Of a DNA stretch of 64,000 bases, positions 1-64,000 are shown piece after piece. Source of the stretch: Clostridia bacterium (GTDB lineage: Bacteria; Bacillota_A; Clostridia; UBA1212; UBA1255); NCBI GenBank assembly GCA_017522515.1, contig JAFWZH010000103.1, positions 1 to 64,000 on the forward strand. The letters run 5' to 3'. The notes beneath the pieces were generated by a model, which was given only the letters and a program-made list of their open reading frames with translations, made no database searches and was not told the DNA's origin. Position 1 is the stretch's first letter. Each line of letters begins with the position of its first letter. Made by a program: the position numbers and the translations under genes.

Positions 1-39
1 CAGCGTTCGTCCTGAGCCAGGATCAAACTCTCAGATTAA
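1..39 (-). rRNA. rrs: 16S rRNA, 5' end only (gene continues past left edge)
   Basis: Read on the minus strand, the first bases give AGAGTTTGATCCTGGCTCAG followed by GACGAACGCTG, the universally conserved start of bacterial 16S rRNA (the 27F primer site). Only about the first 39 nucleotides lie in the window. The exact mature 5' end is set by processing and is approximate here. The gene is transcribed away from the origin, co-oriented with the leftward fork. Confidence 0.97.
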
Positions 40-303
40 TTTTATCTTACACTCTCGTGTAACTAACTAACTGAAAAGTATTGATTGCTCATTACTTTTT
101 GATGTTGCTTGCAACATCTTGCATCGTTGATTTCTCTCTGATGCACTGGCTTGTTTTTTAAAAAACTCAATTTAAATTAACGAGTTACATGTTGTTTGTT
201 CTTATCCTTTTACTATTGTGAATAAGTTTGTACGCTGTTTACTTTTCTAAGTTCATCTGCTGTCTCGCGGTTTTTTCTCCGCTGTTTCCCTGACAGCTCG
301 CCT

Positions 304-332
304 ATTATATCGCTTTAAACTCCACTTGTCAA
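304..332 (-). promoter_or_regulatory. rRNA operon promoter
   Basis: On the minus strand a perfect sigma-A promoter: TTGACA (332-327), 17-bp spacer, TATAAT (309-304). It lies about 265 bp upstream of the 16S start, so the transcript has a long leader (about 40-297), usual for rRNA operons with antitermination and processing signals. A/T runs directly upstream of the -35 could act as an UP element. Confidence 0.92.
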
Positions 333-631
333 CACCTTTTTGAAAAATTTTTATGTTTTTTTCTTTTTATTTTTTTATACTAGATGTTGTTGTTTTGCTT
401 TATTTCAAACACTATATATTCTGTTTTTTCTTTTTTAATTCTTGCTTTTTTTGTTTTTTTAAAAAAAATTTTTATTTTTCCAAAAAAATTTTTTTGTTTT
501 TAAAAATTAATGTTTCTCTTGCAAAATACTTTTATTTGCAATATACTAATTGATGATGAATACTACTAATGAAAAAACACTATACTAATAAGATATTCAT
601 ATGGTGTTTAAGATGCAAAGGAGAAAAATTT
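333..631. other. AT-rich spacer between rRNA promoter and deacetylase gene
   Basis: About 300 bp with no credible gene. It is dominated by long T and A runs (about 340-520). A 66-codon frame here is almost all Phe and is not believable. The minus-strand reading gives A-tracts that may boost the rRNA promoter. No clear promoter for the plus-strand gene was found; the best -10-like TATACT (581-586) has no well-spaced -35. Confidence 0.6.
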
Positions 632-1672
632 ATGAAACTTCAAAAAATCATTTCCATTACAACTATTGTGATTTCCCTTTCATTAATAATATATATGTGT
701 GTTATTATGAGTTTGGATTCACCAAACACAAGTCCTGAATCCTCTCCTAATAACATTATCATACTTACACCCTCTCCTTCGGCAAATGATACTTCCGATG
801 CTACAGCTACTGCCTCTCCTCAGATTACATTAGCTCCTACGCAAACACCGGTACCTACGCAAAGCACTGTTACCGCTGTTCCGGGAGGTAAAACTTCTAC
901 AAATCCTAATTATGCAGGTAAAAAAATCATTTCTATTACTTTTGATGACGGTCCGCATCCTTCCAACACAACGAAGGTGCTCGATATGCTTAAGAGTAAG
1001 GGAGTAAAGGCTACATTCTTTATATTAGGAGAGAACTTATATTCAGAAAGTCAAAAGGCTTTGGTGAAACGTGCTCATGACGAAGGACATGAAATTGCAA
1101 ATCACTCTTACTCTCATCCTTTGCCTTTTACAAGTCTTTCTATTAACGAAGTTAAAGAACAGCTTAACAAAACCGACGACGCGATAAAAAGCATAATCGG
1201 AGAAGTACCTGTACTTTTCCGTCCACCCGGAGGTGGATACAATCAATCTATTTCCGAAAACTGCGGTAAGGCTATTATATTGTGGAGCATCGACTCAAGA
1301 GATTGGGAGCACATTAGCGCAAAAAAGGTGAAGAATTACGCGGCTGATAACGGAATTTCCGAAGAAGAGGCAAAGAATAAACTTATAGACGATATTTTGT
1401 TTAATGGGTTTACTTATACAGCAAATGGTAAACAATATACTAACCCACCTATGATTTCACAACTTCGCCACGGAAGCATATTACTGTTCCACGATATTCA
1501 TCCATATTCGGGAGAAGCTGCTGCCAGATTAATTGATTATGTTCAAAATTCGGGCGAATTTGAAATCTTGCCTGTATCTGAATTAATTAAAACCGAACAG
1601 CGTGCACCTCAGGCCGGAGATGTATATTCATATATGTGGGAAACATACGCGACAAAGAAGCAAAATTGGTAA
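632..1672 (+). CDS. polysaccharide deacetylase (NodB/PdaA-like), membrane-anchored
   Basis: A 346-aa secreted or anchored carbohydrate esterase family 4 protein expected to deacetylate peptidoglycan or another surface polysaccharide. An N-terminal membrane segment (residues 6-27) is followed by a Ser/Thr/Pro-rich linker to about residue 90, then the NodB fold: TFDDGP with catalytic/metal Asp105-Asp106, the HxxxH metal ligands His158 and His162, RPPGG, SRDW, and a C-terminal LLFHD motif. All five family motifs are present, so it is probably active. The ATG at 632 is chosen because AAAGGAG (617-623) sits 8 nt upstream; an in-frame start at 569 has no SD. It opens a plus-strand run with the nuclease pair downstream (22-bp gap). 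Confidence 0.88.
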   Translation: MKLQKIISITTIVISLSLIIYMCVIMSLDSPNTSPESSPNNIIILTPSPSANDTSDATATASPQITLAPTQTPVPTQSTVTAVPGGKTSTNPNYAGKKIISITFDDGPHPSNTTKVLDMLKSKGVKATFFILGENLYSESQKALVKRAHDEGHEIANHSYSHPLPFTSLSINEVKEQLNKTDDAIKSIIGEVPVLFRPPGGGYNQSISENCGKAIILWSIDSRDWEHISAKKVKNYAADNGISEEEAKNKLIDDILFNGFTYTANGKQYTNPPMISQLRHGSILLFHDIHPYSGEAAARLIDYVQNSGEFEILPVSELIKTEQRAPQAGDVYSYMWETYATKKQNW

Positions 1673-1694
1673 ACTTTCAACGGGGGATTGATTT

Positions 1695-2831
1695 ATGAGA
1701 ATAGTTGTCTGTGCTGATGCGCATTTAGATTCCGTTCATGCTACCTTTAAAAGTAGTATAGCAAGGACAAAATTGAGACAAGAAGAACAACGCTTGGCCT
1801 TTTCTAAGGCTATTAATGAGGTTAAGCGAATTGACGCCCATTTACTTTTGCTCCCCGGAGATTTATTTAATGAAGGTTCAGTTTCATCTGATACAATTGA
1901 TTTTTTGGTCAATTCTTTTAAATCGATTCCTGATACTTTCATCGTTATTTCCCCCGGAAATAACGACCCTGCCTCTTACGGCTCGGCTTATCTTACTACG
2001 GAATGGCCGGAAAATGTTTACATCTTCAAGCGTGGCTTGGAGGCTCTCGAACTTTCTTATGATGATTTTGGAGAAAAAGTTCGCGTGTACGGCGCGGCTT
2101 TTCAAGGGCACTCTTGCAGGAGTTCGCTATTGAGACAAAATAATACTCTTCCTATTTTGGATAAGAGCTTCATTAATATACTTGTTATGCATGGTACGGT
2201 ATTGTCTGACGGTGAAAAAAATGACTGCAATCCTATTTTTATTAAAGATTTAGACACTTGCGGTTTTGATTTTTGTGCTTTTGGCCATATTCATAAATTC
2301 AGTGATATCATTTCAAGGGGAAATACAGTTTATGCCTATCCCGGTGTTTGCGAGGGACGAAGTTTTACTGAAACGGGCACTTGCGGCATATTGAGCGGCA
2401 CTGTGACGAAGGATTCCGTAGATTTGAGTTTTGTAAAAACCTCTGTTCGTGAATACTGTGCTGTAAAGATAGACATAACAGGTCTTAATTCTTATGATGC
2501 TGTTTTAGACAGAATTCGCTCTTACTGTACAAATTCAGAGTATATTTACAAAATAACTCTTGTTGGAAAAAAGAAATACGGTTTGAGATTATCAATTGCA
2601 AAATTGAATGAGGAGCTTTCAACGGAATACTTTTACGCTAAGGTCTGTGCCGATTACAGCGAGGATATTAATCTTGATTTATTAAAACATGAAAACAGTT
2701 TAAAAGGCTGCTTTGTTCGTTGCATGCTGGAAAAGGCAGAAAACTCTCAGGAGTCTGAATTAATTTATCAAGCTATATCTTACGGTCTGCAGGCTTTCGA
2801 TGGGGAGGTGCTTTTTGATGACAATCCATGA
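1695..2831 (+). CDS. YhaO/SbcD-like metallophosphoesterase (DNA repair exonuclease)
   Basis: A 378-aa calcineurin-type phosphoesterase of the SbcD/Mre11/YhaO group. Metal-binding motifs in order: ADAHLDS near residue 8, GDLFNEG near 55, GNNDP near 90, MHGT near 165, FGHIHK near 195. The usual GNHD is GNND, replacing a catalytic His by Asn, which may alter activity. SD GGGGGA precedes the ATG. The 3' end overlaps the next gene by 14 bp, so the two are translationally coupled. Paired with the YhaN-like ATPase, it is expected to form an SMC-like nuclease complex acting on DNA ends; in Bacillus the pair is yhaO-yhaN. Confidence 0.85.
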   Translation: MRIVVCADAHLDSVHATFKSSIARTKLRQEEQRLAFSKAINEVKRIDAHLLLLPGDLFNEGSVSSDTIDFLVNSFKSIPDTFIVISPGNNDPASYGSAYLTTEWPENVYIFKRGLEALELSYDDFGEKVRVYGAAFQGHSCRSSLLRQNNTLPILDKSFINILVMHGTVLSDGEKNDCNPIFIKDLDTCGFDFCAFGHIHKFSDIISRGNTVYAYPGVCEGRSFTETGTCGILSGTVTKDSVDLSFVKTSVREYCAVKIDITGLNSYDAVLDRIRSYCTNSEYIYKITLVGKKKYGLRLSIAKLNEELSTEYFYAKVCADYSEDINLDLLKHENSLKGCFVRCMLEKAENSQESELIYQAISYGLQAFDGEVLFDDNP

Positions 2832-4704
2832 ATTAAAAATTTACGGTTTTGGCAAACACCGTGATCTTGAAATAACTTTTAATGATGGTACTAATATTAT
2901 ATTAGGAAGAAATGAAAGCGGTAAGTCCACTGTGGCTGCTTTTATTCGTGCTTTGCTTTACGGAATGCCGGAGAGCAATACGAGTAAGGAGAGAAAAAAA
3001 TTCCGTCCCGTAAGCCGTGATGTAAAGTACGGCGGAGAGATGACTTTTGAACACATGGGTGTGTTATATAAGGTGACCTCTGAATTTGGCGAAAGTAAAA
3101 TAAATGATATTACTATATTATATAATGTAACCGCTGATGAAAAAATCTCTTTAGGGGAAAATATGACAGTAGGCGAAACTGTTCTAAAAATCACTGCGGC
3201 TACTTATGACATGGTTTCTTATGCTGCCCAACTTGCGTCTAAACCCAATACTGATAATGCTGAGGCTGATTATTTGTTTGACCGTTTAATGAAAGACTCT
3301 GTCGATAATAAAAATTCCGCAACAGACATTCTTGCCTGCAAAAGACTTAAGGCTTCAAAGGAGTCTTTATGTTCTCAGCAAACAGGGAAAGGCGTTCTTG
3401 ATGTTTTGCAGCAAAAAAAGGCAGCGACCGAAGCGGCAATTTTGAAGGTGGATTCAGTAATACAGGAAGCAGAACAAAAAAGAAATGACTGCAGCAAAAT
3501 GCAACAGGCTCTCAATGAGGAAAAAGATAAGCATATAGCTATACAATCTGACATGAACGAAGTTGCCAAAGCAGTGGAAATCGTTTCATTACACACCGAT
3601 ATCAAAAAATATGTTAAAGAAATTAATCTTTTAGATGAGGAGCTTGCTGTTGCTGCAAAAAGAACAAAGCACGTACGTACACCTGTAAATATTATATTTG
3701 GGGTACTTATATGCCTTATTGCAATTTGTTTTTTGGGTTTGATATTTACGCCACAAATAAATAAATTGTCTTTTATGGCTCCATTGTGTAAATATCTTAA
3801 TGTATGGTCTCAGAAACAGTATGTTTATATGTTTTTAGGAGGCGGGGCGCTACTGTTAATCATTTTTCATATTATTTTTTCTGCGGTGTGTAACAGAAAA
3901 GTGCGAATTCTTAGAGATGAACTTTTTTCTACAGAAGAAGCTTTGTCAGAACTTCTGAAAATCGACTATGTCTATAGCGCGAAAAAACATTCTGTTAACA
4001 GAGAAAATATTAATATTGCTTTAGATAACCATAAAAGTGAATACAAAAGAGCTCGTATGGTGCTTGAAAATGAAGATAATAAAACAAAAACGTACAATGA
4101 GCACCTTGCTGTAGTTGAAAATTACACAGAAAAAATTGCTTATACTAAAGCTTCTGCCGATGCTTTAACCAAATCTGTGGGAGAGATGGAGGACAGTTAT
4201 TTCCTTAAAGAGGAGCTTTCAGAAATCAATTCACAGATAGCGTTGTTCGAAAAACGTTATGAGGCTCTTTCATTGGCGGAGGAAATAATGGAGGAAGCAT
4301 GTCAGCGATGGCAGTCAGACATGGGACCTGAATTCAGTAAGGATGCTGCATATATTCTGAACAAAATGACAAACGGACGATATAAAGAAATGAAAATTGC
4401 ACGTAATTTTGACATTTCTTTAAAAAATGAAGTAGGTACAATACAGCGTGCGTATAATTATAGTGGTGCAACAATAGATCAGATGTATTTGGCTCTCAGA
4501 CTTGCTTTGGTAAAAAGTTTATCCTCTAAAGATGAAAGATTGCCTGTTATACTTGATGATCCTTTTGTTCAGTATGACAGTGAAAGAAAACAATTGGCTT
4601 ACAGTGCTATAGAAGAATTTTCCAAAGAAAACAATATTCAAATTATTTTAACTGCTTGTGTTAAAGAGCCGTTCTATAACAGTGCTGCGATAGTAGAGCT
4701 GTAA
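2818..4704 (+). CDS. YhaN-like AAA ATPase with membrane segments in the coiled coil
   Basis: 628 aa. N-terminal Rad50/SbcC-type ATPase half with Walker A GRNESGKST (residues 30-38), a long charged coiled coil, two hydrophobic membrane segments (about 290-312 and 333-357), a second coiled coil, and the C-terminal half with signature-like YSGATIDQMYLALRLAL and Walker B LPVILDDPF. The paired transmembrane segments in the hinge region are typical of YhaN and distinguish it from cytosolic SbcC. Start at 2818 is set by GGGGAGG (2802-2808); the upstream in-frame start has no SD. Overlaps the YhaO-like gene by 14 bp. Confidence 0.85.
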   Translation: MTIHELKIYGFGKHRDLEITFNDGTNIILGRNESGKSTVAAFIRALLYGMPESNTSKERKKFRPVSRDVKYGGEMTFEHMGVLYKVTSEFGESKINDITILYNVTADEKISLGENMTVGETVLKITAATYDMVSYAAQLASKPNTDNAEADYLFDRLMKDSVDNKNSATDILACKRLKASKESLCSQQTGKGVLDVLQQKKAATEAAILKVDSVIQEAEQKRNDCSKMQQALNEEKDKHIAIQSDMNEVAKAVEIVSLHTDIKKYVKEINLLDEELAVAAKRTKHVRTPVNIIFGVLICLIAICFLGLIFTPQINKLSFMAPLCKYLNVWSQKQYVYMFLGGGALLLIIFHIIFSAVCNRKVRILRDELFSTEEALSELLKIDYVYSAKKHSVNRENINIALDNHKSEYKRARMVLENEDNKTKTYNEHLAVVENYTEKIAYTKASADALTKSVGEMEDSYFLKEELSEINSQIALFEKRYEALSLAEEIMEEACQRWQSDMGPEFSKDAAYILNKMTNGRYKEMKIARNFDISLKNEVGTIQRAYNYSGATIDQMYLALRLALVKSLSSKDERLPVILDDPFVQYDSERKQLAYSAIEEFSKENNIQIILTACVKEPFYNSAAIVEL

Positions 4705-4725
4705 TGGTCATACTTCAATTTTTAG

Positions 4726-4765
4726 TTGAATTTTACCGCATTTCGTAGTAATATAAAAGGCGGTA
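4726..4765 (+). promoter_or_regulatory. pgk promoter overlapped by an inverted repeat
   Basis: TTGAAT (4726-4731), 17-bp spacer, TAATAT (4749-4754). An inverted repeat, TACCGCATTT (4734-4743) and AAAGGCGGTA (4756-4765), matches at 9 of 10 positions and brackets the -10 element, the geometry expected of a repressor operator. The regulator is unknown. Confidence 0.6.
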
Positions 4766-4820
4766 TGTTTTGCCATATTTTAAAATATAACAAAATACAA
4801 ATTATGAGGAGTGTTTAAAC

Positions 4821-6023
4821 ATGAGTTCTTATAACAAGAAGTGCGTTGAGGACATCGACGTTAAGGGTAAAAAGGTTATAGTAAGAGTAGATTTTAACGT
4901 GCCGCTTAAAGAGGGCGTTATCACTGACGATAAGAGAATCGTTGCTGCTCTTCCTACAATAAAATATCTTGTTGATAACAAAGCAAAAGTAATTTTAGTT
5001 TCACATATGGGTAAACCTAATGGACAGGTTAATCCTAAATATTCTTTGGCTCCTGCTTCTAAAAGATTAGGCGAGCTTTTAGGAATAGATGTTATTCAAG
5101 CTACTGACGTAGTTGGCGAAGACGCAAAAGCTAAGGCTGCTGCTTTAGAAGAAGGACAAGTAATGATGCTTGAAAATGCTCGTTTCCATGCAGAGGAAGA
5201 AAAGAACGATCCTACTTTTGCAAAAGAGCTTGCTGATATGGCTGAGATTTTCGTTAACGATGCTTTTGGTACAGCTCACAGAGCTCATGCTACAACAGCC
5301 GGCATTGCTGATTACCTTCCTGCTGTTTCAGGTTACCTTATTCAGAAAGAAATCAGTATCATGGGTAAAGCACTTGCCAATCCTGAGAGACCTTTTGTTG
5401 GTATTCTCGGTGGTGCTAAAGTTGCAGACAAGCTTAATGTTATTTCGAATTTGCTTGAGAAATGCGACACTCTTATCATAGGCGGCGGAATGGCTTATAC
5501 TTTCCTTAAGGCTATGGGCAAAGAAATCGGAGAATCTCTCCTTGATGATTCTAAACTTGATTACTGCAAAGAGATGATTTCAAAAGCAGAAAAGCTTGGC
5601 AAAAAGCTCCTTCTTCCTATTGATACAAAAATTGCTGCTTCCTTCCCTGATCCTATAGACGCTCCCATAGAAGTTAAGTGTGTTTCTGTAGATGAGATTC
5701 CTGCTGATATGCAAGGTCTTGATATTGGATGCAAGACAGCTGAATTATTTGCTGATGCTGTTAAATCCGCTAAGACAGTTGTTTGGAACGGTCCTATGGG
5801 CGTATTTGAGAATCCAACTCTCGCAGAGGGAACAATTGCTATCGCAAAAGCTATGGCAGAGACAGATGCTATCACTATCGTAGGTGGCGGAGATTCTGCT
5901 GCTGCTGTTAAGAAAATGGGCTTTGCTGATAAAATTACTCATGTTTCAACAGGCGGCGGTGCTTCACTTGAATTCCTTGAAGGTCTTGTTCTTCCCGGAA
6001 TTGCTTGCCTTGAAGATAAATAA
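4821..6023 (+). CDS. pgk: phosphoglycerate kinase
   Basis: 400 aa, normal family length. It converts 1,3-bisphosphoglycerate and ADP to 3-phosphoglycerate and ATP in glycolysis. Diagnostic motifs: VDFNVPL near 23, HMGKP near 62, [12 protein letters not shown] near 155, GGAKVADK near 197, WNGPMGVFE near 325, GGGDSAAA near 355. SD GAGGAG (4805-4810) precedes the ATG. It is followed after 35 bp by tpiA. The common neighbours gap, gpmI and eno are not here, so this is a two-gene glycolytic unit. Confidence 0.98.
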
Positions 6024-6058
6024 TAAAATTACAAGTTAAAATAAGGAGCATAAAAATT

Positions 6059-6811
6059 ATGAGAACTAAAGTTATTGCAGGTAACTGGAAAATGAATAAA
6101 ACTCCGGCAGAAGCTGCTGAGTTTATTATGGAGTTAAAAGAATCTGTTAAAGGCATAGAGAACGAAATTATTGCTGCTGTTCCTTTTGTTTGCATTCCCG
6201 CAGCTTTGACTGCCTCTGAAGGCAGCAACATTAAAATTGCTGCTCAGAATATGCACTGGGAAGAAAAGGGTGCTTATACAGGCGAAATTTCCGGAGCTAT
6301 GCTTAAAGATTTAGGTATTGAATACGTTATTATCGGACATTCTGAGAGAAGAGAATATTTTGCTGAAACAGATGAGACTGTTAACCTTAAGGCACATGCT
6401 GCTTTCAAGAACGGTCTTAAACCTATCATTTGTGTCGGCGAATCTTTGCTCCAAAGAGATGAAGGTGTTATGCCTGAGCATATCAGATATCAAGTTAAGG
6501 TTGCTCTTCTTAATTTAAGCGCTGAGCAAGTTGCCGACTTGATTATTGCTTATGAGCCTATTTGGGCTATCGGTACAGGTAGAACTGCTTCTGCTGAACA
6601 GGCTCAAGAAGTTTGTAAAATCATTCGTGACGTTGTTGCAGAGCTTTACGGCAAGGAAACAGCTGAGAAAGTACGCATTCAGTACGGTGGTAGCGTAAAT
6701 GCACAGACAGCTGATTCTCTCTTTAGCATGCCTGATATCGACGGCGGTCTCGTTGGCGGTGCAAGCCTTAAGGTTAAAGATTTTACTGTAATTGCAGGCT
6801 ATAAAGCTTAA
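6059..6811 (+). CDS. tpiA: triosephosphate isomerase
   Basis: 250 aa TIM-barrel enzyme interconverting dihydroxyacetone phosphate and glyceraldehyde 3-phosphate. Catalytic residues are visible: Lys in GNWKMN (residues 8-13), His in IIGHSERR (about 95), Glu in [11 protein letters not shown] (about 167, including the loop-6 region), and the phosphate-binding GGSVN and GLVGGASL near the C terminus. SD AAGGAG at 6041-6046. Co-transcribed with pgk. Confidence 0.98.
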
Positions 6812-6828
6812 AATTTTTATCGTTGATC

Positions 6829-7824
6829 ATGGCTATATTTAAAAAGAGCTACAAAGATTATGACAAAGAAAACAAGGGCATTTGGCAGAAAGTAAAAAAA
6901 CCTCTGCTGATTGCCCTTGCAATCATTTTATTTATAATTATTTTGTCTTTGGGTTTGACAGATGCCGGCTTTTCCCCTGGAAATGTCATTCATAGGTTTG
7001 CTGTTTCTTCTTTTTTAGAGGATACTTATTCAGACTTGGGATATGAGATTGTTGGATATAAAGGATATGACCCAAACACTGACTATTTTGTATACAGTTG
7101 CAAAGTAAACGGCCTTGAATGTGAAATGAAGGCGAAGAATTTCAGTGTACAATTTGACGGATATTATGATTCGTACTGCAGAAATGTATATTTTCAGGAT
7201 TACACAGAAAGTTATATGGATAATTTCTTAAATACTAAGTGGAGTCAGCAATATTCCGATTACACAGCGAGCTGGAAAAGTGAAATTGATATTCCGTCAA
7301 GCGATAAGAAATATCCGATTGCGCCTCCGCAGTCCGCAGCTCCCGATGAAGCATTATGTTTAGAGGCTTGCAAGTCTTACGGCGGCAGTTTTGAGTTTAC
7401 TTTAGATATTCATGGTCAAAATATTTCTTTTGAGGATTATAAGGCTGTAGTATACAGAGCTGTACGTATTTTGCAGCAGGAAATGGATAACAGGCCTTTA
7501 AGTTTGCAGGTTTTCTATTACCGCAATGATATTAGCGGTGAAGATATAATGCAATATGAGTCATATTTATGGACTTATCAGTTTGACTTTACAGAACAAG
7601 GTGTACTTACTGCAGAGAATGTCCACAAATATGTTGAAGTTCCTGCTGATATTCAACAGAAAGCAGACATATATTATACTATTAAGAATATTGTTATAAT
7701 AGTAATAGGTATAACTGTTATTGCACTTTCTGCTTTGTGGTGCATTCGTAAATTTCGCAAGCACAAACGATATAAAAAAGGTGCGGCTGTATTAGAAGAA
7801 GACAACAAACAATTTTTGGAGTGA
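6829..7824 (+). CDS. two-TM membrane protein of unknown function
   Basis: 331 aa, family not recognised. A basic, charged N terminus (residues 1-27) is followed by a transmembrane helix (about 28-47), an extracytoplasmic domain of about 240 residues rich in Tyr/Asp, a second helix (about 288-310) and a basic cytoplasmic tail. The ATG at 6829 is preferred over a TTG at 6823; neither has a clear SD. It follows tpiA by 17 bp and its stop precedes the murG start by 5 bp, so it belongs to the tpiA-murG transcript. The position beside murG hints at an envelope role, but nothing in the sequence proves it. Confidence 0.7.
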   Translation: MAIFKKSYKDYDKENKGIWQKVKKPLLIALAIILFIIILSLGLTDAGFSPGNVIHRFAVSSFLEDTYSDLGYEIVGYKGYDPNTDYFVYSCKVNGLECEMKAKNFSVQFDGYYDSYCRNVYFQDYTESYMDNFLNTKWSQQYSDYTASWKSEIDIPSSDKKYPIAPPQSAAPDEALCLEACKSYGGSFEFTLDIHGQNISFEDYKAVVYRAVRILQQEMDNRPLSLQVFYYRNDISGEDIMQYESYLWTYQFDFTEQGVLTAENVHKYVEVPADIQQKADIYYTIKNIVIIVIGITVIALSALWCIRKFRKHKRYKKGAAVLEEDNKQFLE

Positions 7825-7829
7825 TTTTT

Positions 7830-8924
7830 TTGCAAAAAGTTTCTATAGTTTTTACAGGTGGCGGCACAGCCGGACACGTTACGCCTAATTTGGCAATTAT
7901 ACCGTTAATTCGTGAGAAAATTAAAAATCTTGAGCTTGATGTTCATTATATAGGCTCTGAGACGGGTATCGAAAAAGAAATGATAGAGAAATATCCTGAT
8001 ATTACGTATCATTCTGTGCGTACCGGCAAATTGAGAAGATATTTTTCTTGGCAAAATTTTACAGATCCTTTTCGTGTAATAGGCGGTTATTTTGATGCCA
8101 AAAAATTAATGAAAAAGATTCGTCCTGCTGTCGTTTTTTCAAAAGGCGGTTTTGTTTCTGTGCCCGTGGCCGCTGCAGCACATGCCTATAAAATACCTGT
8201 AATTGCTCATGAGTCAGATTTAACACCGGGACTTGCAAATAAATTATCTGCAAGATATGCTACGAAAATCTGCACCACCTTCCCGGATACTTTGGATTAT
8301 TTGCCTAAAGGAGTTGGTGTATGCACAGGTTCTCCTATAAGACCTGAACTTTTTGACGGAAATGCAAGTCGCGCTCGTTCACTTTACGGTTTTGACAGCA
8401 AACCCGTAATTTTAAGCATGGGCGGTAGCTTAGGCTCTGCCGTTTTGAATAAGGCTTTGCGTGAAAATCTACCTGAATTGGTAAAAAAATACAACATTAT
8501 ACATCTATGCGGTAAGGGCAATATAGATGAAGCGTGCGAGAAGTTTTCGTCTTCATATAAACAGTTTGAGTTTATTTCTGAGGAATTGCCTGATGCGTTG
8601 GCTTTATCTGATTTTATTGTATCACGTGCCGGTTCTAATGCCATACATGAATTTTTGGCGCTTCATAAGCCTATGCTTTTAATTCCCCTTTCCGCTGCAG
8701 CAAGTCGCGGAGACCAGATTTTAAATGCTGAATCCTTTGAAAAGCGTGGTTTTGCTATAGTCTTGAAAGAAGAAAATATAACGCCGTCAACTTTCATGCA
8801 CGCAATCTCTTATGTTGAAAAAGACAAGGAAAAAATGACGGCGGCTATGGTTAATTGTGAAAATGCCAATGGTGTAAATAACATTGCAGAGATAATTATT
8901 GAAGCAATTCCTCATTGCCAATAA
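7830..8924 (+). CDS. murG: MurG, lipid II-forming GlcNAc transferase
   Basis: 364-aa GT28 glycosyltransferase that adds GlcNAc to lipid I at the inner face of the membrane, giving lipid II. Motifs: N-terminal GGGTAGHVTPN, SKGGFVSVPV near 97, ESDLTPGLANKL near 125, SMGGSLGSAVLN near 190, RAGSNAIHEFLALHKP near 260. The start is taken as TTG at 7830, because GGAG (7818-7821) lies 8 nt upstream; the GTG at 7821 overlaps the SD itself. The 3' end overlaps the convergent hydrolase gene by 29 bp. Confidence 0.92.
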   Translation: MQKVSIVFTGGGTAGHVTPNLAIIPLIREKIKNLELDVHYIGSETGIEKEMIEKYPDITYHSVRTGKLRRYFSWQNFTDPFRVIGGYFDAKKLMKKIRPAVVFSKGGFVSVPVAAAAHAYKIPVIAHESDLTPGLANKLSARYATKICTTFPDTLDYLPKGVGVCTGSPIRPELFDGNASRARSLYGFDSKPVILSMGGSLGSAVLNKALRENLPELVKKYNIIHLCGKGNIDEACEKFSSSYKQFEFISEELPDALALSDFIVSRAGSNAIHEFLALHKPMLLIPLSAAASRGDQILNAESFEKRGFAIVLKEENITPSTFMHAISYVEKDKEKMTAAMVNCENANGVNNIAEIIIEAIPHCQ

Positions 8925-9678
8925 ATCCCACCATATCAAAATCTTTTATATTATGGCGAATTATGTAATCAATATATGTCATAACCATTTTGGCTGTGAG
9001 AATGTAGCCTGCCGGAGTAAGGTGTCCGTTTAGATAGAATTTTTCACGGAAAAGCCCACTATCTAATGGACCATACTTGCTAAAGTCAATCACATAACAA
9101 TTATTGAATGCAGATGCCACATCATAAAGCGTCTGAGTGTGCGCTTCAATAATTTTATCGTATTCCTCTTCACCGTTTTTTAACATTGTCATGAGAAAAA
9201 ACTTTGCATTCGGTTGTATTTCTTTTTGTATTCTTTGTATAATAGACGAATAATAACCGACAAAAGTGTCTTCCGGATTATTATAGTCTTTTTGAATATT
9301 TTCTATTGTGCCAATCGGCTTTTTCTGAAATAATAAATCATTAACACCAAGTGCTATAATATATGCATCGCCTGCTTTTTCCTTATCCCAAAAACCTTTT
9401 GCTTCTGCAAAAGTCTTGACATATTCTTCTGCAGTCATGCCTCCCCGAGAAAAATTATAGACCTTACTGCCTATTGTACGCGCAATATGCTGTCCCCATG
9501 AATGCTCAAACATGTCTGCATATACTTTGCTGCCATCCTCTTTTACATATTCAAATTCTCCTGAGGAAAGACTATCTCCTATACACACAATAGAGCGAAA
9601 AATTCCGCAAAAGCCACCGTCGTGTAAGAGAGTATCAAGGGGCTTTTCTTTTTCGTTGAAAAAATATGATAAATCCAT
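8896..9678 (-). CDS. SGNH/GDSL-type hydrolase
   Basis: 260-aa cytoplasmic esterase/lipase-like protein with no signal peptide. SGNH blocks: GDSLSSGE near residue 33 (nucleophile Ser), FSRGGMTAEE near 75 (Gly), ALGVNDLL near 108 (Asn), and NGHLTPAGY near 217 (His). Substrate unknown; possibilities include acyl or acetyl esters on sugars, given the GH3 glucosidase across the divergent promoter region. Its last 29 bp lie within the end of murG on the other strand. SD is weak (GTAGG). Confidence 0.82.
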   Translation of the reverse strand: MDLSYFFNEKEKPLDTLLHDGGFCGIFRSIVCIGDSLSSGEFEYVKEDGSKVYADMFEHSWGQHIARTIGSKVYNFSRGGMTAEEYVKTFAEAKGFWDKEKAGDAYIIALGVNDLLFQKKPIGTIENIQKDYNNPEDTFVGYYSSIIQRIQKEIQPNAKFFLMTMLKNGEEEYDKIIEAHTQTLYDVASAFNNCYVIDFSKYGPLDSGLFREKFYLNGHLTPAGYILTAKMVMTYIDYIIRHNIKDFDMVGFIGNEELLQ

Positions 9679-9798
9679 TTCGGGAACCTACTTTCTTGAG
9701 GATAATTTTAGTTATTTAATGGTTTTATATGATTTTGGAGAATTGTTTAACTCTTGGTTATTAATTCCAAATGTCATTATTAATTATTTCCAATGATG

Positions 9799-9826
9799 AT
9801 ATTACCATAATTAACAAATTTTTCAA
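9799..9826 (-). promoter_or_regulatory. promoter for the SGNH hydrolase
   Basis: Minus strand: TTGAAA (9826-9821), 16-bp spacer ending in TGG, TAATAT (9804-9799). It gives a 5' leader of about 115 nt. It is divergent from the GH3 promoter 60-90 bp away, so the pair may share regulation. Confidence 0.6.
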
Positions 9827-9883
9827 ACAACTTTTTCTTAGCTGAAGTAGGAGCAACTTGTGATAGTTTTTATTCATGGTATA

Positions 9884-9892
9884 TGTTATAAT
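9884..9892 (+). promoter_or_regulatory. extended -10 promoter for the GH3 gene
   Basis: TG-T-TATAAT (9884-9892) is a perfect extended -10. No -35 with normal spacing is visible. It lies 36 bp upstream of the beta-glucosidase ATG. Confidence 0.6.
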
Positions 9893-9928
9893 GGAAATAT
9901 ATTTAAATAAAAAAAGTGAGTTATAATT

Positions 9929-12070
9929 ATGGATTTACAAAAATTACTTAGAGAAATGACTGTAGACGAAAAATTGGCTCAGATGACACAGCTTGTACCG
10001 CAGATTATAACTGATGAGGGTGAAGGAGTTATAACCGGCCCTATGAGAAATTTTGGTATAACAAAAAAAGTTACTTCAAGAATAGGCTCTGTGCTTGGTA
10101 TAAGCGGAGCTAAAAAACTTAAAGATTTGCAGGATTTCCATTTAGCAGAAGACCCTCATAAAATTCCGCTTCTTTTTATGGCTGATGTTATTCACGGATA
10201 TCGTACAATATATCCTGTTCCTTTAGGAATTGGCGCATCATTTGATGAAGAATTAGCAGAAAAATGCAGTGCCATGGCGGCAAAGGAAGCTTCCGTAGGA
10301 GGCATACACGTAACTTTCGCTCCTATGACAGATCTCGTTCGCGATGCACGTTGGGGACGATGTATGGAAACAACAGGAGAAGATCCTTATCTTAATTCGA
10401 AAATGGCACAAGCAATGGTAAGGGGTTTTCAAGGTGATTTGGGAAAAGACAATATTGCAGCCTGTGTGAAACATTTTGCCGCCTATGGCGCTTGTGACGG
10501 AGGACGAGATTATGACGCAGTTGAAATGGGAGACCATACTCTTCGTGAATACTACCTTCCTGCTTACAAAGCTGCTGTTGATGCAGGTGTTGAGCTTCTA
10601 ATGACATCCTTCAATACCTTAAACGGCATTCCTTCATCGGCAAATAAATATCTTGTCAATGACATTTTGCGTAAAGAATGGGGATTCGACGGAATAGTTA
10701 TTTCTGACTTTAATGCATTTTATGAAATGATTTCTCACGGAATTTGTGAGAACGAGAAAGAATGTGCAGAAAAAGCTCTCAATGCTACGAGTGATATAGA
10801 AATGATGTCTACATGCTTTGTAAAATTCGGCAAAGCACTTCTCGAAGAAGGAAAAATTAGTGAAGAACAAATAGACAAAGCTGTTATGCGCATATTAAAG
10901 CTCAAGGAAAAACTTGGTCTTTTTGATAATGCTTACAGAGCTGCCAGTGAAGAAGATGAACAAAAAATTCATCTTTGCCCTGAATATAGAGAATTAGCAA
11001 GAATTGCTGCAGAGAAAAGCGCTGTTTTATTGGAAAATAACGGCGTGCTGCCTTTCCGTAAAGACGTTAAAAAGATTGCAATTATCGGCCCCGTTGCCGA
11101 CCATGGTATGACCGGCGGCTGGTACTGTTGCGGTAAATCTTCCGAAGCAATCAGCGTTATACAAGGAATTAAAAATGCAATACCGAATGCGGAAATTGCT
11201 TTCGCGCGAGGTTGCTCGGCTGAGCCAAATGAAAAGGCCGAAGATGTAATCGAGCAAATTTTTGAGGCAAAAAGGATTGCCCAGGATTCAGATATCGTTA
11301 TTCTCTGTCTTGGTGAAGAAATAGATATGAGCGGTGAAGCACACTCTCGCGCAAGAATTTCCGTAAGCGATTCACAAACACGCCTTATAAAAGAAGTTTG
11401 CGAGGTTAACAAAAACACAGCCGTTGTATTTTATTGCGGACGGCCTCTCGCTTTAGAGAAAATAAAGGATGTCGCACCTGCTACAATTATTTTTTGGCAT
11501 CCGGGAACAGAAGGCGGAAATGCGCTGGCCAACCTGCTCTTTGGCAATGTAAATTTCCAAGCTAAACTTCCTATGTCATTCCCTTATGAGGGACAATCTC
11601 CATATTGTTATAATCATTTGCGTACAGGTCGCCCGAGTACAAATGGAGGATATTGCTTGGGATACAGAGATAACCCTTATGAACCTGTATACCCCTTTGG
11701 TTTTGGGCTGTCATATACTACTTTTGATATATCTTCCCCTACCTTATCAAGCGAGGAATTGACGGAGGAGGGAGAAATCGTTGTATCTGTTACAGTTAAA
11801 AACACCGGTAAATGCGAAGGTATTGAGACTGTGCAACTTTATATACAGGATGTGACCGCTTCTATTGCAAGACCTGTAAAAGAACTTAAAGGATACCAGA
11901 AAGTCACTCTTGCTCCCGGAGAGGAAAAAGTTGTTGCTTTTAAAATCACTGTGGAGAAATTGAAATTCCATACGTTTGAAGGTAAATTTGAAGCTGAAAA
12001 AGGTAAATTTAAAGTTTTTGTAGGCAATCGCTCAGATATAGAGAGTTTTGAAGTTTTCAGATTGGTATGA
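9929..12070 (+). CDS. beta-glucosidase, glycoside hydrolase family 3
   Basis: 713 aa, intracellular (no signal peptide). Order: GH3 N-terminal TIM barrel (about 1-320) with DVIHGYRT, RWGRCMETTGEDPYL and KHFAAYGACDGGRDY, nucleophile Asp260 in ISDFNAF; GH3 C-terminal domain (about 360-590) with GEEIDMSGEAHSR and WHPGTEGGNALA; fibronectin III-like domain (about 630-705) with VKNTGKCEGIETVQLYI. The layout matches BglX-like enzymes releasing terminal beta-D-glucose or xylose from oligosaccharides. It has its own promoter and a bidirectional terminator directly after the stop. Confidence 0.92.
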   Translation: MDLQKLLREMTVDEKLAQMTQLVPQIITDEGEGVITGPMRNFGITKKVTSRIGSVLGISGAKKLKDLQDFHLAEDPHKIPLLFMADVIHGYRTIYPVPLGIGASFDEELAEKCSAMAAKEASVGGIHVTFAPMTDLVRDARWGRCMETTGEDPYLNSKMAQAMVRGFQGDLGKDNIAACVKHFAAYGACDGGRDYDAVEMGDHTLREYYLPAYKAAVDAGVELLMTSFNTLNGIPSSANKYLVNDILRKEWGFDGIVISDFNAFYEMISHGICENEKECAEKALNATSDIEMMSTCFVKFGKALLEEGKISEEQIDKAVMRILKLKEKLGLFDNAYRAASEEDEQKIHLCPEYRELARIAAEKSAVLLENNGVLPFRKDVKKIAIIGPVADHGMTGGWYCCGKSSEAISVIQGIKNAIPNAEIAFARGCSAEPNEKAEDVIEQIFEAKRIAQDSDIVILCLGEEIDMSGEAHSRARISVSDSQTRLIKEVCEVNKNTAVVFYCGRPLALEKIKDVAPATIIFWHPGTEGGNALANLLFGNVNFQAKLPMSFPYEGQSPYCYNHLRTGRPSTNGGYCLGYRDNPYEPVYPFGFGLSYTTFDISSPTLSSEELTEEGEIVVSVTVKNTGKCEGIETVQLYIQDVTASIARPVKELKGYQKVTLAPGEEKVVAFKITVEKLKFHTFEGKFEAEKGKFKVFVGNRSDIESFEVFRLV

Positions 12071-12080
12071 TAATAAGCAA

Positions 12081-12112
12081 AAAACCTACTTCAAAAATTT
12101 GAAGTAGGTTTT
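12081..12112. terminator. bidirectional terminator between GH3 gene and tRNA-His
   Basis: A 15-bp perfect inverted repeat (12081-12095 with 12098-12112; core CCTACTTCAAA) with T/A runs on both flanks. The minus-strand T-run (TTTTTTGC) is the better one, so it probably also ends the tRNA-His transcript. Confidence 0.85.
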
Positions 12113-12119
12113 AAATAAA

Positions 12120-12197
12120 TGGGGTGGCTGATGGGATTCGAACCCACGACCCCCAGGGCCACAACCTGATACTCTAACCAACTGAGCTACAGCCACC
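12120..12197 (-). tRNA. tRNA-His (GTG), CCA encoded
   Basis: Minus strand: acceptor stem GTGGCTG pairs with CAGCCAC, with the extra G-1 opposite C73 that marks tRNA-His. D arm GCTCAGTTGGTTAGAGT, anticodon stem TCAGG/CCTGG, loop TTGTGGC with anticodon GTG, T arm with TTCGAAT. The 3' CCA is encoded (12122-12120). Single gene with its own promoter. Confidence 0.97.
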
Positions 12198-12250
12198 ATA
12201 CGCAAGTCACCCATGAAACTTATTACTTTCACAAGCAACGAGCAATGGTG

Positions 12251-12280
12251 ATTATACGATATTTATATGATGCTTGTCAA
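12251..12280 (-). promoter_or_regulatory. tRNA-His promoter
   Basis: Minus strand TTGACA (12280-12275), 18-bp spacer, TATAAT (12256-12251): both hexamers perfect. Confidence 0.9.
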
Positions 12281-12308
12281 CTGTTTTTTATGAAAAAGAT
12301 ATAGAATA

Positions 12309-12337
12309 TTGAAATACACATCTGCTACTGATATACT
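12309..12337 (+). promoter_or_regulatory. promoter of the YgjP-like gene
   Basis: TTGAAA (12309-12314), 17-bp spacer, TATACT (12332-12337). The -35 coincides with a possible TTG start of the downstream frame, so transcription begins inside that frame and supports the GTG start at 12378. Confidence 0.75.
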
Positions 12338-12377
12338 ATATATATTATTTAAACGATGTAATCGGGAGTTGTTGCCT

Positions 12378-12896
12378 GTGGAGTATAAAATTATTTTTTC
12401 TTCTCGCAAAACACTCTGTGCTGAAGTAAAAATCGGCGGAGAGGTATTAATTCGCGCTCCATTTGGTACGTCAAAAAGTAAAATAGACAACTTTATTAAG
12501 AATAACACAGCATGGCTTAATTCTGCAAAATCAAAACAAATTGCACGGGCTAAAAATAAATATCATAAGAGTCTTTCTGAAGATGAAATTCAAAAACTCA
12601 AAGCAGCGGCGAAAGAACACATTCCGTACCGAGTAAAATATTTTTCGGAAAAGATGTGCTTAATTCCTACTGCAGTGAAAATTTCATCCGCGACAAAAAA
12701 ATTTGGCAGTTGCAGCGGAAAGAACAGCTTGAATTTTTCGTATCGACTTATGATGTATCCGCCTGAAGCAATAGATTATGTTGTGGTACATGAGCTTGCA
12801 CATATAAAATTTCATAATCATAGCAAAGATTTTTATAATTTAATAGCGCAATTTTTGCCGGATTTCAGGGAGCGAGAGGCTTTGCTTAGGCAGTAA
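12378..12896 (+). CDS. YgjP-like zinc metallopeptidase (DUF45)
   Basis: 172 aa. N-terminal region like YgjP/DUF45 (residues 1-60), then the zincin motif VVHELAHIKFHNHSKDFY: two His and the Glu of HELAH plus a downstream His as third ligand. The family is SprT/M48-related and of unsettled role, described as a metal-dependent hydrolase. The GTG start is chosen because GGGAG (12364-12368) is 9 nt upstream and the promoter at 12309-12337 excludes earlier starts. The next gene begins 12 bp after its stop. Confidence 0.85.
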   Translation: MEYKIIFSSRKTLCAEVKIGGEVLIRAPFGTSKSKIDNFIKNNTAWLNSAKSKQIARAKNKYHKSLSEDEIQKLKAAAKEHIPYRVKYFSEKMCLIPTAVKISSATKKFGSCSGKNSLNFSYRLMMYPPEAIDYVVVHELAHIKFHNHSKDFYNLIAQFLPDFREREALLRQ

Positions 12897-12908
12897 AAGG
12901 AGGTTTAT

Positions 12909-13550
12909 ATGTTAGCCGATAAAAAAAAAGAACCATATAAAATTATTTTGAGTTCGGGACCACGGGGAGGTAAATCCGTAATTTCAAAAAAAATTGCGGA
13001 ATGGTTTTCTGAGGAATACAATGTACATATTATTTCTGAAACAGCAAGAGAACTTTTTGATGCCGGGATTGTATTTGAAGACAACCCTTACGAAGCACAG
13101 AAAGCAATTATTCGTCGACAACTTATAAAAGAAAAAGAGCTTTTTGATATGCTTTATCAAAACGATAATAATATAGATAAAACTATTGTTGTTTTTGACA
13201 GGACATGCATAGATGCAGGCACTTTTTTAACTCATGATGAGTTTATTTGCCTTCTTGAGGAAGAAAATTTGTCAGAGGACGATATTGCTGCTTATTTGCA
13301 TGGTGCAATTGTGCTGCACATGCAAAGTATGGCTGTTACACAGCCGGATTTCTATGAAAAACGCAATCAAGCCAGCAGCGTTATGCGCAGAGAATCTGCA
13401 GCAGAGGCCGCAGCTTCTGATGAAAAGATTTTTAAGGCATATGAAAACTATAAAAATATATTTAAAAAACATATAATTATACAAGCCACAGAGAAAATTG
13501 AAGAAAAATCTGAAATTGTAAGAAAGACAATAATAGATTTTATTAAGTAA
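12909..13550 (+). CDS. P-loop ATP-binding protein (AAA_28/NadR-like kinase fold)
   Basis: 213 aa. Walker A GPRGGKS near residue 18 and VVFDRTCIDAG near 97, where the Asp-Arg pair resembles the NMP-kinase-like AAA_28 family (TTRAP/NadR-type ATPases). The C-terminal helix is Lys/Glu-rich. Substrate unknown; a small-molecule or protein kinase is possible. Strong SD AGGAGG (12899-12904). Operon partner of the YgjP-like gene, and ended by the hairpin at 13558. Confidence 0.75.
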   Translation: MLADKKKEPYKIILSSGPRGGKSVISKKIAEWFSEEYNVHIISETARELFDAGIVFEDNPYEAQKAIIRRQLIKEKELFDMLYQNDNNIDKTIVVFDRTCIDAGTFLTHDEFICLLEEENLSEDDIAAYLHGAIVLHMQSMAVTQPDFYEKRNQASSVMRRESAAEAAASDEKIFKAYENYKNIFKKHIIIQATEKIEEKSEIVRKTIIDFIK

Positions 13551-13557
13551 ATAAAAT

Positions 13558-13586
13558 AACCCGACAAATAAATAATCTGTCGGGTT
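13558..13586. terminator. bidirectional terminator between ATPase gene and gyrA
   Basis: AACCCGACA (13558-13566) pairs with TGTCGGGTT (13578-13586), 11-nt loop. T-rich tracts on both sides serve the convergent ATPase and gyrA transcripts. Confidence 0.8.
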
Positions 13587-13612
13587 GTCTTAACTGATTT
13601 TATATCAGCATT

Positions 13613-16225
13613 TTACTCAATATCTAATTTTTCCAATATTTCTCTTCCTGCTTCATAATCCGGGCCATCTTCGCTGCCACTTGCTGAAACAGCACTTCCT
13701 TCAAATTCGCTTGTTTCAGTAATTGTTTCTTCTGTTGCATCCGGAATATCTTCTTCTTTTTCTGTTTTTGCACAGCTTACAATAAGATTTGTGTCAGTTG
13801 TTCTCATTAGACGTACACCACTTGTATTTCTGCCGATAATATTAATATCTGACGCATGTATTCTGATAATGACACCCTCCGTTGTAATCATCATAATATC
13901 ATTGTCGTCATTGACCATCATCATGCCAACAAGTTCTCCCGTCTTCTCAGAGATCTTATATGTTAAAAGGCCCTTACCGCCTCTTGTTTGAGGACGATAT
14001 TCTTCAACATCAGTTCTCTTGCCAAAACCTTTTTCTGTTACAATCAAAATTGAGTCGCCCGGCTTACATATATCCATACTGATAACATAATCGTCCTCAC
14101 GCAGTGTAATTCCTTTAACACCGATAGAGTCTCTGCCTGTAGCACGAACATCCTTTTCATTGAAACGAATTGACATACCTTTTCTTGTAACCATCATTAT
14201 GTCTTGATCTTCATCTACGAGATGAGCATTGATAAGCTCGTCTTCATCACGAAGCTCAACAGCAATTAAACCGCCTTTACGCATATTGCTGTATGCTTTA
14301 AGCTCAGTTTTCTTAATAATACCTGACTTGGTAGCAATAACAAGATATTTGCCATCATCAAAGCCCGTTATCGGAATCATTGTTGCAACTTTTTCTTCAG
14401 GTTGAAGCTGCAACAGATTTACAATAGCAATACCCTTAGCCGTTCTGCCTGCATCCGGAATCTCGTATCCTTTTAGAGAATATACACGTCCAAACGTAGT
14501 AATAAATAAAATCATATCATGGGAAGATGTTATAAGAAGCTTCTCAACAAAATCTTCCTCTCTTGTTGTCAATCCCATAATACCTTTGCCACCTCTGCGT
14601 TGTGCTTTATATGTATCGGCAGAGGTACGTTTAATATATCCTACATTTGTAAGTGTAATGGCAACTTCTTGCTCATGGATAAGATCTTCCAAATCAATCT
14701 CACCCTCATATGGAACTATTCTTGTTCTTCTTTCATCACTATATTTATTTTTGATAACAGTAAGCTCGTCCTTGATAACTCCCATCAAAATAGCTTCATC
14801 TCCAAGAATGCTCCTGTAATATTCAATTTCTTTAAGCTTCTCTGCATATTCTGTTTGAACTTTTTCTCTCTCAATTCCTGTCAAACGACCAAGACGCATA
14901 TCAATAATGTACTGAGCTTGACGTTCTGTAAAACCAAAACGATTCATCATGCCTTCTTTAGCAATAGGCTCTGTCTTTGAAGAACGTATAATATTGATAA
15001 TTTCATCAATATTATCAAGTGCAATCAACATACCCTCTAAAATGTGTGCTCTGTCTAATGCCTTGTCAAGGTCAAATTTAGTTCTTCTGCTTACAACTTC
15101 TTTTTGATGATCAATATAGTAAACGAGAGCTTCTTTAAGATTAATAAGCTTAGGCTGTGACTTGCCATCCGGTGTAGGAATTAATGCAAGCATATTTACA
15201 TTGAATGCCTCTTGTAAAGAAGTAAATTTATAAAGTTGATTAAGAACAACATTAGGATTAGCATCTCGCTTGAGCTCAATAACAATTCTGATGCCTTTTT
15301 TAGAGTATTCATCTCGAAGTCCGCTGATTGTGTCTATACGCTTGTCTTTTACAAGCTCAGCAATTTTCTCAACCAAACGCGCATTATTAACTTGATATGG
15401 TAACTCAGTAACCACAATTCTGTGTCTGCCGTTAGCCATTTCTTCGATGGTAGCTTCTGCACGAACCATAATTTTTCCGCGTCCTGTTCTAAACGCTTCA
15501 CGTATTCCCTGCTTGCCCAAAATATTTGCTCCGGTAGGAAAATCAGGGCCCTTTATGTACTGCATAAGCTCGTCTATAGAAATCTCCGGATTGTCAATTA
15601 CTTGAATAACGCCATCAATTACTTCTCCTAAATTGTGAGGTGGAATATTTGTAGCCATACCAACAGCAATACCTGACGAACCGTTAACCAACATATTTGG
15701 GAAACGTGACGGCAGAACAACAGGCTCAATTTCATGTTCATCATAGTTAGGTCTAAAATCAACAGTATTTTTATTGATGTCCGCAACCATTTCCATAGAT
15801 ATTTTTGACATTTTAGCCTCAGTATAACGCTGTGCAGCCGGTGGGTCACCATCTCGAGAACCGAAGTTACCCTGTCCATCAACCAGAACATATCTCATTG
15901 AAAAATCCTGAGCAAGTCTTACTAAACTGTCATAGATAGCAGCGTCACCATGAGGATGATATTTACCCATTACGTGACCTACCGTTGTGGCAGATTTTCT
16001 TGTAGCTTTATCGGGAGTATAACCTAACTCAAACATAGAATAAACTATTCTTCTATGAACAGGTTTTAATCCATCCCTTACATCGGGAAGCGCTCTGTCT
16101 ACGATAACACTCATTGAATAATCAATAAAAGATGTTTTCATTTCATGAACGATGTCTACAGGAATCACTCTGTTGTAGTCTGTATTTTGATCATCCATAG
16201 TATCTTTGTTGAACTCATCACTCAT
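13613..16225 (-). CDS. gyrA: DNA gyrase subunit A
   Basis: 870 aa. Catalytic subunit that cuts and rejoins DNA during negative supercoiling. Active-site Tyr134 in AQRYTEAK; the breakage-reunion domain precedes a C-terminal six-bladed pinwheel. The GyrA box QRRGGKG near residue 560 separates it from ParC. In the quinolone-determining region the residue equivalent to E. coli Ser83 is Ala95 (PHGDAAIYD), with the acidic Asp99 kept. The acidic C-terminal tail is Ser/Glu/Asp-rich. Unusually for this phylum, gyrA is not next to gyrB but on the opposite side of oriC and strand, under its own promoter. Confidence 0.97.
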
Positions 16226-16277
16226 TATAAAAATAACTCCTTTTTGGAATTCTGTTATTTGCTGTTACACCTTTTAT

Positions 16278-16306
16278 ATTTTATCACTTTTTCATAAAAA
16301 AGTCTA
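16278..16306 (-). promoter_or_regulatory. gyrA promoter
   Basis: Minus strand TAGACT (16306-16301), 17-bp spacer, TAAAAT (16283-16278), 53 bp before the gyrA ATG, which has a good SD (AAAGGAG). Confidence 0.6.
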
Positions 16307-16330
16307 CAAAATTCAACTTGGCGTGGCTGT

Positions 16331-17260
16331 TTAACTTGGTTTTGCTACCGGTAATGTTTTGTCACTGTTATTTCGAACAACCAATCCGTTAGATTCTTTA
16401 GGTATTCTTACGATAAATTCTATATATTCACCCCTGTCAAATTGTGCAGCTTTCGCTTCTACTCCTGAACGTTTTAAAATTGATATTGTTTCTTTTATGG
16501 TATTTACAAAAATCTTGATGTCTCTGACTACAAATTTAACACTGCCCTTTTGACCTGAAAGATGTTTTTGCACAGGAAGCATATACCCTTTTTCTAACAT
16601 TTCTTCATTGTATTTTTCCAGCATTTTCTCTACTATATCTTCGGCTTCTTTAACGCTGCAATGTTTTTCACTTATTATCTTCAAAGCCTTAAGTTGCAAC
16701 TGTTCATCAGGCATTCTTAAAAGAGCTCTTGCATGTCTTTCTGTTAACTTATTGTCACAAAGAATCTTTTTTACCATAGGAGGTAATTTAAGTAGTCTCA
16801 CTTTATTTGCAATAGATGATTGACTTTTGCCCACTTTTTTTGCCAATTCCTCCTGAGTCATTCCGTGGTCGATTAAAAGACAGTAATATCCTTCTGCCTC
16901 CTCCATAAAATTAAGATTTTCTCTTTGTAAATTCTCAATTAATGCCAATACAGCAGAATCATTATCTCCGGCACTGTACACTATAGCCGGAACACTCGTA
17001 AGACCTGCTATTTTTGCAGCTCTTAATCGTCTTTCACCGGCAATTAATTCGTATGATTGTTCACCTCTTAGCGGCCTGACAGTAATAGGTTGCAATATTC
17101 CGTATTCTTTAATTGAATTTGCCAAATCATATAAGGCACTTCTGGAAAATTCCTTTCTTGGCTGATATGGATTTGCCTTTATTTTATTCGTTGGTATTTC
17201 TGTAATGTAATCTCGCGGTGTCTCGTTTACCAAATCCTCATGTTTAAGTACACAATTCAT
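16331..17260 (-). CDS. noc: nucleoid occlusion protein Noc (ParB family)
   Basis: 309 aa ParB-fold CTPase clamp that binds specific sites and in Bacillus blocks division over the chromosome. Visible: ParB N-terminal domain with GERRLRA (C-motif) near 78, helix-turn-helix GKSQSSIANKVRLLKLP near 145, TERHARALLRMP near 175, and a C-terminal segment ending in EYIEFIVRIPK that resembles Noc rather than Spo0J. The position next to rsmG is the classical noc locus, and a perfect Noc target occurs in recF. The N terminus (MNCVLKHEDL) lacks the amphipathic membrane helix of B. subtilis Noc. Strong SD AGGAGG. Confidence 0.88.
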   Translation of the reverse strand: MNCVLKHEDLVNETPRDYITEIPTNKIKANPYQPRKEFSRSALYDLANSIKEYGILQPITVRPLRGEQSYELIAGERRLRAAKIAGLTSVPAIVYSAGDNDSAVLALIENLQRENLNFMEEAEGYYCLLIDHGMTQEELAKKVGKSQSSIANKVRLLKLPPMVKKILCDNKLTERHARALLRMPDEQLQLKALKIISEKHCSVKEAEDIVEKMLEKYNEEMLEKGYMLPVQKHLSGQKGSVKFVVRDIKIFVNTIKETISILKRSGVEAKAAQFDRGEYIEFIVRIPKESNGLVVRNNSDKTLPVAKPS

Positions 17261-17282
17261 TTTAAAACCTCCTTTGTAGATA

Positions 17283-17301
17283 TGTGACCATTATCGTCAC
17301 A
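17283..17301. promoter_or_regulatory. inverted repeat in the noc leader
   Basis: TGTGAC-N7-GTCACA (arms 17283-17288 and 17296-17301) lies 22 bp upstream of the noc ATG. It could be an operator or a leader-RNA hairpin close to the SD. A candidate -10 (TATAAA on the minus strand, near 17307-17312) lies just upstream. The rest of the 17261-17414 gap shows only three dispersed TTCGAC hexamers. Confidence 0.4.
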
Positions 17302-17414
17302 CAACGTTTATACCTCATTTAAAACAAAAAATAAAGGTTTTCGACGCTTAACAAAGTATGTTTCGTTCGACCATCTCACCGCGTTTTAACAATGTTTTGA
17401 CACTTTTCGACCTT

Positions 17415-18131
17415 TTACAACGGATTTTTCTTCGGAATACCGGCTTTTCGCGGATAACGAGTCGACAAAAAGTCTGTCTTTTTTACGCATATTATTCGTC
17501 TTGTAATGTCACTTTCCGGCAAAGTAAAAACATCCTCCGATTCCACTTTTCCCGACAGTTCTCTTAAAGCATTTTCATAAGAAACCTCTTCAGAAGATCC
17601 CTTCATAGCTATAAAATAACCGCCCTTTTTTACAAATGGCATACAATATTCAAGTAAAATGTTCATAGGTGCTACAGCTCTGGCAGTAACGTAATCGAAT
17701 TTTTCTCTTAATAATTTATCTCTGCCACCGTCTTCTGCTCTGGCGTGAATTGCACTTATGCCTTCTAATTTTAATTCCTTTATGACTGTGTTTAAAAAAT
17801 TCACACGCTTTCCTAAAGAATCTAATAAAACCACTTCAATTTCCGGTCTTATAATTTTAAGGGGAATTCCGGGAAAACCTGCCCCTGTTCCTATATCTGC
17901 TATTTTTTTACATTTTTGGACATCAATATACGGAATAATCGTCATACTATCCACAAAATGTTTTATTACTACTTCACGTTCTTCACAAACAGCTGTGAGA
18001 TTCATAACTTTATTCCATTCAAGCAATAAATCCCCGTATTTTGAAAATTTATTTATTTGTTCATCACTAATCTCTATTCCCAATTTAGCAGTTGTTGTTT
18101 TAAAAAATTCAATAAGCTCAAGACTTAACAT
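17415..18131 (-). CDS. rsmG: 16S rRNA (guanine-N7)-methyltransferase RsmG
   Basis: 238 aa class I SAM methyltransferase (GidB) that methylates N7 of G527 in 16S rRNA. SAM-binding motif ADIGTGAGFPGIPLKI near residue 75; LDSLGKRVNFL near 100; TARAVAPMNILLEY near 150. The start ATG overlaps the mnmG stop (TAATG). Last gene of the rpmH-rsmG minus-strand run. Confidence 0.95.
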   Translation of the reverse strand: MLSLELIEFFKTTTAKLGIEISDEQINKFSKYGDLLLEWNKVMNLTAVCEEREVVIKHFVDSMTIIPYIDVQKCKKIADIGTGAGFPGIPLKIIRPEIEVVLLDSLGKRVNFLNTVIKELKLEGISAIHARAEDGGRDKLLREKFDYVTARAVAPMNILLEYCMPFVKKGGYFIAMKGSSEEVSYENALRELSGKVESEDVFTLPESDITRRIICVKKTDFLSTRYPRKAGIPKKNPL

Positions 18132-20053
18132 TATTCTGCTCCCTCCGGATTATTTTCCTGTGAGCTTAAGAAAATCATAAGAGCTGTTATATCTGCAGGC
18201 GATACTCCTGTTATTCTGCTGGCTTGTCCTACTGACTCAGGCTGTATTTTAGTAAGCTTTTCTCTTGCTTCGAGGCATATATTTGTTACTTTTTTATAGT
18301 CAAAAGGTACAGGCAAACGCTTTTTTTCCAATTTTCTAAATTGATTTATCTGCATTTCCTGTCTTTTTATATATCCTTCATACTTAACAGAGATTTCAAC
18401 TTGTTCGGCCTCTCTGAAAGACAATTTTTGGGGAAGAATATCAGTATTCTGCTCTGCCTCATATCTGCAAAGCATGTCATAGCTGATTTCAGGTCTTCTC
18501 AATAAATCTGCCAAAGAACAGCTTCCTTTTAATGATGCTGATCCCACGCTCTCAAGAAGTTCATTTATTTTTGCTCCCGGCGCAACAAAAGTTGAATTAA
18601 GTCTTTCTATTTCCAGGCGTATATTTTCCATTTTTGCTTTAAATTTACTATATCGCTCTTCTGAAATAAGTCCTGCTTCATATCCTTTCGGTGTTAGCCT
18701 GCTATCTGCATTATCTTGGCGCAAAACGAGGCGATATTCCGCACGCGAAGTCATCATTCTATAAGGTTCACGCGTACCTCGAGTTACCAAATCATCTATA
18801 AGTACTCCAATATACCCTTCTGAACGATCAATTACAATAGGCTCTTTGCCTTGAAGCTTTCGCGCAGCATTAATTCCCGCCATTAATCCCTGTGCTGCTG
18901 CTTCTTCATATCCGGAAGAACCATTTATTTGTCCTGCACAGAAAAGTCCGTCTACAATTCTGCTCTCTAACGAAAGCTTGAGTTGACGGGCATCAATTGC
19001 ATCGTATTCTATAGCATAAGCAGGTCTCATTATAGAAGCCTTTTCCAAACCTTCTATTGAATGTATAAAATCACATTGCACATCTTCAGGTAAACTGGAA
19101 GACATTCCTTGTACATACATTTCCTCTGTATCACTGCCCATTGGCTCAATAAAAAGTTGGTGACGCTCTTTGTCTGCAAACCTCATAATTTTATCTTCTA
19201 TCGATGGGCAGTAACGTGGACCGACACCCTCAATCATTCCGTTGTAAAGCGGTGATCTGTGTAAGTTTGCTTTTATTATATCGTGAGTACGCTGATTAGT
19301 ATGTGTAAGATAACATGGAAGTTGCTCATTTTGAGGCGCATCCTCATCAAAAGAGAATGAAAAAGGCATATCATCTCCCATTTGTGGTTCGGTTTTTGAA
19401 AGATCAACGCTCTGCCTGTTTACTCTCGGTGGCGTACCTGTTTTAAGGCGTATAATTGTAAATCCTAAATCTGCCAAACAGCCTGATAAAGCATTAGCCG
19501 GGAAATGTCCGTCTGGGCCGCTACTGTAACTGTATTCTCCTATTATTACCTTTCCTTTGAGATATGTTCCCGTACAAGCTATGGCACATTTGCATCCATA
19601 TTCTGCACCTAAATGAGTAACTACACCTGTCACTCTGGGTATACCATCATTGCCCGGTTCCGTAAGAATACTTACAATCTCAGCTTGTTTTAAATCAATA
19701 TTCTTTTCAAGTTCAAGTACATGCTTCATTTCGGACTGATAGCGACGTCTGTCAATTTGAGCTCTCGGAGAATAAACTGCCGGCCCTTTTGCTTTGTTAA
19801 GCAATTTCGTCTGAATTGCTGTTTTATCAGCAACCTTTCCCATTGCTCCGCCCATTGCATCTATTTCTCTTACGAGCTGACCTTTTGCAGTACCACCAAT
19901 ACTTGGATTACATGCCATATTTGCCACACTGTCTATATTAACACCGAATATTACAGTTTTAAAACCTAATCTGGCAGCTGCCAAGGCTGCTTCACAACCT
20001 GCATGACCTGCACCTATTACTGCAACATCATAATCTTCAAAATGTACTCCCAT
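18131..20053 (-). CDS. mnmG: tRNA uridine-5-carboxymethylaminomethyl modification enzyme MnmG
   Basis: 640 aa FAD enzyme (GidA) that with MnmE installs cmnm5 on U34 of tRNAs. Motifs: FAD-binding VIGAGHAGCEAALAAARLG at the N terminus, CNPSIGGTAKG near 48, GRANS-type GSSGYEEAAAQGLMAGINAA near 375, RTSRAEYRL-like MTSRAEYRL near 430, and the C-terminal helical MnmE-binding domain. Overlaps rsmG by 1 bp; 11 bp downstream of mnmE. Confidence 0.97.
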   Translation of the reverse strand: MGVHFEDYDVAVIGAGHAGCEAALAAARLGFKTVIFGVNIDSVANMACNPSIGGTAKGQLVREIDAMGGAMGKVADKTAIQTKLLNKAKGPAVYSPRAQIDRRRYQSEMKHVLELEKNIDLKQAEIVSILTEPGNDGIPRVTGVVTHLGAEYGCKCAIACTGTYLKGKVIIGEYSYSSGPDGHFPANALSGCLADLGFTIIRLKTGTPPRVNRQSVDLSKTEPQMGDDMPFSFSFDEDAPQNEQLPCYLTHTNQRTHDIIKANLHRSPLYNGMIEGVGPRYCPSIEDKIMRFADKERHQLFIEPMGSDTEEMYVQGMSSSLPEDVQCDFIHSIEGLEKASIMRPAYAIEYDAIDARQLKLSLESRIVDGLFCAGQINGSSGYEEAAAQGLMAGINAARKLQGKEPIVIDRSEGYIGVLIDDLVTRGTREPYRMMTSRAEYRLVLRQDNADSRLTPKGYEAGLISEERYSKFKAKMENIRLEIERLNSTFVAPGAKINELLESVGSASLKGSCSLADLLRRPEISYDMLCRYEAEQNTDILPQKLSFREAEQVEISVKYEGYIKRQEMQINQFRKLEKKRLPVPFDYKKVTNICLEAREKLTKIQPESVGQASRITGVSPADITALMIFLSSQENNPEGAE

Positions 20054-20064
20054 AATACCGACTC

Positions 20065-21468
20065 CTATTTTCCGAGACAGAATTTACTGAAAATTGTCTC
20101 CATAACATCGTCTTCTATCGATTCTCCGGTTATTTCACCTAAAAATTTACCGCATTCCCAAATATCATACGAAATACAATCAAGCGGCAAATTTGCACTG
20201 TAACTTTCCTGAGCTTTTTTTAGTGCGTCTGATGCTCTGTCCAATAAAACTTTATGTCTTTCACTTGTAATTACAGTTTGATTTCCCTCTATAGATTCTA
20301 TTTTCATAAGTTCTTTAATTTTTTGCAGCAATACTTTAATACCTGTTTCTTCCTTTACTGAAACTTTTACGGAATCCGCACTGAATATTTCAGCTGTTTC
20401 TGCTGCTTCTATATCACATTTATTTAAAACTGTAATAATATTTTTTTCTTTGAATTTCTCTTTAATTTCATCAAGTAGCTTTTGTGATTGAAGAGCTCTT
20501 GTTTTTTCTGAAATGTCAGCCATAAAAATAACGATATCACTATTTTTAATAGCTTCGTATGATCTGTCTACACCAATTTTTTCTACTAAATCAGCAGTTT
20601 TCCTTAAGCCTGCAGTATCAGTCAAAATAATAGGTATTCCATCATATTCAATACTTTCTTCTATCGTATCACGCGTTGTTCCTTCTATATCCGTAACAAT
20701 TGCTCTATCATATCCTGTAAGCAAATTTAAAAGTGAAGATTTCCCGACATTTGGTATACCGGAAATAGAAATTTTAATACCATCTTTTAAAATACGTCCT
20801 TGATAAAATGTATCAGAAAGTTCAGTAAGTGTTTTTTGCGTTTCTGTAAGTAATTTCATTGCAGAACTTCCTGTATCTTCGTCCATTTCGTACTCCGGAT
20901 AGTCTAAAGCCACTTCAATTTCTGCAAGGCATAGCTTTAATTTTTCCCTAATATTAGAAATTTCCCTTGTCAATCTACCTGAAAGCTGCATAACTGCTGT
21001 TTTTCTGCCGGCTTCTGTTTTTGCATTAATTATATCCATGACGGCTTCTGCCTTTGAAAGATCTATTCTGCCGTTCATAAAAGCTCTTTTTGTAAATTCT
21101 CCCGGTTCTGCCGGCCTAATATCCATCTTAAAAAGAATAGATAAAATTTTACGCATAACTGCATAACCGCCGTGACAATTAATTTCTACGATGTCTTCTT
21201 TTGTATAAGAATGAGGACCTTTCATAACACTTAGAAGGCACTCGTCAATATACTCACCCGTATCAGGGTCGACAATATTACCATACTTTATGGTATGAGA
21301 AGACATACGGGCAACCGTATCTGTTTCAGTTGCCCGTTTATTTATCCCTCTGAATATTTTGTTTGCTTTTTCAATCGCCAAATCACCACTGATACGTATT
21401 ATACCTATTCCGCCGGAACCTACCGGAGTGGATATTGCTGCGATTGTATCTTCACAGTGATATTTCAT
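20065..21468 (-). CDS. mnmE: tRNA modification GTPase MnmE
   Basis: 467 aa potassium-activated GTPase partner of MnmG. N-terminal THF-binding domain, helical domain interrupted by the G domain: G1 GIPNVGKSS near 230, G2 TTRDT, G3 DTAG, G4 NKCD. The C terminus ends FCLGK, the formyl-group-binding Cys motif of the family. Seven bases separate it from khpB. Confidence 0.97.
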   Translation of the reverse strand: MKYHCEDTIAAISTPVGSGGIGIIRISGDLAIEKANKIFRGINKRATETDTVARMSSHTIKYGNIVDPDTGEYIDECLLSVMKGPHSYTKEDIVEINCHGGYAVMRKILSILFKMDIRPAEPGEFTKRAFMNGRIDLSKAEAVMDIINAKTEAGRKTAVMQLSGRLTREISNIREKLKLCLAEIEVALDYPEYEMDEDTGSSAMKLLTETQKTLTELSDTFYQGRILKDGIKISISGIPNVGKSSLLNLLTGYDRAIVTDIEGTTRDTIEESIEYDGIPIILTDTAGLRKTADLVEKIGVDRSYEAIKNSDIVIFMADISEKTRALQSQKLLDEIKEKFKEKNIITVLNKCDIEAAETAEIFSADSVKVSVKEETGIKVLLQKIKELMKIESIEGNQTVITSERHKVLLDRASDALKKAQESYSANLPLDCISYDIWECGKFLGEITGESIEDDVMETIFSKFCLGK

Positions 21469-21474
21469 AAATCA

Positions 21475-22134
21475 TCAAAACTTCTTTACATAAGGTCTTG
21501 TTTTTACTATTACGCAGCGATTAGGCTCTACTCCCTGACTCTCAGTAACGACATTTCTATTGCTTTGAAGAGCCGAATGAATGATTCTTCTTTCATAAGC
21601 CGGCATAGGATCCAAAGAAACAGGTCTTTTATATTTCGTAACCCTTGACGCAGCTCTGTTAGCAATTGATACAAGTGTTTCCTCTCTGTGCTTTCTGTAA
21701 TTTTCAACATCTATATAAACACGTTTGTATTCATCTTTTCCTTTGTTTACCAGGATGCTTGCAAGATAGTTAATAGCATATAAAGATTCACCATGTCTTC
21801 CAATGAGATGAGAAACATCGTTTCCAGAAATGCTTACTTTAATAACTTGCATACCGTCATCATTTTCTTCGGTAATAACATACTTAGGATAATCATCCTC
21901 GCCTCTTGATCTGTTTATAATCTCATCTAAAAAATTTGCTACAATTTTTGTATCCGGAATATTAACCGTTACTCTTACTTTAGCTCCTTTGCCACCAAAA
22001 ATGCCAAGTTTAGCCTTACTTCCCTCTTCTAAAATATCAACTTTTGCATCCTCAAGATCTATATTTAACTCCTCTAATGCAAGTTGAATAGCCTCATCAA
22101 TTGTTTTAGCTTCTTTTTCTACAAATTCAGGCAT
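21475..22134 (-). CDS. khpB: KhpB (Jag/EloR) RNA-binding protein
   Basis: 219 aa. Jag N-terminal domain (residues 1-52, ending in KLGIFGGKGAKV), KH domain centred on LIGRHGESLYAINYL near 120, and C-terminal R3H domain with ERRIIHSALQ near 185. With KhpA it binds RNA and affects cell elongation in related bacteria. It overlaps the yidC stop by 8 bp; the yidC-jag pair is a conserved arrangement. Confidence 0.92.
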   Translation of the reverse strand: MPEFVEKEAKTIDEAIQLALEELNIDLEDAKVDILEEGSKAKLGIFGGKGAKVRVTVNIPDTKIVANFLDEIINRSRGEDDYPKYVITEENDDGMQVIKVSISGNDVSHLIGRHGESLYAINYLASILVNKGKDEYKRVYIDVENYRKHREETLVSIANRAASRVTKYKRPVSLDPMPAYERRIIHSALQSNRNVVTESQGVEPNRCVIVKTRPYVKKF

Positions 22135-22861
22135 TTTTTACACTTCCTTCTTTTTTCTTTGTAAACACATTTTTTATTAAATATGTTTGTAATATACTTA
22201 AGATGTTTCCCACTGCCCAATAAAGCGCCAGTCCCGCAGGAACCATAAATCCGAAAATCAAAGTCATAAATGGCATAATTTTCATCATACCGTTCATTGG
22301 ATTAGGAGTCTCGTCTTTTTTGTCATCTTTTTTCTTATTTTTTTTCATTGAAAGCATTTGAGAAATATATGTTGTCGCAAATGCAACTATAGGAAATACT
22401 AACAAGGGCAAATAAACTTTATAATCTGCCTTATCCAATGTCCATATCTTCCATTCAGGTGTTTTACTTAAGTCGAATATACCCAAAAAAACCTTGTTAA
22501 CACTTTCACCGATATATACTTCAGCGTTTCTTATAATTTCATAAAGAGCCATTAAAAGAGGAAACTGAAGTAACAAAGGTAAACATCCGGCCATAGGATT
22601 AATGTTATATTTTGAATATAACATTTGCTGTTCTTGTTGTAATCTATTTTTATCATTACCGTATTTCTGCTTTAAAGCCTCCATCTCAGGCATAATAGCC
22701 TGCTGTTTGTCCATGCTTCTTTGCTGACTTAAATTTAACGGAAACAAAAGTAATCTTGCAAAAATAGTAAACAGTATAATGGCCAGTCCATAACTGTCGA
22801 ATGCAAGATAATTATAGATATATTTAATCAAAATACCAAATGGTTTTGCTATAAAGCTCAC
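22127..22861 (-). CDS. yidC: membrane protein insertase YidC
   Basis: 244 aa YidC/Oxa1/SpoIIIJ-type insertase. The first hydrophobic segment is followed by the conserved core: ARLLLFPLNLSQQRSM (Arg in the hydrophilic groove), KYNINPMAGCLPLLLQFP, a later pair of helices and VPAGLALYWAVGNILSILQ. There is no lipobox at the N terminus. It inserts membrane proteins with or without Sec. Basic Lys-rich loop near 175-190 and a basic tail for ribosome contact. Confidence 0.95.
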   Translation of the reverse strand: MSFIAKPFGILIKYIYNYLAFDSYGLAIILFTIFARLLLFPLNLSQQRSMDKQQAIMPEMEALKQKYGNDKNRLQQEQQMLYSKYNINPMAGCLPLLLQFPLLMALYEIIRNAEVYIGESVNKVFLGIFDLSKTPEWKIWTLDKADYKVYLPLLVFPIVAFATTYISQMLSMKKNKKKDDKKDETPNPMNGMMKIMPFMTLIFGFMVPAGLALYWAVGNILSILQTYLIKNVFTKKKEGSVKNA

Positions 22862-22878
22862 TTAATAACAATCCCTTC

Positions 22879-23088
22879 TCATTTTACAGGATCATATCCG
22901 CCTTTACAAAACGGATTACATCTTAGTATCCTCCACAACGCCAAAAAGAAACCTTTAAATGCTCCATACTTTTGTATAGCTTCCAATGCATACTGCGAAC
23001 ATGTTGGATAAAATCTGCAACATGGCTTCTTCATTGGAGAAATATTTTTTTGATAAAATTTTATTAAAAATAAAAAAAGTTTTTTCAA
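22879..23088 (-). CDS. yidD: membrane protein insertion efficiency factor YidD
   Basis: 69 aa. Conserved core [16 protein letters not shown] and [16 protein letters not shown], with the family's Cys residues. Starts at a TTG that overlaps the rnpA stop (TTGA), which gives the usual length of about 70 aa; a longer frame reaching back into rnpA is less likely. It is a small membrane-peripheral helper of YidC-dependent insertion. Confidence 0.92.
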
Positions 23089-23453
23089 ATTAACATCCCC
23101 AATGCAGAAGATAGCCATCTCATTTCCTTTTCAACATCATGATATGAAGGAACGGAAACAGCTTTTAACTTTTTGTTAGGAGAATCAGACTTTCTTTCAG
23201 ATGCTCTGGCCATAAAAATTATATCATAGCCTTTCTTCACCTGATTACGGGAAAGACGATAGGCTTCTCTGATAAGTCGTTTCATTCTGTTTCTTTGAAC
23301 ACTATTACCGAATCTCTTGCCTGTCGTTATCCCGATTCTGTTAAATTCCTTTTTATTGGGCATAACATACATGACTATAAAACGTCCTGCTTTAAATCGC
23401 CCTTTTTTGTATACTGTCCTAAATTCATTATTTTTTTTGAGGGTAAATTTCAT
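23085..23453 (-). CDS. rnpA: ribonuclease P protein component
   Basis: 122 aa basic protein that with the RNA subunit matures tRNA 5' ends. Signature [19 protein letters not shown] (the RNR motif) near residue 50; [11 protein letters not shown] follows. It lies 22 bp after rpmH, as in nearly all bacteria, and overlaps yidD by 4 bp. Confidence 0.96.
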
Positions 23454-23475
23454 TAAAATTCCTCCAAAAAATTAA

Positions 23476-23610
23476 TTACGCAGACAATACTTTTCTTCCC
23501 TTCTGGCGTCTTCTTCTTAAAACTTTTCTGCCATTTGCAGTTTTCATTCTTGCACGGAATCCGTGTACTTTGCTTCTTTGTTTTTTCTTAGGCTGATACG
23601 GTCTTATCAT
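23476..23610 (-). CDS. rpmH: 50S ribosomal protein L34
   Basis: 44 aa, very basic. Reads [18 protein letters not shown] at the start, then [20 protein letters not shown], the L34 signature (given in two parts). SD AGGAGGTG lies just upstream. First gene of the left-hand operon, driven by the promoter at 23690-23718. Confidence 0.97.
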
Positions 23611-23689
23611 ATCGGCACCTCCTTCATCCTTTATGACTTTAAAAACATATCTTTAAAACCCTTTTTATTTTTGGGCAAAAAGCACGCTA

Positions 23690-23718
23690 TATTATATATG
23701 TACAAGTAAAAAAAGTCA
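23690..23718 (-). promoter_or_regulatory. rpmH operon promoter
   Basis: Minus strand TTGACT (23718-23713), 17-bp spacer, TATAAT (23695-23690). Confidence 0.85.
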
Positions 23719-23851
23719 ATAAAAATAAATTTTTAATACTAAAAAAAATTTTTTATTTTGTTTATCACAACATGTTGTAGATATTTAAAAATCAAGCACA
23801 AAAAGTAGTAAATTGCTAAAAAACAGGGTATTTTTTTTAAAAAAAAGCCTA
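23719..23851. other. AT-rich rpmH-dnaA intergenic region with a palindrome
   Basis: The divergent spacer (23611-24022) is very AT-rich with A and T runs. It holds a 12-bp perfect palindrome ACAACATGTTGT (23767-23778). No DnaA box matching TTATCCACA with one mismatch was seen here, so the origin appears to lie only on the dnaN side of dnaA. Confidence 0.5.
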
Positions 23852-23881
23852 TTGCATTCTTATAATGTTTTCTGTTATATT
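23852..23881 (+). promoter_or_regulatory. probable dnaA promoter
   Basis: TTGCAT (23852-23857), 18-bp spacer, TATATT (23876-23881) preceded by TGT (extended -10). A second TATAAT at 23861-23866 has only a poor -35. The leader would be about 135 nt. Confidence 0.55.
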
Positions 23882-24022
23882 ATTACAGCACAAAAAAAAG
23901 TATACTGCTTTTTAGGTGATTTTTTCTGCTTTTCGATTATTTCTTAAGCGGCTTACATAGGATGACTTTTAAAATTTACAAAAGCTTTGACAGTAGTACG
24001 GATAAAATCTTGGAGGAACCCT

Positions 24023-25381
24023 ATGGAAAGGCTAAACTATACAATTGATGATATAAAGAATAGTTGGTTAAAATGCAAAGAAGATCTTAAATCTGTCATA
24101 TCTCCTTTACATTACGAATGTTATATAGTTGCTTTAGAGCTTGTTGATGTAGTAGGAGATACTGTACATTTTGTTTCTCCATACGAATTTTGCGTAGAGT
24201 TTATAGAAAATAAATATTATAATGAAATAAAAAATGCCTTAATTAAAGAGACAAATCAACAATTTTCACTTGCTTTTCATGTTGTGGGTAAATATACACC
24301 TGTAAAAAATAATAATTCTATACAAAGTGAAATTGTAAGTAACAATCCAGATAAAAATACATATAAATCAAATCTTAATCCTAAATATACATTTGATTCA
24401 TTTATAATAGGAAACAGCAATAGAATGGCTTATGCAGCAGCAGTAGCTATTTCCGATTCACCTGGAACAGCTTATAATCCTTTGTTTATATATGGTAATT
24501 CAGGTCTCGGTAAAACTCATCTCATGCATGCTATAGGAAATCAAATTTTAAAGAATGATCCTACAAAGAAAGTTTTATATGTAACATCTGAAGTATTTAC
24601 AACAGAATTTATAGACGCAATTGCAAATAAAAAGAATAATGAATTCCGTAACAAATACAGAAAAATTGATGTTCTTCTGATAGATGATATTCAATTTATT
24701 TCGCGCATGGAAAGAACTCAAGAAGAATTCTTTTACACTTTCAGTTCATTATATGAAGATAAAAAGCAAATTGTTATTTCATGTGATAGCCCTTTAAATA
24801 AAATTGAAATACTTGAAGATAGACTTCGCACAAGATTCGGATGGGGATTAATTGTTGATATTCAAGTACCTGATTTTGAAACAAAAGTTGCTATTCTAAA
24901 TAGAAAAGCTTCAGAAAATTCAATTGATGTTGATAATGAAATCCTTGACTATATCGCAAATTATACAAGTGATAATATAAGAGAGCTTGAAGGAGTAATT
25001 AATCATCTTTCTATTTCTCTTATGCAAGGAAAAGAAATAACTCTTAATTTAGCCAAAGAAGCTTTAAAACATTATCAAAAAAATGATATTAGAGAAATTG
25101 ACGCAAGTATTATTATAGATAGTGTTTCAAGATACTTTAATTTAAGCGTAGAAGATATTCTTTCTAAAAAGAGAACAAAAGAATTAGTTTTTCCAAGACA
25201 GATATCAATGTTTTTATGCAGAAATCTTACTAATATGTCATATCCTGATATCGGAAAAGCTTTTAACGGTAGAGATCATACAACAGTTATGTATGCTTGT
25301 GAACAAATTTCAAAGCAAGTAAATACTAATCAAGAGCTTAAACATATTATGGAAGAGCTTAAGAAAAATATTATAATTTAA
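24023..25381 (+). CDS. dnaA: chromosomal replication initiator DnaA
   Basis: 452 aa AAA+ initiator. Domain I (1-80), short domain II, domain III with NPLFIYGNSGLGKTHLMHA (Walker A) near 150 and LLIDDIQFI (Walker B), the arginine-finger region, and domain IV with the DNA-binding signature GRDHTTVMYACEQI near 420. The ATG at 24023 has SD GGAGG (24012-24016); an upstream in-frame TTG at 23987 has none. It is followed directly by oriC. Confidence 0.98.
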   Translation: MERLNYTIDDIKNSWLKCKEDLKSVISPLHYECYIVALELVDVVGDTVHFVSPYEFCVEFIENKYYNEIKNALIKETNQQFSLAFHVVGKYTPVKNNNSIQSEIVSNNPDKNTYKSNLNPKYTFDSFIIGNSNRMAYAAAVAISDSPGTAYNPLFIYGNSGLGKTHLMHAIGNQILKNDPTKKVLYVTSEVFTTEFIDAIANKKNNEFRNKYRKIDVLLIDDIQFISRMERTQEEFFYTFSSLYEDKKQIVISCDSPLNKIEILEDRLRTRFGWGLIVDIQVPDFETKVAILNRKASENSIDVDNEILDYIANYTSDNIRELEGVINHLSISLMQGKEITLNLAKEALKHYQKNDIREIDASIIIDSVSRYFNLSVEDILSKKRTKELVFPRQISMFLCRNLTNMSYPDIGKAFNGRDHTTVMYACEQISKQVNTNQELKHIMEELKKNIII

Positions 25382-25383
25382 AT

Positions 25384-25608
25384 TTTTCCACAAAAAACGG
25401 TGGATATGTGGAAAAATCCCTGTGGACAAAATGTGGAAAAAATTTTAAAATGAATAGGCTGTGGAAACTGTGGATAATTTTTCATAGTTATCAACAAGGT
25501 TATCAACAAGCATTTTTAGCTATATATAGCCAAAAAATTAAATTTTCCACAATATCCACAGACACTACTACTACTACTACTAAGAATATTATAATATAAT
25601 ATAAAAAG
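25384..25608. other. oriC: DnaA-box cluster, DnaA-trio and AT-rich unwinding element
   Basis: Between dnaA and dnaN. DnaA-box matches: TTTTCCACA (25384, 25543, +), TGTGGAAAA (25407, 25432), TGTGGACAA (25421), TGTGGAAAC (25460), perfect TGTGGATAA (25469-25477), TTATCAACA (25488-25496 and 25500-25508), ATATCCACA (25552-25560). Then come six CTA triplets (25565-25582) and an A/T-only stretch to 25608. The order box, trio, AT-rich matches the unwinding system described for Bacillus. The dnaN promoter (TATAAT at 25590 or 25595) is probably inside the AT-rich part. Confidence 0.95.
25565..25582. repeat. DnaA-trio array (six CTA units)
   Basis: Six uninterrupted CTA trinucleotides start 4 nt after the last DnaA box (ATATCCACA, 25552-25560). 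Complementary-strand GAT triplets are the DnaA-trio elements that guide DnaA filament growth on single-stranded DNA. Confidence 0.85.
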
Positions 25609-25633
25609 CGATATACAACCGGAGGTTATTTTT

Positions 25634-26749
25634 ATGAAACTGACTTGTAACAGAGAAAATTTGGTAAGCGGTATTAACATTGTTCAAAAAGCAGTTCCAA
25701 CAAAGAGTACTGCTGATATTTTACAAGGAATATTAATTGAAGTTGGTGAAGAGCTTCGTTTTACAGGAAACGATAATGAATTTGGTATAGTTTACGAAAT
25801 TCCTGCAATTATAGAAGAAATTGGAAGTGTTGTCGTAAATTCTAAAACTTTTGGTGATATTGTAAGAAAACTTCCTGATATATATGTTACCCTTGAAACA
25901 ATAAATGATGGCTCTATGCTTTCTATAACAAGTGGACATGCTAATTATAAAATAAAAGTATATCCAACAGAAAGTTATCCACCGGTTGCTTTTCTTGATA
26001 CTTCTGTTTCATTTGATATAAAAGAAAGTGTTCTCGTTGAATTAATAAAACAAACTTCTTTTGCTGCAGCTATGCAAGAAGAAAAAAGAGTTATTTTAAA
26101 AGGTGTTTTTATAGAGCAAAAAGAAGGTAAGCTAAATTTTGTTGCAATAGATGGTTTTAGATTAGCTAAAAAGTCTATTGATGTTGATGATACAAGAGAG
26201 TTTTCTATAATTGTTCCAACAAAAATTTTGAATGAACTTTCTAAATCTTTAAATGGAGATGATGAAATTATTCATTTTTGTTGTAATGAAAATCAAATAA
26301 TGTTTTTCTGTGATACATTCCGTATGGTTTCAAAATTATATAAAGGTGACTATATTGATTATAGAAAAATGTTTCCCAGAGAGTATAAAACAACTTGTGT
26401 TATAAATAATAAGTCATTTTTAAATGCTTTTGAAAGATCATCATTAGTTATTCAAGATGAAAAGAAATATCCTCTAGCTGTTAAATTTAATAACACTGAT
26501 GAAGTTATTATGTATGTAAATGCAGAAAATGGTATTTTACGAGAAGTTATTTCTGCAGAAGTTACAGGTGAAGATATAGAAATTGGTATGTGTATAAGAA
26601 ATATTTTAGAATGTCTTAAGGTTACAAATGAGGAAAATATTATTATTTCTCTTACACATGCACTTGGTCCATGCGTTATAACAGGTGTAGAAGATAAAAG
26701 TTTTCAATATCTTGTAATGCCGGTTAAAATTACTTCTAAAACAGTTTAA
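25634..26749 (+). CDS. dnaN: DNA polymerase III beta subunit (sliding clamp)
   Basis: 371 aa, three clamp domains of about 120 residues. It begins MKLTCNRENLVSGINIVQKA and ends with the conserved YLVMPVK region. It forms the dimeric ring that tethers polymerase to DNA. SD GGAGG lies 8-9 nt before ATG. recF follows after only 12 bp; the small S4-domain gene (yaaA) often found between them is absent. Confidence 0.97.
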   Translation: MKLTCNRENLVSGINIVQKAVPTKSTADILQGILIEVGEELRFTGNDNEFGIVYEIPAIIEEIGSVVVNSKTFGDIVRKLPDIYVTLETINDGSMLSITSGHANYKIKVYPTESYPPVAFLDTSVSFDIKESVLVELIKQTSFAAAMQEEKRVILKGVFIEQKEGKLNFVAIDGFRLAKKSIDVDDTREFSIIVPTKILNELSKSLNGDDEIIHFCCNENQIMFFCDTFRMVSKLYKGDYIDYRKMFPREYKTTCVINNKSFLNAFERSSLVIQDEKKYPLAVKFNNTDEVIMYVNAENGILREVISAEVTGEDIEIGMCIRNILECLKVTNEENIIISLTHALGPCVITGVEDKSFQYLVMPVKITSKTV

Positions 26750-26761
26750 TTAAAAATTTGT

Positions 26762-27889
26762 ATGTTTATTAATAATATTTTATTGGAAAATTACAGAAAT
26801 TATACATCATTGGATATTAATTTATCTAATGATGTTAATATTTTTTATGGCAATAATGGGCAAGGAAAAACAAATTTATTAGAAGCTATTTTTTTTACTG
26901 TAATAGGTAAGTCTTTTAGGGGAACAAAGGATATAGATGTTATATTGTCAGGTAAAGATAAATTTAGTATTGATATAAGTGTAGCTGAAGATATAACAGA
27001 AAGTGTATGTATAAAATATAATAAAAATAAAGAAAAGTATATAAAAGTAAATGGTTTATATCTTAGGAAAACAGGCCAATTAATGGGAAGTATTCTTGCT
27101 GTTATTTTTTCTCCTGAGGATATGCAATTAATATCGGAAGGTCCATCTGTAAGAAGAAAATTTATTGACATTGCTATAAGTCAAATTAAACCAACTTATT
27201 ATTTTGATTTATTACAATACAATAAAATATTATTACAAAAAAATAACTTATTAAAAAGTATAAAATATGGTAAAAGTAAAAAATATGACGGTATATTGAC
27301 TGTTTGGAATCAACAGTTATCGGAAGTTGGAGCTAAAATCATTTTTGAAAGAAGTAAAATTATAAATCATCTTTCTTCAATTGCCAAAAATAAACATTTG
27401 AAAATTGCAGAAAAAAGCGCTGAAAGAGAAGAAAATTTAAAAATTTTATATAATAGTGGTATTTCCCGGGAAATAATAGAAGAATATAAACCGGAAAAAA
27501 TTAAAAATGAACTTTTTTACTTATTAGAAAGTAAATCTGAAAGAGAAATTGAAAGAGAAATGACTCTTTATGGACCACATAGAGATGATATAGATTTTAA
27601 ATTAGATGATAAAGATATGAAGAAGTTTAGCTCTCAAGGACAAAAAAGAACGGCTGTTTTATCTCTTAAACTTGCTGAGCTTGAATTATTGAAAGAAATT
27701 ACAGGCAGAAAACCTATTTTTTTATTAGATGATGTTTTTTCTGAATTAGATGATAAAAGACAGAAAGCCTTTTTAGGTGAAATAAATAATGTACAGACAT
27801 TTATTTCATGCGTTGATATTGATTCATTTAAGTACAATAAAAATAATTCTACATTATTTGAAATTAAAAATGGTAGCATAGTGTTGTAG
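26762..27889 (+). CDS. recF: DNA replication and repair protein RecF
   Basis: 375 aa SMC-like ATPase that helps load RecA at gaps. Walker A GNNGQGKTNLLEAI near 31, signature SSQGQKRTAVLSLKLAE near 284, Walker B PIFLLDDVFSELD near 318. No clear SD, consistent with coupling to dnaN. Within it lies a perfect Noc-binding palindrome (27461-27474), where the codons TCC-CGG stand out in an A/T-rich gene. Confidence 0.96.
   Translation: MFINNILLENYRNYTSLDINLSNDVNIFYGNNGQGKTNLLEAIFFTVIGKSFRGTKDIDVILSGKDKFSIDISVAEDITESVCIKYNKNKEKYIKVNGLYLRKTGQLMGSILAVIFSPEDMQLISEGPSVRRKFIDIAISQIKPTYYFDLLQYNKILLQKNNLLKSIKYGKSKKYDGILTVWNQQLSEVGAKIIFERSKIINHLSSIAKNKHLKIAEKSAEREENLKILYNSGISREIIEEYKPEKIKNELFYLLESKSEREIEREMTLYGPHRDDIDFKLDDKDMKKFSSQGQKRTAVLSLKLAELELLKEITGRKPIFLLDDVFSELDDKRQKAFLGEINNVQTFISCVDIDSFKYNKNNSTLFEIKNGSIVL
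27461..27474. promoter_or_regulatory. Noc-binding site (NBS)
   Basis: ATTTCCCGGGAAAT is a perfect 14-bp palindrome identical to the published B. subtilis NBS consensus. It lies inside the recF reading frame. The noc gene is 10 kb away at 16331-17260. Confidence 0.85.
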
Positions 27890-27948
27890 AAAAAACGTTT
27901 TTGTGATACAATATAGCAGATTGTAAATGGTTATAGTAGGTGTTATTT

Positions 27949-28212
27949 ATGTATTTACACATAGGGGAAAACGTTTCAATAATAAGTAGTGATATTATAG
28001 GTATTTTTGATATAGATAAAACTACTACTATAGGAGAAACAAGAAATTTTTTAACCCATTCAGAACAGAATGGAACGAGTATTACCATTTCAGAAGATAT
28101 GCCTAAATCATTTATAGTAGTTTCAGACAGGGAAAAAATAATTAATCACCAAATTTATATTTCTCCTATATCTGCTTCTACATTGAAACAAAGAGTCCGG
28201 AAAGGATTTTAA
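27949..28212 (+). CDS. remB: RemB/YaaB (DUF370) extracellular matrix regulator
   Basis: 87 aa. Begins MYLHIGENVSIISSDIIGIFD and contains SFIVVSDREKIINHQIYISPIS-type sequence typical of DUF370. It sits between recF and gyrB exactly as yaaB/remB in Bacillus, where it promotes matrix gene expression. ATG at 27949 is preferred (AGGTG at 27938-27942) over the GTG at 27940. Confidence 0.88.
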   Translation: MYLHIGENVSIISSDIIGIFDIDKTTTIGETRNFLTHSEQNGTSITISEDMPKSFIVVSDREKIINHQIYISPISASTLKQRVRKGF

Positions 28213-28216
28213 TTAG

Positions 28217-30154
<1,938 letters not shown>

Positions 30155-30164
30155 TAAAAAATAT

Positions 30165-30180
30165 TGTTTCACGTGAAACA
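30165..30180. promoter_or_regulatory. parS site 1
   Basis: TGTTTCACGTGAAACA, a perfect 16-bp match to the ParB (Spo0J) binding palindrome, 10 bp after the gyrB stop. Confidence 0.96.
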
Positions 30181-30202
30181 TTTAATTATTAATATGAATA
30201 GT

Positions 30203-30218
30203 TGTTTCACGTGAAACA
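30203..30218. promoter_or_regulatory. parS site 2
   Basis: A second perfect TGTTTCACGTGAAACA, 38 bp centre to centre from the first and 20 bp before the parA ATG. ParB bound here could also affect parA transcription. Confidence 0.96.
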
Positions 30219-30237
30219 TTTTTAGAAGGAGTATTTT

Positions 30238-30999
30238 ATGGCTAAAGTTATTGCTGTGGCAAACCAAAAAGGTGGTGTAGGAAAAACTACGACATCTATT
30301 AACTTAAGTTCATGTACTGCATATAGGGGAAAACGCGTTCTTTTAATAGATTTAGACCCACAAGGAAATGCTACCACAGGTTTAGGTGTTGACAAAAGAG
30401 AAATGCAATCATCTATATATGATGCTATTATTAATGAAGTGCCTATTAAAGAGGTAAGCATAAATACTATGCAAGAAACGCTTAATCTTTGCCCGTCGAG
30501 TATAAGTCTTGCTGGAGCAGAGATAGAGTTAGTGAGCTTACTTTCAAGAGAAAACAGATTAAAATATGCAATTTCAGAAGTTCAGGACGATTATGATTAT
30601 ATTTTTATAGATTGTCCTCCTTCTTTAGGATTGTTGACACTTAATGCATTAACAGCTGCAGATACTGTTTTAGTTCCTATACAATGTGAATATTTTGCAT
30701 TGGAGGGATTGTCTCAATTAATGGATACAGTAAGGCTTGTACAGAAACATTTAAATAGATCCCTTAAGGTAGAAGGTGTTGTTTTGACGATGTTTGATGC
30801 GAGAACAAATTTATCTATTGAAGTTGCAGAAGAAGTAAGAAAGCACTTTACTAATAAGGTTTATCAAACCCTAATACCAAGAAATGTAAGATTAAGTGAA
30901 GCTCCGAGCTATGGGCTTCCTATTATAATGTACGACAAAAACTCTAAAGGAGCAGAAGCATACTTACAGCTGGCAGATGAGTTAATAAATAATCGATAA
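30238..30999 (+). CDS. parA: chromosome partitioning ATPase ParA/Soj
   Basis: 253 aa deviant-Walker ATPase: ANQKGGVGKTTTSINLS (residues 7-23) with the signature Lys, DLDPQGNATTGLG near 40, FIDCPPSLGLLT near 122. It acts with ParB at parS for origin segregation and, in Bacillus, controls DnaA. SD AGAAGGAG precedes the ATG; parB follows after 31 bp. Confidence 0.96.
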   Translation: MAKVIAVANQKGGVGKTTTSINLSSCTAYRGKRVLLIDLDPQGNATTGLGVDKREMQSSIYDAIINEVPIKEVSINTMQETLNLCPSSISLAGAEIELVSLLSRENRLKYAISEVQDDYDYIFIDCPPSLGLLTLNALTAADTVLVPIQCEYFALEGLSQLMDTVRLVQKHLNRSLKVEGVVLTMFDARTNLSIEVAEEVRKHFTNKVYQTLIPRNVRLSEAPSYGLPIIMYDKNSKGAEAYLQLADELINNR

Positions 31000-31030
31000 T
31001 TTTTATACTGATAATGGAGGCTTAAATATA

Positions 31031-31900
31031 ATGGCTATAAAAAGATCTGCACTTGGTAAAGGATTAGGTGCTTTAATTACCGAAAATACATCTTTAGACA
31101 CAAAAAATAGTGTTATAGAAGTTGATATTAATAAAATAGAGCCTGGTATAGGGCAACCTCGTAAAAATTTTGATAAAGAAAAAATAGAAGCACTTGCTCA
31201 ATCCATTAAAGAACATGGTATTATACAACCACTGATTGTAACAAAGGAAAAAGATACGTATTATATTGTTGCCGGTGAAAGAAGATGGAGAGCTGCAAGA
31301 GTTGCAGGAATAAAAAAAGTACCTGTTATTGAAAGAACTGCTACTACCAAGGAAGTAATGGAACTTGCCTTAATAGAGAATATTCAAAGAGAAGATTTGA
31401 ATCCTGTAGAAGAAGCAGAAGCGTATCAAAAATTAATGGATGAATTTGAAATGACACAAGACCAAGTTGCAGGTATTGTTGGTAAAAGCAGACCGGCAGT
31501 AGCAAATACACTAAGGTTACTGAATCTTTCAAAAGAAGTAAGAAATTTTTTAATTAGTGGTGAACTTACTGTTGGTCAAGCAAGACCATTATTAGCTATT
31601 GAAAAAATAAGCGAACAAAAAACAGCTGCAGATTATATTATTAGGGAAGGTTTAAACGCGAGACAAGTTGAGCAATATATTAAAAAATTTGTTTCTAAGA
31701 AAGAAAATAGTAGAAAAGAAAATATTACTGAAAAAGAAGTTATTAACAAACAAGAAATAAAATTTGTTCAGGATAAACTAAGATCGTCCTTAGGAACAAA
31801 GGTTATTTTAAGTGATAATAATGGAAAAGGAAAAATAACAATAGAATATTATTCTGCCGATGAAAGAGAACGAATTATTGAATTTTTAACAAGCAAATAA
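31031..31900 (+). CDS. parB: chromosome partitioning protein ParB/Spo0J
   Basis: 289 aa CTP-dependent DNA clamp. N-terminal KRSALGKGLGALI (ParA-stimulating peptide), GERRWRAARVAG near 80, helix-turn-helix GIVGKSRPAVANTLRLLNL near 150, TVGQARPLLAIE near 180, and a C-terminal dimer domain. The target parS sites lie directly upstream of parA. Confidence 0.96.
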   Translation: MAIKRSALGKGLGALITENTSLDTKNSVIEVDINKIEPGIGQPRKNFDKEKIEALAQSIKEHGIIQPLIVTKEKDTYYIVAGERRWRAARVAGIKKVPVIERTATTKEVMELALIENIQREDLNPVEEAEAYQKLMDEFEMTQDQVAGIVGKSRPAVANTLRLLNLSKEVRNFLISGELTVGQARPLLAIEKISEQKTAADYIIREGLNARQVEQYIKKFVSKKENSRKENITEKEVINKQEIKFVQDKLRSSLGTKVILSDNNGKGKITIEYYSADERERIIEFLTSK

Positions 31901-31909
31901 GGGGCTGCT

Positions 31910-32407
31910 ATGGAAAAATATTTTTTATTTGGATTAATTTTTTTAGGAATTTTACTTATTGTTTGCTTTGTTGTGATTTATAAATTGTACAAGAAAGTAA
32001 ATGTTTTACAAAAAAAACAACTAATACTTAATGATAAGCTTGCAGGACAAGCTGCAGAAGATCTTCTTTATGATGTTTTAAGAAATGAAATTGAAATAAA
32101 AAGCGATTTAAAAGCAGTTCATAAAGAAATTTCTGTTATCCAAGAAAAACAAAGTAAATGTTTTGATAAAGTAAAAATTGTGAGATATCATACAACCGCT
32201 GATAATGAGGCAAAATTAAGTTATTCTGTTGGGCTTTCAAATGAAAATGGTGACGGTTTAGTAATCACAGGATTACAGTACAGACAAGGATGTAATATGT
32301 ATTACAAACAAGTAAAAGAAGGAGTACCTGACATTGAATTGTCACAAGAAGAGAGAAATTCAATTGATCGCACAAGTGCGGGAGACGTTATTAGGAGAAG
32401 AAAATAG
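31910..32407 (+). CDS. DUF4446 family membrane-anchored protein
   Basis: 165 aa. One N-terminal transmembrane helix (about 5-25), a coiled-coil stretch to about 80, then a compact domain with VRYHTTADNEAKLSYSVGLS and NGDGLVITGLQYR, characteristic of DUF4446. The family is commonly found directly downstream of parB in Clostridia; function unknown. 9 bp after parB, SD AAGGGG. Confidence 0.8.
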   Translation: MEKYFLFGLIFLGILLIVCFVVIYKLYKKVNVLQKKQLILNDKLAGQAAEDLLYDVLRNEIEIKSDLKAVHKEISVIQEKQSKCFDKVKIVRYHTTADNEAKLSYSVGLSNENGDGLVITGLQYRQGCNMYYKQVKEGVPDIELSQEERNSIDRTSAGDVIRRRK

Positions 32408-32452
32408 AATTATTTGATTATAAAAGCAGTTAAGAAATGAGCGTATTGCATT

Positions 32453-33073
32453 ATGTTTAATTTTTTAAGTAAGAAAAATAATAAATCTAATCAAGAAGTA
32501 TGGATTATAGCGGGTTTAGGAAATCCCGGTCCTGAATATGAAGATACAAGGCATAATTGTGGGTTTTTGACCATAGACAGATTAATAAAAAAAATAGGAG
32601 AGAATCATAAAGAAAACATTAAATTTAAGGGTAAATATGTTGTTTGTGAATATAAAGGGAATAAAATTGTTCTTTTAAAACCTCAAACATACATGAATAA
32701 CAGCGGTGAATCTGTAGATGGTGTCATGAATTGGTTTAAAACAGACGAAAAACATCTCATTGTCATATATGATGACTATGCAATAGATTTAGAGCAAATC
32801 AGAATAAAGGCTAAAGGAAGTGCCGGAAGTCACAATGGTATGAAATCTGTTATTCAGTACGTAGGAACAGAGGTTTTTGCAAGAATAAAAATTGGAATAG
32901 GTCCTAAAAATCCTAATATGGATACATCTATGTTTGTATTAGGGCATTTTTCTTCGGAAGAAAAAATGAAATTAGATAAATCTTTCGAAAAAGCTGCTGA
33001 TGCTGCTTTGTTTATTGTGGATAAAAACATTGAAGAAGCAATGAACCGTTTTAATAGTAAAGGATCAAAATAA
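32453..33073 (+). CDS. pth: peptidyl-tRNA hydrolase
   Basis: 206 aa. Releases peptides from stalled peptidyl-tRNA. IAGLGNPGPEYEDTRHNCGF near 20 carries the catalytic Asn/His, then LLKPQTYMNNSGESV near 75, VIYDDYAIDLEQIRIK near 103 with catalytic Asp, and GSAGSHNGMKSV near 123. About 15 N-terminal residues extend beyond the usual start. Pth-mfd order is conserved in the phylum. Confidence 0.96.
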   Translation: MFNFLSKKNNKSNQEVWIIAGLGNPGPEYEDTRHNCGFLTIDRLIKKIGENHKENIKFKGKYVVCEYKGNKIVLLKPQTYMNNSGESVDGVMNWFKTDEKHLIVIYDDYAIDLEQIRIKAKGSAGSHNGMKSVIQYVGTEVFARIKIGIGPKNPNMDTSMFVLGHFSSEEKMKLDKSFEKAADAALFIVDKNIEEAMNRFNSKGSK

Positions 33074-33094
33074 TTAATTTGTCATATTTTTAAA

Positions 33095-36000
33095 ATGGAT
33101 ATTTTTGATTTTATTAAAGAAAGTAAAAGTTATAAAAAGCTTTATGATATTATTTCCTGTGAGGGTAAAAAAATTAGTCTTACAGGGCTTACATCGTCAT
33201 GCGCTGCCGGCATAGTATGTGCTGTTTCAAACGAGAGTAATTTGGCTTGTGGTGAAAAATGTGTATATATTGCCGGAAATGCTTTATTTGCCACAAAAAT
33301 TGCTGATGATTTAAAGTTTTTTATGCAAAATACAGAGGATATATTAATATTATCTCCCTATGAATATATGCTGTATGATGTTGAAACCAAAAGTTCTGAA
33401 TTGAGTTCACAAAGGGTGGAAATCTTATACAGACTCTTAAAAGGTGATTGGAAGATACTCGTAACCACCCCTGCAGCTGTTGCACAATGGTTTCCTAATC
33501 CTGAGCATATAAGAACATCGGCAATAAAACTAAAAACAGGAGATATTACGGAAATAGAAGAGTTGGCTCAAAAGCTTGCTTCAATAAGGTACATTAGATT
33601 ATCTGAAATAGATGGAAAAGGACAGTTTGCTGTAAGAGGTGATATTGTAGACATTTTCCCATATGGAGCTGAAAATCCTGTAAGAATAGAATTTTTTGAC
33701 AATGAGATAGACTCTATTCGCATTTTCGATATTATTTCTCAAAGAACAATAGAAAGAACAGAAGATGTTTTAATTTTACCTGATAACGAAACTTATATAT
33801 GGAATTGGGAACATGCAGATAGAGTAAGAGAGGACATTTTGCGTGATTTAGAGCTTTTACATTTAAAAGAAAACTCGTCTTTATTTAAAAAGGTAAACAG
33901 TGATGTTGATAAAATGCTTCCGAGAAATATTTTTCAAGGTTATGATAGGTATTTACCATATATTTTAAATAATAAATATACTTTGTTTGATTATACAGGA
34001 AAATGTCATGTGTTTTTAGAGGATTTAAATGAATTCAGAGATACAATAAATTCCACAAGAAATGATTATGTAAGGATATGTGAGACAATTCAGGAAACAA
34101 TAGGTATTTTAGGAAAAACTTATGATATTGTAATGAATTCAGAACAAGCTGAAGATTTATGTGAGAGCTCCTCTCGTAATATTGTGTATGTTGACAAATT
34201 TTTAGCAGATAGGAAAAATTGTGAAATATTACAATTTCCTTGCAGAAGTACAGATCCCTTTGGCGGAAATTTGCAGATGTTGCTTGATTCCGTACAGGAG
34301 CTTGCCGAAAATAACTACACTACACTGCTTGTGACCGATAGTGAAGGAAAGAAAAACAGATTTTTAAGTTTGCAGGAAGAAAAAGTGATACCAAGAACAG
34401 TAAAAATAATGGTTTCAAAGCATGGTCTTTCTTCAGGATTTATATGCGATGATATAAAATTTGCAGTTTTTTCAGATGATTCTTTATTTAAAAGAGAACG
34501 TATTGCTTCAAGAAAAAAGCTAAAAGGAAAACCGGTAGCCAATTTTACGGAAATAGAATCCGGAGACTTAGTGGTACACGAAGTTCACGGAGTAGGACGT
34601 TTTGAAAAAATAGAAACTGTGGAAATAGATGGTATACGAAAGGATTATATAAAAATTAATTACCGTGATGATGGAGTATTGTATGTTCCAACACCACAGT
34701 TGGATAGTATTCAAAAATATATAGGACCTGAAGGAATTAATCCAAAATTAAACAAACTTGGCTCTGCAGAATGGAATCGCACAACAGCCAAAGTAAAAGA
34801 ATCCTTGAGAACTTATGCAAAGGAATTAGTTGAGCTGTATGCCAGACGGTCAAAAATTAAAGGATACGCATATTCACGTGATACAGTATGGCAAAATGAA
34901 TTTGAAGAATATTTTCCTTATGAGGAAACAGATGACCAATTAAGATGTACGGAGGAAATTAAAGCGGATCTTGAAAAAGACCATCCGATGGAGCGCTTAC
35001 TATGTGGAGATGTAGGCTACGGAAAAACGGAGGTTGCTCTCAGAGCAGCGTTTAAAGTAGTATGTGAAGGAAAACAAGTTGCATTTTTAGTACCAACAAC
35101 AGTTTTAGCACAGCAACATTATAAAAATTTCGTAGAAAGATTCAGCAAATTTCCGGTAAAAATAGATTTTTTGTGCAGATTTCGCACAAACGCAGAGAAA
35201 AAGAAGATTTTAAGCGAGCTGGAAACGGGTAAAATAGACATTCTTGTGGGAACTCACAGTATTATCAAAGGGAATGTCAAATTTAAGGATTTAGGGCTTG
35301 TTATTATTGACGAAGAACAGAGATTTGGCGTAATGCATAAAGAAAAGTTGAAAAAAGACAGACCGGAAGTGGATATTCTTACACTTTCAGCAACGCCAAT
35401 ACCAAGGACATTACACATGTCACTTTCAGGAATAAGAGATATAAGTTTACTGGAAGATCCCCCACAGAACAGACATCCCGTTCAAACGTATGTGGCAGAA
35501 TGGGAGCCCGGTATGATCAAAAATGCTATTTACAGAGAAATGGGCAGAAAAGGCCAAGTCTTTTATTTATACAATAAAGTAAAATCTATAGAAGAAAAAA
35601 GAAGACAGCTGCAGGAAATTATTCCGGAGGCAAAAATAGCAGTAGGACACGGGCAAATGGGAGAAAGAGAACTTGAAGCTATCATGGAGGCCTTTTACAG
35701 GGGAGAATACGACGTTCTTTTGTGCACTACAATAATTGAATCAGGTCTGGATATGCCCAATGTAAACACGATTATAGTTGAAGAAAGTGACCATATGGGA
35801 CTGGCACAGCTTTACCAAATACGAGGCCGTGTAGGACGTTCGGGGAAAACTGCGTATGCGTATATAACGTATAAAAAGGATAAAACACTTAATGAAAATG
35901 CAGAAAAAAGATTGCGTACTATCAGAGATTTTACGGAATTTGGCTCAGGCTTTAAAATTGCCCTGCGTGATTTGGAAATACGTGGTGCAGGAAGTGTTTT

Positions 36001-36577
36001 GGGAGAAAGACAGCACGGACAGCTGGCCATTGTGGGATATGACACATATTGCAAACTTTTAAGCGAAGTTGTAGAAGAAGAATCAGGCAGTATTCCGGAG
36101 GAAAAGATACAAGTAAGCGTTTATTTTTGTGTAGATGGCTATATAAGTCCCGAATATATTGCAGATGAAGAGGCACGCCTTGAAATTTACCAAAAAATTT
36201 CGCGTGTTGAAACCGAAAATGATGCGTATGAGATTACGGATGAGCTGATTGACAGGTACGGAGATGTGCCGCAAAATGTTGAAAATCTTATTAAAATATC
36301 AAGAATAAGATATGTTTGTTCAAAATGCGGTATAAGTTCTGTGATAGAAAAAAAGGACACCGTCCAATTTATGGTAACATCAGACAGCAAAGCTTTTTAC
36401 GCAATAATAAAAAACATGGCAAATGGTACAGATTTTATGGCAAAATACGGTGCTCGTATTAAATTTATACCGAGTGATGAGCCGTATTTATCATATAAAC
36501 TTAAGGGAAAGGATAGCTTAGACGAAATTTTATGTTTTGTTAGTGACATTTTTAAATTTTACCATTGCAAAAAATAA
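33095..36577 (+). CDS. mfd: transcription-repair coupling factor Mfd
   Basis: 1160 aa. It removes stalled RNA polymerase and recruits UvrA. UvrB-like N-terminal modules, RNA polymerase interaction domain starting near FTEIESGDLVVHEVHGVGRF (about 488), SF2 translocase with GDVGYGKTEVALRAAF (Walker A, about 640), IIDEEQRFGV (about 740), LSATPIPRTLHMS, and QIRGRVGRSGKTAYAY (about 910), then a UvrA-binding C-terminal domain. Its 3' end carries the promoter of the next gene. Confidence 0.97.
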   Translation: MDIFDFIKESKSYKKLYDIISCEGKKISLTGLTSSCAAGIVCAVSNESNLACGEKCVYIAGNALFATKIADDLKFFMQNTEDILILSPYEYMLYDVETKSSELSSQRVEILYRLLKGDWKILVTTPAAVAQWFPNPEHIRTSAIKLKTGDITEIEELAQKLASIRYIRLSEIDGKGQFAVRGDIVDIFPYGAENPVRIEFFDNEIDSIRIFDIISQRTIERTEDVLILPDNETYIWNWEHADRVREDILRDLELLHLKENSSLFKKVNSDVDKMLPRNIFQGYDRYLPYILNNKYTLFDYTGKCHVFLEDLNEFRDTINSTRNDYVRICETIQETIGILGKTYDIVMNSEQAEDLCESSSRNIVYVDKFLADRKNCEILQFPCRSTDPFGGNLQMLLDSVQELAENNYTTLLVTDSEGKKNRFLSLQEEKVIPRTVKIMVSKHGLSSGFICDDIKFAVFSDDSLFKRERIASRKKLKGKPVANFTEIESGDLVVHEVHGVGRFEKIETVEIDGIRKDYIKINYRDDGVLYVPTPQLDSIQKYIGPEGINPKLNKLGSAEWNRTTAKVKESLRTYAKELVELYARRSKIKGYAYSRDTVWQNEFEEYFPYEETDDQLRCTEEIKADLEKDHPMERLLCGDVGYGKTEVALRAAFKVVCEGKQVAFLVPTTVLAQQHYKNFVERFSKFPVKIDFLCRFRTNAEKKKILSELETGKIDILVGTHSIIKGNVKFKDLGLVIIDEEQRFGVMHKEKLKKDRPEVDILTLSATPIPRTLHMSLSGIRDISLLEDPPQNRHPVQTYVAEWEPGMIKNAIYREMGRKGQVFYLYNKVKSIEEKRRQLQEIIPEAKIAVGHGQMGERELEAIMEAFYRGEYDVLLCTTIIESGLDMPNVNTIIVEESDHMGLAQLYQIRGRVGRSGKTAYAYITYKKDKTLNENAEKRLRTIRDFTEFGSGFKIALRDLEIRGAGSVLGERQHGQLAIVGYDTYCKLLSEVVEEESGSIPEEKIQVSVYFCVDGYISPEYIADEEARLEIYQKISRVETENDAYEITDELIDRYGDVPQNVENLIKISRIRYVCSKCGISSVIEKKDTVQFMVTSDSKAFYAIIKNMANGTDFMAKYGARIKFIPSDEPYLSYKLKGKDSLDEILCFVSDIFKFYHCKK

Positions 36578-36593
36578 AAAACGAATATATAAT
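36565..36593 (+). promoter_or_regulatory. promoter of the PrsA-like gene
   Basis: TTGCAA (36565-36570, inside the last codons of mfd), 17-bp spacer, TATAAT (36588-36593). Confidence 0.75.
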
Positions 36594-36667
36594 GTTAGGA
36601 GCGATTTTTCACTGTATAAACAGATGAGTGTTTATTTATTTAAATTATATACAAGGAGCGGTATAAA

Positions 36668-38059
36668 ATGGCCGATAAGAAACTTAACAAGAAAAACAAA
36701 AAGAACAAAAAGAGTTATGACAATAAGTTAATAACTTGGCTTTCAGTAGGTCTTGGAGCTTTTGTAGCAGTAGTTGTGGCAATTGTACTTATTATTACAT
36801 TAACTACAGGTTATGTTGCTAAAGTGGACGGGCTTAAAATTTACGGATACGAATATCTCTACTTCCTCCAACAGTCAATGTATGATATGCAAGAAGAAGA
36901 TTTTGAAAAGCCCGAGGAATTTGATGAAATGACTACCGAGGAGCAAGAAAAATTATACAAAGATTTTTGGACAGATGACCGTAAAGCAGCTGCAGCAGAT
37001 GATGCTTTGGACGCTGCAAGACAGTTTAAGGCACAGTACAGACTTGCAAGAGAAAAGGGTTATAAATTATCATCAGAAGAGAAAAATAATCTCAAGACAA
37101 ATATTACACAGTATTATAACCAATATATAAGTTACGGTTATTCTGAGGAGCTTGTTGAGTCATATTTCTTAGGTGGTATGAAACTTTCTGAATATAAAGA
37201 TTTTGCTATCATTCAAAGTACAATAGAAAAATATAAAACAGATTTAAAAAATGAAATGAATCCTTCTGACGCAGAGCTTCGTGCAATATATGACGAGAAT
37301 CCTGATGACTATAGAAAAATAGGTGTTCGTAGTTTCCAAATTGATGTTGGAGTAGAAAAGCCTACTGACGACAAGGCACAAGACTATCAGACAAAGCTTG
37401 ATGAGTATAACAAGGCATACGAAGAAGCAAAGAAATATGCACAGGAAATTGTAGATGCTTATAATTCAGGCAAAACAATGAGCACATATAAAAAGAATGA
37501 TAAGGGAGAATTTATTCTTGATAAGGATGGCAATAAAACAGTAGATCAAGAGAATCTTTCATTTATTGATTATATAAAGGCAGAATCTGACGATTCTTCA
37601 TCAAGTTCTTCAGGCGGTTTAAGTGAGATTAACAATGCACAACCCAGCACAATCGAAGAAATAACAGATTACGCTCTTTCTATGATTTGGAATGCAGATC
37701 GTTCAAAGATCATAAAGAAAGCAACAGAAGAATCCGGTAAACCTGAGGCACAAGATGCAGAAGAAAAAGAAGAAACAAAAGAAGAAAATACTGTTATGAC
37801 TAAGCTTGAGATTATCGAGACTCAGACAGCAATTTTTGTTGTACGTGCAGAATCTATCACAGACTATGAGAATTCCAAAGAATCAGAGGAAGGTGCTGCA
37901 GACAGTATTAAAGACCAGATTGAAGCAAAATGGAAAGAGGATAAGGCTGTAGAAAAATTAGAAGCTCTTGTTAATGAAAAAGGTGACGAATATAAAGTTA
38001 CAAGCAAAAAAGAAGATTATCTTAAGGAGCTTAACGACAGCGTATTCTCTACAATGTGA
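36668..38059 (+). CDS. PrsA/SurA-like foldase, membrane-anchored
   Basis: 463 aa. Lys/Asn-rich cytoplasmic start, one transmembrane helix (about 24-46), then an acidic, helical extracytoplasmic region resembling the SurA/PrsA N domain (roughly 55-215), a spacer with a Ser run (about 305-312) and a C-terminal domain with ETQTAIFVVRAESI near 380. No full parvulin active site is obvious, so it may be a chaperone rather than an active prolyl isomerase. Strong SD AAGGAG. Placement after mfd is common for prsA in Clostridia. Confidence 0.65.
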   Translation: MADKKLNKKNKKNKKSYDNKLITWLSVGLGAFVAVVVAIVLIITLTTGYVAKVDGLKIYGYEYLYFLQQSMYDMQEEDFEKPEEFDEMTTEEQEKLYKDFWTDDRKAAAADDALDAARQFKAQYRLAREKGYKLSSEEKNNLKTNITQYYNQYISYGYSEELVESYFLGGMKLSEYKDFAIIQSTIEKYKTDLKNEMNPSDAELRAIYDENPDDYRKIGVRSFQIDVGVEKPTDDKAQDYQTKLDEYNKAYEEAKKYAQEIVDAYNSGKTMSTYKKNDKGEFILDKDGNKTVDQENLSFIDYIKAESDDSSSSSSGGLSEINNAQPSTIEEITDYALSMIWNADRSKIIKKATEESGKPEAQDAEEKEETKEENTVMTKLEIIETQTAIFVVRAESITDYENSKESEEGAADSIKDQIEAKWKEDKAVEKLEALVNEKGDEYKVTSKKEDYLKELNDSVFSTM

Positions 38060-38082
38060 GAAAATATTTAATTTCAAGTGAT

Positions 38083-38109
38083 AAAACGGACTCTTTTTGG
38101 GTCCGTTTT
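38083..38109 (+). terminator. terminator of the PrsA-like gene
   Basis: AAAACGGAC (38083-38091) pairs with GTCCGTTTT (38101-38109), 9-nt loop, then T-rich TTGTTT. Confidence 0.9.
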
Positions 38110-38133
38110 TGTTTAAATAGCAAAGAGGGAAAA

Positions 38134-38919
38134 ATGAAAACTTTTTGTAAGCCATTATTAATTGTATTGATAGTATTAGCATTTACTTTTTCAGCAGAAA
38201 TTATTTACGTTTGTGCTGAAACTGCTGTACCTACGGAAATTCCTACTGCTTCTCCAACTCCTGTCCCTAATATTATTAATTCTTTTGGGGATTTTGATTT
38301 GATAGCCGGTTATTCAGATAATAGAATTGTTGATGAAAATTTATCAATTAGTGTAACAAATAAAAACATAAAAGAACTGTCCATACAAGCAATACAGGCA
38401 ATAAGAGCACAAGAAGGAGAAAAGGATATTTTTGCATATTTTAATTTAATGTTGCAGATGAATGGCAGAGAGATTGATTCTCAAGATTCGATAGATATCA
38501 AAATTAAAAAGAATGGTATTTTTAAAGATTATCAAAATATTACAATTTTTAAAGTAACACAAGAAGGCGTATATAAAATTGCAACAGTTTCCGACACGGA
38601 CATGATTATTTTTAGCATTACTGAATTGGGACAATATGTTGCAACAGGCGTTTTAAATCCTGATGTTTCACAGGAAACTGAAGACCCGGGAAATAGTTTA
38701 CCGACTTTACAAAATGGTGAAAATACGGGTATAATACCCACATTGAAACCTATACCATCAAAAAATAACGAAGACGCTATTACTCCGGGAGCATTTATTT
38801 TTTGGTTGCTTACAGCGTTGGTTATAGGTTTATGGGTAGGAATATTAGTGGGATATATTCTTTGGGGAAGATATAAAACTAAGAAAATGCAAAGAGGCCC
38901 ATATGTTATTGGAGAATAA
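38134..38919 (+). CDS. exported protein with C-terminal membrane anchor, unknown
   Basis: 261 aa. Signal peptide (residues 1-30, cleavage possible after VCAE), Pro/Thr-rich linker (about 32-46), a soluble domain of about 130 residues, second Thr/Pro linker, then a transmembrane helix (about 222-248) and short basic tail. Family not recognised. ATG at 38134 is supported by AGAGGG just upstream; the longer frame would start before the preceding terminator. The next gene has the same design, separated by a 16-bp tandem repeat. Confidence 0.75.
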   Translation: MKTFCKPLLIVLIVLAFTFSAEIIYVCAETAVPTEIPTASPTPVPNIINSFGDFDLIAGYSDNRIVDENLSISVTNKNIKELSIQAIQAIRAQEGEKDIFAYFNLMLQMNGREIDSQDSIDIKIKKNGIFKDYQNITIFKVTQEGVYKIATVSDTDMIIFSITELGQYVATGVLNPDVSQETEDPGNSLPTLQNGENTGIIPTLKPIPSKNNEDAITPGAFIFWLLTALVIGLWVGILVGYILWGRYKTKKMQRGPYVIGE

Positions 38920-38935
38920 GTTTATTGGAGAATAA
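38906..38935 (+). repeat. 16-bp tandem duplication at a gene junction
   Basis: TTATTGGAGAATAA occurs at 38906-38919 and again at 38922-38935. The first copy encodes the last residues and stop of one gene; the second provides the SD (GGAG) of the next. Confidence 0.85.
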
Positions 38936-38936
38936 T

Positions 38937-39560
38937 ATGGCTAAAAATATTAAAAATAAAACAAATAATCATAAGGGTTTGGTATATGTAGTTTTATTTG
39001 TGCTTTGTACTTTATTTTTGTCTTTTAATATTACTGTTTTTTCTGAGACACCGACACCGGAAAGCACTGAGGAGATTCCGTCTGCGACACAGACGGAGGA
39101 GGCGGTTGTTTCGGAGCAACCGAATGAATCAAATACTCCGACAACAATACCTACAAGTGAAGCAACAGCAGAAAGTACACCTACAGTTACACCTGCACCG
39201 ACACCCACGCCCACACTTACGCCCACACTTACACCTGCACCGACGCCTACACCATCACAGGTATTTGATTATTTGTATGATTTTACTATACCACCGTTAT
39301 ACACAGATGGAAGTGCTTTTATTACCCTTGCACCGAACAAGACGGCAACGGCAGATATAGGAAATGCTACCATAGGTATAGTAGAAATAGACAATATAGA
39401 AAAGAAAAAAGAATTTCGTTGGTCTGATCTTATTAAATATTTGGCGTATGCTTTTTTTGCATTGGCAGGTATTGCAATAGTATATGGTCTTGTTAGTATG
39501 GCAGTTTTAATTTTCTTTAAAAAGGATATTACAATTGCCGGATTGCGACAAAATAAATAG
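38937..39560 (+). CDS. P/T-rich membrane-anchored surface protein, unknown
   Basis: 207 aa. Signal-like hydrophobic segment (about 14-34), a low-complexity Pro/Thr/Glu/Ser stalk (about 38-105) with PTPTP runs, a short segment, then a transmembrane helix (about 165-190) and a basic tail. Start ATG at 38937 with GGAG (38927-38930). Same architecture as its upstream neighbour, so the two probably form a membrane pair; no known family. Confidence 0.72.
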   Translation: MAKNIKNKTNNHKGLVYVVLFVLCTLFLSFNITVFSETPTPESTEEIPSATQTEEAVVSEQPNESNTPTTIPTSEATAESTPTVTPAPTPTPTLTPTLTPAPTPTPSQVFDYLYDFTIPPLYTDGSAFITLAPNKTATADIGNATIGIVEIDNIEKKKEFRWSDLIKYLAYAFFALAGIAIVYGLVSMAVLIFFKKDITIAGLRQNK

Positions 39561-39574
39561 AAAAAGAAACAAAA

Positions 39575-40363
39575 ATGATATTATTATTTATTTTAGCTTG
39601 CTTTTTTATGTATAAACAAGCAAAAAAATTAGTTATAAGAAATGTTGATACTAATCTTGGTGTAAAAATCGTTTTACTGTCTGATTTGCATTTTGATACT
39701 GTTTTGGTAAATCATTACAAGATTATAGAAAAAGTATATGAAGCAAATCCTGAAGTAATTGCAATTACAGGTGATTTGTGCAGTAAAATGAAGTATTTTC
39801 ATAGAGTTGAAGAATTTTTAAGGATTTTGTCAAACAGAGTAAGTTGCCCTATTTTAATTACATTAGGTAACCACGATAACAAGATTTTTGATAAAAAAGA
39901 ATGTGGAAAAGAAGATTATATAAAAAGACTTCACAAAATAGCAAAAAATATATATGTCTTGGAAAATTCTGCGTTTGTTTATAAAAATTGGTTATTTGGT
40001 GGTTTGGAGGATTTTCGCAGTAATGATTCAGATTGTGAAATGTTAACGAAACAATGGAAGGAAGAAGCTGAAATAAACAATAAAAAGTTTGTACTCTTAA
40101 CTCATAATCCTGATATGGTACTTAATCTTAATAAAAGCATTGCCCCGGAGATATTATTGGCAGGACACACCCACGGAGGGCAAATGAGAGTTCCGTTTAA
40201 TATAGAATTTGCCTTATTAAAAAAAGATATTTTACCTAAGAAAAAAATATATTATGGAATGCAAGAATATAACGGTATAAAAATGTATATTACATCCGGA
40301 ATCGGTTGTTCGGCATTGCCGTTTAGATTTCGTTCTGTTGCTGAAATTGCAGTAATTCAATAA
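39575..40363 (+). CDS. membrane-anchored metallophosphoesterase (YkuE-like)
   Basis: 262 aa. A short N-terminal transmembrane segment is followed by a calcineurin-like domain: LLSDLHFDT near 34, ITGDLCSKM near 67, TLGNHDNK near 97, LTHNPDMVL near 175, AGHTHGGQMRVPF near 202. All metal ligands are intact. The YkuE group acts on lipids or small phosphoesters; substrate unknown here. Confidence 0.85.
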   Translation: MILLFILACFFMYKQAKKLVIRNVDTNLGVKIVLLSDLHFDTVLVNHYKIIEKVYEANPEVIAITGDLCSKMKYFHRVEEFLRILSNRVSCPILITLGNHDNKIFDKKECGKEDYIKRLHKIAKNIYVLENSAFVYKNWLFGGLEDFRSNDSDCEMLTKQWKEEAEINNKKFVLLTHNPDMVLNLNKSIAPEILLAGHTHGGQMRVPFNIEFALLKKDILPKKKIYYGMQEYNGIKMYITSGIGCSALPFRFRSVAEIAVIQ

Positions 40364-40413
40364 GTTTGACAGCAAAATATCGTTTTGATATACTGCGTTT
40401 AAGGAGGAAAATT

Positions 40414-42276
40414 ATGATAAAGAAGTTGTTGTGTTTATTAGTTACATTTTCTATGATGGTTGGAATTGTTTCGTGTGGCAATACAACTTCAAATAATGTA
40501 ACATCGCAAAAAGTTTATAAGAGATACGAGGGTCCCTTTGTTGAGTTAAACGGAGCATATGGCGGTGTTGACGATTTAGGGCGTATAGTTGAAGGGAATA
40601 CGGTTGTCGGAGATGAAAAAGACCGCAAAGTTGGCATCTTCTATTTTTTGTGGATGGGAGAGCATGGAAGGGGAGGTCCCTACGACAATAGTGCTATTGT
40701 AGAGAGTAATCCCAATGCGATTAAAACAGAGAAGGAATGGATAAAATCCGGTGGAGGACCACAAAATGCACATCACTTTTGGGGAGAGCCTCTTTTTGGA
40801 TATTATCTTTCTAAAGATAAATGGGTAATGAGAAAGCATTTGCAGATGCTTACAGATGCAGGTGTGGATTTTATAGTTTTTGACACAACAAATGGTGTTA
40901 TCTACGAAACAAGAGTTAAGGATCTTATTTCAGTATGGTATGAGTACTTGGAGATGGGAGTAGATGTCCCTAAGATAGCATTTTATACAAATTCAAATTC
41001 AGGCAAAACCATGCAGAGCATTTATGCAAATATCTATAATAATAAACAATTGAATAATAAATATCCCAGACTTTCAGAGTTGTGGTATCAATGGGATGGC
41101 AAACCTATGATTGTAGGCAATATTTCAGGAGCTTCCAATGAATTAAAAGAATATTTCACAATAAAATCCTCACAGTGGCCCACCAAATCAAAAATAGATA
41201 ATGGTTTCCCGTGGATGGAATTCAGTAGGTCTCTTACAGAGGAAGCAGTATACGGACGCGATGGCAGAAAAGAGGTTGTCAATGTTTCTGTTGCACAGCA
41301 TTCCGCTACAGTGTGTTTCAGTAAGACGGCTTGGTACGGAGCAAACGACAGAACAAGATGTTGGCATGACGGAGCAAATGATACATCGAAAGATGCTATT
41401 CTTTATGGATATAATTTTGCGGAACAATGGGAATTTGCTATTGCACAGGATCCGGAAATGATATTTATAACAGGTTGGAATGAATGGGTAGCACAAAGGC
41501 AGGAACCCGGTAGCAACCCCATTGTTTTTGTAGATTGTGCCGACTACAACACAAGTCGGGATATTGAACCTGCGGCGAGTGTTTTCGGCGATAATTACTA
41601 TATGCAAATGGTAGAATATATAAGAAAATATAAAGGTGCAGAAGGTCGGGTATATGTAGGTGATGATATATCCATTGATATTAACGGTGATTTTAGCCAG
41701 TGGGATGCAAAAGCGATCTCTGCAAAATATCAAGATTATAAAAATGACATAATTGACCGTCAAGAAAAAGGTTTTGGCTCTTTGGAGTATATAAATACAA
41801 CAGGTCGTAACGATATTGTTAATATGAAAGTGGCTCATGATAGTAACTATATTTATTTTTATGTTGAAACTTCAGAAAATCTAACGGCAATGACCGATGA
41901 AAATTGGATGACCTTGTTTATAAATTCCGGTGCAGAAAATGGGAAAAATTGGTACGGCTATGATTTTGCGGTAAATATAGTCTCTCCTGACGGAAAAAAC
42001 GGCACTTTATCCAGGGCAACCGGTGATATTTGGGGATGGGTGAATGCCGGAAATGTGCAGATTAAAACAGAAGGAAACAAAATGATGTTGGCTGTTTCAA
42101 GAAATGATATGGGCATACCGGATAATAACGGTCAAACGCTGATTGATATTCAGTTTAAGTGGGTAGACAATTACCAAAAAGATGAAGAAGGAAATTTTGA
42201 TATTTGGACTTTTTACAAAGATGGTGATGCTGCTCCATACGGCAGATTGAATTATATTTACTCAGAAAAGGCATAA
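40414..42276 (+). CDS. lipoprotein glycoside hydrolase, GH99/GH71-like, with C-terminal CBM9-like domain
   Basis: 620 aa. Lipoprotein signal MIKKLLCLLVTF... with lipobox IVSC (Cys22). The catalytic part (about 50-410) has VGIFYFLWMGEHG, LTDAGVDFIVFDTTNG and ITGWNEWVAQRQEPGS, motifs of the GH99-like/GH71 barrel acting on mannans, fungal alpha-1,3-glucan or host glycans. The C-terminal 190 residues (DDISIDINGDFSQWDAKAIS onward) look like a CBM9/DOMON-type beta-sandwich. SD AAGGAGG at 40399-40405. Ended by the terminator at 42299. Confidence 0.75.
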   Translation: MIKKLLCLLVTFSMMVGIVSCGNTTSNNVTSQKVYKRYEGPFVELNGAYGGVDDLGRIVEGNTVVGDEKDRKVGIFYFLWMGEHGRGGPYDNSAIVESNPNAIKTEKEWIKSGGGPQNAHHFWGEPLFGYYLSKDKWVMRKHLQMLTDAGVDFIVFDTTNGVIYETRVKDLISVWYEYLEMGVDVPKIAFYTNSNSGKTMQSIYANIYNNKQLNNKYPRLSELWYQWDGKPMIVGNISGASNELKEYFTIKSSQWPTKSKIDNGFPWMEFSRSLTEEAVYGRDGRKEVVNVSVAQHSATVCFSKTAWYGANDRTRCWHDGANDTSKDAILYGYNFAEQWEFAIAQDPEMIFITGWNEWVAQRQEPGSNPIVFVDCADYNTSRDIEPAASVFGDNYYMQMVEYIRKYKGAEGRVYVGDDISIDINGDFSQWDAKAISAKYQDYKNDIIDRQEKGFGSLEYINTTGRNDIVNMKVAHDSNYIYFYVETSENLTAMTDENWMTLFINSGAENGKNWYGYDFAVNIVSPDGKNGTLSRATGDIWGWVNAGNVQIKTEGNKMMLAVSRNDMGIPDNNGQTLIDIQFKWVDNYQKDEEGNFDIWTFYKDGDAAPYGRLNYIYSEKA

Positions 42277-42298
42277 AGCAAGAAATAAAAAATTGGAT

Positions 42299-42331
42299 TG
42301 ACGTAGCCAACAAAAACAGTTTGCTACGTCA
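42299..42331 (+). terminator. terminator of the GH99-like gene
   Basis: TGACGTAGC (42299-42307) pairs with GCTACGTCA (42323-42331), 15-nt loop, then TCTTTTTG. The right arm overlaps the next promoter. Confidence 0.85.
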
Positions 42332-42348
42332 TCTTTTTGTGTTATAAT
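42321..42348 (+). promoter_or_regulatory. promoter for the pseudophosphatase gene
   Basis: TTGCTA (42321-42326), 16-bp spacer, TATAAT (42343-42348) with TGT giving an extended -10. The -35 lies within the arm of the upstream terminator. Confidence 0.7.
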
Positions 42349-42389
42349 AGAATTTGGGTAAATTTAATGAAATGATAGGGGTGCTAATT

Positions 42390-43979
42390 ATGTTTTATAG
42401 AGCAGTAGCGGCAACATGCCCGGGCAATAGTAAAGAATATAACAGCAACAATATATACCTTAATTCAAAATACATAACAGAAGAATATAAATCTTCTGAG
42501 ATTCTTTTGAGACAAAAAAAGGAACAAGAAGGATTGCAGTTTTATGCAATAGCAGAAGGTTTTGGAGCAGAACGATATGAGGACGAAGCATCATTAATTG
42601 CAGTGAAAAAGCTTGAGGCACTTCACAAAAATGTTGCAGAAGAAAAAATCAGTGATGATTACGACAAAGCAGCAGACACGCTATATTCATATATTGAGGA
42701 ATTTATTCAAAACGCAAATGAAGCAGTTGTAGTAAAGGCAACGGAATTACCCGATAATGATATTCATGCGTCGGTTGCAGTAGTCGGAATATACGAGAAC
42801 GCATTAATTACGTGCAACTTAGGAAACACAAAGATTTTCTTGTTTAGAAAAGGCAAACTCAGCAAGCTTTCAGAGGAACATAATCACGCATATTTAATGT
42901 ATAAAAACGGCATTATCGACAAGGAAAGATTAGAAAGTCATTCTAAGAGAAACAAGCTGACCCAATATCTTGGAATACTTCCCGATGAGAAAAAACCGGA
43001 GCCGTATTATTCCGAAGCAGAAATAAAGCACGGAGATATTTTCTTAATATGTAACAGTACTTTTTGTGAAAATGTTTCAGAGGAAAATATTTGTGAGATG
43101 GTAAAAACATCGAAAAGTTTAAGCCAGATTGTTGATAAAATGATGACTGCAGCAGCAGAAAAAGGTTTCGAAAAAGATACCTCAATCATGGTTATAAGAG
43201 CAGACTCACATGAAAAAGCCGTAGCACCTATTGTTGGCGGTGAGGTAGGAAGTGCAGCGGTTGCAGAGGGTGTTTCAAAAACATCAGATAACAATGGAAA
43301 AGCCGGCACAAAAAATGCAGGAAAGAACAACGCAGCCTTTATGGACAAAGTAAAGAAACTTCTTGGTCTTAGTTCAGATTCAGAAAACGAAAAAATCTGG
43401 CCTGCTCTTATTACATTTGGGTGTTGTATTTTGGTAGTAATTGTTTTGGCATTTTTGGGAGTAAAGATATATAATGCATCCAAGGATCCGGGAGATAGTG
43501 CAACAAAGGCACCAATCAGCTCGGCAAGCATGATGCCTACACCTTCCGCGGATTCCACACAGGCACCTACTGAAACTCCTGACGAAACACCTACTCAGAA
43601 TACGGAAACACAGGCTCCTACCACAAAGCCTACAGAAAAGCCTACTGAGAAACCAACTGAGAAGCCTACAGAAGGGCCTACTGAGGAGCCGACAGGTGAA
43701 CCTACCGGAGAGCCGACAGGTGAGCCCACCGGAGAGCCAACAAGTGAGCCGACAGGTGAACCTACCGGAGAGCCAACAAGTGAGCCAACAGGTGAACCCA
43801 CCGGAGAGCCGACAAGTGAGCCGACAGGCGAGCCCACCGGGGAGCCAACAGGTGAACCGACAGGTGAGCCCACCGGAGAGCCGACAAGTGAGCCGACAGG
43901 TGAACCTGATGTAGAAGGAGCAACAGAGGATATTACTCCTGCTGAAGGAACTCCAAGTAGCGAAGAAATAACAGCGTAA
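42390..43979 (+). CDS. degenerate PP2C-like protein with transmembrane helix and EPT(G/S) repeat tail
   Basis: 529 aa. The PP2C fold (about 1-270) is recognisable by motif order, but metal-binding Asp residues are replaced: DGMGG becomes AEGFG (55-59), GDSR becomes GNTK (145-148), CSDG becomes CNST (221-224), DNxT becomes KDTS (262-265). RNKLTQYLG (188-196) is retained. A transmembrane helix (337-360) leads to an extracytoplasmic Pro/Thr/Glu-rich tail with 18 EPT(G/S) units. It is probably a binding or sensing pseudophosphatase. ATG at 42390 has SD AGGGGTG. A Ser/Thr kinase homologue lies at 51587. Confidence 0.75.
   Translation: MFYRAVAATCPGNSKEYNSNNIYLNSKYITEEYKSSEILLRQKKEQEGLQFYAIAEGFGAERYEDEASLIAVKKLEALHKNVAEEKISDDYDKAADTLYSYIEEFIQNANEAVVVKATELPDNDIHASVAVVGIYENALITCNLGNTKIFLFRKGKLSKLSEEHNHAYLMYKNGIIDKERLESHSKRNKLTQYLGILPDEKKPEPYYSEAEIKHGDIFLICNSTFCENVSEENICEMVKTSKSLSQIVDKMMTAAAEKGFEKDTSIMVIRADSHEKAVAPIVGGEVGSAAVAEGVSKTSDNNGKAGTKNAGKNNAAFMDKVKKLLGLSSDSENEKIWPALITFGCCILVVIVLAFLGVKIYNASKDPGDSATKAPISSASMMPTPSADSTQAPTETPDETPTQNTETQAPTTKPTEKPTEKPTEKPTEGPTEEPTGEPTGEPTGEPTGEPTSEPTGEPTGEPTSEPTGEPTGEPTSEPTGEPTGEPTGEPTGEPTGEPTSEPTGEPDVEGATEDITPAEGTPSSEEITA
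43686..43901 (+). repeat. 12-bp coding minisatellite (18 units, EPTG/EPTS)
   Basis: Eighteen in-frame 12-bp units of the form GAR-CCN-ACN-GGN/AGT. The Ser variants fall at units 5, 8, 11 and 17, giving a partial 36-bp higher-order period. Unit gain or loss would keep the frame. Confidence 0.92.
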
Positions 43980-44021
43980 TTAATTTTTATATTATTGGCA
44001 GAAAGGACAGTAAGAGCGAAA

Positions 44022-44525
44022 ATGGAACATTGTGAGAACTGTAAATGTAAAGAAAAGCATGATTATGCCTTATTGGCACCTGTACTTGAAGAATATGCAA
44101 AAGTACCGGGAAGTCTTATAACAATACTTCAACATGCACAGGAAATATATGGCTATTTGCCTACAGACGTGTTATGGCATATAGCCGAAGAGACAGGCAT
44201 TAAGCCTGCAAAGGTGTTGGGAGTTGCAACATTTTATACCCAATTCCGTTTTAAGCCTGTTGGTAAGTATTTAATTCTTTTATGTTGCGGTACTGCTTGT
44301 CATGTAAACGGAGCAAAAAAGATAGAGGAGACAATTTGCGAAGAGTTGGGAATAAAAGACGGTGACACAACAGATGATGGTTTATTTTCATTAAAAGTTG
44401 TTGCTTGTCTTGGCTGTTGCAGCCTTTCTCCTGTTATGATGATAAATGACGAAACATATGGTTCCCTTACTCCTGACAAAGTTAAGAAAATTTTAAAAGA
44501 GTTAAGAGAGAAAAGTGAGGCGTGA
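44022..44525 (+). CDS. NuoE/HndA-type [2Fe-2S] subunit
   Basis: 167 aa thioredoxin-like [2Fe-2S] protein of the complex I 24-kDa family. Ligands are CCGTACH (C-x4-C) and CLGCC (C-x3-C) about 36 residues apart. It passes electrons to or from the NuoF-like flavoprotein encoded next. ATG at 44022 is preferred; a TTG at 43995 is possible but has no SD. The stop is 6 bp before the next start. Confidence 0.9.
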   Translation: MEHCENCKCKEKHDYALLAPVLEEYAKVPGSLITILQHAQEIYGYLPTDVLWHIAEETGIKPAKVLGVATFYTQFRFKPVGKYLILLCCGTACHVNGAKKIEETICEELGIKDGDTTDDGLFSLKVVACLGCCSLSPVMMINDETYGSLTPDKVKKILKELREKSEA

Positions 44526-44530
44526 AATAT

Positions 44531-46273
44531 ATGAAGATAGTAATTGGTCAAGGCAGTTGCGGTATTGCTGCGGGTGCGGGAAAAATTTATGACTATTTCA
44601 AAGAAAATACAAGCTTTGCAGAAATTTCTATAACAGGATGTATAGGAATGTGCTACTTAGAGCCCATTATGGATGTAATTCATGACGGAGTAAAAAGAAC
44701 ATATTGCAAAGTAAGTGCAGACATTTTGCCGGAGTTCTCAAAAGCTCTTGAAGCAAAAGATTTTGAGAACGAATTGCTCAAAAAATATGAGCTTAAAGAT
44801 GAAGATAGAGAATTTCTTGAGAAACAGACAAGAATTGCTTTAAGAAACTGCGGTATTATCAATCCTGAAAGTATCGATGATTATATTGAAGCAGGCGGAT
44901 ATAAAGCTCTTACAAAAGTTTTAGGTGAAATGACACCTGAGCAGGTAATTGAAGTAATTAAAACATCAGGCCTTGCAGGTAGAGGCGGAGCAGGTTTCCC
45001 TACATGGTTTAAATGGAATGCAGCCAGACAGTCTCAAAGTGAGCAAAAGTATTTGATCTGCAATGCAGATGAGGGTGACCCCGGTGCATTTATGGATCGT
45101 GCAGTTATCGAAAGTGATCCTCACAATTTGATAGAAGGTATGCTTATTGGTGCATATGCAATCGGGGCAAGCGAGGCAGTCGTTTATGTTCGTGCGGAAT
45201 ACCCGTTGGCTATTGTTCGTCTTACAAATGCTATTAAACAGGCAGAAGAAAGAGGATTTTTAGGTAACAATATTGCCGGTAGCGGTTTCTCCTGTAAAAT
45301 GAGAATTAAAGCAGGTGCAGGAGCATTTGTTTGCGGAGAAGAGACAGCTCTTATTGAATCTCTTGAAGGACAAAGAGGAATGCCGAGACTCAAACCTCCT
45401 TTCCCGGCTCAAAAGGGATATTGGCAGCAACCTTCAAATATTAACAACGTAGAGACATTTGCCAATGTAGCATGGATTTTGTCTAATGGCGGTGAGGCGT
45501 TTGCCGCAATGGGAACGGAAGACAGCAAGGGAACTAAAGTTTTCGCCTTGACAGGCAAAATAAAAAGAGGCGGTCTTGTTGAGATTCCTATGGGAAAAAC
45601 ACTTCGTGACGTTATTTTCGACATAGGCGGAGGCATTAGAAATAATAAAGAATTTAAAGCAGTACAGATGGGAGGCCCATCGGGAGGATGTATTCCTACT
45701 GAGCTTTTAGATACAGTTATCGACTACAAAAAATTATCGGCTACGGGAGCTATCATGGGTTCCGGTGGTATGGTTGTTATGGACGAGACAACATGCATGG
45801 TTGATATGGCAAGATTTTTCCTTGATTTTACAGCAAAAGAATCTTGCGGAAAATGTATTCATTGCCGTATAGGAACAAAACGCATGCTGGAAATACTTAA
45901 CAGAATTGTAAACGGAGAAGGACGCGACGGTGATATTGAGCTTCTCGAAGAGCTTTGTATGACAATTAAAGATGGCGCACTTTGCGGTCTTGGTCAAACA
46001 GCTCCTAATCCGGTATTGACGACAATTAAATATTTCCGTAACGAATACGAAGCGCATATTTATGATAAAAAATGCCCGGCCGGACATTGTGCAAGCTTAA
46101 TTACATATCAGATTGATGCTGATAAGTGTCGCGGATGTACACTTTGTGCCAGACAGTGTCCTGTAGGTGCTATTTCAGGTAAAGTAAAAGAGCCACATGT
46201 TATTGATACAGAAAAATGTATTAAGTGCGGTAAATGTAAAGAATCCTGTAAATTCGGCGCAATTCACGTTTAA
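44531..46273 (+). CDS. NuoF/HndC-type FMN, NAD(H)-binding Fe-S subunit
   Basis: 580 aa. N-terminal thioredoxin-like [2Fe-2S] domain (about 1-95), NuoF core with LAGRGGAGFPTWFKW (FMN/NAD site, about 150) and EETALIESLEG (about 275), [4Fe-4S] site SCGKCIHCRIGTKRM (about 440), and a two-cluster ferredoxin tail CRGCTLCARQCPVGA and CIKCGKCKESCKFGA. The architecture is that of soluble bifurcating hydrogenases and related enzymes (HydB/HndC). ATG 44531 is chosen from GAGG at 44517-44520. No hydrogenase catalytic subunit lies in the window. Confidence 0.9.
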   Translation: MKIVIGQGSCGIAAGAGKIYDYFKENTSFAEISITGCIGMCYLEPIMDVIHDGVKRTYCKVSADILPEFSKALEAKDFENELLKKYELKDEDREFLEKQTRIALRNCGIINPESIDDYIEAGGYKALTKVLGEMTPEQVIEVIKTSGLAGRGGAGFPTWFKWNAARQSQSEQKYLICNADEGDPGAFMDRAVIESDPHNLIEGMLIGAYAIGASEAVVYVRAEYPLAIVRLTNAIKQAEERGFLGNNIAGSGFSCKMRIKAGAGAFVCGEETALIESLEGQRGMPRLKPPFPAQKGYWQQPSNINNVETFANVAWILSNGGEAFAAMGTEDSKGTKVFALTGKIKRGGLVEIPMGKTLRDVIFDIGGGIRNNKEFKAVQMGGPSGGCIPTELLDTVIDYKKLSATGAIMGSGGMVVMDETTCMVDMARFFLDFTAKESCGKCIHCRIGTKRMLEILNRIVNGEGRDGDIELLEELCMTIKDGALCGLGQTAPNPVLTTIKYFRNEYEAHIYDKKCPAGHCASLITYQIDADKCRGCTLCARQCPVGAISGKVKEPHVIDTEKCIKCGKCKESCKFGAIHV

Positions 46274-46302
46274 TTGTGTAAGAGAAGAAAGGAAGAATTG
46301 AA

Positions 46303-48996
46303 ATGAGTATACATTTTAAAATTAACAATATAGAAGTTGAAGCAGAAGCAGGTGAGCTCCTTTTAAATGTAGCAAAGAGATACGACATAGATATTCCGTC
46401 GCTTTGTCACAATGATAAGGTTAAGTGCTATGGTGCATGCGGTGTATGTGTGGTAGAAAATGCTAAAGGTGGAAAATTGATGCGTTCTTGTTCTACTGAG
46501 GTAGGACCTCAATTTGAAGGAATGGAGATTTGCACAGAGTCAGCACGAGTAGTTCAGGCAAGAAAAATCGCCCTTGAATTACTTATGACAGATCACACAG
46601 GTGATTGTCGTCCTCCTTGTATGTTGGAATGTCCCGCGCACACAGATTGCCAAGGATATGTAGGTTTGATTGCAAACGGATATGCGGAAGAAGCTATTAA
46701 ATTGATAATGGAGAAAATTCCTCTGCCTGCATCAATCGGACGTGTATGTCCTCATCCTTGTGAAAAGGCGTGCCGCAGAGCAGCCTTAGAAGAGCCTGTT
46801 TCAATAGCAAACCTCAAGAGATTTGCGGCAGAAGTAAACCTCGAAAAAGGAAAAGATGCGTATAAGCCTGCAGTTGCAGCGGAAACAGGAAAAAAAGTTG
46901 CTGTAATAGGTGGCGGACCGGCAGGTCTCACAGCGGCTTCATCATTGAGAAGTAAAGGTCACACAGTAGATGTGTTTGACATGATGCCTGAAATGGGTGG
47001 TATGCTCCGCTACGGAATTCCTGAATACAGACTGCCTCAAGCTGTAATTGCTGAAGAAGTTGCGCTTTTGGCTTCTATGGGAATTTCAATGCATAACAAT
47101 GTAAAAATCGGTGAGGGAGAATATACCCTTGAGAATTTATCAGCTAAATACGATGCTGTTGTTGTTGCAATCGGTGCTTGGATAAGCAGTAAAATGCGAA
47201 TTCCCGGAGAGGATCTTGACGGCGTAATGGGCGGTATAGATTTCCTTCGTGAAGTTAATATGGGAAATATTCCAAATATTGGCAAGAAAGTTGTAATAGT
47301 AGGCGGCGGTAACACTGCAATGGATGCTTGCAGAAGTGCAGTTCGTGCAGGAGCAGAAGAAGTTTACACTTTATATAGAAGAACACGCGCTGAGATGCCT
47401 GCTGAACAAATAGAGATTGAGGAAGCAGAGGAAGAAGGCGTAATCTTTAAATTCCTTTGCAATCCTGTTGAAATTATTGGTGAAAATGGCAAGGCAACAA
47501 AAGTTAAAGCTCAAAAAATGATGCTTGGAGAGCCTGATGCCAGCGGCAGACGTGCTCCTGTGCCAATAGAGGGAGAATTTGACATTATTGATATTGACAC
47601 AGTTATCATGGCAATCGGTCAAAGTTGCAATGTTAAAGGTTTTGAAAGTCTTGAGCTTACAAGAAAAAATACCATTGTAGCAGATGATAATACTTATGCT
47701 ACTTCAATTAAGGGAGTATTCGCTTGTGGTGACGTAACAAACAGAGGACCCGGAATTGCTATTGCAGCGATAGCTGAAGCACAAAAAGCTGCAGTTGCTG
47801 TAGACTTATATTTGGCAAGCGGGGAAATTCCGACAGCAGTAAAAAATGAAGATAATGCATTTTATTCAAAGAGAACACTGACAAAAGAAGATATTAAAGA
47901 AGAGTATGCATTCCGCGGAAGTGATGCAAGAGTTCAAATGAAGCATCGCCCTGCTGATGAAAGAAAGAATGACTTTAATGATTTCATGTTGGGCTTCTCA
48001 CGTGAAGAGGCTGAGAAAGAAGCTGCAAGATGTTTGGAATGTGGCTGCTTAGACTATTACGAGTGTCGTTTAATAAATTATGCCAACAGATATGATGTTA
48101 AGCCGGAAAGAATCGGCGGGTACAAGCATAAAAGAGCAGATATGAAGGTTCGTTCCGAATACTTTACAAGAGATACAGATAAATGTATTCTTTGCGGTCT
48201 ATGTGTTCGTGCGTGTGAAGAAGTTACGGGCAGAGGCGTTTTGGGCTTGGTTGACAGAGGTTTTGATACAACTGTGCAGCCTGCTATGGGACTTCCTCTT
48301 AATCAAGCAGATTGTATGTCTTGCGGTTTGTGCGTTTCTGTATGTCCTACAGGTGCTTTGACGGAGAACATGAACGGAATGAAGGCTGTTCCGCTTCCGG
48401 AGAATATGTTTGTTCATAAATGTAATATGTGTTCTGCGGGATGTGACATGATGATTTCACATTACGGTAATGCAATAACGAAAGCTGTTCCTATGGCAGG
48501 TAAAGATGCAGATGTTCTTTGTGAGAGAGGCCGTTTTGTGCTTCCTGAGAGATTTACACTGGGCAATGCAATGGAAGGTGTACAAAAGGCCTTCGGAAAG
48601 ATTCTCAAGAGCGGAGCTATTTCTGCCGGAAAGATTGGCGTACTGATTTCGGCTTCTTGTGCTGAAAAGCAAGTTAAGGATATTTTGGCGTTTACCGTGG
48701 CTATTATGCCTGCATTTGTAGCGTCGAATTCCGTCGGAAAGCCGATTCCGGAGAAGTACAGGGCTTCTGTAGAGTTTGCAGCAGTTAAAAACGGTAAAGT
48801 AAGTGACATAAGTGAGCTTACAATCGGAGTAAACGATGAAATGTTGGCAAATTTGGGAGTAAAAGCCTTAGATGAACAGCAGAAAGCAAGAATTGAGTCC
48901 GGAGAAATAGAAACATTGTTTGTTTTCGGTGATGATATTTGTGACATTGACACATCTAAAGTAAAAAATATTGAAATCTTTAAGATTGAGTTTTAA
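46303..48996 (+). CDS. fusion: 2Fe-2S ferredoxin, GltD-like FAD/NAD(P) oxidoreductase, 4Fe-4S ferredoxins
   Basis: 897 aa. Order: plant-type [2Fe-2S] domain (Cys35, 46, 49, 63); Cys-rich segment CRPPCMLECPAHTDC to CPHPCEKACR (102-157) as in glutamate synthase small chain and NfnB; FAD Rossmann GGGPAG (203-208); NAD(P) Rossmann GGGNTA (334-339); AIGQ and CGDVTNRGPG near 455-475; two [4Fe-4S] sites starting near 628 and 670; then CNMCSAGC near 706, like the Fe4S4 entry domain of formate dehydrogenase, with no molybdopterin domain after it. The C-terminal 170 residues are otherwise plain. With NuoE and NuoF it likely links ferredoxin, NADH and NADPH pools. Confidence 0.82.
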   Translation: MSIHFKINNIEVEAEAGELLLNVAKRYDIDIPSLCHNDKVKCYGACGVCVVENAKGGKLMRSCSTEVGPQFEGMEICTESARVVQARKIALELLMTDHTGDCRPPCMLECPAHTDCQGYVGLIANGYAEEAIKLIMEKIPLPASIGRVCPHPCEKACRRAALEEPVSIANLKRFAAEVNLEKGKDAYKPAVAAETGKKVAVIGGGPAGLTAASSLRSKGHTVDVFDMMPEMGGMLRYGIPEYRLPQAVIAEEVALLASMGISMHNNVKIGEGEYTLENLSAKYDAVVVAIGAWISSKMRIPGEDLDGVMGGIDFLREVNMGNIPNIGKKVVIVGGGNTAMDACRSAVRAGAEEVYTLYRRTRAEMPAEQIEIEEAEEEGVIFKFLCNPVEIIGENGKATKVKAQKMMLGEPDASGRRAPVPIEGEFDIIDIDTVIMAIGQSCNVKGFESLELTRKNTIVADDNTYATSIKGVFACGDVTNRGPGIAIAAIAEAQKAAVAVDLYLASGEIPTAVKNEDNAFYSKRTLTKEDIKEEYAFRGSDARVQMKHRPADERKNDFNDFMLGFSREEAEKEAARCLECGCLDYYECRLINYANRYDVKPERIGGYKHKRADMKVRSEYFTRDTDKCILCGLCVRACEEVTGRGVLGLVDRGFDTTVQPAMGLPLNQADCMSCGLCVSVCPTGALTENMNGMKAVPLPENMFVHKCNMCSAGCDMMISHYGNAITKAVPMAGKDADVLCERGRFVLPERFTLGNAMEGVQKAFGKILKSGAISAGKIGVLISASCAEKQVKDILAFTVAIMPAFVASNSVGKPIPEKYRASVEFAAVKNGKVSDISELTIGVNDEMLANLGVKALDEQQKARIESGEIETLFVFGDDICDIDTSKVKNIEIFKIEF

Positions 48997-49065
48997 TTGT
49001 CCGCAAAATTTTTGCGGTATGCAAAATTCGGTGGTAAACTTGACCGGGAGGATTTTGGATTTTTT

Positions 49066-49719
49066 ATGATGTCAAATATTAAAACACATTTAAAAGGTAT
49101 GGGAAAGCTTGTCTACGTATATTTATTGGCGGTTGCCATAAGTTGGGCGGCTTTTCCCGTTATCGCAATAACTTTGCAACAATACGCTCAGATATATGTT
49201 GTGATAAGTGTTTATACCTTTATTTCAACACTTGTGCTTATAGCTATGCTGTATATAACAATGCATGGTTTTGGTGAAGCAGACAGAAAACCGTACGAAT
49301 GGAAAAGATACAATTTAAAAGGTTTTGTTTGCGGTTTAATGGCATTTATTGCTGTTTTATTGGTAGAAGAGATTGTAATTTTACTGGCAAATGAGTATGT
49401 TGTCGTAAAGCATCCTTTTTTGACGATTGAGTCTTTAAATCACTACGCAAAGCTTGTGTTGTATATGCCATTTTTCTGGTTTTACAGGATCATTTCTCCT
49501 CCGACGGAGGTTAGTGTAGTACCGGATATTACGAATATTACCGCATTGTTGCCCGGTTTGATTTTTGTAATTGTATCCGGAATAGGATACTTAATGGGCT
49601 TTCATGGTGTGAGAATTGTAAAAAATCCGCCCAAGGGAAAATTTCTTCGCAAATTCCTTTACGGAGGTCCGCATAAGCCTAAAAAGAAAAAAGAACTACC
49701 AAAGGAAGATGCAAAATAA
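49066..49719 (+). CDS. five-TM membrane protein, unknown
   Basis: 217 aa with about five hydrophobic helices and a Lys/Pro-rich C-terminal tail (KPKKKKELPKED). Family not recognised. ATG at 49066 (or 49069) is preferred, with GGGAGG at 49046-49051 somewhat far upstream; an in-frame TTG at 48997 would abut the previous stop. Co-transcription with the redox module is likely, but a functional link is only positional. Confidence 0.65.
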   Translation: MMSNIKTHLKGMGKLVYVYLLAVAISWAAFPVIAITLQQYAQIYVVISVYTFISTLVLIAMLYITMHGFGEADRKPYEWKRYNLKGFVCGLMAFIAVLLVEEIVILLANEYVVVKHPFLTIESLNHYAKLVLYMPFFWFYRIISPPTEVSVVPDITNITALLPGLIFVIVSGIGYLMGFHGVRIVKNPPKGKFLRKFLYGGPHKPKKKKELPKEDAK

Positions 49720-49742
49720 AATTTGTTTAGAGGGAATGTTTA

Positions 49743-50585
49743 ATGAATATAGAAGATTTTTCAAACAAAATAGAAGAGCTGGTTGCCGATCTTTATGAGC
49801 AAAGCATACAAAATCAAGAATCTGCATGGAAGGTGCTGTATAAAAAGGTTGATGACAGATTTGAAGAGAAAGCAGAATTTATAAAGGAAGCTACAGCGGA
49901 TTGGACTGTTGAAGAGTGGAAGAAATTATTTTTACATCAAAATAATATAGGAAATCCAGATATTTACGCATTTATAGCTAAGAAAATCGAAGAACTTACA
50001 GATGGTAGGTTTTTTAAGGAATGTGTAGCAGAAAATATGTCGTACATTGAGAAAAATGTATATTCGACTACAGATAAAGAAGCTTTATACAAGTCGGATA
50101 TTTTATTAAGCGCGGTTAAAGCACTTAACAGAATTTCAAGTTCCTCGGCGAAAGAAGAAGGAGAGCAAGCATTCCGTATGTGCAATCCTGTTAATGAGCA
50201 TATTTTATATGAACTTGCAGAATATGTGGCGGCACAATGTGAAGATAAACTCCCCGAGATGATTTCGGATGAAAGTATAGACGGAGACAAATTGGTGGCT
50301 CTTTTGTCAATGTGTATTCAGGAGAACAAGCGTAACGACAAAATTTATGCTGCCATGAAACAGAGATTTAAGAAAATACCCGATAACAGCGAAACAAAGG
50401 ATATATTTGCAGCAATCTTTGGAGATTACGGCGAGTCGAACGCAATTATGATGCTGAGAAAATTTGCCAAATCTTTAATTGCAGAGTATACAGAGGACGG
50501 CAACAGAGAAACTTTTAGCAGAATTATGATGGTTATGTCTGTAATTGAAGGTCTTGGTGGAATAACAGACGATTTGATGCAATAA
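49743..50585 (+). CDS. soluble helical protein, unknown
   Basis: 280 aa, acidic, predicted all-helical, no signal or membrane segment. No motif recognised. It starts at ATG 49743 with GAGGGAA upstream, 23 bp after the preceding gene, and is followed by the hairpin at 50605-50648. Last gene of the run that starts with the NuoE gene. Confidence 0.65.
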   Translation: MNIEDFSNKIEELVADLYEQSIQNQESAWKVLYKKVDDRFEEKAEFIKEATADWTVEEWKKLFLHQNNIGNPDIYAFIAKKIEELTDGRFFKECVAENMSYIEKNVYSTTDKEALYKSDILLSAVKALNRISSSSAKEEGEQAFRMCNPVNEHILYELAEYVAAQCEDKLPEMISDESIDGDKLVALLSMCIQENKRNDKIYAAMKQRFKKIPDNSETKDIFAAIFGDYGESNAIMMLRKFAKSLIAEYTEDGNRETFSRIMMVMSVIEGLGGITDDLMQ

Positions 50586-50604
50586 AATTAATTAGAATAT
50601 TTTA

Positions 50605-50648
50605 ACACCTCCTGTAATATGCTTTAGTAAGTAGTATGCAGGGGGTGT
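50605..50648 (+). terminator. hairpin covering the amidase SD; possible terminator/regulatory switch
   Basis: ACACCTCCTG (50605-50614) pairs with CAGGGGGTGT (50639-50648), 10 bp with one G-U, loop of 24 nt, followed by CTTTATTTG. The right arm contains GGGGGTG (50641-50647), the only SD for the next gene, and the left arm contains CCTCC. Confidence 0.65.
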
Positions 50649-50654
50649 CTTTAT

Positions 50655-51410
50655 TTGATACTTATAATGAAAAAAACAAACGTAATATTGGGAATCTTGA
50701 TTTTTGTTCTTGTTGCGGCAATTATAGCGCTGAATTTGGGTTTTGCAGGGGAAGAGGACGGAAATGTGGTAAATGCTTCCGGCTACGTTGAAACTCTTTC
50801 AACTACAGGCAAAATAGTGGTGATTGATGCCGGGCATGGGGGAGAAGATCCGGGGGCTGTGAGTGCATACAGTGGTGCTAAAGAAAAGGATATTACTTTA
50901 TTTATTGCTCAAAAAACAAAAGCTCTTCTTGAAGATGCCGGTTATACTGTGGTTATGACAAGAACAGAGGATGTATTGTCTTATGATGACGAAAAGTTAT
51001 CAATGACAGCAAAAAGGAGACAGGATTTAATTAAAAGAAAAAAAATGATGGATGAAAGCAACGCAGATATTGTTGTGAGTATTCATCTGAATTCATTTAG
51101 TGACTCACAATATCACGGAGCGCAAACATTTTATACAAAAGAATCATTATCAAGTAAGAAACTGGCAGTGAGTTTGCAAACTGCGTTGAGGGAAATTTTA
51201 GAGCCGGAGAATGATAGAGAAGCACTGTTAAAGTCGGAGGAAATAATAATTACAAAAAATTGCAAAGTAACAACAGCAATAGTTGAGTGTGGATTTTTAT
51301 CAAATCAGGCGGAGGAAAGCAAGTTGATTAATGAGGCTTATCAGACTAAAATTGCAGAGGCTATAAAAGCGGGAGTGGATAATTATTTTACGGTAATAGC
51401 ACCAAAATAG
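50655..51410 (+). CDS. N-acetylmuramoyl-L-alanine amidase, CwlD-like
   Basis: 251 aa. N-terminal membrane/signal segment (about 6-29), then an Amidase_3 zinc domain: IDAGHGGEDPG near 55 (His ligand), a Glu near 78, VSIHLNSF near 139 (His), and VECGFLSN near 212 (catalytic Glu). It cleaves the MurNAc-L-Ala bond. The single-domain layout with membrane anchor resembles CwlD, which makes muramic lactam in spore cortex. Start TTG 50655 has GGGGGTG 7 nt upstream; ATG 50667 is the alternative. Confidence 0.85.
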   Translation: MILIMKKTNVILGILIFVLVAAIIALNLGFAGEEDGNVVNASGYVETLSTTGKIVVIDAGHGGEDPGAVSAYSGAKEKDITLFIAQKTKALLEDAGYTVVMTRTEDVLSYDDEKLSMTAKRRQDLIKRKKMMDESNADIVVSIHLNSFSDSQYHGAQTFYTKESLSSKKLAVSLQTALREILEPENDREALLKSEEIIITKNCKVTTAIVECGFLSNQAEESKLINEAYQTKIAEAIKAGVDNYFTVIAPK

Positions 51411-51487
51411 ACGTTTTTAAACCATTTGGGAAATAATCGAGCATTAACGGATATGTTTTTTTGCTCAATATAGGGAAAAAGGAAGAG

Positions 51488-51518
51488 TCGACGGGAAATA
51501 GTAATCCCGTCGATTTTT
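51488..51518 (+). terminator. terminator after the amidase gene
   Basis: TCGACGGGA (51488-51496) pairs with TCCCGTCGA (51505-51513), 8-nt loop, then TTTTT. Confidence 0.92.
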
Positions 51519-51586
51519 GTTGTATTTAGGTATATTCTTCTGACTGTACCCGTTAATTCAATGGGAAATATACGGAGGTGTTTTTT

Positions 51587-53113
51587 ATGAATGATGTTTT
51601 AAACGGACGATTTTCAATAATAGAGACTGTTTCTGAGAATAGGCTGTATAAAGCTGTGGATACCGCTACAGGACAAATGACGGCTGTTAAAAAATGGATA
51701 AATGAGGACAGTTATTTTAAAGCAGAGTTAGATGCATTAACATCCCTTAAACACCTTAGCGTACCGCAAATTGTTTGTAACTTTGAAGAAGATGGTTGCA
51801 AATATATTGCGGAGGAATGGTTGGACGGTGCACCCCCTAAAAAACTCAGCACCTCAAAAGATACTGTAAACCTTGCTGTTGAAATTGCAGAGTTTCTTTC
51901 TGCAATGAATTCATCCCAATGCCCCTCACGCATACATGGTGATATAAAACCGTCCAATCTTATTATTAACAACGGTAAGGTTTACTTTATTGATTTTGAG
52001 TGTTCTGTGATAACAGGTGAAGAAAAAAGAGAATCTAAGGATACATTTAAGGTGATAGGAAAGTATTTTACTGCACCTGAGGTTTTCTATGGTAGGCAAT
52101 GTATACAAAGTGATATTTATTCCGTAGGTGCGGTTATGGCTTGGATGCTGGGAGGTGTGGATGACGATGGATTAAATTTATCTCGTATTGCTGCGGATAG
52201 CAAGCTTAAAGCAATAATAAAAAAGTGTCTATCATATAAAATTGAAAAAAGATATGCTTCTGTGGATGAATTAATATATGACCTTAAATTAATTAATAGT
52301 AAAACAGATATAAATATATCCTTAACCAAAGATATTTGCAGAGAGAGTTTTTCGGTTTTTGTAGATTGCAATGTTTTTTTTGCATGGGAAATGGCTGCGA
52401 CAGCAACCACTTGTTTTGGAATGAAAGCCTGTGTTATGGCTGTTACTGATCGAACACAGAGAAAAATAAATTATTTTTCGGATATTAATAGAACATATAG
52501 CACACAAAATGTGGAAGAAGAAACAATACCGTATTATTTTAGTGCAGAATCTTTATTTAAAAGAGAAGCCTCTTTATGGCTGGCCAAAGGGCTTATAAAT
52601 AATGCTTCGGAGGCAGGAGAGAGAATGTTTTATTCAGGATCTAGATTTCCGGGAGAGGCAGAACCTGATAATGAGGAATATATAAAAGATCTTGTTAAAT
52701 GGGGGAAAGACAATTTTGACTGCATTATATTTGTAACAGACAGATATGATGACAAACCTGCTGTTAAGAATTTCGCGGCTGAATGTGATTATACAATAGC
52801 TACACCATTAGCAAATGTCGATGATATAGAAGCTTGTAAGGATTACTATGAGTGCTTTGGAGGTCGTGTACTTTATGCGGCATGGGAATTTAGCAGAGAA
52901 AGCAGTTTGCCCGAGGAGAGTATTAGGTTAATAGTTGGCGAAGATAACTACCTTGGTGCAATTTTACGTAGTGATGAAAAGAATTATAGACGTAATTTTG
53001 CAGGCAAAATACAACCGATATTCATGACTGAGGCAAAGGAAGAGCAGGCAGGATATGTACAAATAATAAATCGGATATTTAGAATTAGGAATTTCCAAAA
53101 AAGGAGTGTGTGA
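51587..53113 (+). CDS. Hanks-type Ser/Thr kinase domain fused to a TadZ/CpaE-like domain
   Basis: 508 aa. Kinase domain (about 5-245): Lys in TAVKKW (about 35), catalytic loop RIHGDIKPSN (His117-Asp119, Asn124), metal motif DFE (136-138) in place of DFG, and APEV near 165. The remaining half (about 255-505) alternates strands and helices like a ParA/MinD fold, with FDCIIFVTD near 375, but the expected P-loop position (VDCNVFFAWEMA) has no GK[ST]. TadZ/CpaE proteins are atypical ParA ATPases that place Tad pili. As first gene of the Tad-like operon it probably couples phosphorylation to machine assembly. SD GGAGG, 8 nt before ATG. Confidence 0.72.
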   Translation: MNDVLNGRFSIIETVSENRLYKAVDTATGQMTAVKKWINEDSYFKAELDALTSLKHLSVPQIVCNFEEDGCKYIAEEWLDGAPPKKLSTSKDTVNLAVEIAEFLSAMNSSQCPSRIHGDIKPSNLIINNGKVYFIDFECSVITGEEKRESKDTFKVIGKYFTAPEVFYGRQCIQSDIYSVGAVMAWMLGGVDDDGLNLSRIAADSKLKAIIKKCLSYKIEKRYASVDELIYDLKLINSKTDINISLTKDICRESFSVFVDCNVFFAWEMAATATTCFGMKACVMAVTDRTQRKINYFSDINRTYSTQNVEEETIPYYFSAESLFKREASLWLAKGLINNASEAGERMFYSGSRFPGEAEPDNEEYIKDLVKWGKDNFDCIIFVTDRYDDKPAVKNFAAECDYTIATPLANVDDIEACKDYYECFGGRVLYAAWEFSRESSLPEESIRLIVGEDNYLGAILRSDEKNYRRNFAGKIQPIFMTEAKEEQAGYVQIINRIFRIRNFQKRSV

Positions 53114-53116
53114 GAA

Positions 53117-53830
53117 ATGAAAAAAAATATTGTTTTAAAAACTGCAATTTTTCTTTTAAGTATGGCGGTAGTCTCCGGAATATATACATTTATTGTAATT
53201 CCGTCAGTAAAAAAGGAAGAAAAGGCGATATATGAGAAAAAATTAGAGACAGAAATGTATACGTATATAAGTGTTCTGACATATACAGGGGACACGCCCT
53301 TGCTGGAAAATACAATTATTACAGAAGCAGTAAAGGCATGCTTCGAAAAAGTTCAAATGCCGTTGGGCTGTGCTACTTCAGATTATGTAAGCGATTTCGA
53401 CGATATTTGCGGAATGCAACTTAAATATGCAATTTGCAATGGACAGCAGGTTTCTTATAACAATTTTAAGGAATTCTTAAAAGATGCTGATGGTAGTGAA
53501 AGATTAAAAGAATTTCCAATAAGCAGTCTTGTAGCAGGACAAGCAATGCCGGGGAGATATGCTGATATTTTACTTAAATATCCTGATGGCAGTTCAGCAG
53601 TTGTTGTGCCCAAGATTCAAATATATGACATACAGCAAGAAAGTGAAGGAAATATTACAGGAAATAAAAAAGATGTAAAGGCGTACACGATGGTTTTTGC
53701 AGTAAACGAAGAGGAATATAATGATTTAATTGAGGCAATAAAGGAAGGAGTATTAGAAATTCGCATATATATAGATGAATTACAGGTAGCCTCCGAAAAA
53801 ACATATATTCCCGCAAGTTTTGTCAGATAG
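53117..53830 (+). CDS. CpaB/RcpC-like pilus assembly protein
   Basis: 237 aa. One N-terminal transmembrane helix, then an extracytoplasmic region with an SAF-like part (about 40-120) and SSLVAGQAMPGRYADILLKY near 150, resembling the RcpC/CpaB domain. In Gram-negatives CpaB works with the secretin; here there is no outer membrane, so it probably supports the pilus base outside the membrane. SD AAGGAG; begins 3 bp after the kinase gene. Confidence 0.65.
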   Translation: MKKNIVLKTAIFLLSMAVVSGIYTFIVIPSVKKEEKAIYEKKLETEMYTYISVLTYTGDTPLLENTIITEAVKACFEKVQMPLGCATSDYVSDFDDICGMQLKYAICNGQQVSYNNFKEFLKDADGSERLKEFPISSLVAGQAMPGRYADILLKYPDGSSAVVVPKIQIYDIQQESEGNITGNKKDVKAYTMVFAVNEEEYNDLIEAIKEGVLEIRIYIDELQVASEKTYIPASFVR

Positions 53831-53839
53831 GGTAAAAAA

Positions 53840-55501
53840 ATGGGTTATCTTAATTCAAAAGCATGGAAAGAGTTAATAGAAATAGTTGCGGATTGTTTGT
53901 CAGACAGCACGCGTTTTGCAGAAACGTATAAAGTAGACAAGCTAAAAGCAGAAAAAGCAATACGATCTTTCACGGTAATGAAAGATATGGCTGCTTTAGG
54001 GGGCAAATCTGCAAGGCAAAATATTGTTGACTATTATATTAAATTGTTAGAAACATATAAAGAAATAGATATAGATGAAGCGATTGGAAGAGCAGTTGAT
54101 TTTAATGATATTAATAATAATAGCCCGGAGATAGTCTTTGAACTTTTGTTGGCAAATTTTTCTTTTGAGAAAATATGGGAAGAGTATAAGCCCTTCAGTG
54201 AAGATGACAGTGTGCTTGAAGAAGCTTCATTAATGAAGACAGCTAAGAAAATGTCACAGGAAACAGGCTTTATGCACAAATACGCAACAAAAAGAGAAAA
54301 ACTAAACTTTATATGTGTTCTGCTGTATGCCGTAAGCTACGGACAAAGTTGCATTGAATCTTTGCAGTATAAGGATATAAATGAGATTGGAATATTAAAT
54401 AAAAATTATATTTATATTATCTATAAAGGAGCAAAAATTCATCTGAAATTTTTGCAGTTCGACAACAGCGGGACAATAATTAATATTCAAAAAAAAGCAA
54501 CACAAAAATCAGCATTGAACTACGACATGCAAAATCCAATGTTGGTGACAGCAAAAAATAACTCCAACAGAATAAGTGTTGCAGGTTATGATGTTACACC
54601 GGGAGATGAAGATTTTTATTATAACGAAAGAATTTTTAACCTAAATGTTGTATCGTTAGAGGACATAAGAGATAAATATAAAACAATTGACGATAGAATA
54701 ATAGAATTTTTAAGATTTAATCAAAAAGGGAGAGGTAGTTTTATTGTTTCAGGATCTGACATGGGCGTTGGTAAAAGTACTTTCCTTCTTTCTATGATAG
54801 GGGAGTACCCGAATTCGTGGGGAATAGGTATTCTTGACCAACAAAATGAGTTGCAGATAGGAGTTAAATATCCGGATAAGAATGTAATTACGTTGGTAGA
54901 AAATGCTAAAAGAAATCTTGCACAGTGTTTTGCTTATTTACTTAAAACATCACGAGATGTCCTTGTTGTCAGTGAAATTACTTTACCTGAGGAAGTCTCT
55001 GAACTTGTAAATTCTGCCTTGAGATTAAATGCCGGAGTAAGTGCCACGATGCACTCGTTTTCACCTAAGGAAGTTATACCTAATTTACGAAATTTAATGA
55101 TGAAGACACCAATGTATCATGATAAAAGTACAGCAGAAGAGGACATCGCGGGCTGTATAGATTTAATAATACACTTAAAAAGGTTAAATACCGGTAGAAT
55201 TGTTGTAGACAGCATACATGAAGTATATTCTAATACGTCATGGCGAGAGGAGTTTGTATATGAGGAGGCATTTAAAAAAGACAGGGATTTTATGACAATG
55301 CAGCTTATATCTCTCGGAACTAAATATTTAAGTAGTTTAATGGCTGGAAAACAGTACAAACTTAAAACATTATTTAAGTTTCAAGAAGGTATTGGATGGC
55401 AAAGGCCTGAAAGCCCATCAGAGCAATATTTAAATAAAATGAGTAGATACGCTGGGAAAGAGGCTGTAAAAAAAATAAAAAGTATCTTTGAGGAGGTATA
55501 A
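53840..55501 (+). CDS. TadA/CpaF-like secretion ATPase
   Basis: 553 aa. The N-terminal helical part (about 1-150) is divergent; the ATPase core has SGSDMGVGKSTFLLSM (Walker A, about 310), VVSEI (Walker B region, about 377) and SATMHSFSPKEVI (His box, about 405). It powers pilus assembly or secretion from the cytoplasm. The last codons (GAG-GAG-GTA) form the SD of the next gene. Confidence 0.82.
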   Translation: MGYLNSKAWKELIEIVADCLSDSTRFAETYKVDKLKAEKAIRSFTVMKDMAALGGKSARQNIVDYYIKLLETYKEIDIDEAIGRAVDFNDINNNSPEIVFELLLANFSFEKIWEEYKPFSEDDSVLEEASLMKTAKKMSQETGFMHKYATKREKLNFICVLLYAVSYGQSCIESLQYKDINEIGILNKNYIYIIYKGAKIHLKFLQFDNSGTIINIQKKATQKSALNYDMQNPMLVTAKNNSNRISVAGYDVTPGDEDFYYNERIFNLNVVSLEDIRDKYKTIDDRIIEFLRFNQKGRGSFIVSGSDMGVGKSTFLLSMIGEYPNSWGIGILDQQNELQIGVKYPDKNVITLVENAKRNLAQCFAYLLKTSRDVLVVSEITLPEEVSELVNSALRLNAGVSATMHSFSPKEVIPNLRNLMMKTPMYHDKSTAEEDIAGCIDLIIHLKRLNTGRIVVDSIHEVYSNTSWREEFVYEEAFKKDRDFMTMQLISLGTKYLSSLMAGKQYKLKTLFKFQEGIGWQRPESPSEQYLNKMSRYAGKEAVKKIKSIFEEV

Positions 55502-55505
55502 GTTT

Positions 55506-56465
55506 GTGGAGAATGTTTTTTTTGTAATATTATTTGCAGGGGGATTAATAAGTGTTATTGGTGCAGGCATATTAGCAACATTAAATACGGTCAGAAAAAG
55601 AAAATATGGAAGAATTGCACCTTCTGTTTTTATAGAAAAATATGGAGAAAAAGTGTATAGATTATTTTCCGGAAATAAGTACTTTATTAAATTCAGTGAT
55701 GAGGTAGCATATAAAATATCTGTTTTTAATACGGTGTCTTATGAAAAAAACAGACAGATTAGTATTTTTGTTGTTTTATTTTTTATATTTATAATTTCCG
55801 TTGTGTCAATAGTACTTTTATTTTTGTTTTTACCGTATTGGTATATTGCTTTTGTTTATATAGTTTTTTTTGTAACAGCATTGATTTTTTTATTACAATT
55901 GGTTTCAGATGCAATTATGAATAGATATCTGAAAAATTTGCCGGAGGCAATAAAAATATTGCAATCGCGTTTTATGACGAAAGGAAGTATATCAAAAGCA
56001 ATTCAAGTAAGTATTCCGGATTTGCCAACCGGTATAAAGGCAGAGATGATAAGAATATATGATGCAATGAAACAAAATGAAACAGAAAGAACAAAAGAAG
56101 TCTTTTGGGAAATTGATAAAAAATATTCCAATGAGCATATGTCAGTTTTGCTTGATTTGATACGTCTTGCTCATTATAACGGAGGAACCGAAACTGTAAA
56201 AACGCAATTCGATGCTATGATTAAAGACGTTCTCGAAGATTTGGAAAATCAGCAGGATTTAAGAGGGGCATCTATGAGTTATATTGTTATGTCAGTTTTG
56301 TTTACAGCCGCATTGCCAATAGTAAAAATATACAACGGATCAATACTTGGTACATCAGAAATGGAATATTACAGTTCACGAGAAGGAATGCTTTTTGCTA
56401 TGGCTTATGTGGGTTTTTTAATTCTCTTAATAGGTATTATGTTTTATCTAAAGAAAAAGGGGTGA
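55506..56465 (+). CDS. TadB-like inner-membrane platform protein (T2SS F family)
   Basis: 319 aa. One N-terminal helix, two central helices near 85-135, a cytoplasmic T2SSF-type helical domain (about 145-270: LPEAIKILQSRFMTKGSISKA and LAHYNGGTETV), and C-terminal helices. Start is GTG 55506 with AGGAGG (55491-55496) inside the end of tadA; the TTG at 55488 lies upstream of the SD. Confidence 0.78.
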   Translation: MENVFFVILFAGGLISVIGAGILATLNTVRKRKYGRIAPSVFIEKYGEKVYRLFSGNKYFIKFSDEVAYKISVFNTVSYEKNRQISIFVVLFFIFIISVVSIVLLFLFLPYWYIAFVYIVFFVTALIFLLQLVSDAIMNRYLKNLPEAIKILQSRFMTKGSISKAIQVSIPDLPTGIKAEMIRIYDAMKQNETERTKEVFWEIDKKYSNEHMSVLLDLIRLAHYNGGTETVKTQFDAMIKDVLEDLENQQDLRGASMSYIVMSVLFTAALPIVKIYNGSILGTSEMEYYSSREGMLFAMAYVGFLILLIGIMFYLKKKG

Positions 56466-56474
56466 ATTGTTACC

Positions 56475-57113
56475 ATGAGTCTTAGAGTTTTCTTTTTAAT
56501 AGGAGCTTTTCTTACGGGAGTCGCAGTAATTTTAACAGATCTTATAATCGGAGAAATAACACAACAAGAGCTTTTAATGAAAATAAGCGCGGTTATTGTC
56601 TTTTCTTGTTTTGCTTTCTACATTCCGACTTTGTTTAGGATTATAAAAAAATCAGGAGAAAATTCAAAAAAAAGAAAAGAATTAAGATTTTTAAAGAAAA
56701 TTTTTGTTATGTGTGGGAGCATAAAGCCTGTAGATTATATGCAGGTGGTAAATGCTATGTATGAAAGGGCCGAGTGCTATAAACAGGACTTAGAAAATAT
56801 AATGGATATTTTACGCAAGAGTAATATTGATAAAGAAGATTTTTTTAGTGAACTATTAATATCTACAAGAGATATTGATTCAAAATTATTTTATGAAAAG
56901 TTATTTATTGGTTTTTTATATGATTTTGATTTGGCAATAAGAAGCATAGAGGGAGATTTTTTACAGGAAAAAAGAGCATACGCAAGATTTATTAAAAAAA
57001 GGATTAATTTAATTCATATTGTCGGTGTAACAGGGTTGTTTGTCGCAATGACGATACTTTTAATGTATATGTTAAAACCCTGGCTAAATTCTATGAATTT
57101 TAGTCAATTTTAA
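56475..57113 (+). CDS. TadC-like membrane protein
   Basis: 212 aa. Two N-terminal helices, a basic loop, a helical cytoplasmic region and a C-terminal helix (about 178-200). Similar in plan to the shorter platform partner TadC, but divergent; assignment relies mainly on position after TadB. SD AAGGGGTG, ATG 56475. Confidence 0.6.
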   Translation: MSLRVFFLIGAFLTGVAVILTDLIIGEITQQELLMKISAVIVFSCFAFYIPTLFRIIKKSGENSKKRKELRFLKKIFVMCGSIKPVDYMQVVNAMYERAECYKQDLENIMDILRKSNIDKEDFFSELLISTRDIDSKLFYEKLFIGFLYDFDLAIRSIEGDFLQEKRAYARFIKKRINLIHIVGVTGLFVAMTILLMYMLKPWLNSMNFSQF

Positions 57114-57136
57114 AAACAATAAGAGAGGTCGTGAAT

Positions 57137-57538
57137 ATGGATAAAGTAATTACAGAAGTTATAATCGGAGCAGTAATTTTAACGCTGCTTATTTCAATAA
57201 TACCCATTTACAGGAGCAGTGCTGCCATAGTCAGTACTGCCGGTGAAAAAAATGATATAAATGAAAATATTAAGGAGGTGACTTTTGGGAGGATTCCGGA
57301 AAATGGAGATGTCGTTTCAGGAGGGTATTTATTGGAATTTGTTTTGTATGCAGCCCAAAAATATAAAATAGAATTATCTATAGAGTTTCCTGAAGGTATG
57401 TATGTTATTCGTAACAACAGTAAATCAGAGTGTTTTAATGTTGTAAACAATAACATGTTGTTTAAAATAGAACAAAGTGAATTTGTTGGTGAAGTTTTAA
57501 CAATCCATTTTGTTTTTTGTGAGGAAGAGAGTTTATAA
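57137..57538 (+). CDS. small membrane-anchored pilin-like protein
   Basis: 133 aa. Hydrophobic helix at residues 6-24 directly after a short N terminus (MDKVITEV), then a beta-rich extracytoplasmic domain. This is the pilin plan, but there is no Gly-x4-Glu prepilin cleavage site before the helix. ATG 57137 is chosen from GAGAGG (57123-57128). Confidence 0.6.
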   Translation: MDKVITEVIIGAVILTLLISIIPIYRSSAAIVSTAGEKNDINENIKEVTFGRIPENGDVVSGGYLLEFVLYAAQKYKIELSIEFPEGMYVIRNNSKSECFNVVNNNMLFKIEQSEFVGEVLTIHFVFCEEESL

Positions 57539-57593
57539 GAATATAGCGTAATTGCTGCAGGTTATAATAAAAACTTAAGATTGGAGAGGTTTT

Positions 57594-57962
57594 ATGGAAA
57601 AGGTAATTGCAACTATAGTTATTATTGTTTTGACAATGGGACTCATAAGTTATGCTATTGTGGGCCAAATGGGGGGATTTAGAGATACTGCAGATGTAGT
57701 AACCGAAGAAGAAAGTAGGTTAGATACAATGCTTAAAGACAGTTCAGTTGTTCCACTTAGTACAGTCAGAAACTATTTAAATAAGAGTTCTGCCGCGGGA
57801 TATGAGATCACTGTCGATGGGGAAACAATCACAAGCAGTGAGGATCTTTCTGAGTATAATGATAATACTTTGTTTAAAATGAGTAAAACATATGACGAAT
57901 ACGGCAAAATAACAGAAATAGTTTTTGTTTTAAAAAACCAATCTTTTGCCCAAGCCGGATAA
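57594..57962 (+). CDS. small pilin-like protein
   Basis: 122 aa. Begins MEKVIATIVIIVLTMGLISY, a membrane helix with almost no leader, then a hydrophilic domain ending in QSFAQAG. Good SD (GGAGAGG) and a TATAAT at 57563-57568 suggest extra expression; the strong hairpin downstream (57977-58009) may stabilise its mRNA. Candidate major subunit of the Tad-like structure, although the classical prepilin site is missing. Confidence 0.6.
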   Translation: MEKVIATIVIIVLTMGLISYAIVGQMGGFRDTADVVTEEESRLDTMLKDSSVVPLSTVRNYLNKSSAAGYEITVDGETITSSEDLSEYNDNTLFKMSKTYDEYGKITEIVFVLKNQSFAQAG

Positions 57963-57976
57963 TTTTTGCCTGATTT

Positions 57977-58009
57977 TTCAGATGTCGGTTTGTGGCGCCG
58001 ACATCTGAA
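57977..58009 (+). other. strong intra-operon hairpin without T-run
   Basis: TTCAGATGTCGG (57977-57988) pairs perfectly with CCGACATCTGAA (57998-58009), 12 bp, 9-nt loop. No T-run follows, so it is more likely an mRNA processing or stability element than a terminator. Confidence 0.75.
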
Positions 58010-58041
58010 TATATCAAAGTATAGAAGGAGAATGAAAAGAT

Positions 58042-58452
58042 ATGACAGGGAAATTTATGGCATACGTTTTATCAATAATTACTTTTTTTTATATACTTTT
58101 GATTAGTATTTCTTTATTTATGCATATGGCAACAGAAGAGAGAATTAATGACATTTGCTTTGATGCAGCAGAAACAATAAGTACGAGGGGTTTTTTGTCT
58201 AGTGAAGTTTTAGAATATATTAAGGGAAATCTTTCTTGTTATGGAATATATGAATTAAATATTACTTTGGAGAAATTAAATGAGGATGGGACTTTATGTT
58301 ATTACTTTGGAGAGGAACAAATTGTTGAAAAGTATTTATCAAAAGGAGATAGAATGGTTATTTCTGCAGTAGGACAAAATCCTACCATATTTGAAAAAGT
58401 AACAGGAATAGACAAGAGCATTGCAGCTGTTAAAGTTGCTGTAATTAATTGA
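58042..58452 (+). CDS. TadE/DUF4320-like membrane-anchored protein
   Basis: 136 aa. N-terminal helix (about 8-28), then a region with DAAETISTRGFLSSEVLEYI and a C-terminal beta-rich part. The design resembles DUF4320/TadE minor pilins found in clostridial Tad-like loci. ATG 58042 has GAAGGAG upstream. Confidence 0.55.
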   Translation: MTGKFMAYVLSIITFFYILLISISLFMHMATEERINDICFDAAETISTRGFLSSEVLEYIKGNLSCYGIYELNITLEKLNEDGTLCYYFGEEQIVEKYLSKGDRMVISAVGQNPTIFEKVTGIDKSIAAVKVAVIN

Positions 58453-58483
58453 TATTTTACATTTTAAAAAAGGAGGGTAATGC

Positions 58484-59014
58484 TTGGAACAAGTACTGTG
58501 TTTTTTTGTATCAATATTTATGTTTTCTTCTTTATTTGCTACATCTGCAGAAGCTTTGGCAGAAAAGCAAAAAAGCAGAATCATTAAACAAAACATAAAT
58601 TCTGCGGGGAGAGATATTCTTAACTATATAAAAGATGACAATGGGCAAATAATTATTGATGAAGAAGCATATTTGGAAAGTATTAAAAGTATGAATAATA
58701 CCGGAAAAATATTAGGAGGTATATTTTATTATAACAATTGTATTTCGGTTATTAAAAAAGAAAAAAATAAATACATTCTTAAAAGAGTTAATGCAGGACA
58801 GATGAATGAAAGAAATAGACTAAATACCATAAATAGTTTCTTGGCCTTTTTGTGTAACGAAAAGGAGCAAAAATTTTTTATAAACATATCTGTGGAAAAC
58901 GAAGAAGATTACTTAACGGAGGAATTTTTTAATAATTTAGAACAAAATACAGTTTTTATAGTAGCAGAAACAAAAAAAAATATAATTGTATCGGGTTTTG
59001 AATTGAAAATATAA
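58484..59014 (+). CDS. membrane-anchored minor subunit, unknown
   Basis: 176 aa. Start TTG 58484 with a strong SD GGAGGG (58472-58477). Hydrophobic N-terminal segment ending near SAEALA could be a signal peptide or anchor; the rest is mixed helix and strand. Family not recognised. Last gene of the Tad-like operon; directly followed by the DnaA-box cluster. Confidence 0.55.
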   Translation: MEQVLCFFVSIFMFSSLFATSAEALAEKQKSRIIKQNINSAGRDILNYIKDDNGQIIIDEEAYLESIKSMNNTGKILGGIFYYNNCISVIKKEKNKYILKRVNAGQMNERNRLNTINSFLAFLCNEKEQKFFINISVENEEDYLTEEFFNNLEQNTVFIVAETKKNIIVSGFELKI

Positions 59015-59017
59015 TAG

Positions 59018-59206
59018 TTTTCCACAGATAATTGTGGAAAACCCTGTGTAAAGCTGTGGAAAGTGGTGGAAAACAAATATACGGGTTAATAAACAAGCAA
59101 AACCTAAAAAAGTATCATTTATAGCCAAAAAATAAAAATAATCCACAGAAATCCTGTGGATAACTCGCTGGATTTTGTGGATAACTACACAAAAAACTGT
59201 GGAATA
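59018..59206. other. second DnaA-box cluster with oriC-like segment
   Basis: Seven DnaA-box-like 9-mers in 190 bp: TTTTCCACA (59018), TGTGGAAAA (59033), TGTGGAAAG (59055), TAATCCACA (59139), perfect TGTGGATAA at 59155-59163 and 59176-59184, TGTGGAATA (59198). The 14-mer TATAGCCAAAAAAT (59120-59133) also occurs at oriC (25525-25538), and in both places GGTTA-(N)-AACAAGCA precedes it. There is no CTA-trio or long A/T-only element. Perfect two-mismatch-free inverted pairs occur at 59018-59041 and 59141-59161. Confidence 0.85.
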
Positions 59207-59243
59207 AACAGGGGAAAACTATTCAAAACTATGAGTTTTCTCT

Positions 59244-59921
59244 TTACATTAAATAGAAAAGTATACTGAAAAAATGAAGTATGCTACCGGCTAAAACAAA
59301 AAGATGAAAAATCGAATGTATATATCGAATTTTCTTTTTTTTGCCTAATCCGTACAAAATTGCACCAATGGTATATGATATACCACCTATGAGTAAGAAA
59401 ATAAGACAAATAGGGTTAAAGTATTTTATCATAGGACCTGTAACAGTTGCTACGCACCAACCCATGGCAAGATAGCAAATCATTGAAAAAACCTTAAATT
59501 TTTTCATATTAACAGCATTTAAAGTAATTCCTAAAGCAGCAGCGCCCCAAATTACACCGAAAATTGTCCAAGCAAGACCGGGACGGTAAGGGCGCAGACC
59601 GCTCAACATAAAAGGTGTATATGTGCCGGCAATCAGAAAAAATATTGAGCAATGGTCAATTACGCGAAAGACCTTTTTTGCTGTGTTATGACGAAGACCA
59701 TGATAAATACTGGACATTGTATAAAGAATTATCATTGAACCGCCGTAAATGGCACCGCTCACTACACCCCAAACATTATGGTGTATGGCGGCCATAATTA
59801 CACAAAGTGTTACTGCAGCAATAGCAAGGGCTCCACCTACAATATGTGAAACCATATTAAAAATTTCCTCTCCTTTTGTATAAAGAGGGGTTTCCGTTGT
59901 ATTAATTTTGTTTTGTGTCAT
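59244..59921 (-). CDS. hemolysin III/YqfA (TrhA) family membrane protein
   Basis: 225 aa with seven transmembrane helices. PAQR/hemolysin III signatures: SSIYHGLRH near 70, DHCSIFFLIAGTYTPF near 88, and HSIFHLFVLAGSILHF near 202, which hold the metal-binding Ser/Asp/His set. In E. coli the homologue affects membrane fluidity. It is the only minus-strand gene right of oriC in the window. Own promoter at 59975-60003. Confidence 0.88.
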   Translation of the reverse strand: MTQNKINTTETPLYTKGEEIFNMVSHIVGGALAIAAVTLCVIMAAIHHNVWGVVSGAIYGGSMIILYTMSSIYHGLRHNTAKKVFRVIDHCSIFFLIAGTYTPFMLSGLRPYRPGLAWTIFGVIWGAAALGITLNAVNMKKFKVFSMICYLAMGWCVATVTGPMIKYFNPICLIFLLIGGISYTIGAILYGLGKKKKIRYIHSIFHLFVLAGSILHFFSILFYLM

Positions 59922-59974
59922 ATATAAGACTCCCGTTTTGTTTACATTAGCTGTGTGAAAAAATCACTAAACAG

Positions 59975-60003
59975 AGTATACACGAAAAAGAATAAAAAGC
60001 CAA
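59975..60003 (-). promoter_or_regulatory. hemolysin III promoter
   Basis: Minus strand TTGGCT (60003-59998), 17-bp spacer, TATACT (59980-59975). Confidence 0.65.
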
Positions 60004-60039
60004 GAAAATTGGAAGAAAATTGTTATTTGCAAAATAGTT

Positions 60040-60068
60040 TTGTTAAAGAGGGGTAGATATGTTATAAT
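60040..60068 (+). promoter_or_regulatory. promoter of the HAD phosphatase gene
   Basis: TTGTTA (60040-60045), 17-bp spacer, TATAAT (60063-60068) with TGT just before it. It excludes the longer start at 60040. Confidence 0.75.
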
Positions 60069-60087
60069 CCCAAATGGAGGCGATTGT

Positions 60088-60930
60088 ATGATCTCAAACA
60101 ATAAATACCCTGTTGAAGACTTGAAGAAAGTAAAATGCTTCTTGTTGGATATGGATGGCACTATTTATTTAGGAGATAATGTTATAGATGGCACACATGA
60201 ATTTCTAGAGATATTAAAAAAACAAGGGAAAAAAGCCATGTATATAACAAACAACTCTTCTAAAGCAACATCGCAATATGTAGAAAAGCTTTCTAAACTT
60301 GGGATTTATTCCGAAGAAGAAGACTTTTTTACTTCGGTTAATGCACTGGAATATAATTTGAATTTAAAAAAACAGGGAGCAAGGCTTTTTGTTTTAGGTA
60401 CGCCTGTATTTGAAGAGTATTTGAAAGAAAAAGGTTTTCAGATCATTAAAGAGTATTATAATGAACCGGAAAAAAGACCGGATTATGTAATACTTGCATT
60501 TGATATGACGTTAACTTATGATAAGCTTCGTATTGCTTGTGACTATATAGTTGATGGTGTTGAGTATTGGGCAACACATCCTGATATGGTGTGCCCCGTA
60601 AGCGGAGGAAGATTTATTCCGGATGCAGGTTCTTTTATCGAATGTATTTATGGTACTACAGGTAAACGGCCTTCTTTTATAGTTGGTAAGCCAAATCCTT
60701 GCATTATAAATGTTATTATGGACAAGTACGGATATAAGCCGGAGGAGGTTGCAGTTGTCGGAGACAGACTTCATACAGATATAATGTCTGCTGTTAACGC
60801 CGGCGTTAATTCGATTTGTGTTTTAAGTGGAGAGGCAACTGTTAAAGATATAGAAGCAACGCCGGATAAAAATAAGCCTCGATATGTGTTTAACAGCATT
60901 AAAGATATATATGAATTATTGAATAATTGA
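60088..60930 (+). CDS. HAD-family sugar phosphatase, NagD/PNPase-like
   Basis: 280 aa. HAD motif I FLLDMDGTIYLGD near 20, motif II TNNSSKA near 60, cap C2a region, motif III Lys in VGKPNPCI near 205, motif IV VVGDRLHTDI near 230. Members of the NagD/AraL/4-nitrophenylphosphatase group dephosphorylate sugar phosphates or related metabolites. ATG 60088 has GGAGG (60076-60080). Confidence 0.88.
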   Translation: MISNNKYPVEDLKKVKCFLLDMDGTIYLGDNVIDGTHEFLEILKKQGKKAMYITNNSSKATSQYVEKLSKLGIYSEEEDFFTSVNALEYNLNLKKQGARLFVLGTPVFEEYLKEKGFQIIKEYYNEPEKRPDYVILAFDMTLTYDKLRIACDYIVDGVEYWATHPDMVCPVSGGRFIPDAGSFIECIYGTTGKRPSFIVGKPNPCIINVIMDKYGYKPEEVAVVGDRLHTDIMSAVNAGVNSICVLSGEATVKDIEATPDKNKPRYVFNSIKDIYELLNN

Positions 60931-60956
60931 GAAATAACTTGATTGTATGGTATAAT
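60927..60956 (+). promoter_or_regulatory. promoter of the sugar transferase gene
   Basis: TTGAGA (60927-60932, overlapping the previous stop), 18-bp spacer, TATAAT (60951-60956) with TGG before it. The start point near 60963 supports TTG 60992 as the start codon. Confidence 0.7.
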
Positions 60957-60991
60957 AATGAATGCCATTTAGTAATTATGGAGTTGATTTT

Positions 60992-62347
60992 TTGAAAAAT
61001 AGTGAGCAATATAAAAGAATATTTAGACTAGGGCTTATAGCCTTATTGTTTGCAATAGAAATGTTAGTGTTTCTTTATGTATGGAAAACATACTATAGTA
61101 ATCTCATGGAGATAACATATGCGAAATTAGGACACTGGATGATTGTTGCTGTATACGGAATAATGCTTTGCATTTTTACTGTTATTTTCGCCGGCTGGAA
61201 AATTGGTTATCTGCGTGTTTTTAATATGGTATATTTGCAATCTCTCACAACCGTGTGGGCGAATATAATTATTTATCTGCAAATTGTATTGTTGACAAGG
61301 CATTTTTACTCTGTTGTGCCAATTTTATTGATGACAATTACTGAAATCATTATTATAGCAATTTGGAGTCCCGTTGTTTCTTTGCTTTACAGAGTGGTTT
61401 ATCCTCCGAGAAGAGTATTAATGGTATATGCAGAACGCTGGTCACAAGGTATTTTAGAAAAATTTAATTCCAGAGCAGACTGTTTTCATGTAGAAGAAAA
61501 AATTAATGTTTCAGAAGGATTAGAGACAATATATAGCAAGTGTCACTTATATGAAGGAGTAATAATATGTGATGTTCCTTCAGAGACAAGAAATAAAATT
61601 TTGAAATATTGTTATGATAATGCTATCAGAACATACACAACACCTAAGATATCTGATATTATTATGAGAAGTTCCGAGAGCATACACCTTTTTGATACGC
61701 CATTGGTACTGTCGAGAAATGTTGGACTGACCGCTGAGCAGAGATTTATGAAAAGGTTATTTGATATTTTATTATCTCTTATAGCTATAATAGTTTTTTC
61801 GCCTCTAATGGCAATAATTGCTATAGCAATAAAAATTGATGATGGTGGACCGGTTTTTTTCAGACAAGACAGAGTTACAATGAATGGAAAAGTTTTTTCT
61901 ATTCTTAAATTTAGAAGCATGATTGTTGATGCGGAGAAAAATGGAGCTGTAATTCCGGCAATAGATAACGATCCGAGAATAACCAGAGTGGGCAAAATAA
62001 TAAGAAAAATAAGAGTGGACGAGCTACCGCAGATTTTCAATATTATTAAAGGTGAAATGAGTATTGTCGGCCCAAGACCGGAGAGAGTTGAACACGTAGA
62101 AAAGTATAAAAAGGAAATTCCGGAGTTTAAGTACAGAGAAAAAGTAAAAGCCGGACTTACGGGTGTTGCACAGGTGTATGGAAAATATAATACATCTGCA
62201 TATGATAAATTAAAACTGGATCTTATGTATATTCAGAATTATAGAATTTTATTCGATATCGAGATTATCTTTCAGACTATCAAAATATTGTTCGAGAAAG
62301 AAAGTACTGAGGGATTTAAAGAAAACAAAACAGATTCAAAAGAATAA
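60992..62347 (+). CDS. polyprenyl glycosylphosphotransferase (WbaP/EpsL-type sugar transferase)
   Basis: 451 aa. Four N-terminal membrane helices with a nucleotide-fold-like region (about 140-230), then the bacterial sugar transferase domain (about 255-440): KRLFDILLSLIAIIVFSPLM, VFFRQDRVTMNGKVFSILKF, RKIRVDELPQIFNIIKGEM, SIVGPRPERVEH and KAGLTGVAQVYGKYNTS. It transfers a sugar 1-phosphate from UDP-sugar to undecaprenyl phosphate, the first step of exopolysaccharide or glycan assembly. TTG 60992 is chosen: GGAG (60980-60983) is 8 nt upstream; ATG 60962 sits at the transcription start. Confidence 0.9.
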   Translation: MKNSEQYKRIFRLGLIALLFAIEMLVFLYVWKTYYSNLMEITYAKLGHWMIVAVYGIMLCIFTVIFAGWKIGYLRVFNMVYLQSLTTVWANIIIYLQIVLLTRHFYSVVPILLMTITEIIIIAIWSPVVSLLYRVVYPPRRVLMVYAERWSQGILEKFNSRADCFHVEEKINVSEGLETIYSKCHLYEGVIICDVPSETRNKILKYCYDNAIRTYTTPKISDIIMRSSESIHLFDTPLVLSRNVGLTAEQRFMKRLFDILLSLIAIIVFSPLMAIIAIAIKIDDGGPVFFRQDRVTMNGKVFSILKFRSMIVDAEKNGAVIPAIDNDPRITRVGKIIRKIRVDELPQIFNIIKGEMSIVGPRPERVEHVEKYKKEIPEFKYREKVKAGLTGVAQVYGKYNTSAYDKLKLDLMYIQNYRILFDIEIIFQTIKILFEKESTEGFKENKTDSKE

Positions 62348-62374
62348 AAAACGCAGGCCATATAAAATTTTGTA

Positions 62375-62402
62375 TTGACGTAAGTTTAATTTATGGTATA
62401 AT
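62375..62402 (+). promoter_or_regulatory. tRNA-Ser promoter
   Basis: TTGACG (62375-62380), 16-bp spacer, TATAAT (62397-62402) with TGG, 20 bp before the tRNA. Confidence 0.85.
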
Positions 62403-62421
62403 TACGAAAGCTCGGCGATGT

Positions 62422-62513
62422 GGAGATATACCCAAGTTGGCCGAAGGGGCGCCCCTGCTAAGGGTGTAGGTCGGGAAACCGGCGCGAGAGTTCAAATCTC
62501 TCTATCTCCGCCA
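62422..62513 (+). tRNA. tRNA-Ser (GCT), CCA encoded
   Basis: 92 nt. Acceptor GGAGATA/TATCTCC, discriminator G, encoded CCA (62511-62513). Anticodon stem CGCCC/GGGTG, loop CTGCTAA, anticodon GCT (62457-62459). A long variable arm (about TAGGTCGGGAAACCGGC) marks a class II tRNA-Ser. T arm with TTCAAAT. Confidence 0.97.
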
Positions 62514-62516
62514 AAG

Positions 62517-62554
62517 AATAACCGTCATTCTGATACAACGGAATGACGGTTATT
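62517..62554 (+). terminator. tRNA-Ser terminator
   Basis: AATAACCGTCATTC (62517-62530) and GAATGACGGTTATT (62541-62554) form a perfect 14-bp stem, 10-nt loop, with a T-run at its end. Confidence 0.92.
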
Positions 62555-62627
62555 TTATACCTAAAATCAGAATTTTGAGAACTTTGGGAAAGGTAAAACA
62601 CCTTACTGTTTCATTTCTTCCGTTTCA

Positions 62628-62715
62628 AATCGTTAAAATACAGGCAATCGTTAATTTGCACCCGTAATCGTTGATTTATAGGGTTAATCGTTGAATTATA
62701 GGCGGCAATCGTTAA
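62628..62715 (+). repeat. five phased direct repeats AATCGTTRA
   Basis: AATCGTT(A/G)A at 62628, 62646, 62666, 62686 and 62707: spacing 18, 20, 20, 21 bp, about two helical turns. The last unit ends 4 bp before the -35 of the lipoprotein promoter. The motif is close to the LytTR direct-repeat consensus, and the arrangement also recalls repeated ends of IS21-family elements. Confidence 0.85.
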
Positions 62716-62719
62716 ATTA

Positions 62720-62748
62720 TTGAAAATGAACTTTTTCTATGCTATAAT
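62720..62748 (+). promoter_or_regulatory. promoter of the lipoprotein gene
   Basis: TTGAAA (62720-62725), 17-bp spacer, TATAAT (62743-62748) with TGC (extended -10). Confidence 0.85.
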
Positions 62749-62780
62749 TATTTAAAGGATAAGTGAACGGAGGTAAGGAT

Positions 62781-63527
62781 ATGAAAAAAGTATTATGTTT
62801 AATTGTCGTAATACTTATATTATTATGCGGTTGTTCTCCTGTAAGCCAGTCAGGTCAATCACATACCGACACACCTTCAAAAGAAGATACATTTACAAAA
62901 AATGAGAATGGGAACATTGTTAGTAATTCGGAGGTTGAGTACACCCTCTTGGCAAACGAAGGATTACTGTACTATTTGGGTGACTTGGACTTTATCGGCA
63001 GCATACAAGGAGAAGAAAAATCATCTCAGCACTTGGGACTTTCATATCAAACAGGGATGTTTGCTATCAAAGATGCTGACAATGACAACATCCTGATCAG
63101 ACGCGCTCCCGATAATGAATGGTTTAGTATTTACCGCAAGGCCTCGTTGCCATCATTCGACTTTGCTGTAGATAATTGCATTCGATTTGAATTTGTTTCC
63201 GGTATAGGAAATACGGAGAACGATGTAACTCACACAACTTGTGATGATGGAATCGTTGTAGCATCTGAAATTGCAGAGTTCTTATCCGATGTCCGTTCAC
63301 AAAAGGATCCTCGCGAGGCAGGCTTATATGATCTAATTAAGAAACCAGATGGAATGCTGGAAAACTGTTATGTTTATGGCGTAGTCTACGGATTTTTCGA
63401 GGAAGAACCTAATTTAGCAGTGCGAATGGATATTACCTCATATAACGATTTGGCATATTCGATTTCTATTGATGGTAAGGAATATGTTTTGCCCGCAGAG
63501 TGGCTTCAGAAATTAGGAAACAAGTGA
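62781..63527 (+). CDS. lipoprotein of unknown function
   Basis: 248 aa. Lipoprotein signal peptide with lipobox LLCGC (Cys near residue 18), a Ser/Thr/Gln-rich linker to about residue 50, then a soluble domain with no recognised family. SD GGAGG (62770-62774) before ATG 62781; the upstream GTG at 62763 precedes the SD. Codon use is less A/T-biased than the pilus genes. It is isolated between a phased operator-like array and a C-rich repeat array, which suggests recent insertion or special control. Confidence 0.72.
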   Translation: MKKVLCLIVVILILLCGCSPVSQSGQSHTDTPSKEDTFTKNENGNIVSNSEVEYTLLANEGLLYYLGDLDFIGSIQGEEKSSQHLGLSYQTGMFAIKDADNDNILIRRAPDNEWFSIYRKASLPSFDFAVDNCIRFEFVSGIGNTENDVTHTTCDDGIVVASEIAEFLSDVRSQKDPREAGLYDLIKKPDGMLENCYVYGVVYGFFEEEPNLAVRMDITSYNDLAYSISIDGKEYVLPAEWLQKLGNK

Positions 63528-63550
63528 TTTGAAATAGATTTCTGCACGCT

Positions 63551-63641
63551 TGCACCCCCTGACCCTAAAATGCACCCCCTAAAATGATTTTGCACCCCCT
63601 AACCTCAAAAGGGGGCGCATTTGTATTAAAATTAGGGTCAG
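63551..63641 (+). repeat. 20-bp-period TGCACCCCCT array with inverted repeats (possible IS end)
   Basis: TGCACCCCCT begins at 63551, 63571 and 63591, exactly 20 bp apart, then its near inverse AGGGGGCGCA at 63610-63619. An outer inverted repeat CTGACCCTAA (63559-63568) and TTAGGGTCAG (63632-63641) encloses the array. Multiple phased end repeats starting TG are a feature of IS21-family termini; no transposase is in view. Confidence 0.75.
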
Positions 63642-63658
63642 TCTTCAAAGAAAAAAAT

Positions 63659-63686
63659 AAGCACCGTGAATGCGGTGCTTTTTTTT
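63659..63686 (+). terminator. strong terminator
   Basis: AAGCACCG (63659-63666) pairs with CGGTGCTT (63673-63680), 6-nt loop, then an eight-T run through 63686. Confidence 0.9.
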
Positions 63687-63710
63687 GCGTTTTGCAAGAT
63701 AACAAAGGGA

Positions 63711-64000
63711 TGGATTCGAAAGGTGGCTCTGCCGTTTTTGTTTTATCTTGCTGCATCTTTTTCAACACTGTTTGGCACACCATATCAGTTGATGTTGGTT
63801 GTTGGAGCAGTATTTGTGTTACTTTACACTATATTAGGTGGCTTCTTAGCGGAAAGCGCTTCTGATTTTATGCAGGCAATCGTGATGATTATTGCGCTTT
63901 CAATTATTGTTATTTTGGGAACGATAAAAGCCGGAGGTTTTGGGGAAGTAGTTGATAATGCTCGTGAAATTCCGGGATTCCTTGAATTCTTTGGTCTGGC
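63711..64000 (+). pseudogene. 5'-truncated sodium:solute symporter (SSF), runs off right edge
   Basis: The frame whose codons begin at positions divisible by 3 reads VALPFLFYLAASFSTLFG, then PYQLMLVVGAVFVLLYTILG, GFLAESASDFMQAIVMIIAL and so on. YTxxGGFLAxSxxDFxQ is the hallmark of PutP/PanF-type sodium symporters (around TM4-TM6). No start codon, SD or N-terminal third of the protein lies upstream; instead a terminator and the TGCACCCCCT array are found 30-150 bp before it. The gene therefore lost its 5' end, probably through an insertion or rearrangement. The 3' part is outside the window. Confidence 0.7.

What the first reader, a model, noticed from the sequence alone, without database searches (positions are those of the whole stretch)
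59018..59206. Second oriC-like DnaA-box cluster 33.5 kb from the origin
The intergenic region after the Tad-like operon holds seven DnaA-box-like 9-mers, two of them perfect TGTGGATAA. It also shares the 14-mer TATAGCCAAAAAAT with oriC (25525-25538), and in both places a similar GGTTA...AACAAGCA segment lies just upstream in the same orientation. This looks like a paralogous copy of part of oriC. It lacks the CTA-trio and long A/T element, so a DnaA-titrating or regulatory locus (as for datA or the Bacillus DnaA-box clusters) is more likely than a second origin.
Basis: partly seen in the sequence, partly recalled or inferred. Interest (0 to 1): 0.8.

Follow-up and report, generated by a model that had tools for sequence, protein, structure and literature searches.

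The report
Conserved DnaA-box cluster near oriC
About 34 kb from where chromosome copying starts, this uncultured gut Clostridia bacterium and its close relatives keep a small, precisely spaced group of binding sites for the initiator protein DnaA, most likely a control site that keeps copying from starting too early.

Summary
Window 59018-59206 has 5 DnaA boxes within one mismatch of TTATCCACA (2 perfect) and 8 within two; 100 random 64-kb sequences never exceeded 3 per 200 bp. It is not a second origin: no DnaA-trio, no GC-skew switch; oriC lies between dnaA and dnaN, 33.6 kb away.

The cluster is conserved in five relatives with fixed geometry: a +/-/- triad at 0/16/37 bp in 6 of 6, box columns 82% identical against 49% outside. 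It persists where the HlyIII gene on one side is missing (G005) and where the Tad-like operon on the other is remodelled (G003). In these five relatives all 15 tandem box pairs found genome-wide lie at oriC, at this cluster or behind nadC. Likeness to oriC beyond the boxes is real in three of five genomes tested, weak in one, absent in one.

Best reading: an oriC-proximal DnaA-binding regulatory locus, like the Bacillus DnaA-box clusters, but with selected spacing that suggests an ordered DnaA complex. Binding and function are inferred. E. coli DARS spacing (14/12) is not met. A stem at the core may also end HlyIII transcription. New variant of a known kind; interest moderate.

The parts
59018..59206 (.). 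DnaA-box cluster, between the 3' ends of two convergent genes
   Evidence: conserved in G001-G005
59018..59063 (.). Left triad: boxes 59018(+), 59033(-), 59055(-), offsets 0/15/37, same offsets as the dnaA-proximal end of oriC
   Evidence: 4 of 6 clusters, 9 of 10 oriCs
59065..59073 (-). Weak box GGTGGAAAA (2 mismatches)
59084..59099 (+). GGTTAATAAACAAGCA, like GGTTATCAACAAGCA of oriC (25498-25512)
59120..59133 (+). TATAGCCAAAAAAT, also at 25525-25538 in oriC; TAGC-N-AAAA form present in both oriC and cluster of window, G001, G002, G004
59139..59184 (.). Core triad: boxes 59139(+), 59155(-, perfect), 59176(-, perfect), offsets 0/16/37
   Evidence: 6 of 6 clusters, 0 of 10 oriCs, also G006 and G008 clusters
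59198..59206 (-). Box TGTGGAATA (2 mismatches), identical in 6 of 6
25382..25633 (+). oriC: 9 boxes (<=1 mismatch), (CTA)6 trio at 25565, A/T run, between dnaA and dnaN
   Evidence: GC skew switch
23987..25381 (+). dnaA (ORF start as listed, TTG)
   Evidence: Bac_DnaA 231.5 bits
25634..26749 (+). dnaN
58484..59014 (+). Last ORF of the Tad-like operon, ending just before the cluster
   Evidence: operon name rests on weak TadA/VirB11 and CpaB matches below cut-off
59244..59921 (-). HlyIII-family gene, convergent on the cluster
   Evidence: PF03006 133.3 bits

Best explanation
It is an oriC-proximal DnaA-box cluster: a non-coding locus on which several DnaA molecules assemble in a fixed arrangement and so reduce the DnaA available to oriC. 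Lying 33.6 kb from oriC, it is doubled soon after initiation, and the two copies would then hold back a second, untimely initiation. Shown by sequence: the boxes, their conservation with fixed spacing, no unwinding element, position near oriC (window and G002). Inferred: that DnaA binds it, that binding is cooperative and ordered, and that the effect on initiation is negative. Its left end is built like an oriC half; where oriC has its trio and A/T-rich element it has three further boxes instead.
For: Box density far above chance. Present in G001-G005; box columns 82% identical (72 columns) against 49% outside (129 columns) over six genomes; core offsets 0/16/37 in 6 of 6. Kept where HlyIII is missing (G005) and where much of the Tad-like operon gives no or weak matches (G003). 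Whole-genome scans of G001-G005: tandem pairs TTWTCCACA-N0-30-TTWTCCACA give 15 matches, all at oriC, this cluster or behind nadC; inverted pairs lie at 7 places, all oriC or this cluster. In window, G001, G002, G003 and G004 HlyIII converges on the cluster, so promoter control is unlikely there. dnaA-to-cluster distance 33.6 kb in the window, 33.5 kb in G002. In B. subtilis, removing six clusters outside oriC causes early initiation, partly relieved by re-inserting one (PMC5295017, passages; PMC13220808, passages). No YabA over the family cut-off in 31 of 31 order-level genomes and no second DnaA-like ATPase in G001-G004 at E <= 0.001, so two known regulators are not seen.
Against: No binding or phenotype data. 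Single 9-mers TTWTCCACA are not enriched over the reversed-pattern control in G001 (71 against 107) or G002 (100 against 94), though they are in G003-G005. PMC5295017 also states that the B. [quoted passage not shown] Seven of 31 genomes have weak YabA-like hits under 23 bits. ParA, ParB and two parS sites lie near oriC, so another control is available. A T-rich tail after the core stem on the HlyIII strand allows a terminator reading.
Confidence: 0.65

Rival explanations
1. An ordered DnaA switch (DARS- or datA-like): the fixed box arrangement changes the nucleotide state of DnaA rather than merely holding DnaA.
For: Spacing is conserved, not just box number. Orientation of the core (+,-,-) is the same as in the E. 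coli DARS core (box I opposite to II and III: PMC5742627, passages); the left end in the window reads + 15 - 12 - if the poor box TGTGTAAAG is counted.
Against: Spacing measured in MG1655 is 14/12 at both DARS1 and DARS2, here 16/21 in the core; the +27 box is seen in the window, G001 and G002 only; oriC itself has +,-,- triads, so orientation alone is not telling. PMC13220808 (passage) says DARS and datA are absent in B. subtilis.
Confidence: 0.12
2. A displaced half of a bipartite origin (oriC1) that still works together with the dnaA-dnaN half by DNA looping.
For: Clostridial origins studied are bipartite (PMC7561715, passages). The window, G001, G002, G004, G006, G008 have 0 and G003, G005, G009 have 1 box in 700 bp upstream of dnaA, while six distant relatives have 5-7. 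G069 has the cluster's looser 22-mer core about 0.2 kb upstream of its dnaA. Left triad as in oriC.
Against: Many other genomes without a known remote cluster also have 0-1 boxes there (for example G017, G020, G044, G075), so the link is weak. Looping over 33 kb is without precedent known to me (recall).
Confidence: 0.08
3. Transcription terminators: the inverted box pairs are hairpins that end the convergent HlyIII and Tad-like transcripts, and look like DnaA boxes by coincidence.
For: Two terminator-like sites on the HlyIII strand against a shuffled mean of 0.2; strand folds better than shuffles (z -3.76). After the core stem on that strand 5 or more T of 8 in window, G001, G003, G004. The left stem covaries: TTTTCCACA/TGTGGAAAA or TTATCCACA/TGTGGATAA.
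Against: The tail is 2 T in G002, which has HlyIII, and 4 in G005, which has none; the left stem has 5 T only in the window; on the Tad strand no tail has more than 3 T. Does not explain the conserved third and fourth boxes at +37 and +59, the consensus box letters, the same triad behind a 5S rRNA gene in G006 and G008, or that box pairs gather at oriC and here only. Dual use is possible.
Confidence: 0.08
4. A second or alternative replication origin.
For: Many boxes around an A/T-rich stretch, partial likeness to oriC.
Against: No [CT]TA trio in 6 of 6 clusters, while a trio pattern is found in 8 of 10 oriCs (not G006, G008, patterns not identical). GC skew stays positive over 58-60 kb.
Confidence: 0.02

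Closest known systems
Bacillus subtilis DnaA-box clusters outside oriC (DBCs; Okumura et al. 2012, paper not held, known here through PMC5295017 and PMC13220808 passages)
   Same: Several DnaA boxes outside oriC; for the oriC-proximal ones also closeness to oriC.
   Different: Here one dense cluster per genome in the genus (plus a small nadC group in three of five), with box spacing fixed between species; sequence homology to any Bacillus cluster was not tested.
E. coli datA
   Same: Non-coding DnaA-box cluster nearer to oriC than to the terminus; would limit initiation.
   Different: datA's essential boxes share one direction and need an IHF site (PMC5742627, passages); here directions are mixed, though 59155, 59176, 59198 are co-directional. 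IHF sites were not sought.
E. coli DARS1/DARS2 core
   Same: One box opposed to two others.
   Different: Spacing 14/12 against 16/21 here.
The organism's own oriC
   Same: Left triad 0/15/37, TAGC-N-AAAA motif and GGTTA...AACAAGCA in the same order.
   Different: No trio, no long A/T element; right half replaced by the 0/16/37 triad and a further box, an arrangement seen in 0 of 10 oriCs.

Membership tests
Non-oriC DnaA-box cluster (Bacillus DBC type) | Several DnaA boxes close together outside oriC, more than chance | tested here: met
Non-oriC DnaA-box cluster (Bacillus DBC type) | Kept by selection in relatives | tested here: met
   window and G001-G005
Non-oriC DnaA-box cluster (Bacillus DBC type) | Near oriC | tested here: met
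   33.6 kb in window, 33.5 kb in G002; G001, G003, G004, G005 have dnaA and cluster on different contigs
Non-oriC DnaA-box cluster (Bacillus DBC type) | Binds DnaA; loss advances initiation | not testable with these tools
   needs binding assay and mutant
E. coli DARS | Core boxes I-III with fixed spacing (+ 14 - 12 -) | tested here: not met
   MG1655 sequences; here + 16 - 21 -
E. coli DARS | Releases ADP from DnaA | not testable with these tools
   biochemical
E. coli datA | Essential boxes in one direction | tested here: inconclusive
   mixed directions, but three co-directional boxes at 21 and 22 bp
E. coli datA | IHF site between boxes | not tested
   no search made
Replication origin | DnaA-trio next to a box, with unwinding element | tested here: not met
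Replication origin | GC-skew switch | tested here: not met
Intrinsic terminator | Stem followed by a T-run, conserved with the gene it serves | tested here: inconclusive
   HlyIII strand, core stem: 6, 6, 2, 5, 6, 4 T of 8 in window, G001-G005; left stem 5, 3, 4, 1, 4, 4
Bipartite-origin half (oriC1) | Lies just upstream of dnaA | tested here: not met
   cluster is 33.6 kb away; 0 boxes in 700 bp upstream of dnaA in the window

The most novel reading that the evidence does not exclude
In this order of uncultured gut Clostridia, where YabA and the upstream half of the origin are not recognisable in the window's closest relatives, initiation timing is set by one dense DnaA complex of fixed geometry outside oriC: an ordered switch or remote origin half rather than a passive sponge. 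The locus has moved between places (behind a Tad-like operon, behind a 5S rRNA gene, perhaps inside mutL) while its box geometry was kept by selection.
Probability: 0.15. Interest if true: 0.8.

Novelty: new variant of a known kind. Interest (0 to 1): 0.48.

Why it matters
The 2026 review PMC13220808 (passage) states that B. subtilis lacks datA and DARS and that it is unknown whether it balances the DnaA nucleotide states. A cluster whose spacing, and not only box number, is kept between species argues for an ordered DnaA complex outside oriC in Firmicutes, and gives a 190-bp DNA with which to test sponge against switch. The different places of dense clusters among relatives are a natural test of whether position near oriC matters.

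Tried and rejected
Second origin: rejected. Promoter regulation: unlikely, since in the window and in four of the five relatives (G001-G004) HlyIII converges on the cluster, and 4 promoter-like sites are within shuffles (mean 3.0, sd 1.9); in G005 the next gene (HAD) lies downstream in the same direction as the Tad-like operon, so there it is not excluded. RNA family: none at the cluster at gathering scores. Phage source: no match of 271 bp in the phage collection. DARS membership: spacing not met. Exact 14-mer as proof of paralogy: weak, see above. TAGCCAAAAN{3,12}TCCACA as an order-wide motif: 4 matches in 3 of 31 genomes, control 1; two are in G001 (this cluster and the nadC group), one in G004's cluster, one elsewhere in G007. 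MAFFT alignment of oriC and cluster as a pair was too gappy to use. Single-box counts: the list was cut, so it was read for G005 and part of G002 only. mutL clusters in G007 and G010 as sure DnaA sites: 8 boxes against codon-shuffled means 2.9 and 3.8 (1 and 8 of 1000 shuffles reach it), but 7 of 8 lie in one reading frame, so protein repeats may explain them. The gene beside the triad in G014 got no Pfam family. That nobody has described such loci in this lineage rests only on the searches in the open library (listings seen; Okumura 2012 not held). Of the papers used I saw passages only (PMC5295017, PMC7561715, PMC13220808, PMC4447404, PMC5742627).

Full report
What is there. The window holds a Firmicute-type origin region: rnpA (23085-23453), dnaA, an intergenic oriC with (CTA)6 and an A/T run, dnaN, recF-like and gyrB ORFs, then ParA and ParB genes. 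GC skew is negative up to 24 kb, positive from 26 kb to the end of the window. At 59018-59206, between the last ORF of a Tad-like operon (58484-59014, +) and a convergent HlyIII gene (59244-59921, -), lie 5 boxes within one mismatch of TTATCCACA and 8 within two. In 100 Markov sequences of 64 kb no 200-bp stretch held more than 3 boxes within one mismatch.

Conservation. The window's own genome is not held. One scan of named genomes with the HlyIII protein gave 80 loci. In all 80 I mapped boxes; the 400 bp behind the gene were looked at in the first 40. L001, L002 and L003 (92, 84, 75% protein identity) have 5 boxes in 200 bp there; in the other 77 loci no 200 bp hold more than 3. The core TTATCCACAGGWTTTYTGTGGA is found once in each of those genomes, G001-G003, with up to 2 mismatches allowed. 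Its looser form TTATCCACANNNTTTNTGTGGA is in 6 of 146 relatives of G001: G001-G005 and G069; in G069 it lies about 0.2 kb upstream of dnaA, not at a remote place. In G002 dnaA and cluster share a contig, 33.5 kb apart, in the window's gene order. In G001, G003, G004 and G005 they are on different contigs.

Geometry. In the alignment of six clusters (window, G001-G005) box columns are 82% identical in pairs (72 columns), the rest 49% (129 columns). The core triad 59139(+)/59155(-)/59176(-), offsets 0/16/37, is in 6 of 6 (up to 2 mismatches per box), and TGTGGAATA follows in 6 of 6. The left triad 0/15/37 is in 4 of 6; in G003 its third box is one base nearer and in G002 it stands at +27. oriC has 0/15/37 at its dnaA-proximal end in 9 of 10 genomes (not G010) and 0/16/37 in none. 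With boxes placed at random the triad 0/16/37 arises in 0.05% (5 boxes) to 0.9% (13 boxes) of simulated clusters.

Genome-wide. In G001-G005 the tandem-pair pattern has 15 matches: at oriC, at this cluster and behind nadC, nowhere else (nadC in G001, G002, G005 by Pfam). The inverted-pair pattern marks 7 places, all oriC or this cluster. Over 31 order-level genomes 18 have tandem pairs, 81 matches in all; control 2, both in G007. Start-to-start spacing is 12 bp in 20, 21 in 12, 22 in 9, 37 in 9 and 13 in 5 of the 81, where an even spread over 31 spacings would give about 2.6; orthologous loci and the oriCs are included, so these are not independent. Single 9-mers TTWTCCACA are not above the reversed control in G001 and G002: it is the grouping that stands out.

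Independence from neighbours. G005 lacks HlyIII, and its cluster stands between the Tad-like operon and the next gene in the same direction. In G003 five of the nine Tad-region proteins tested gave no match and two only about 25% identity. The boxes and offsets persist in both.

Farther relatives. The exact triad pattern WTCCACA-N7-TGTGGAWAA-N12-TGTGGA is in 9 of 31 genomes, control 0 (G002 is missed through mismatches): four at this place, G006 and G008 in clusters of 13 and 10 boxes just behind a 5S rRNA gene near a contig end, and G012, G014, G016 in small groups beside an ORF without Pfam match in G014. G007 and G010 have 8 boxes inside mutL. Whether these are one locus that moved or new ones is open.

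oriC likeness. See the first-reader field: clear in the window and its nearest relatives, faint in G005, absent in G003 (G004 was not tested within its own genome). Against controls with boxes moved at random, the local scores were reached 4, 11, 7, 180 and 21 times of 300 in window, G001, G002, G003, G005. Descent from oriC is likely for part of the cluster but not proven.

Upstream half of the origin. Of 38 genomes looked at (37 with a usable dnaA ORF; G022 and G067 had under 100 bp upstream), 6 have 5-7 boxes within 700 bp upstream of dnaA; the window and G001-G006, G008, G009 have 0 or 1, as do many without a known remote cluster. A displaced oriC1 is possible but weakly supported.

Mechanism. 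The Bacillus clusters are the nearest model: their joint removal brings early initiation, partly relieved by one re-inserted cluster, though the same review calls their role not significant (PMC5295017, passages). No YabA over the cut-off was found in 31 of 31 genomes (7 with weak hits; control positive in B. subtilis and L. lactis), nor a second DnaA-like ATPase in G001-G004. ParA-type control remains possible. I favour titration by an ordered DnaA assembly. The E. coli DARS core was measured at + 14 - 12 -, so membership fails, while the one-against-two orientation is alike. A terminator role of the core stem for HlyIII is not excluded.

Verdict. Observation confirmed; regulatory DnaA locus supported by comparison, oriC paralogy in part; function untested.

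Noticed in passing
L144:3171-5117 (G010), L139:9380-11440 (G007): Eight DnaA-box-like 9-mers lie inside mutL, in the linker between its two domains (Pfam MutL_C and DNA_mis_repair in G010); codon shuffles reach 8 boxes in 8 of 1000 (G010) and 1 of 1000 (G007), but 7 of 8 lie in one frame.
   Followed up: partly
L138:9955-10168 (G006), L141:10048-10208 (G008): Clusters of 13 and 10 boxes directly behind a 5S rRNA gene, with the same 0/16/37 triad as the window's cluster.
   Followed up: partly
L109, L099, L098 around 1500-1640: A smaller group of DnaA boxes follows nadC in G001, G002 and G005, with the first two boxes 13 bp apart; in G001 a TAGCCAAAAA motif precedes it.
   Followed up: partly
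window 30165 and 30203: Two perfect parS-like 16-mers (consensus recalled) just before a ParA and a ParB gene (30238-30999, 31031-31900); a second ParB/Noc-like gene at 16331-17260 scores 314.6 against a Noc cut-off of 315.
   Followed up: partly
dnaA upstream regions: Boxes within 700 bp upstream of dnaA range from 0 to 7 among relatives, so the upstream half of the bipartite origin may have been lost more than once.
   Followed up: partly
L159-L162 (G014, G011, G016, G012): Upstream of dnaA these four share a pair of perfect boxes facing each other 25 bp apart.
   Followed up: no
order-level genomes: Tandem DnaA-box pairs prefer spacings of 12, 21-22 and 37 bp.
   Followed up: partly
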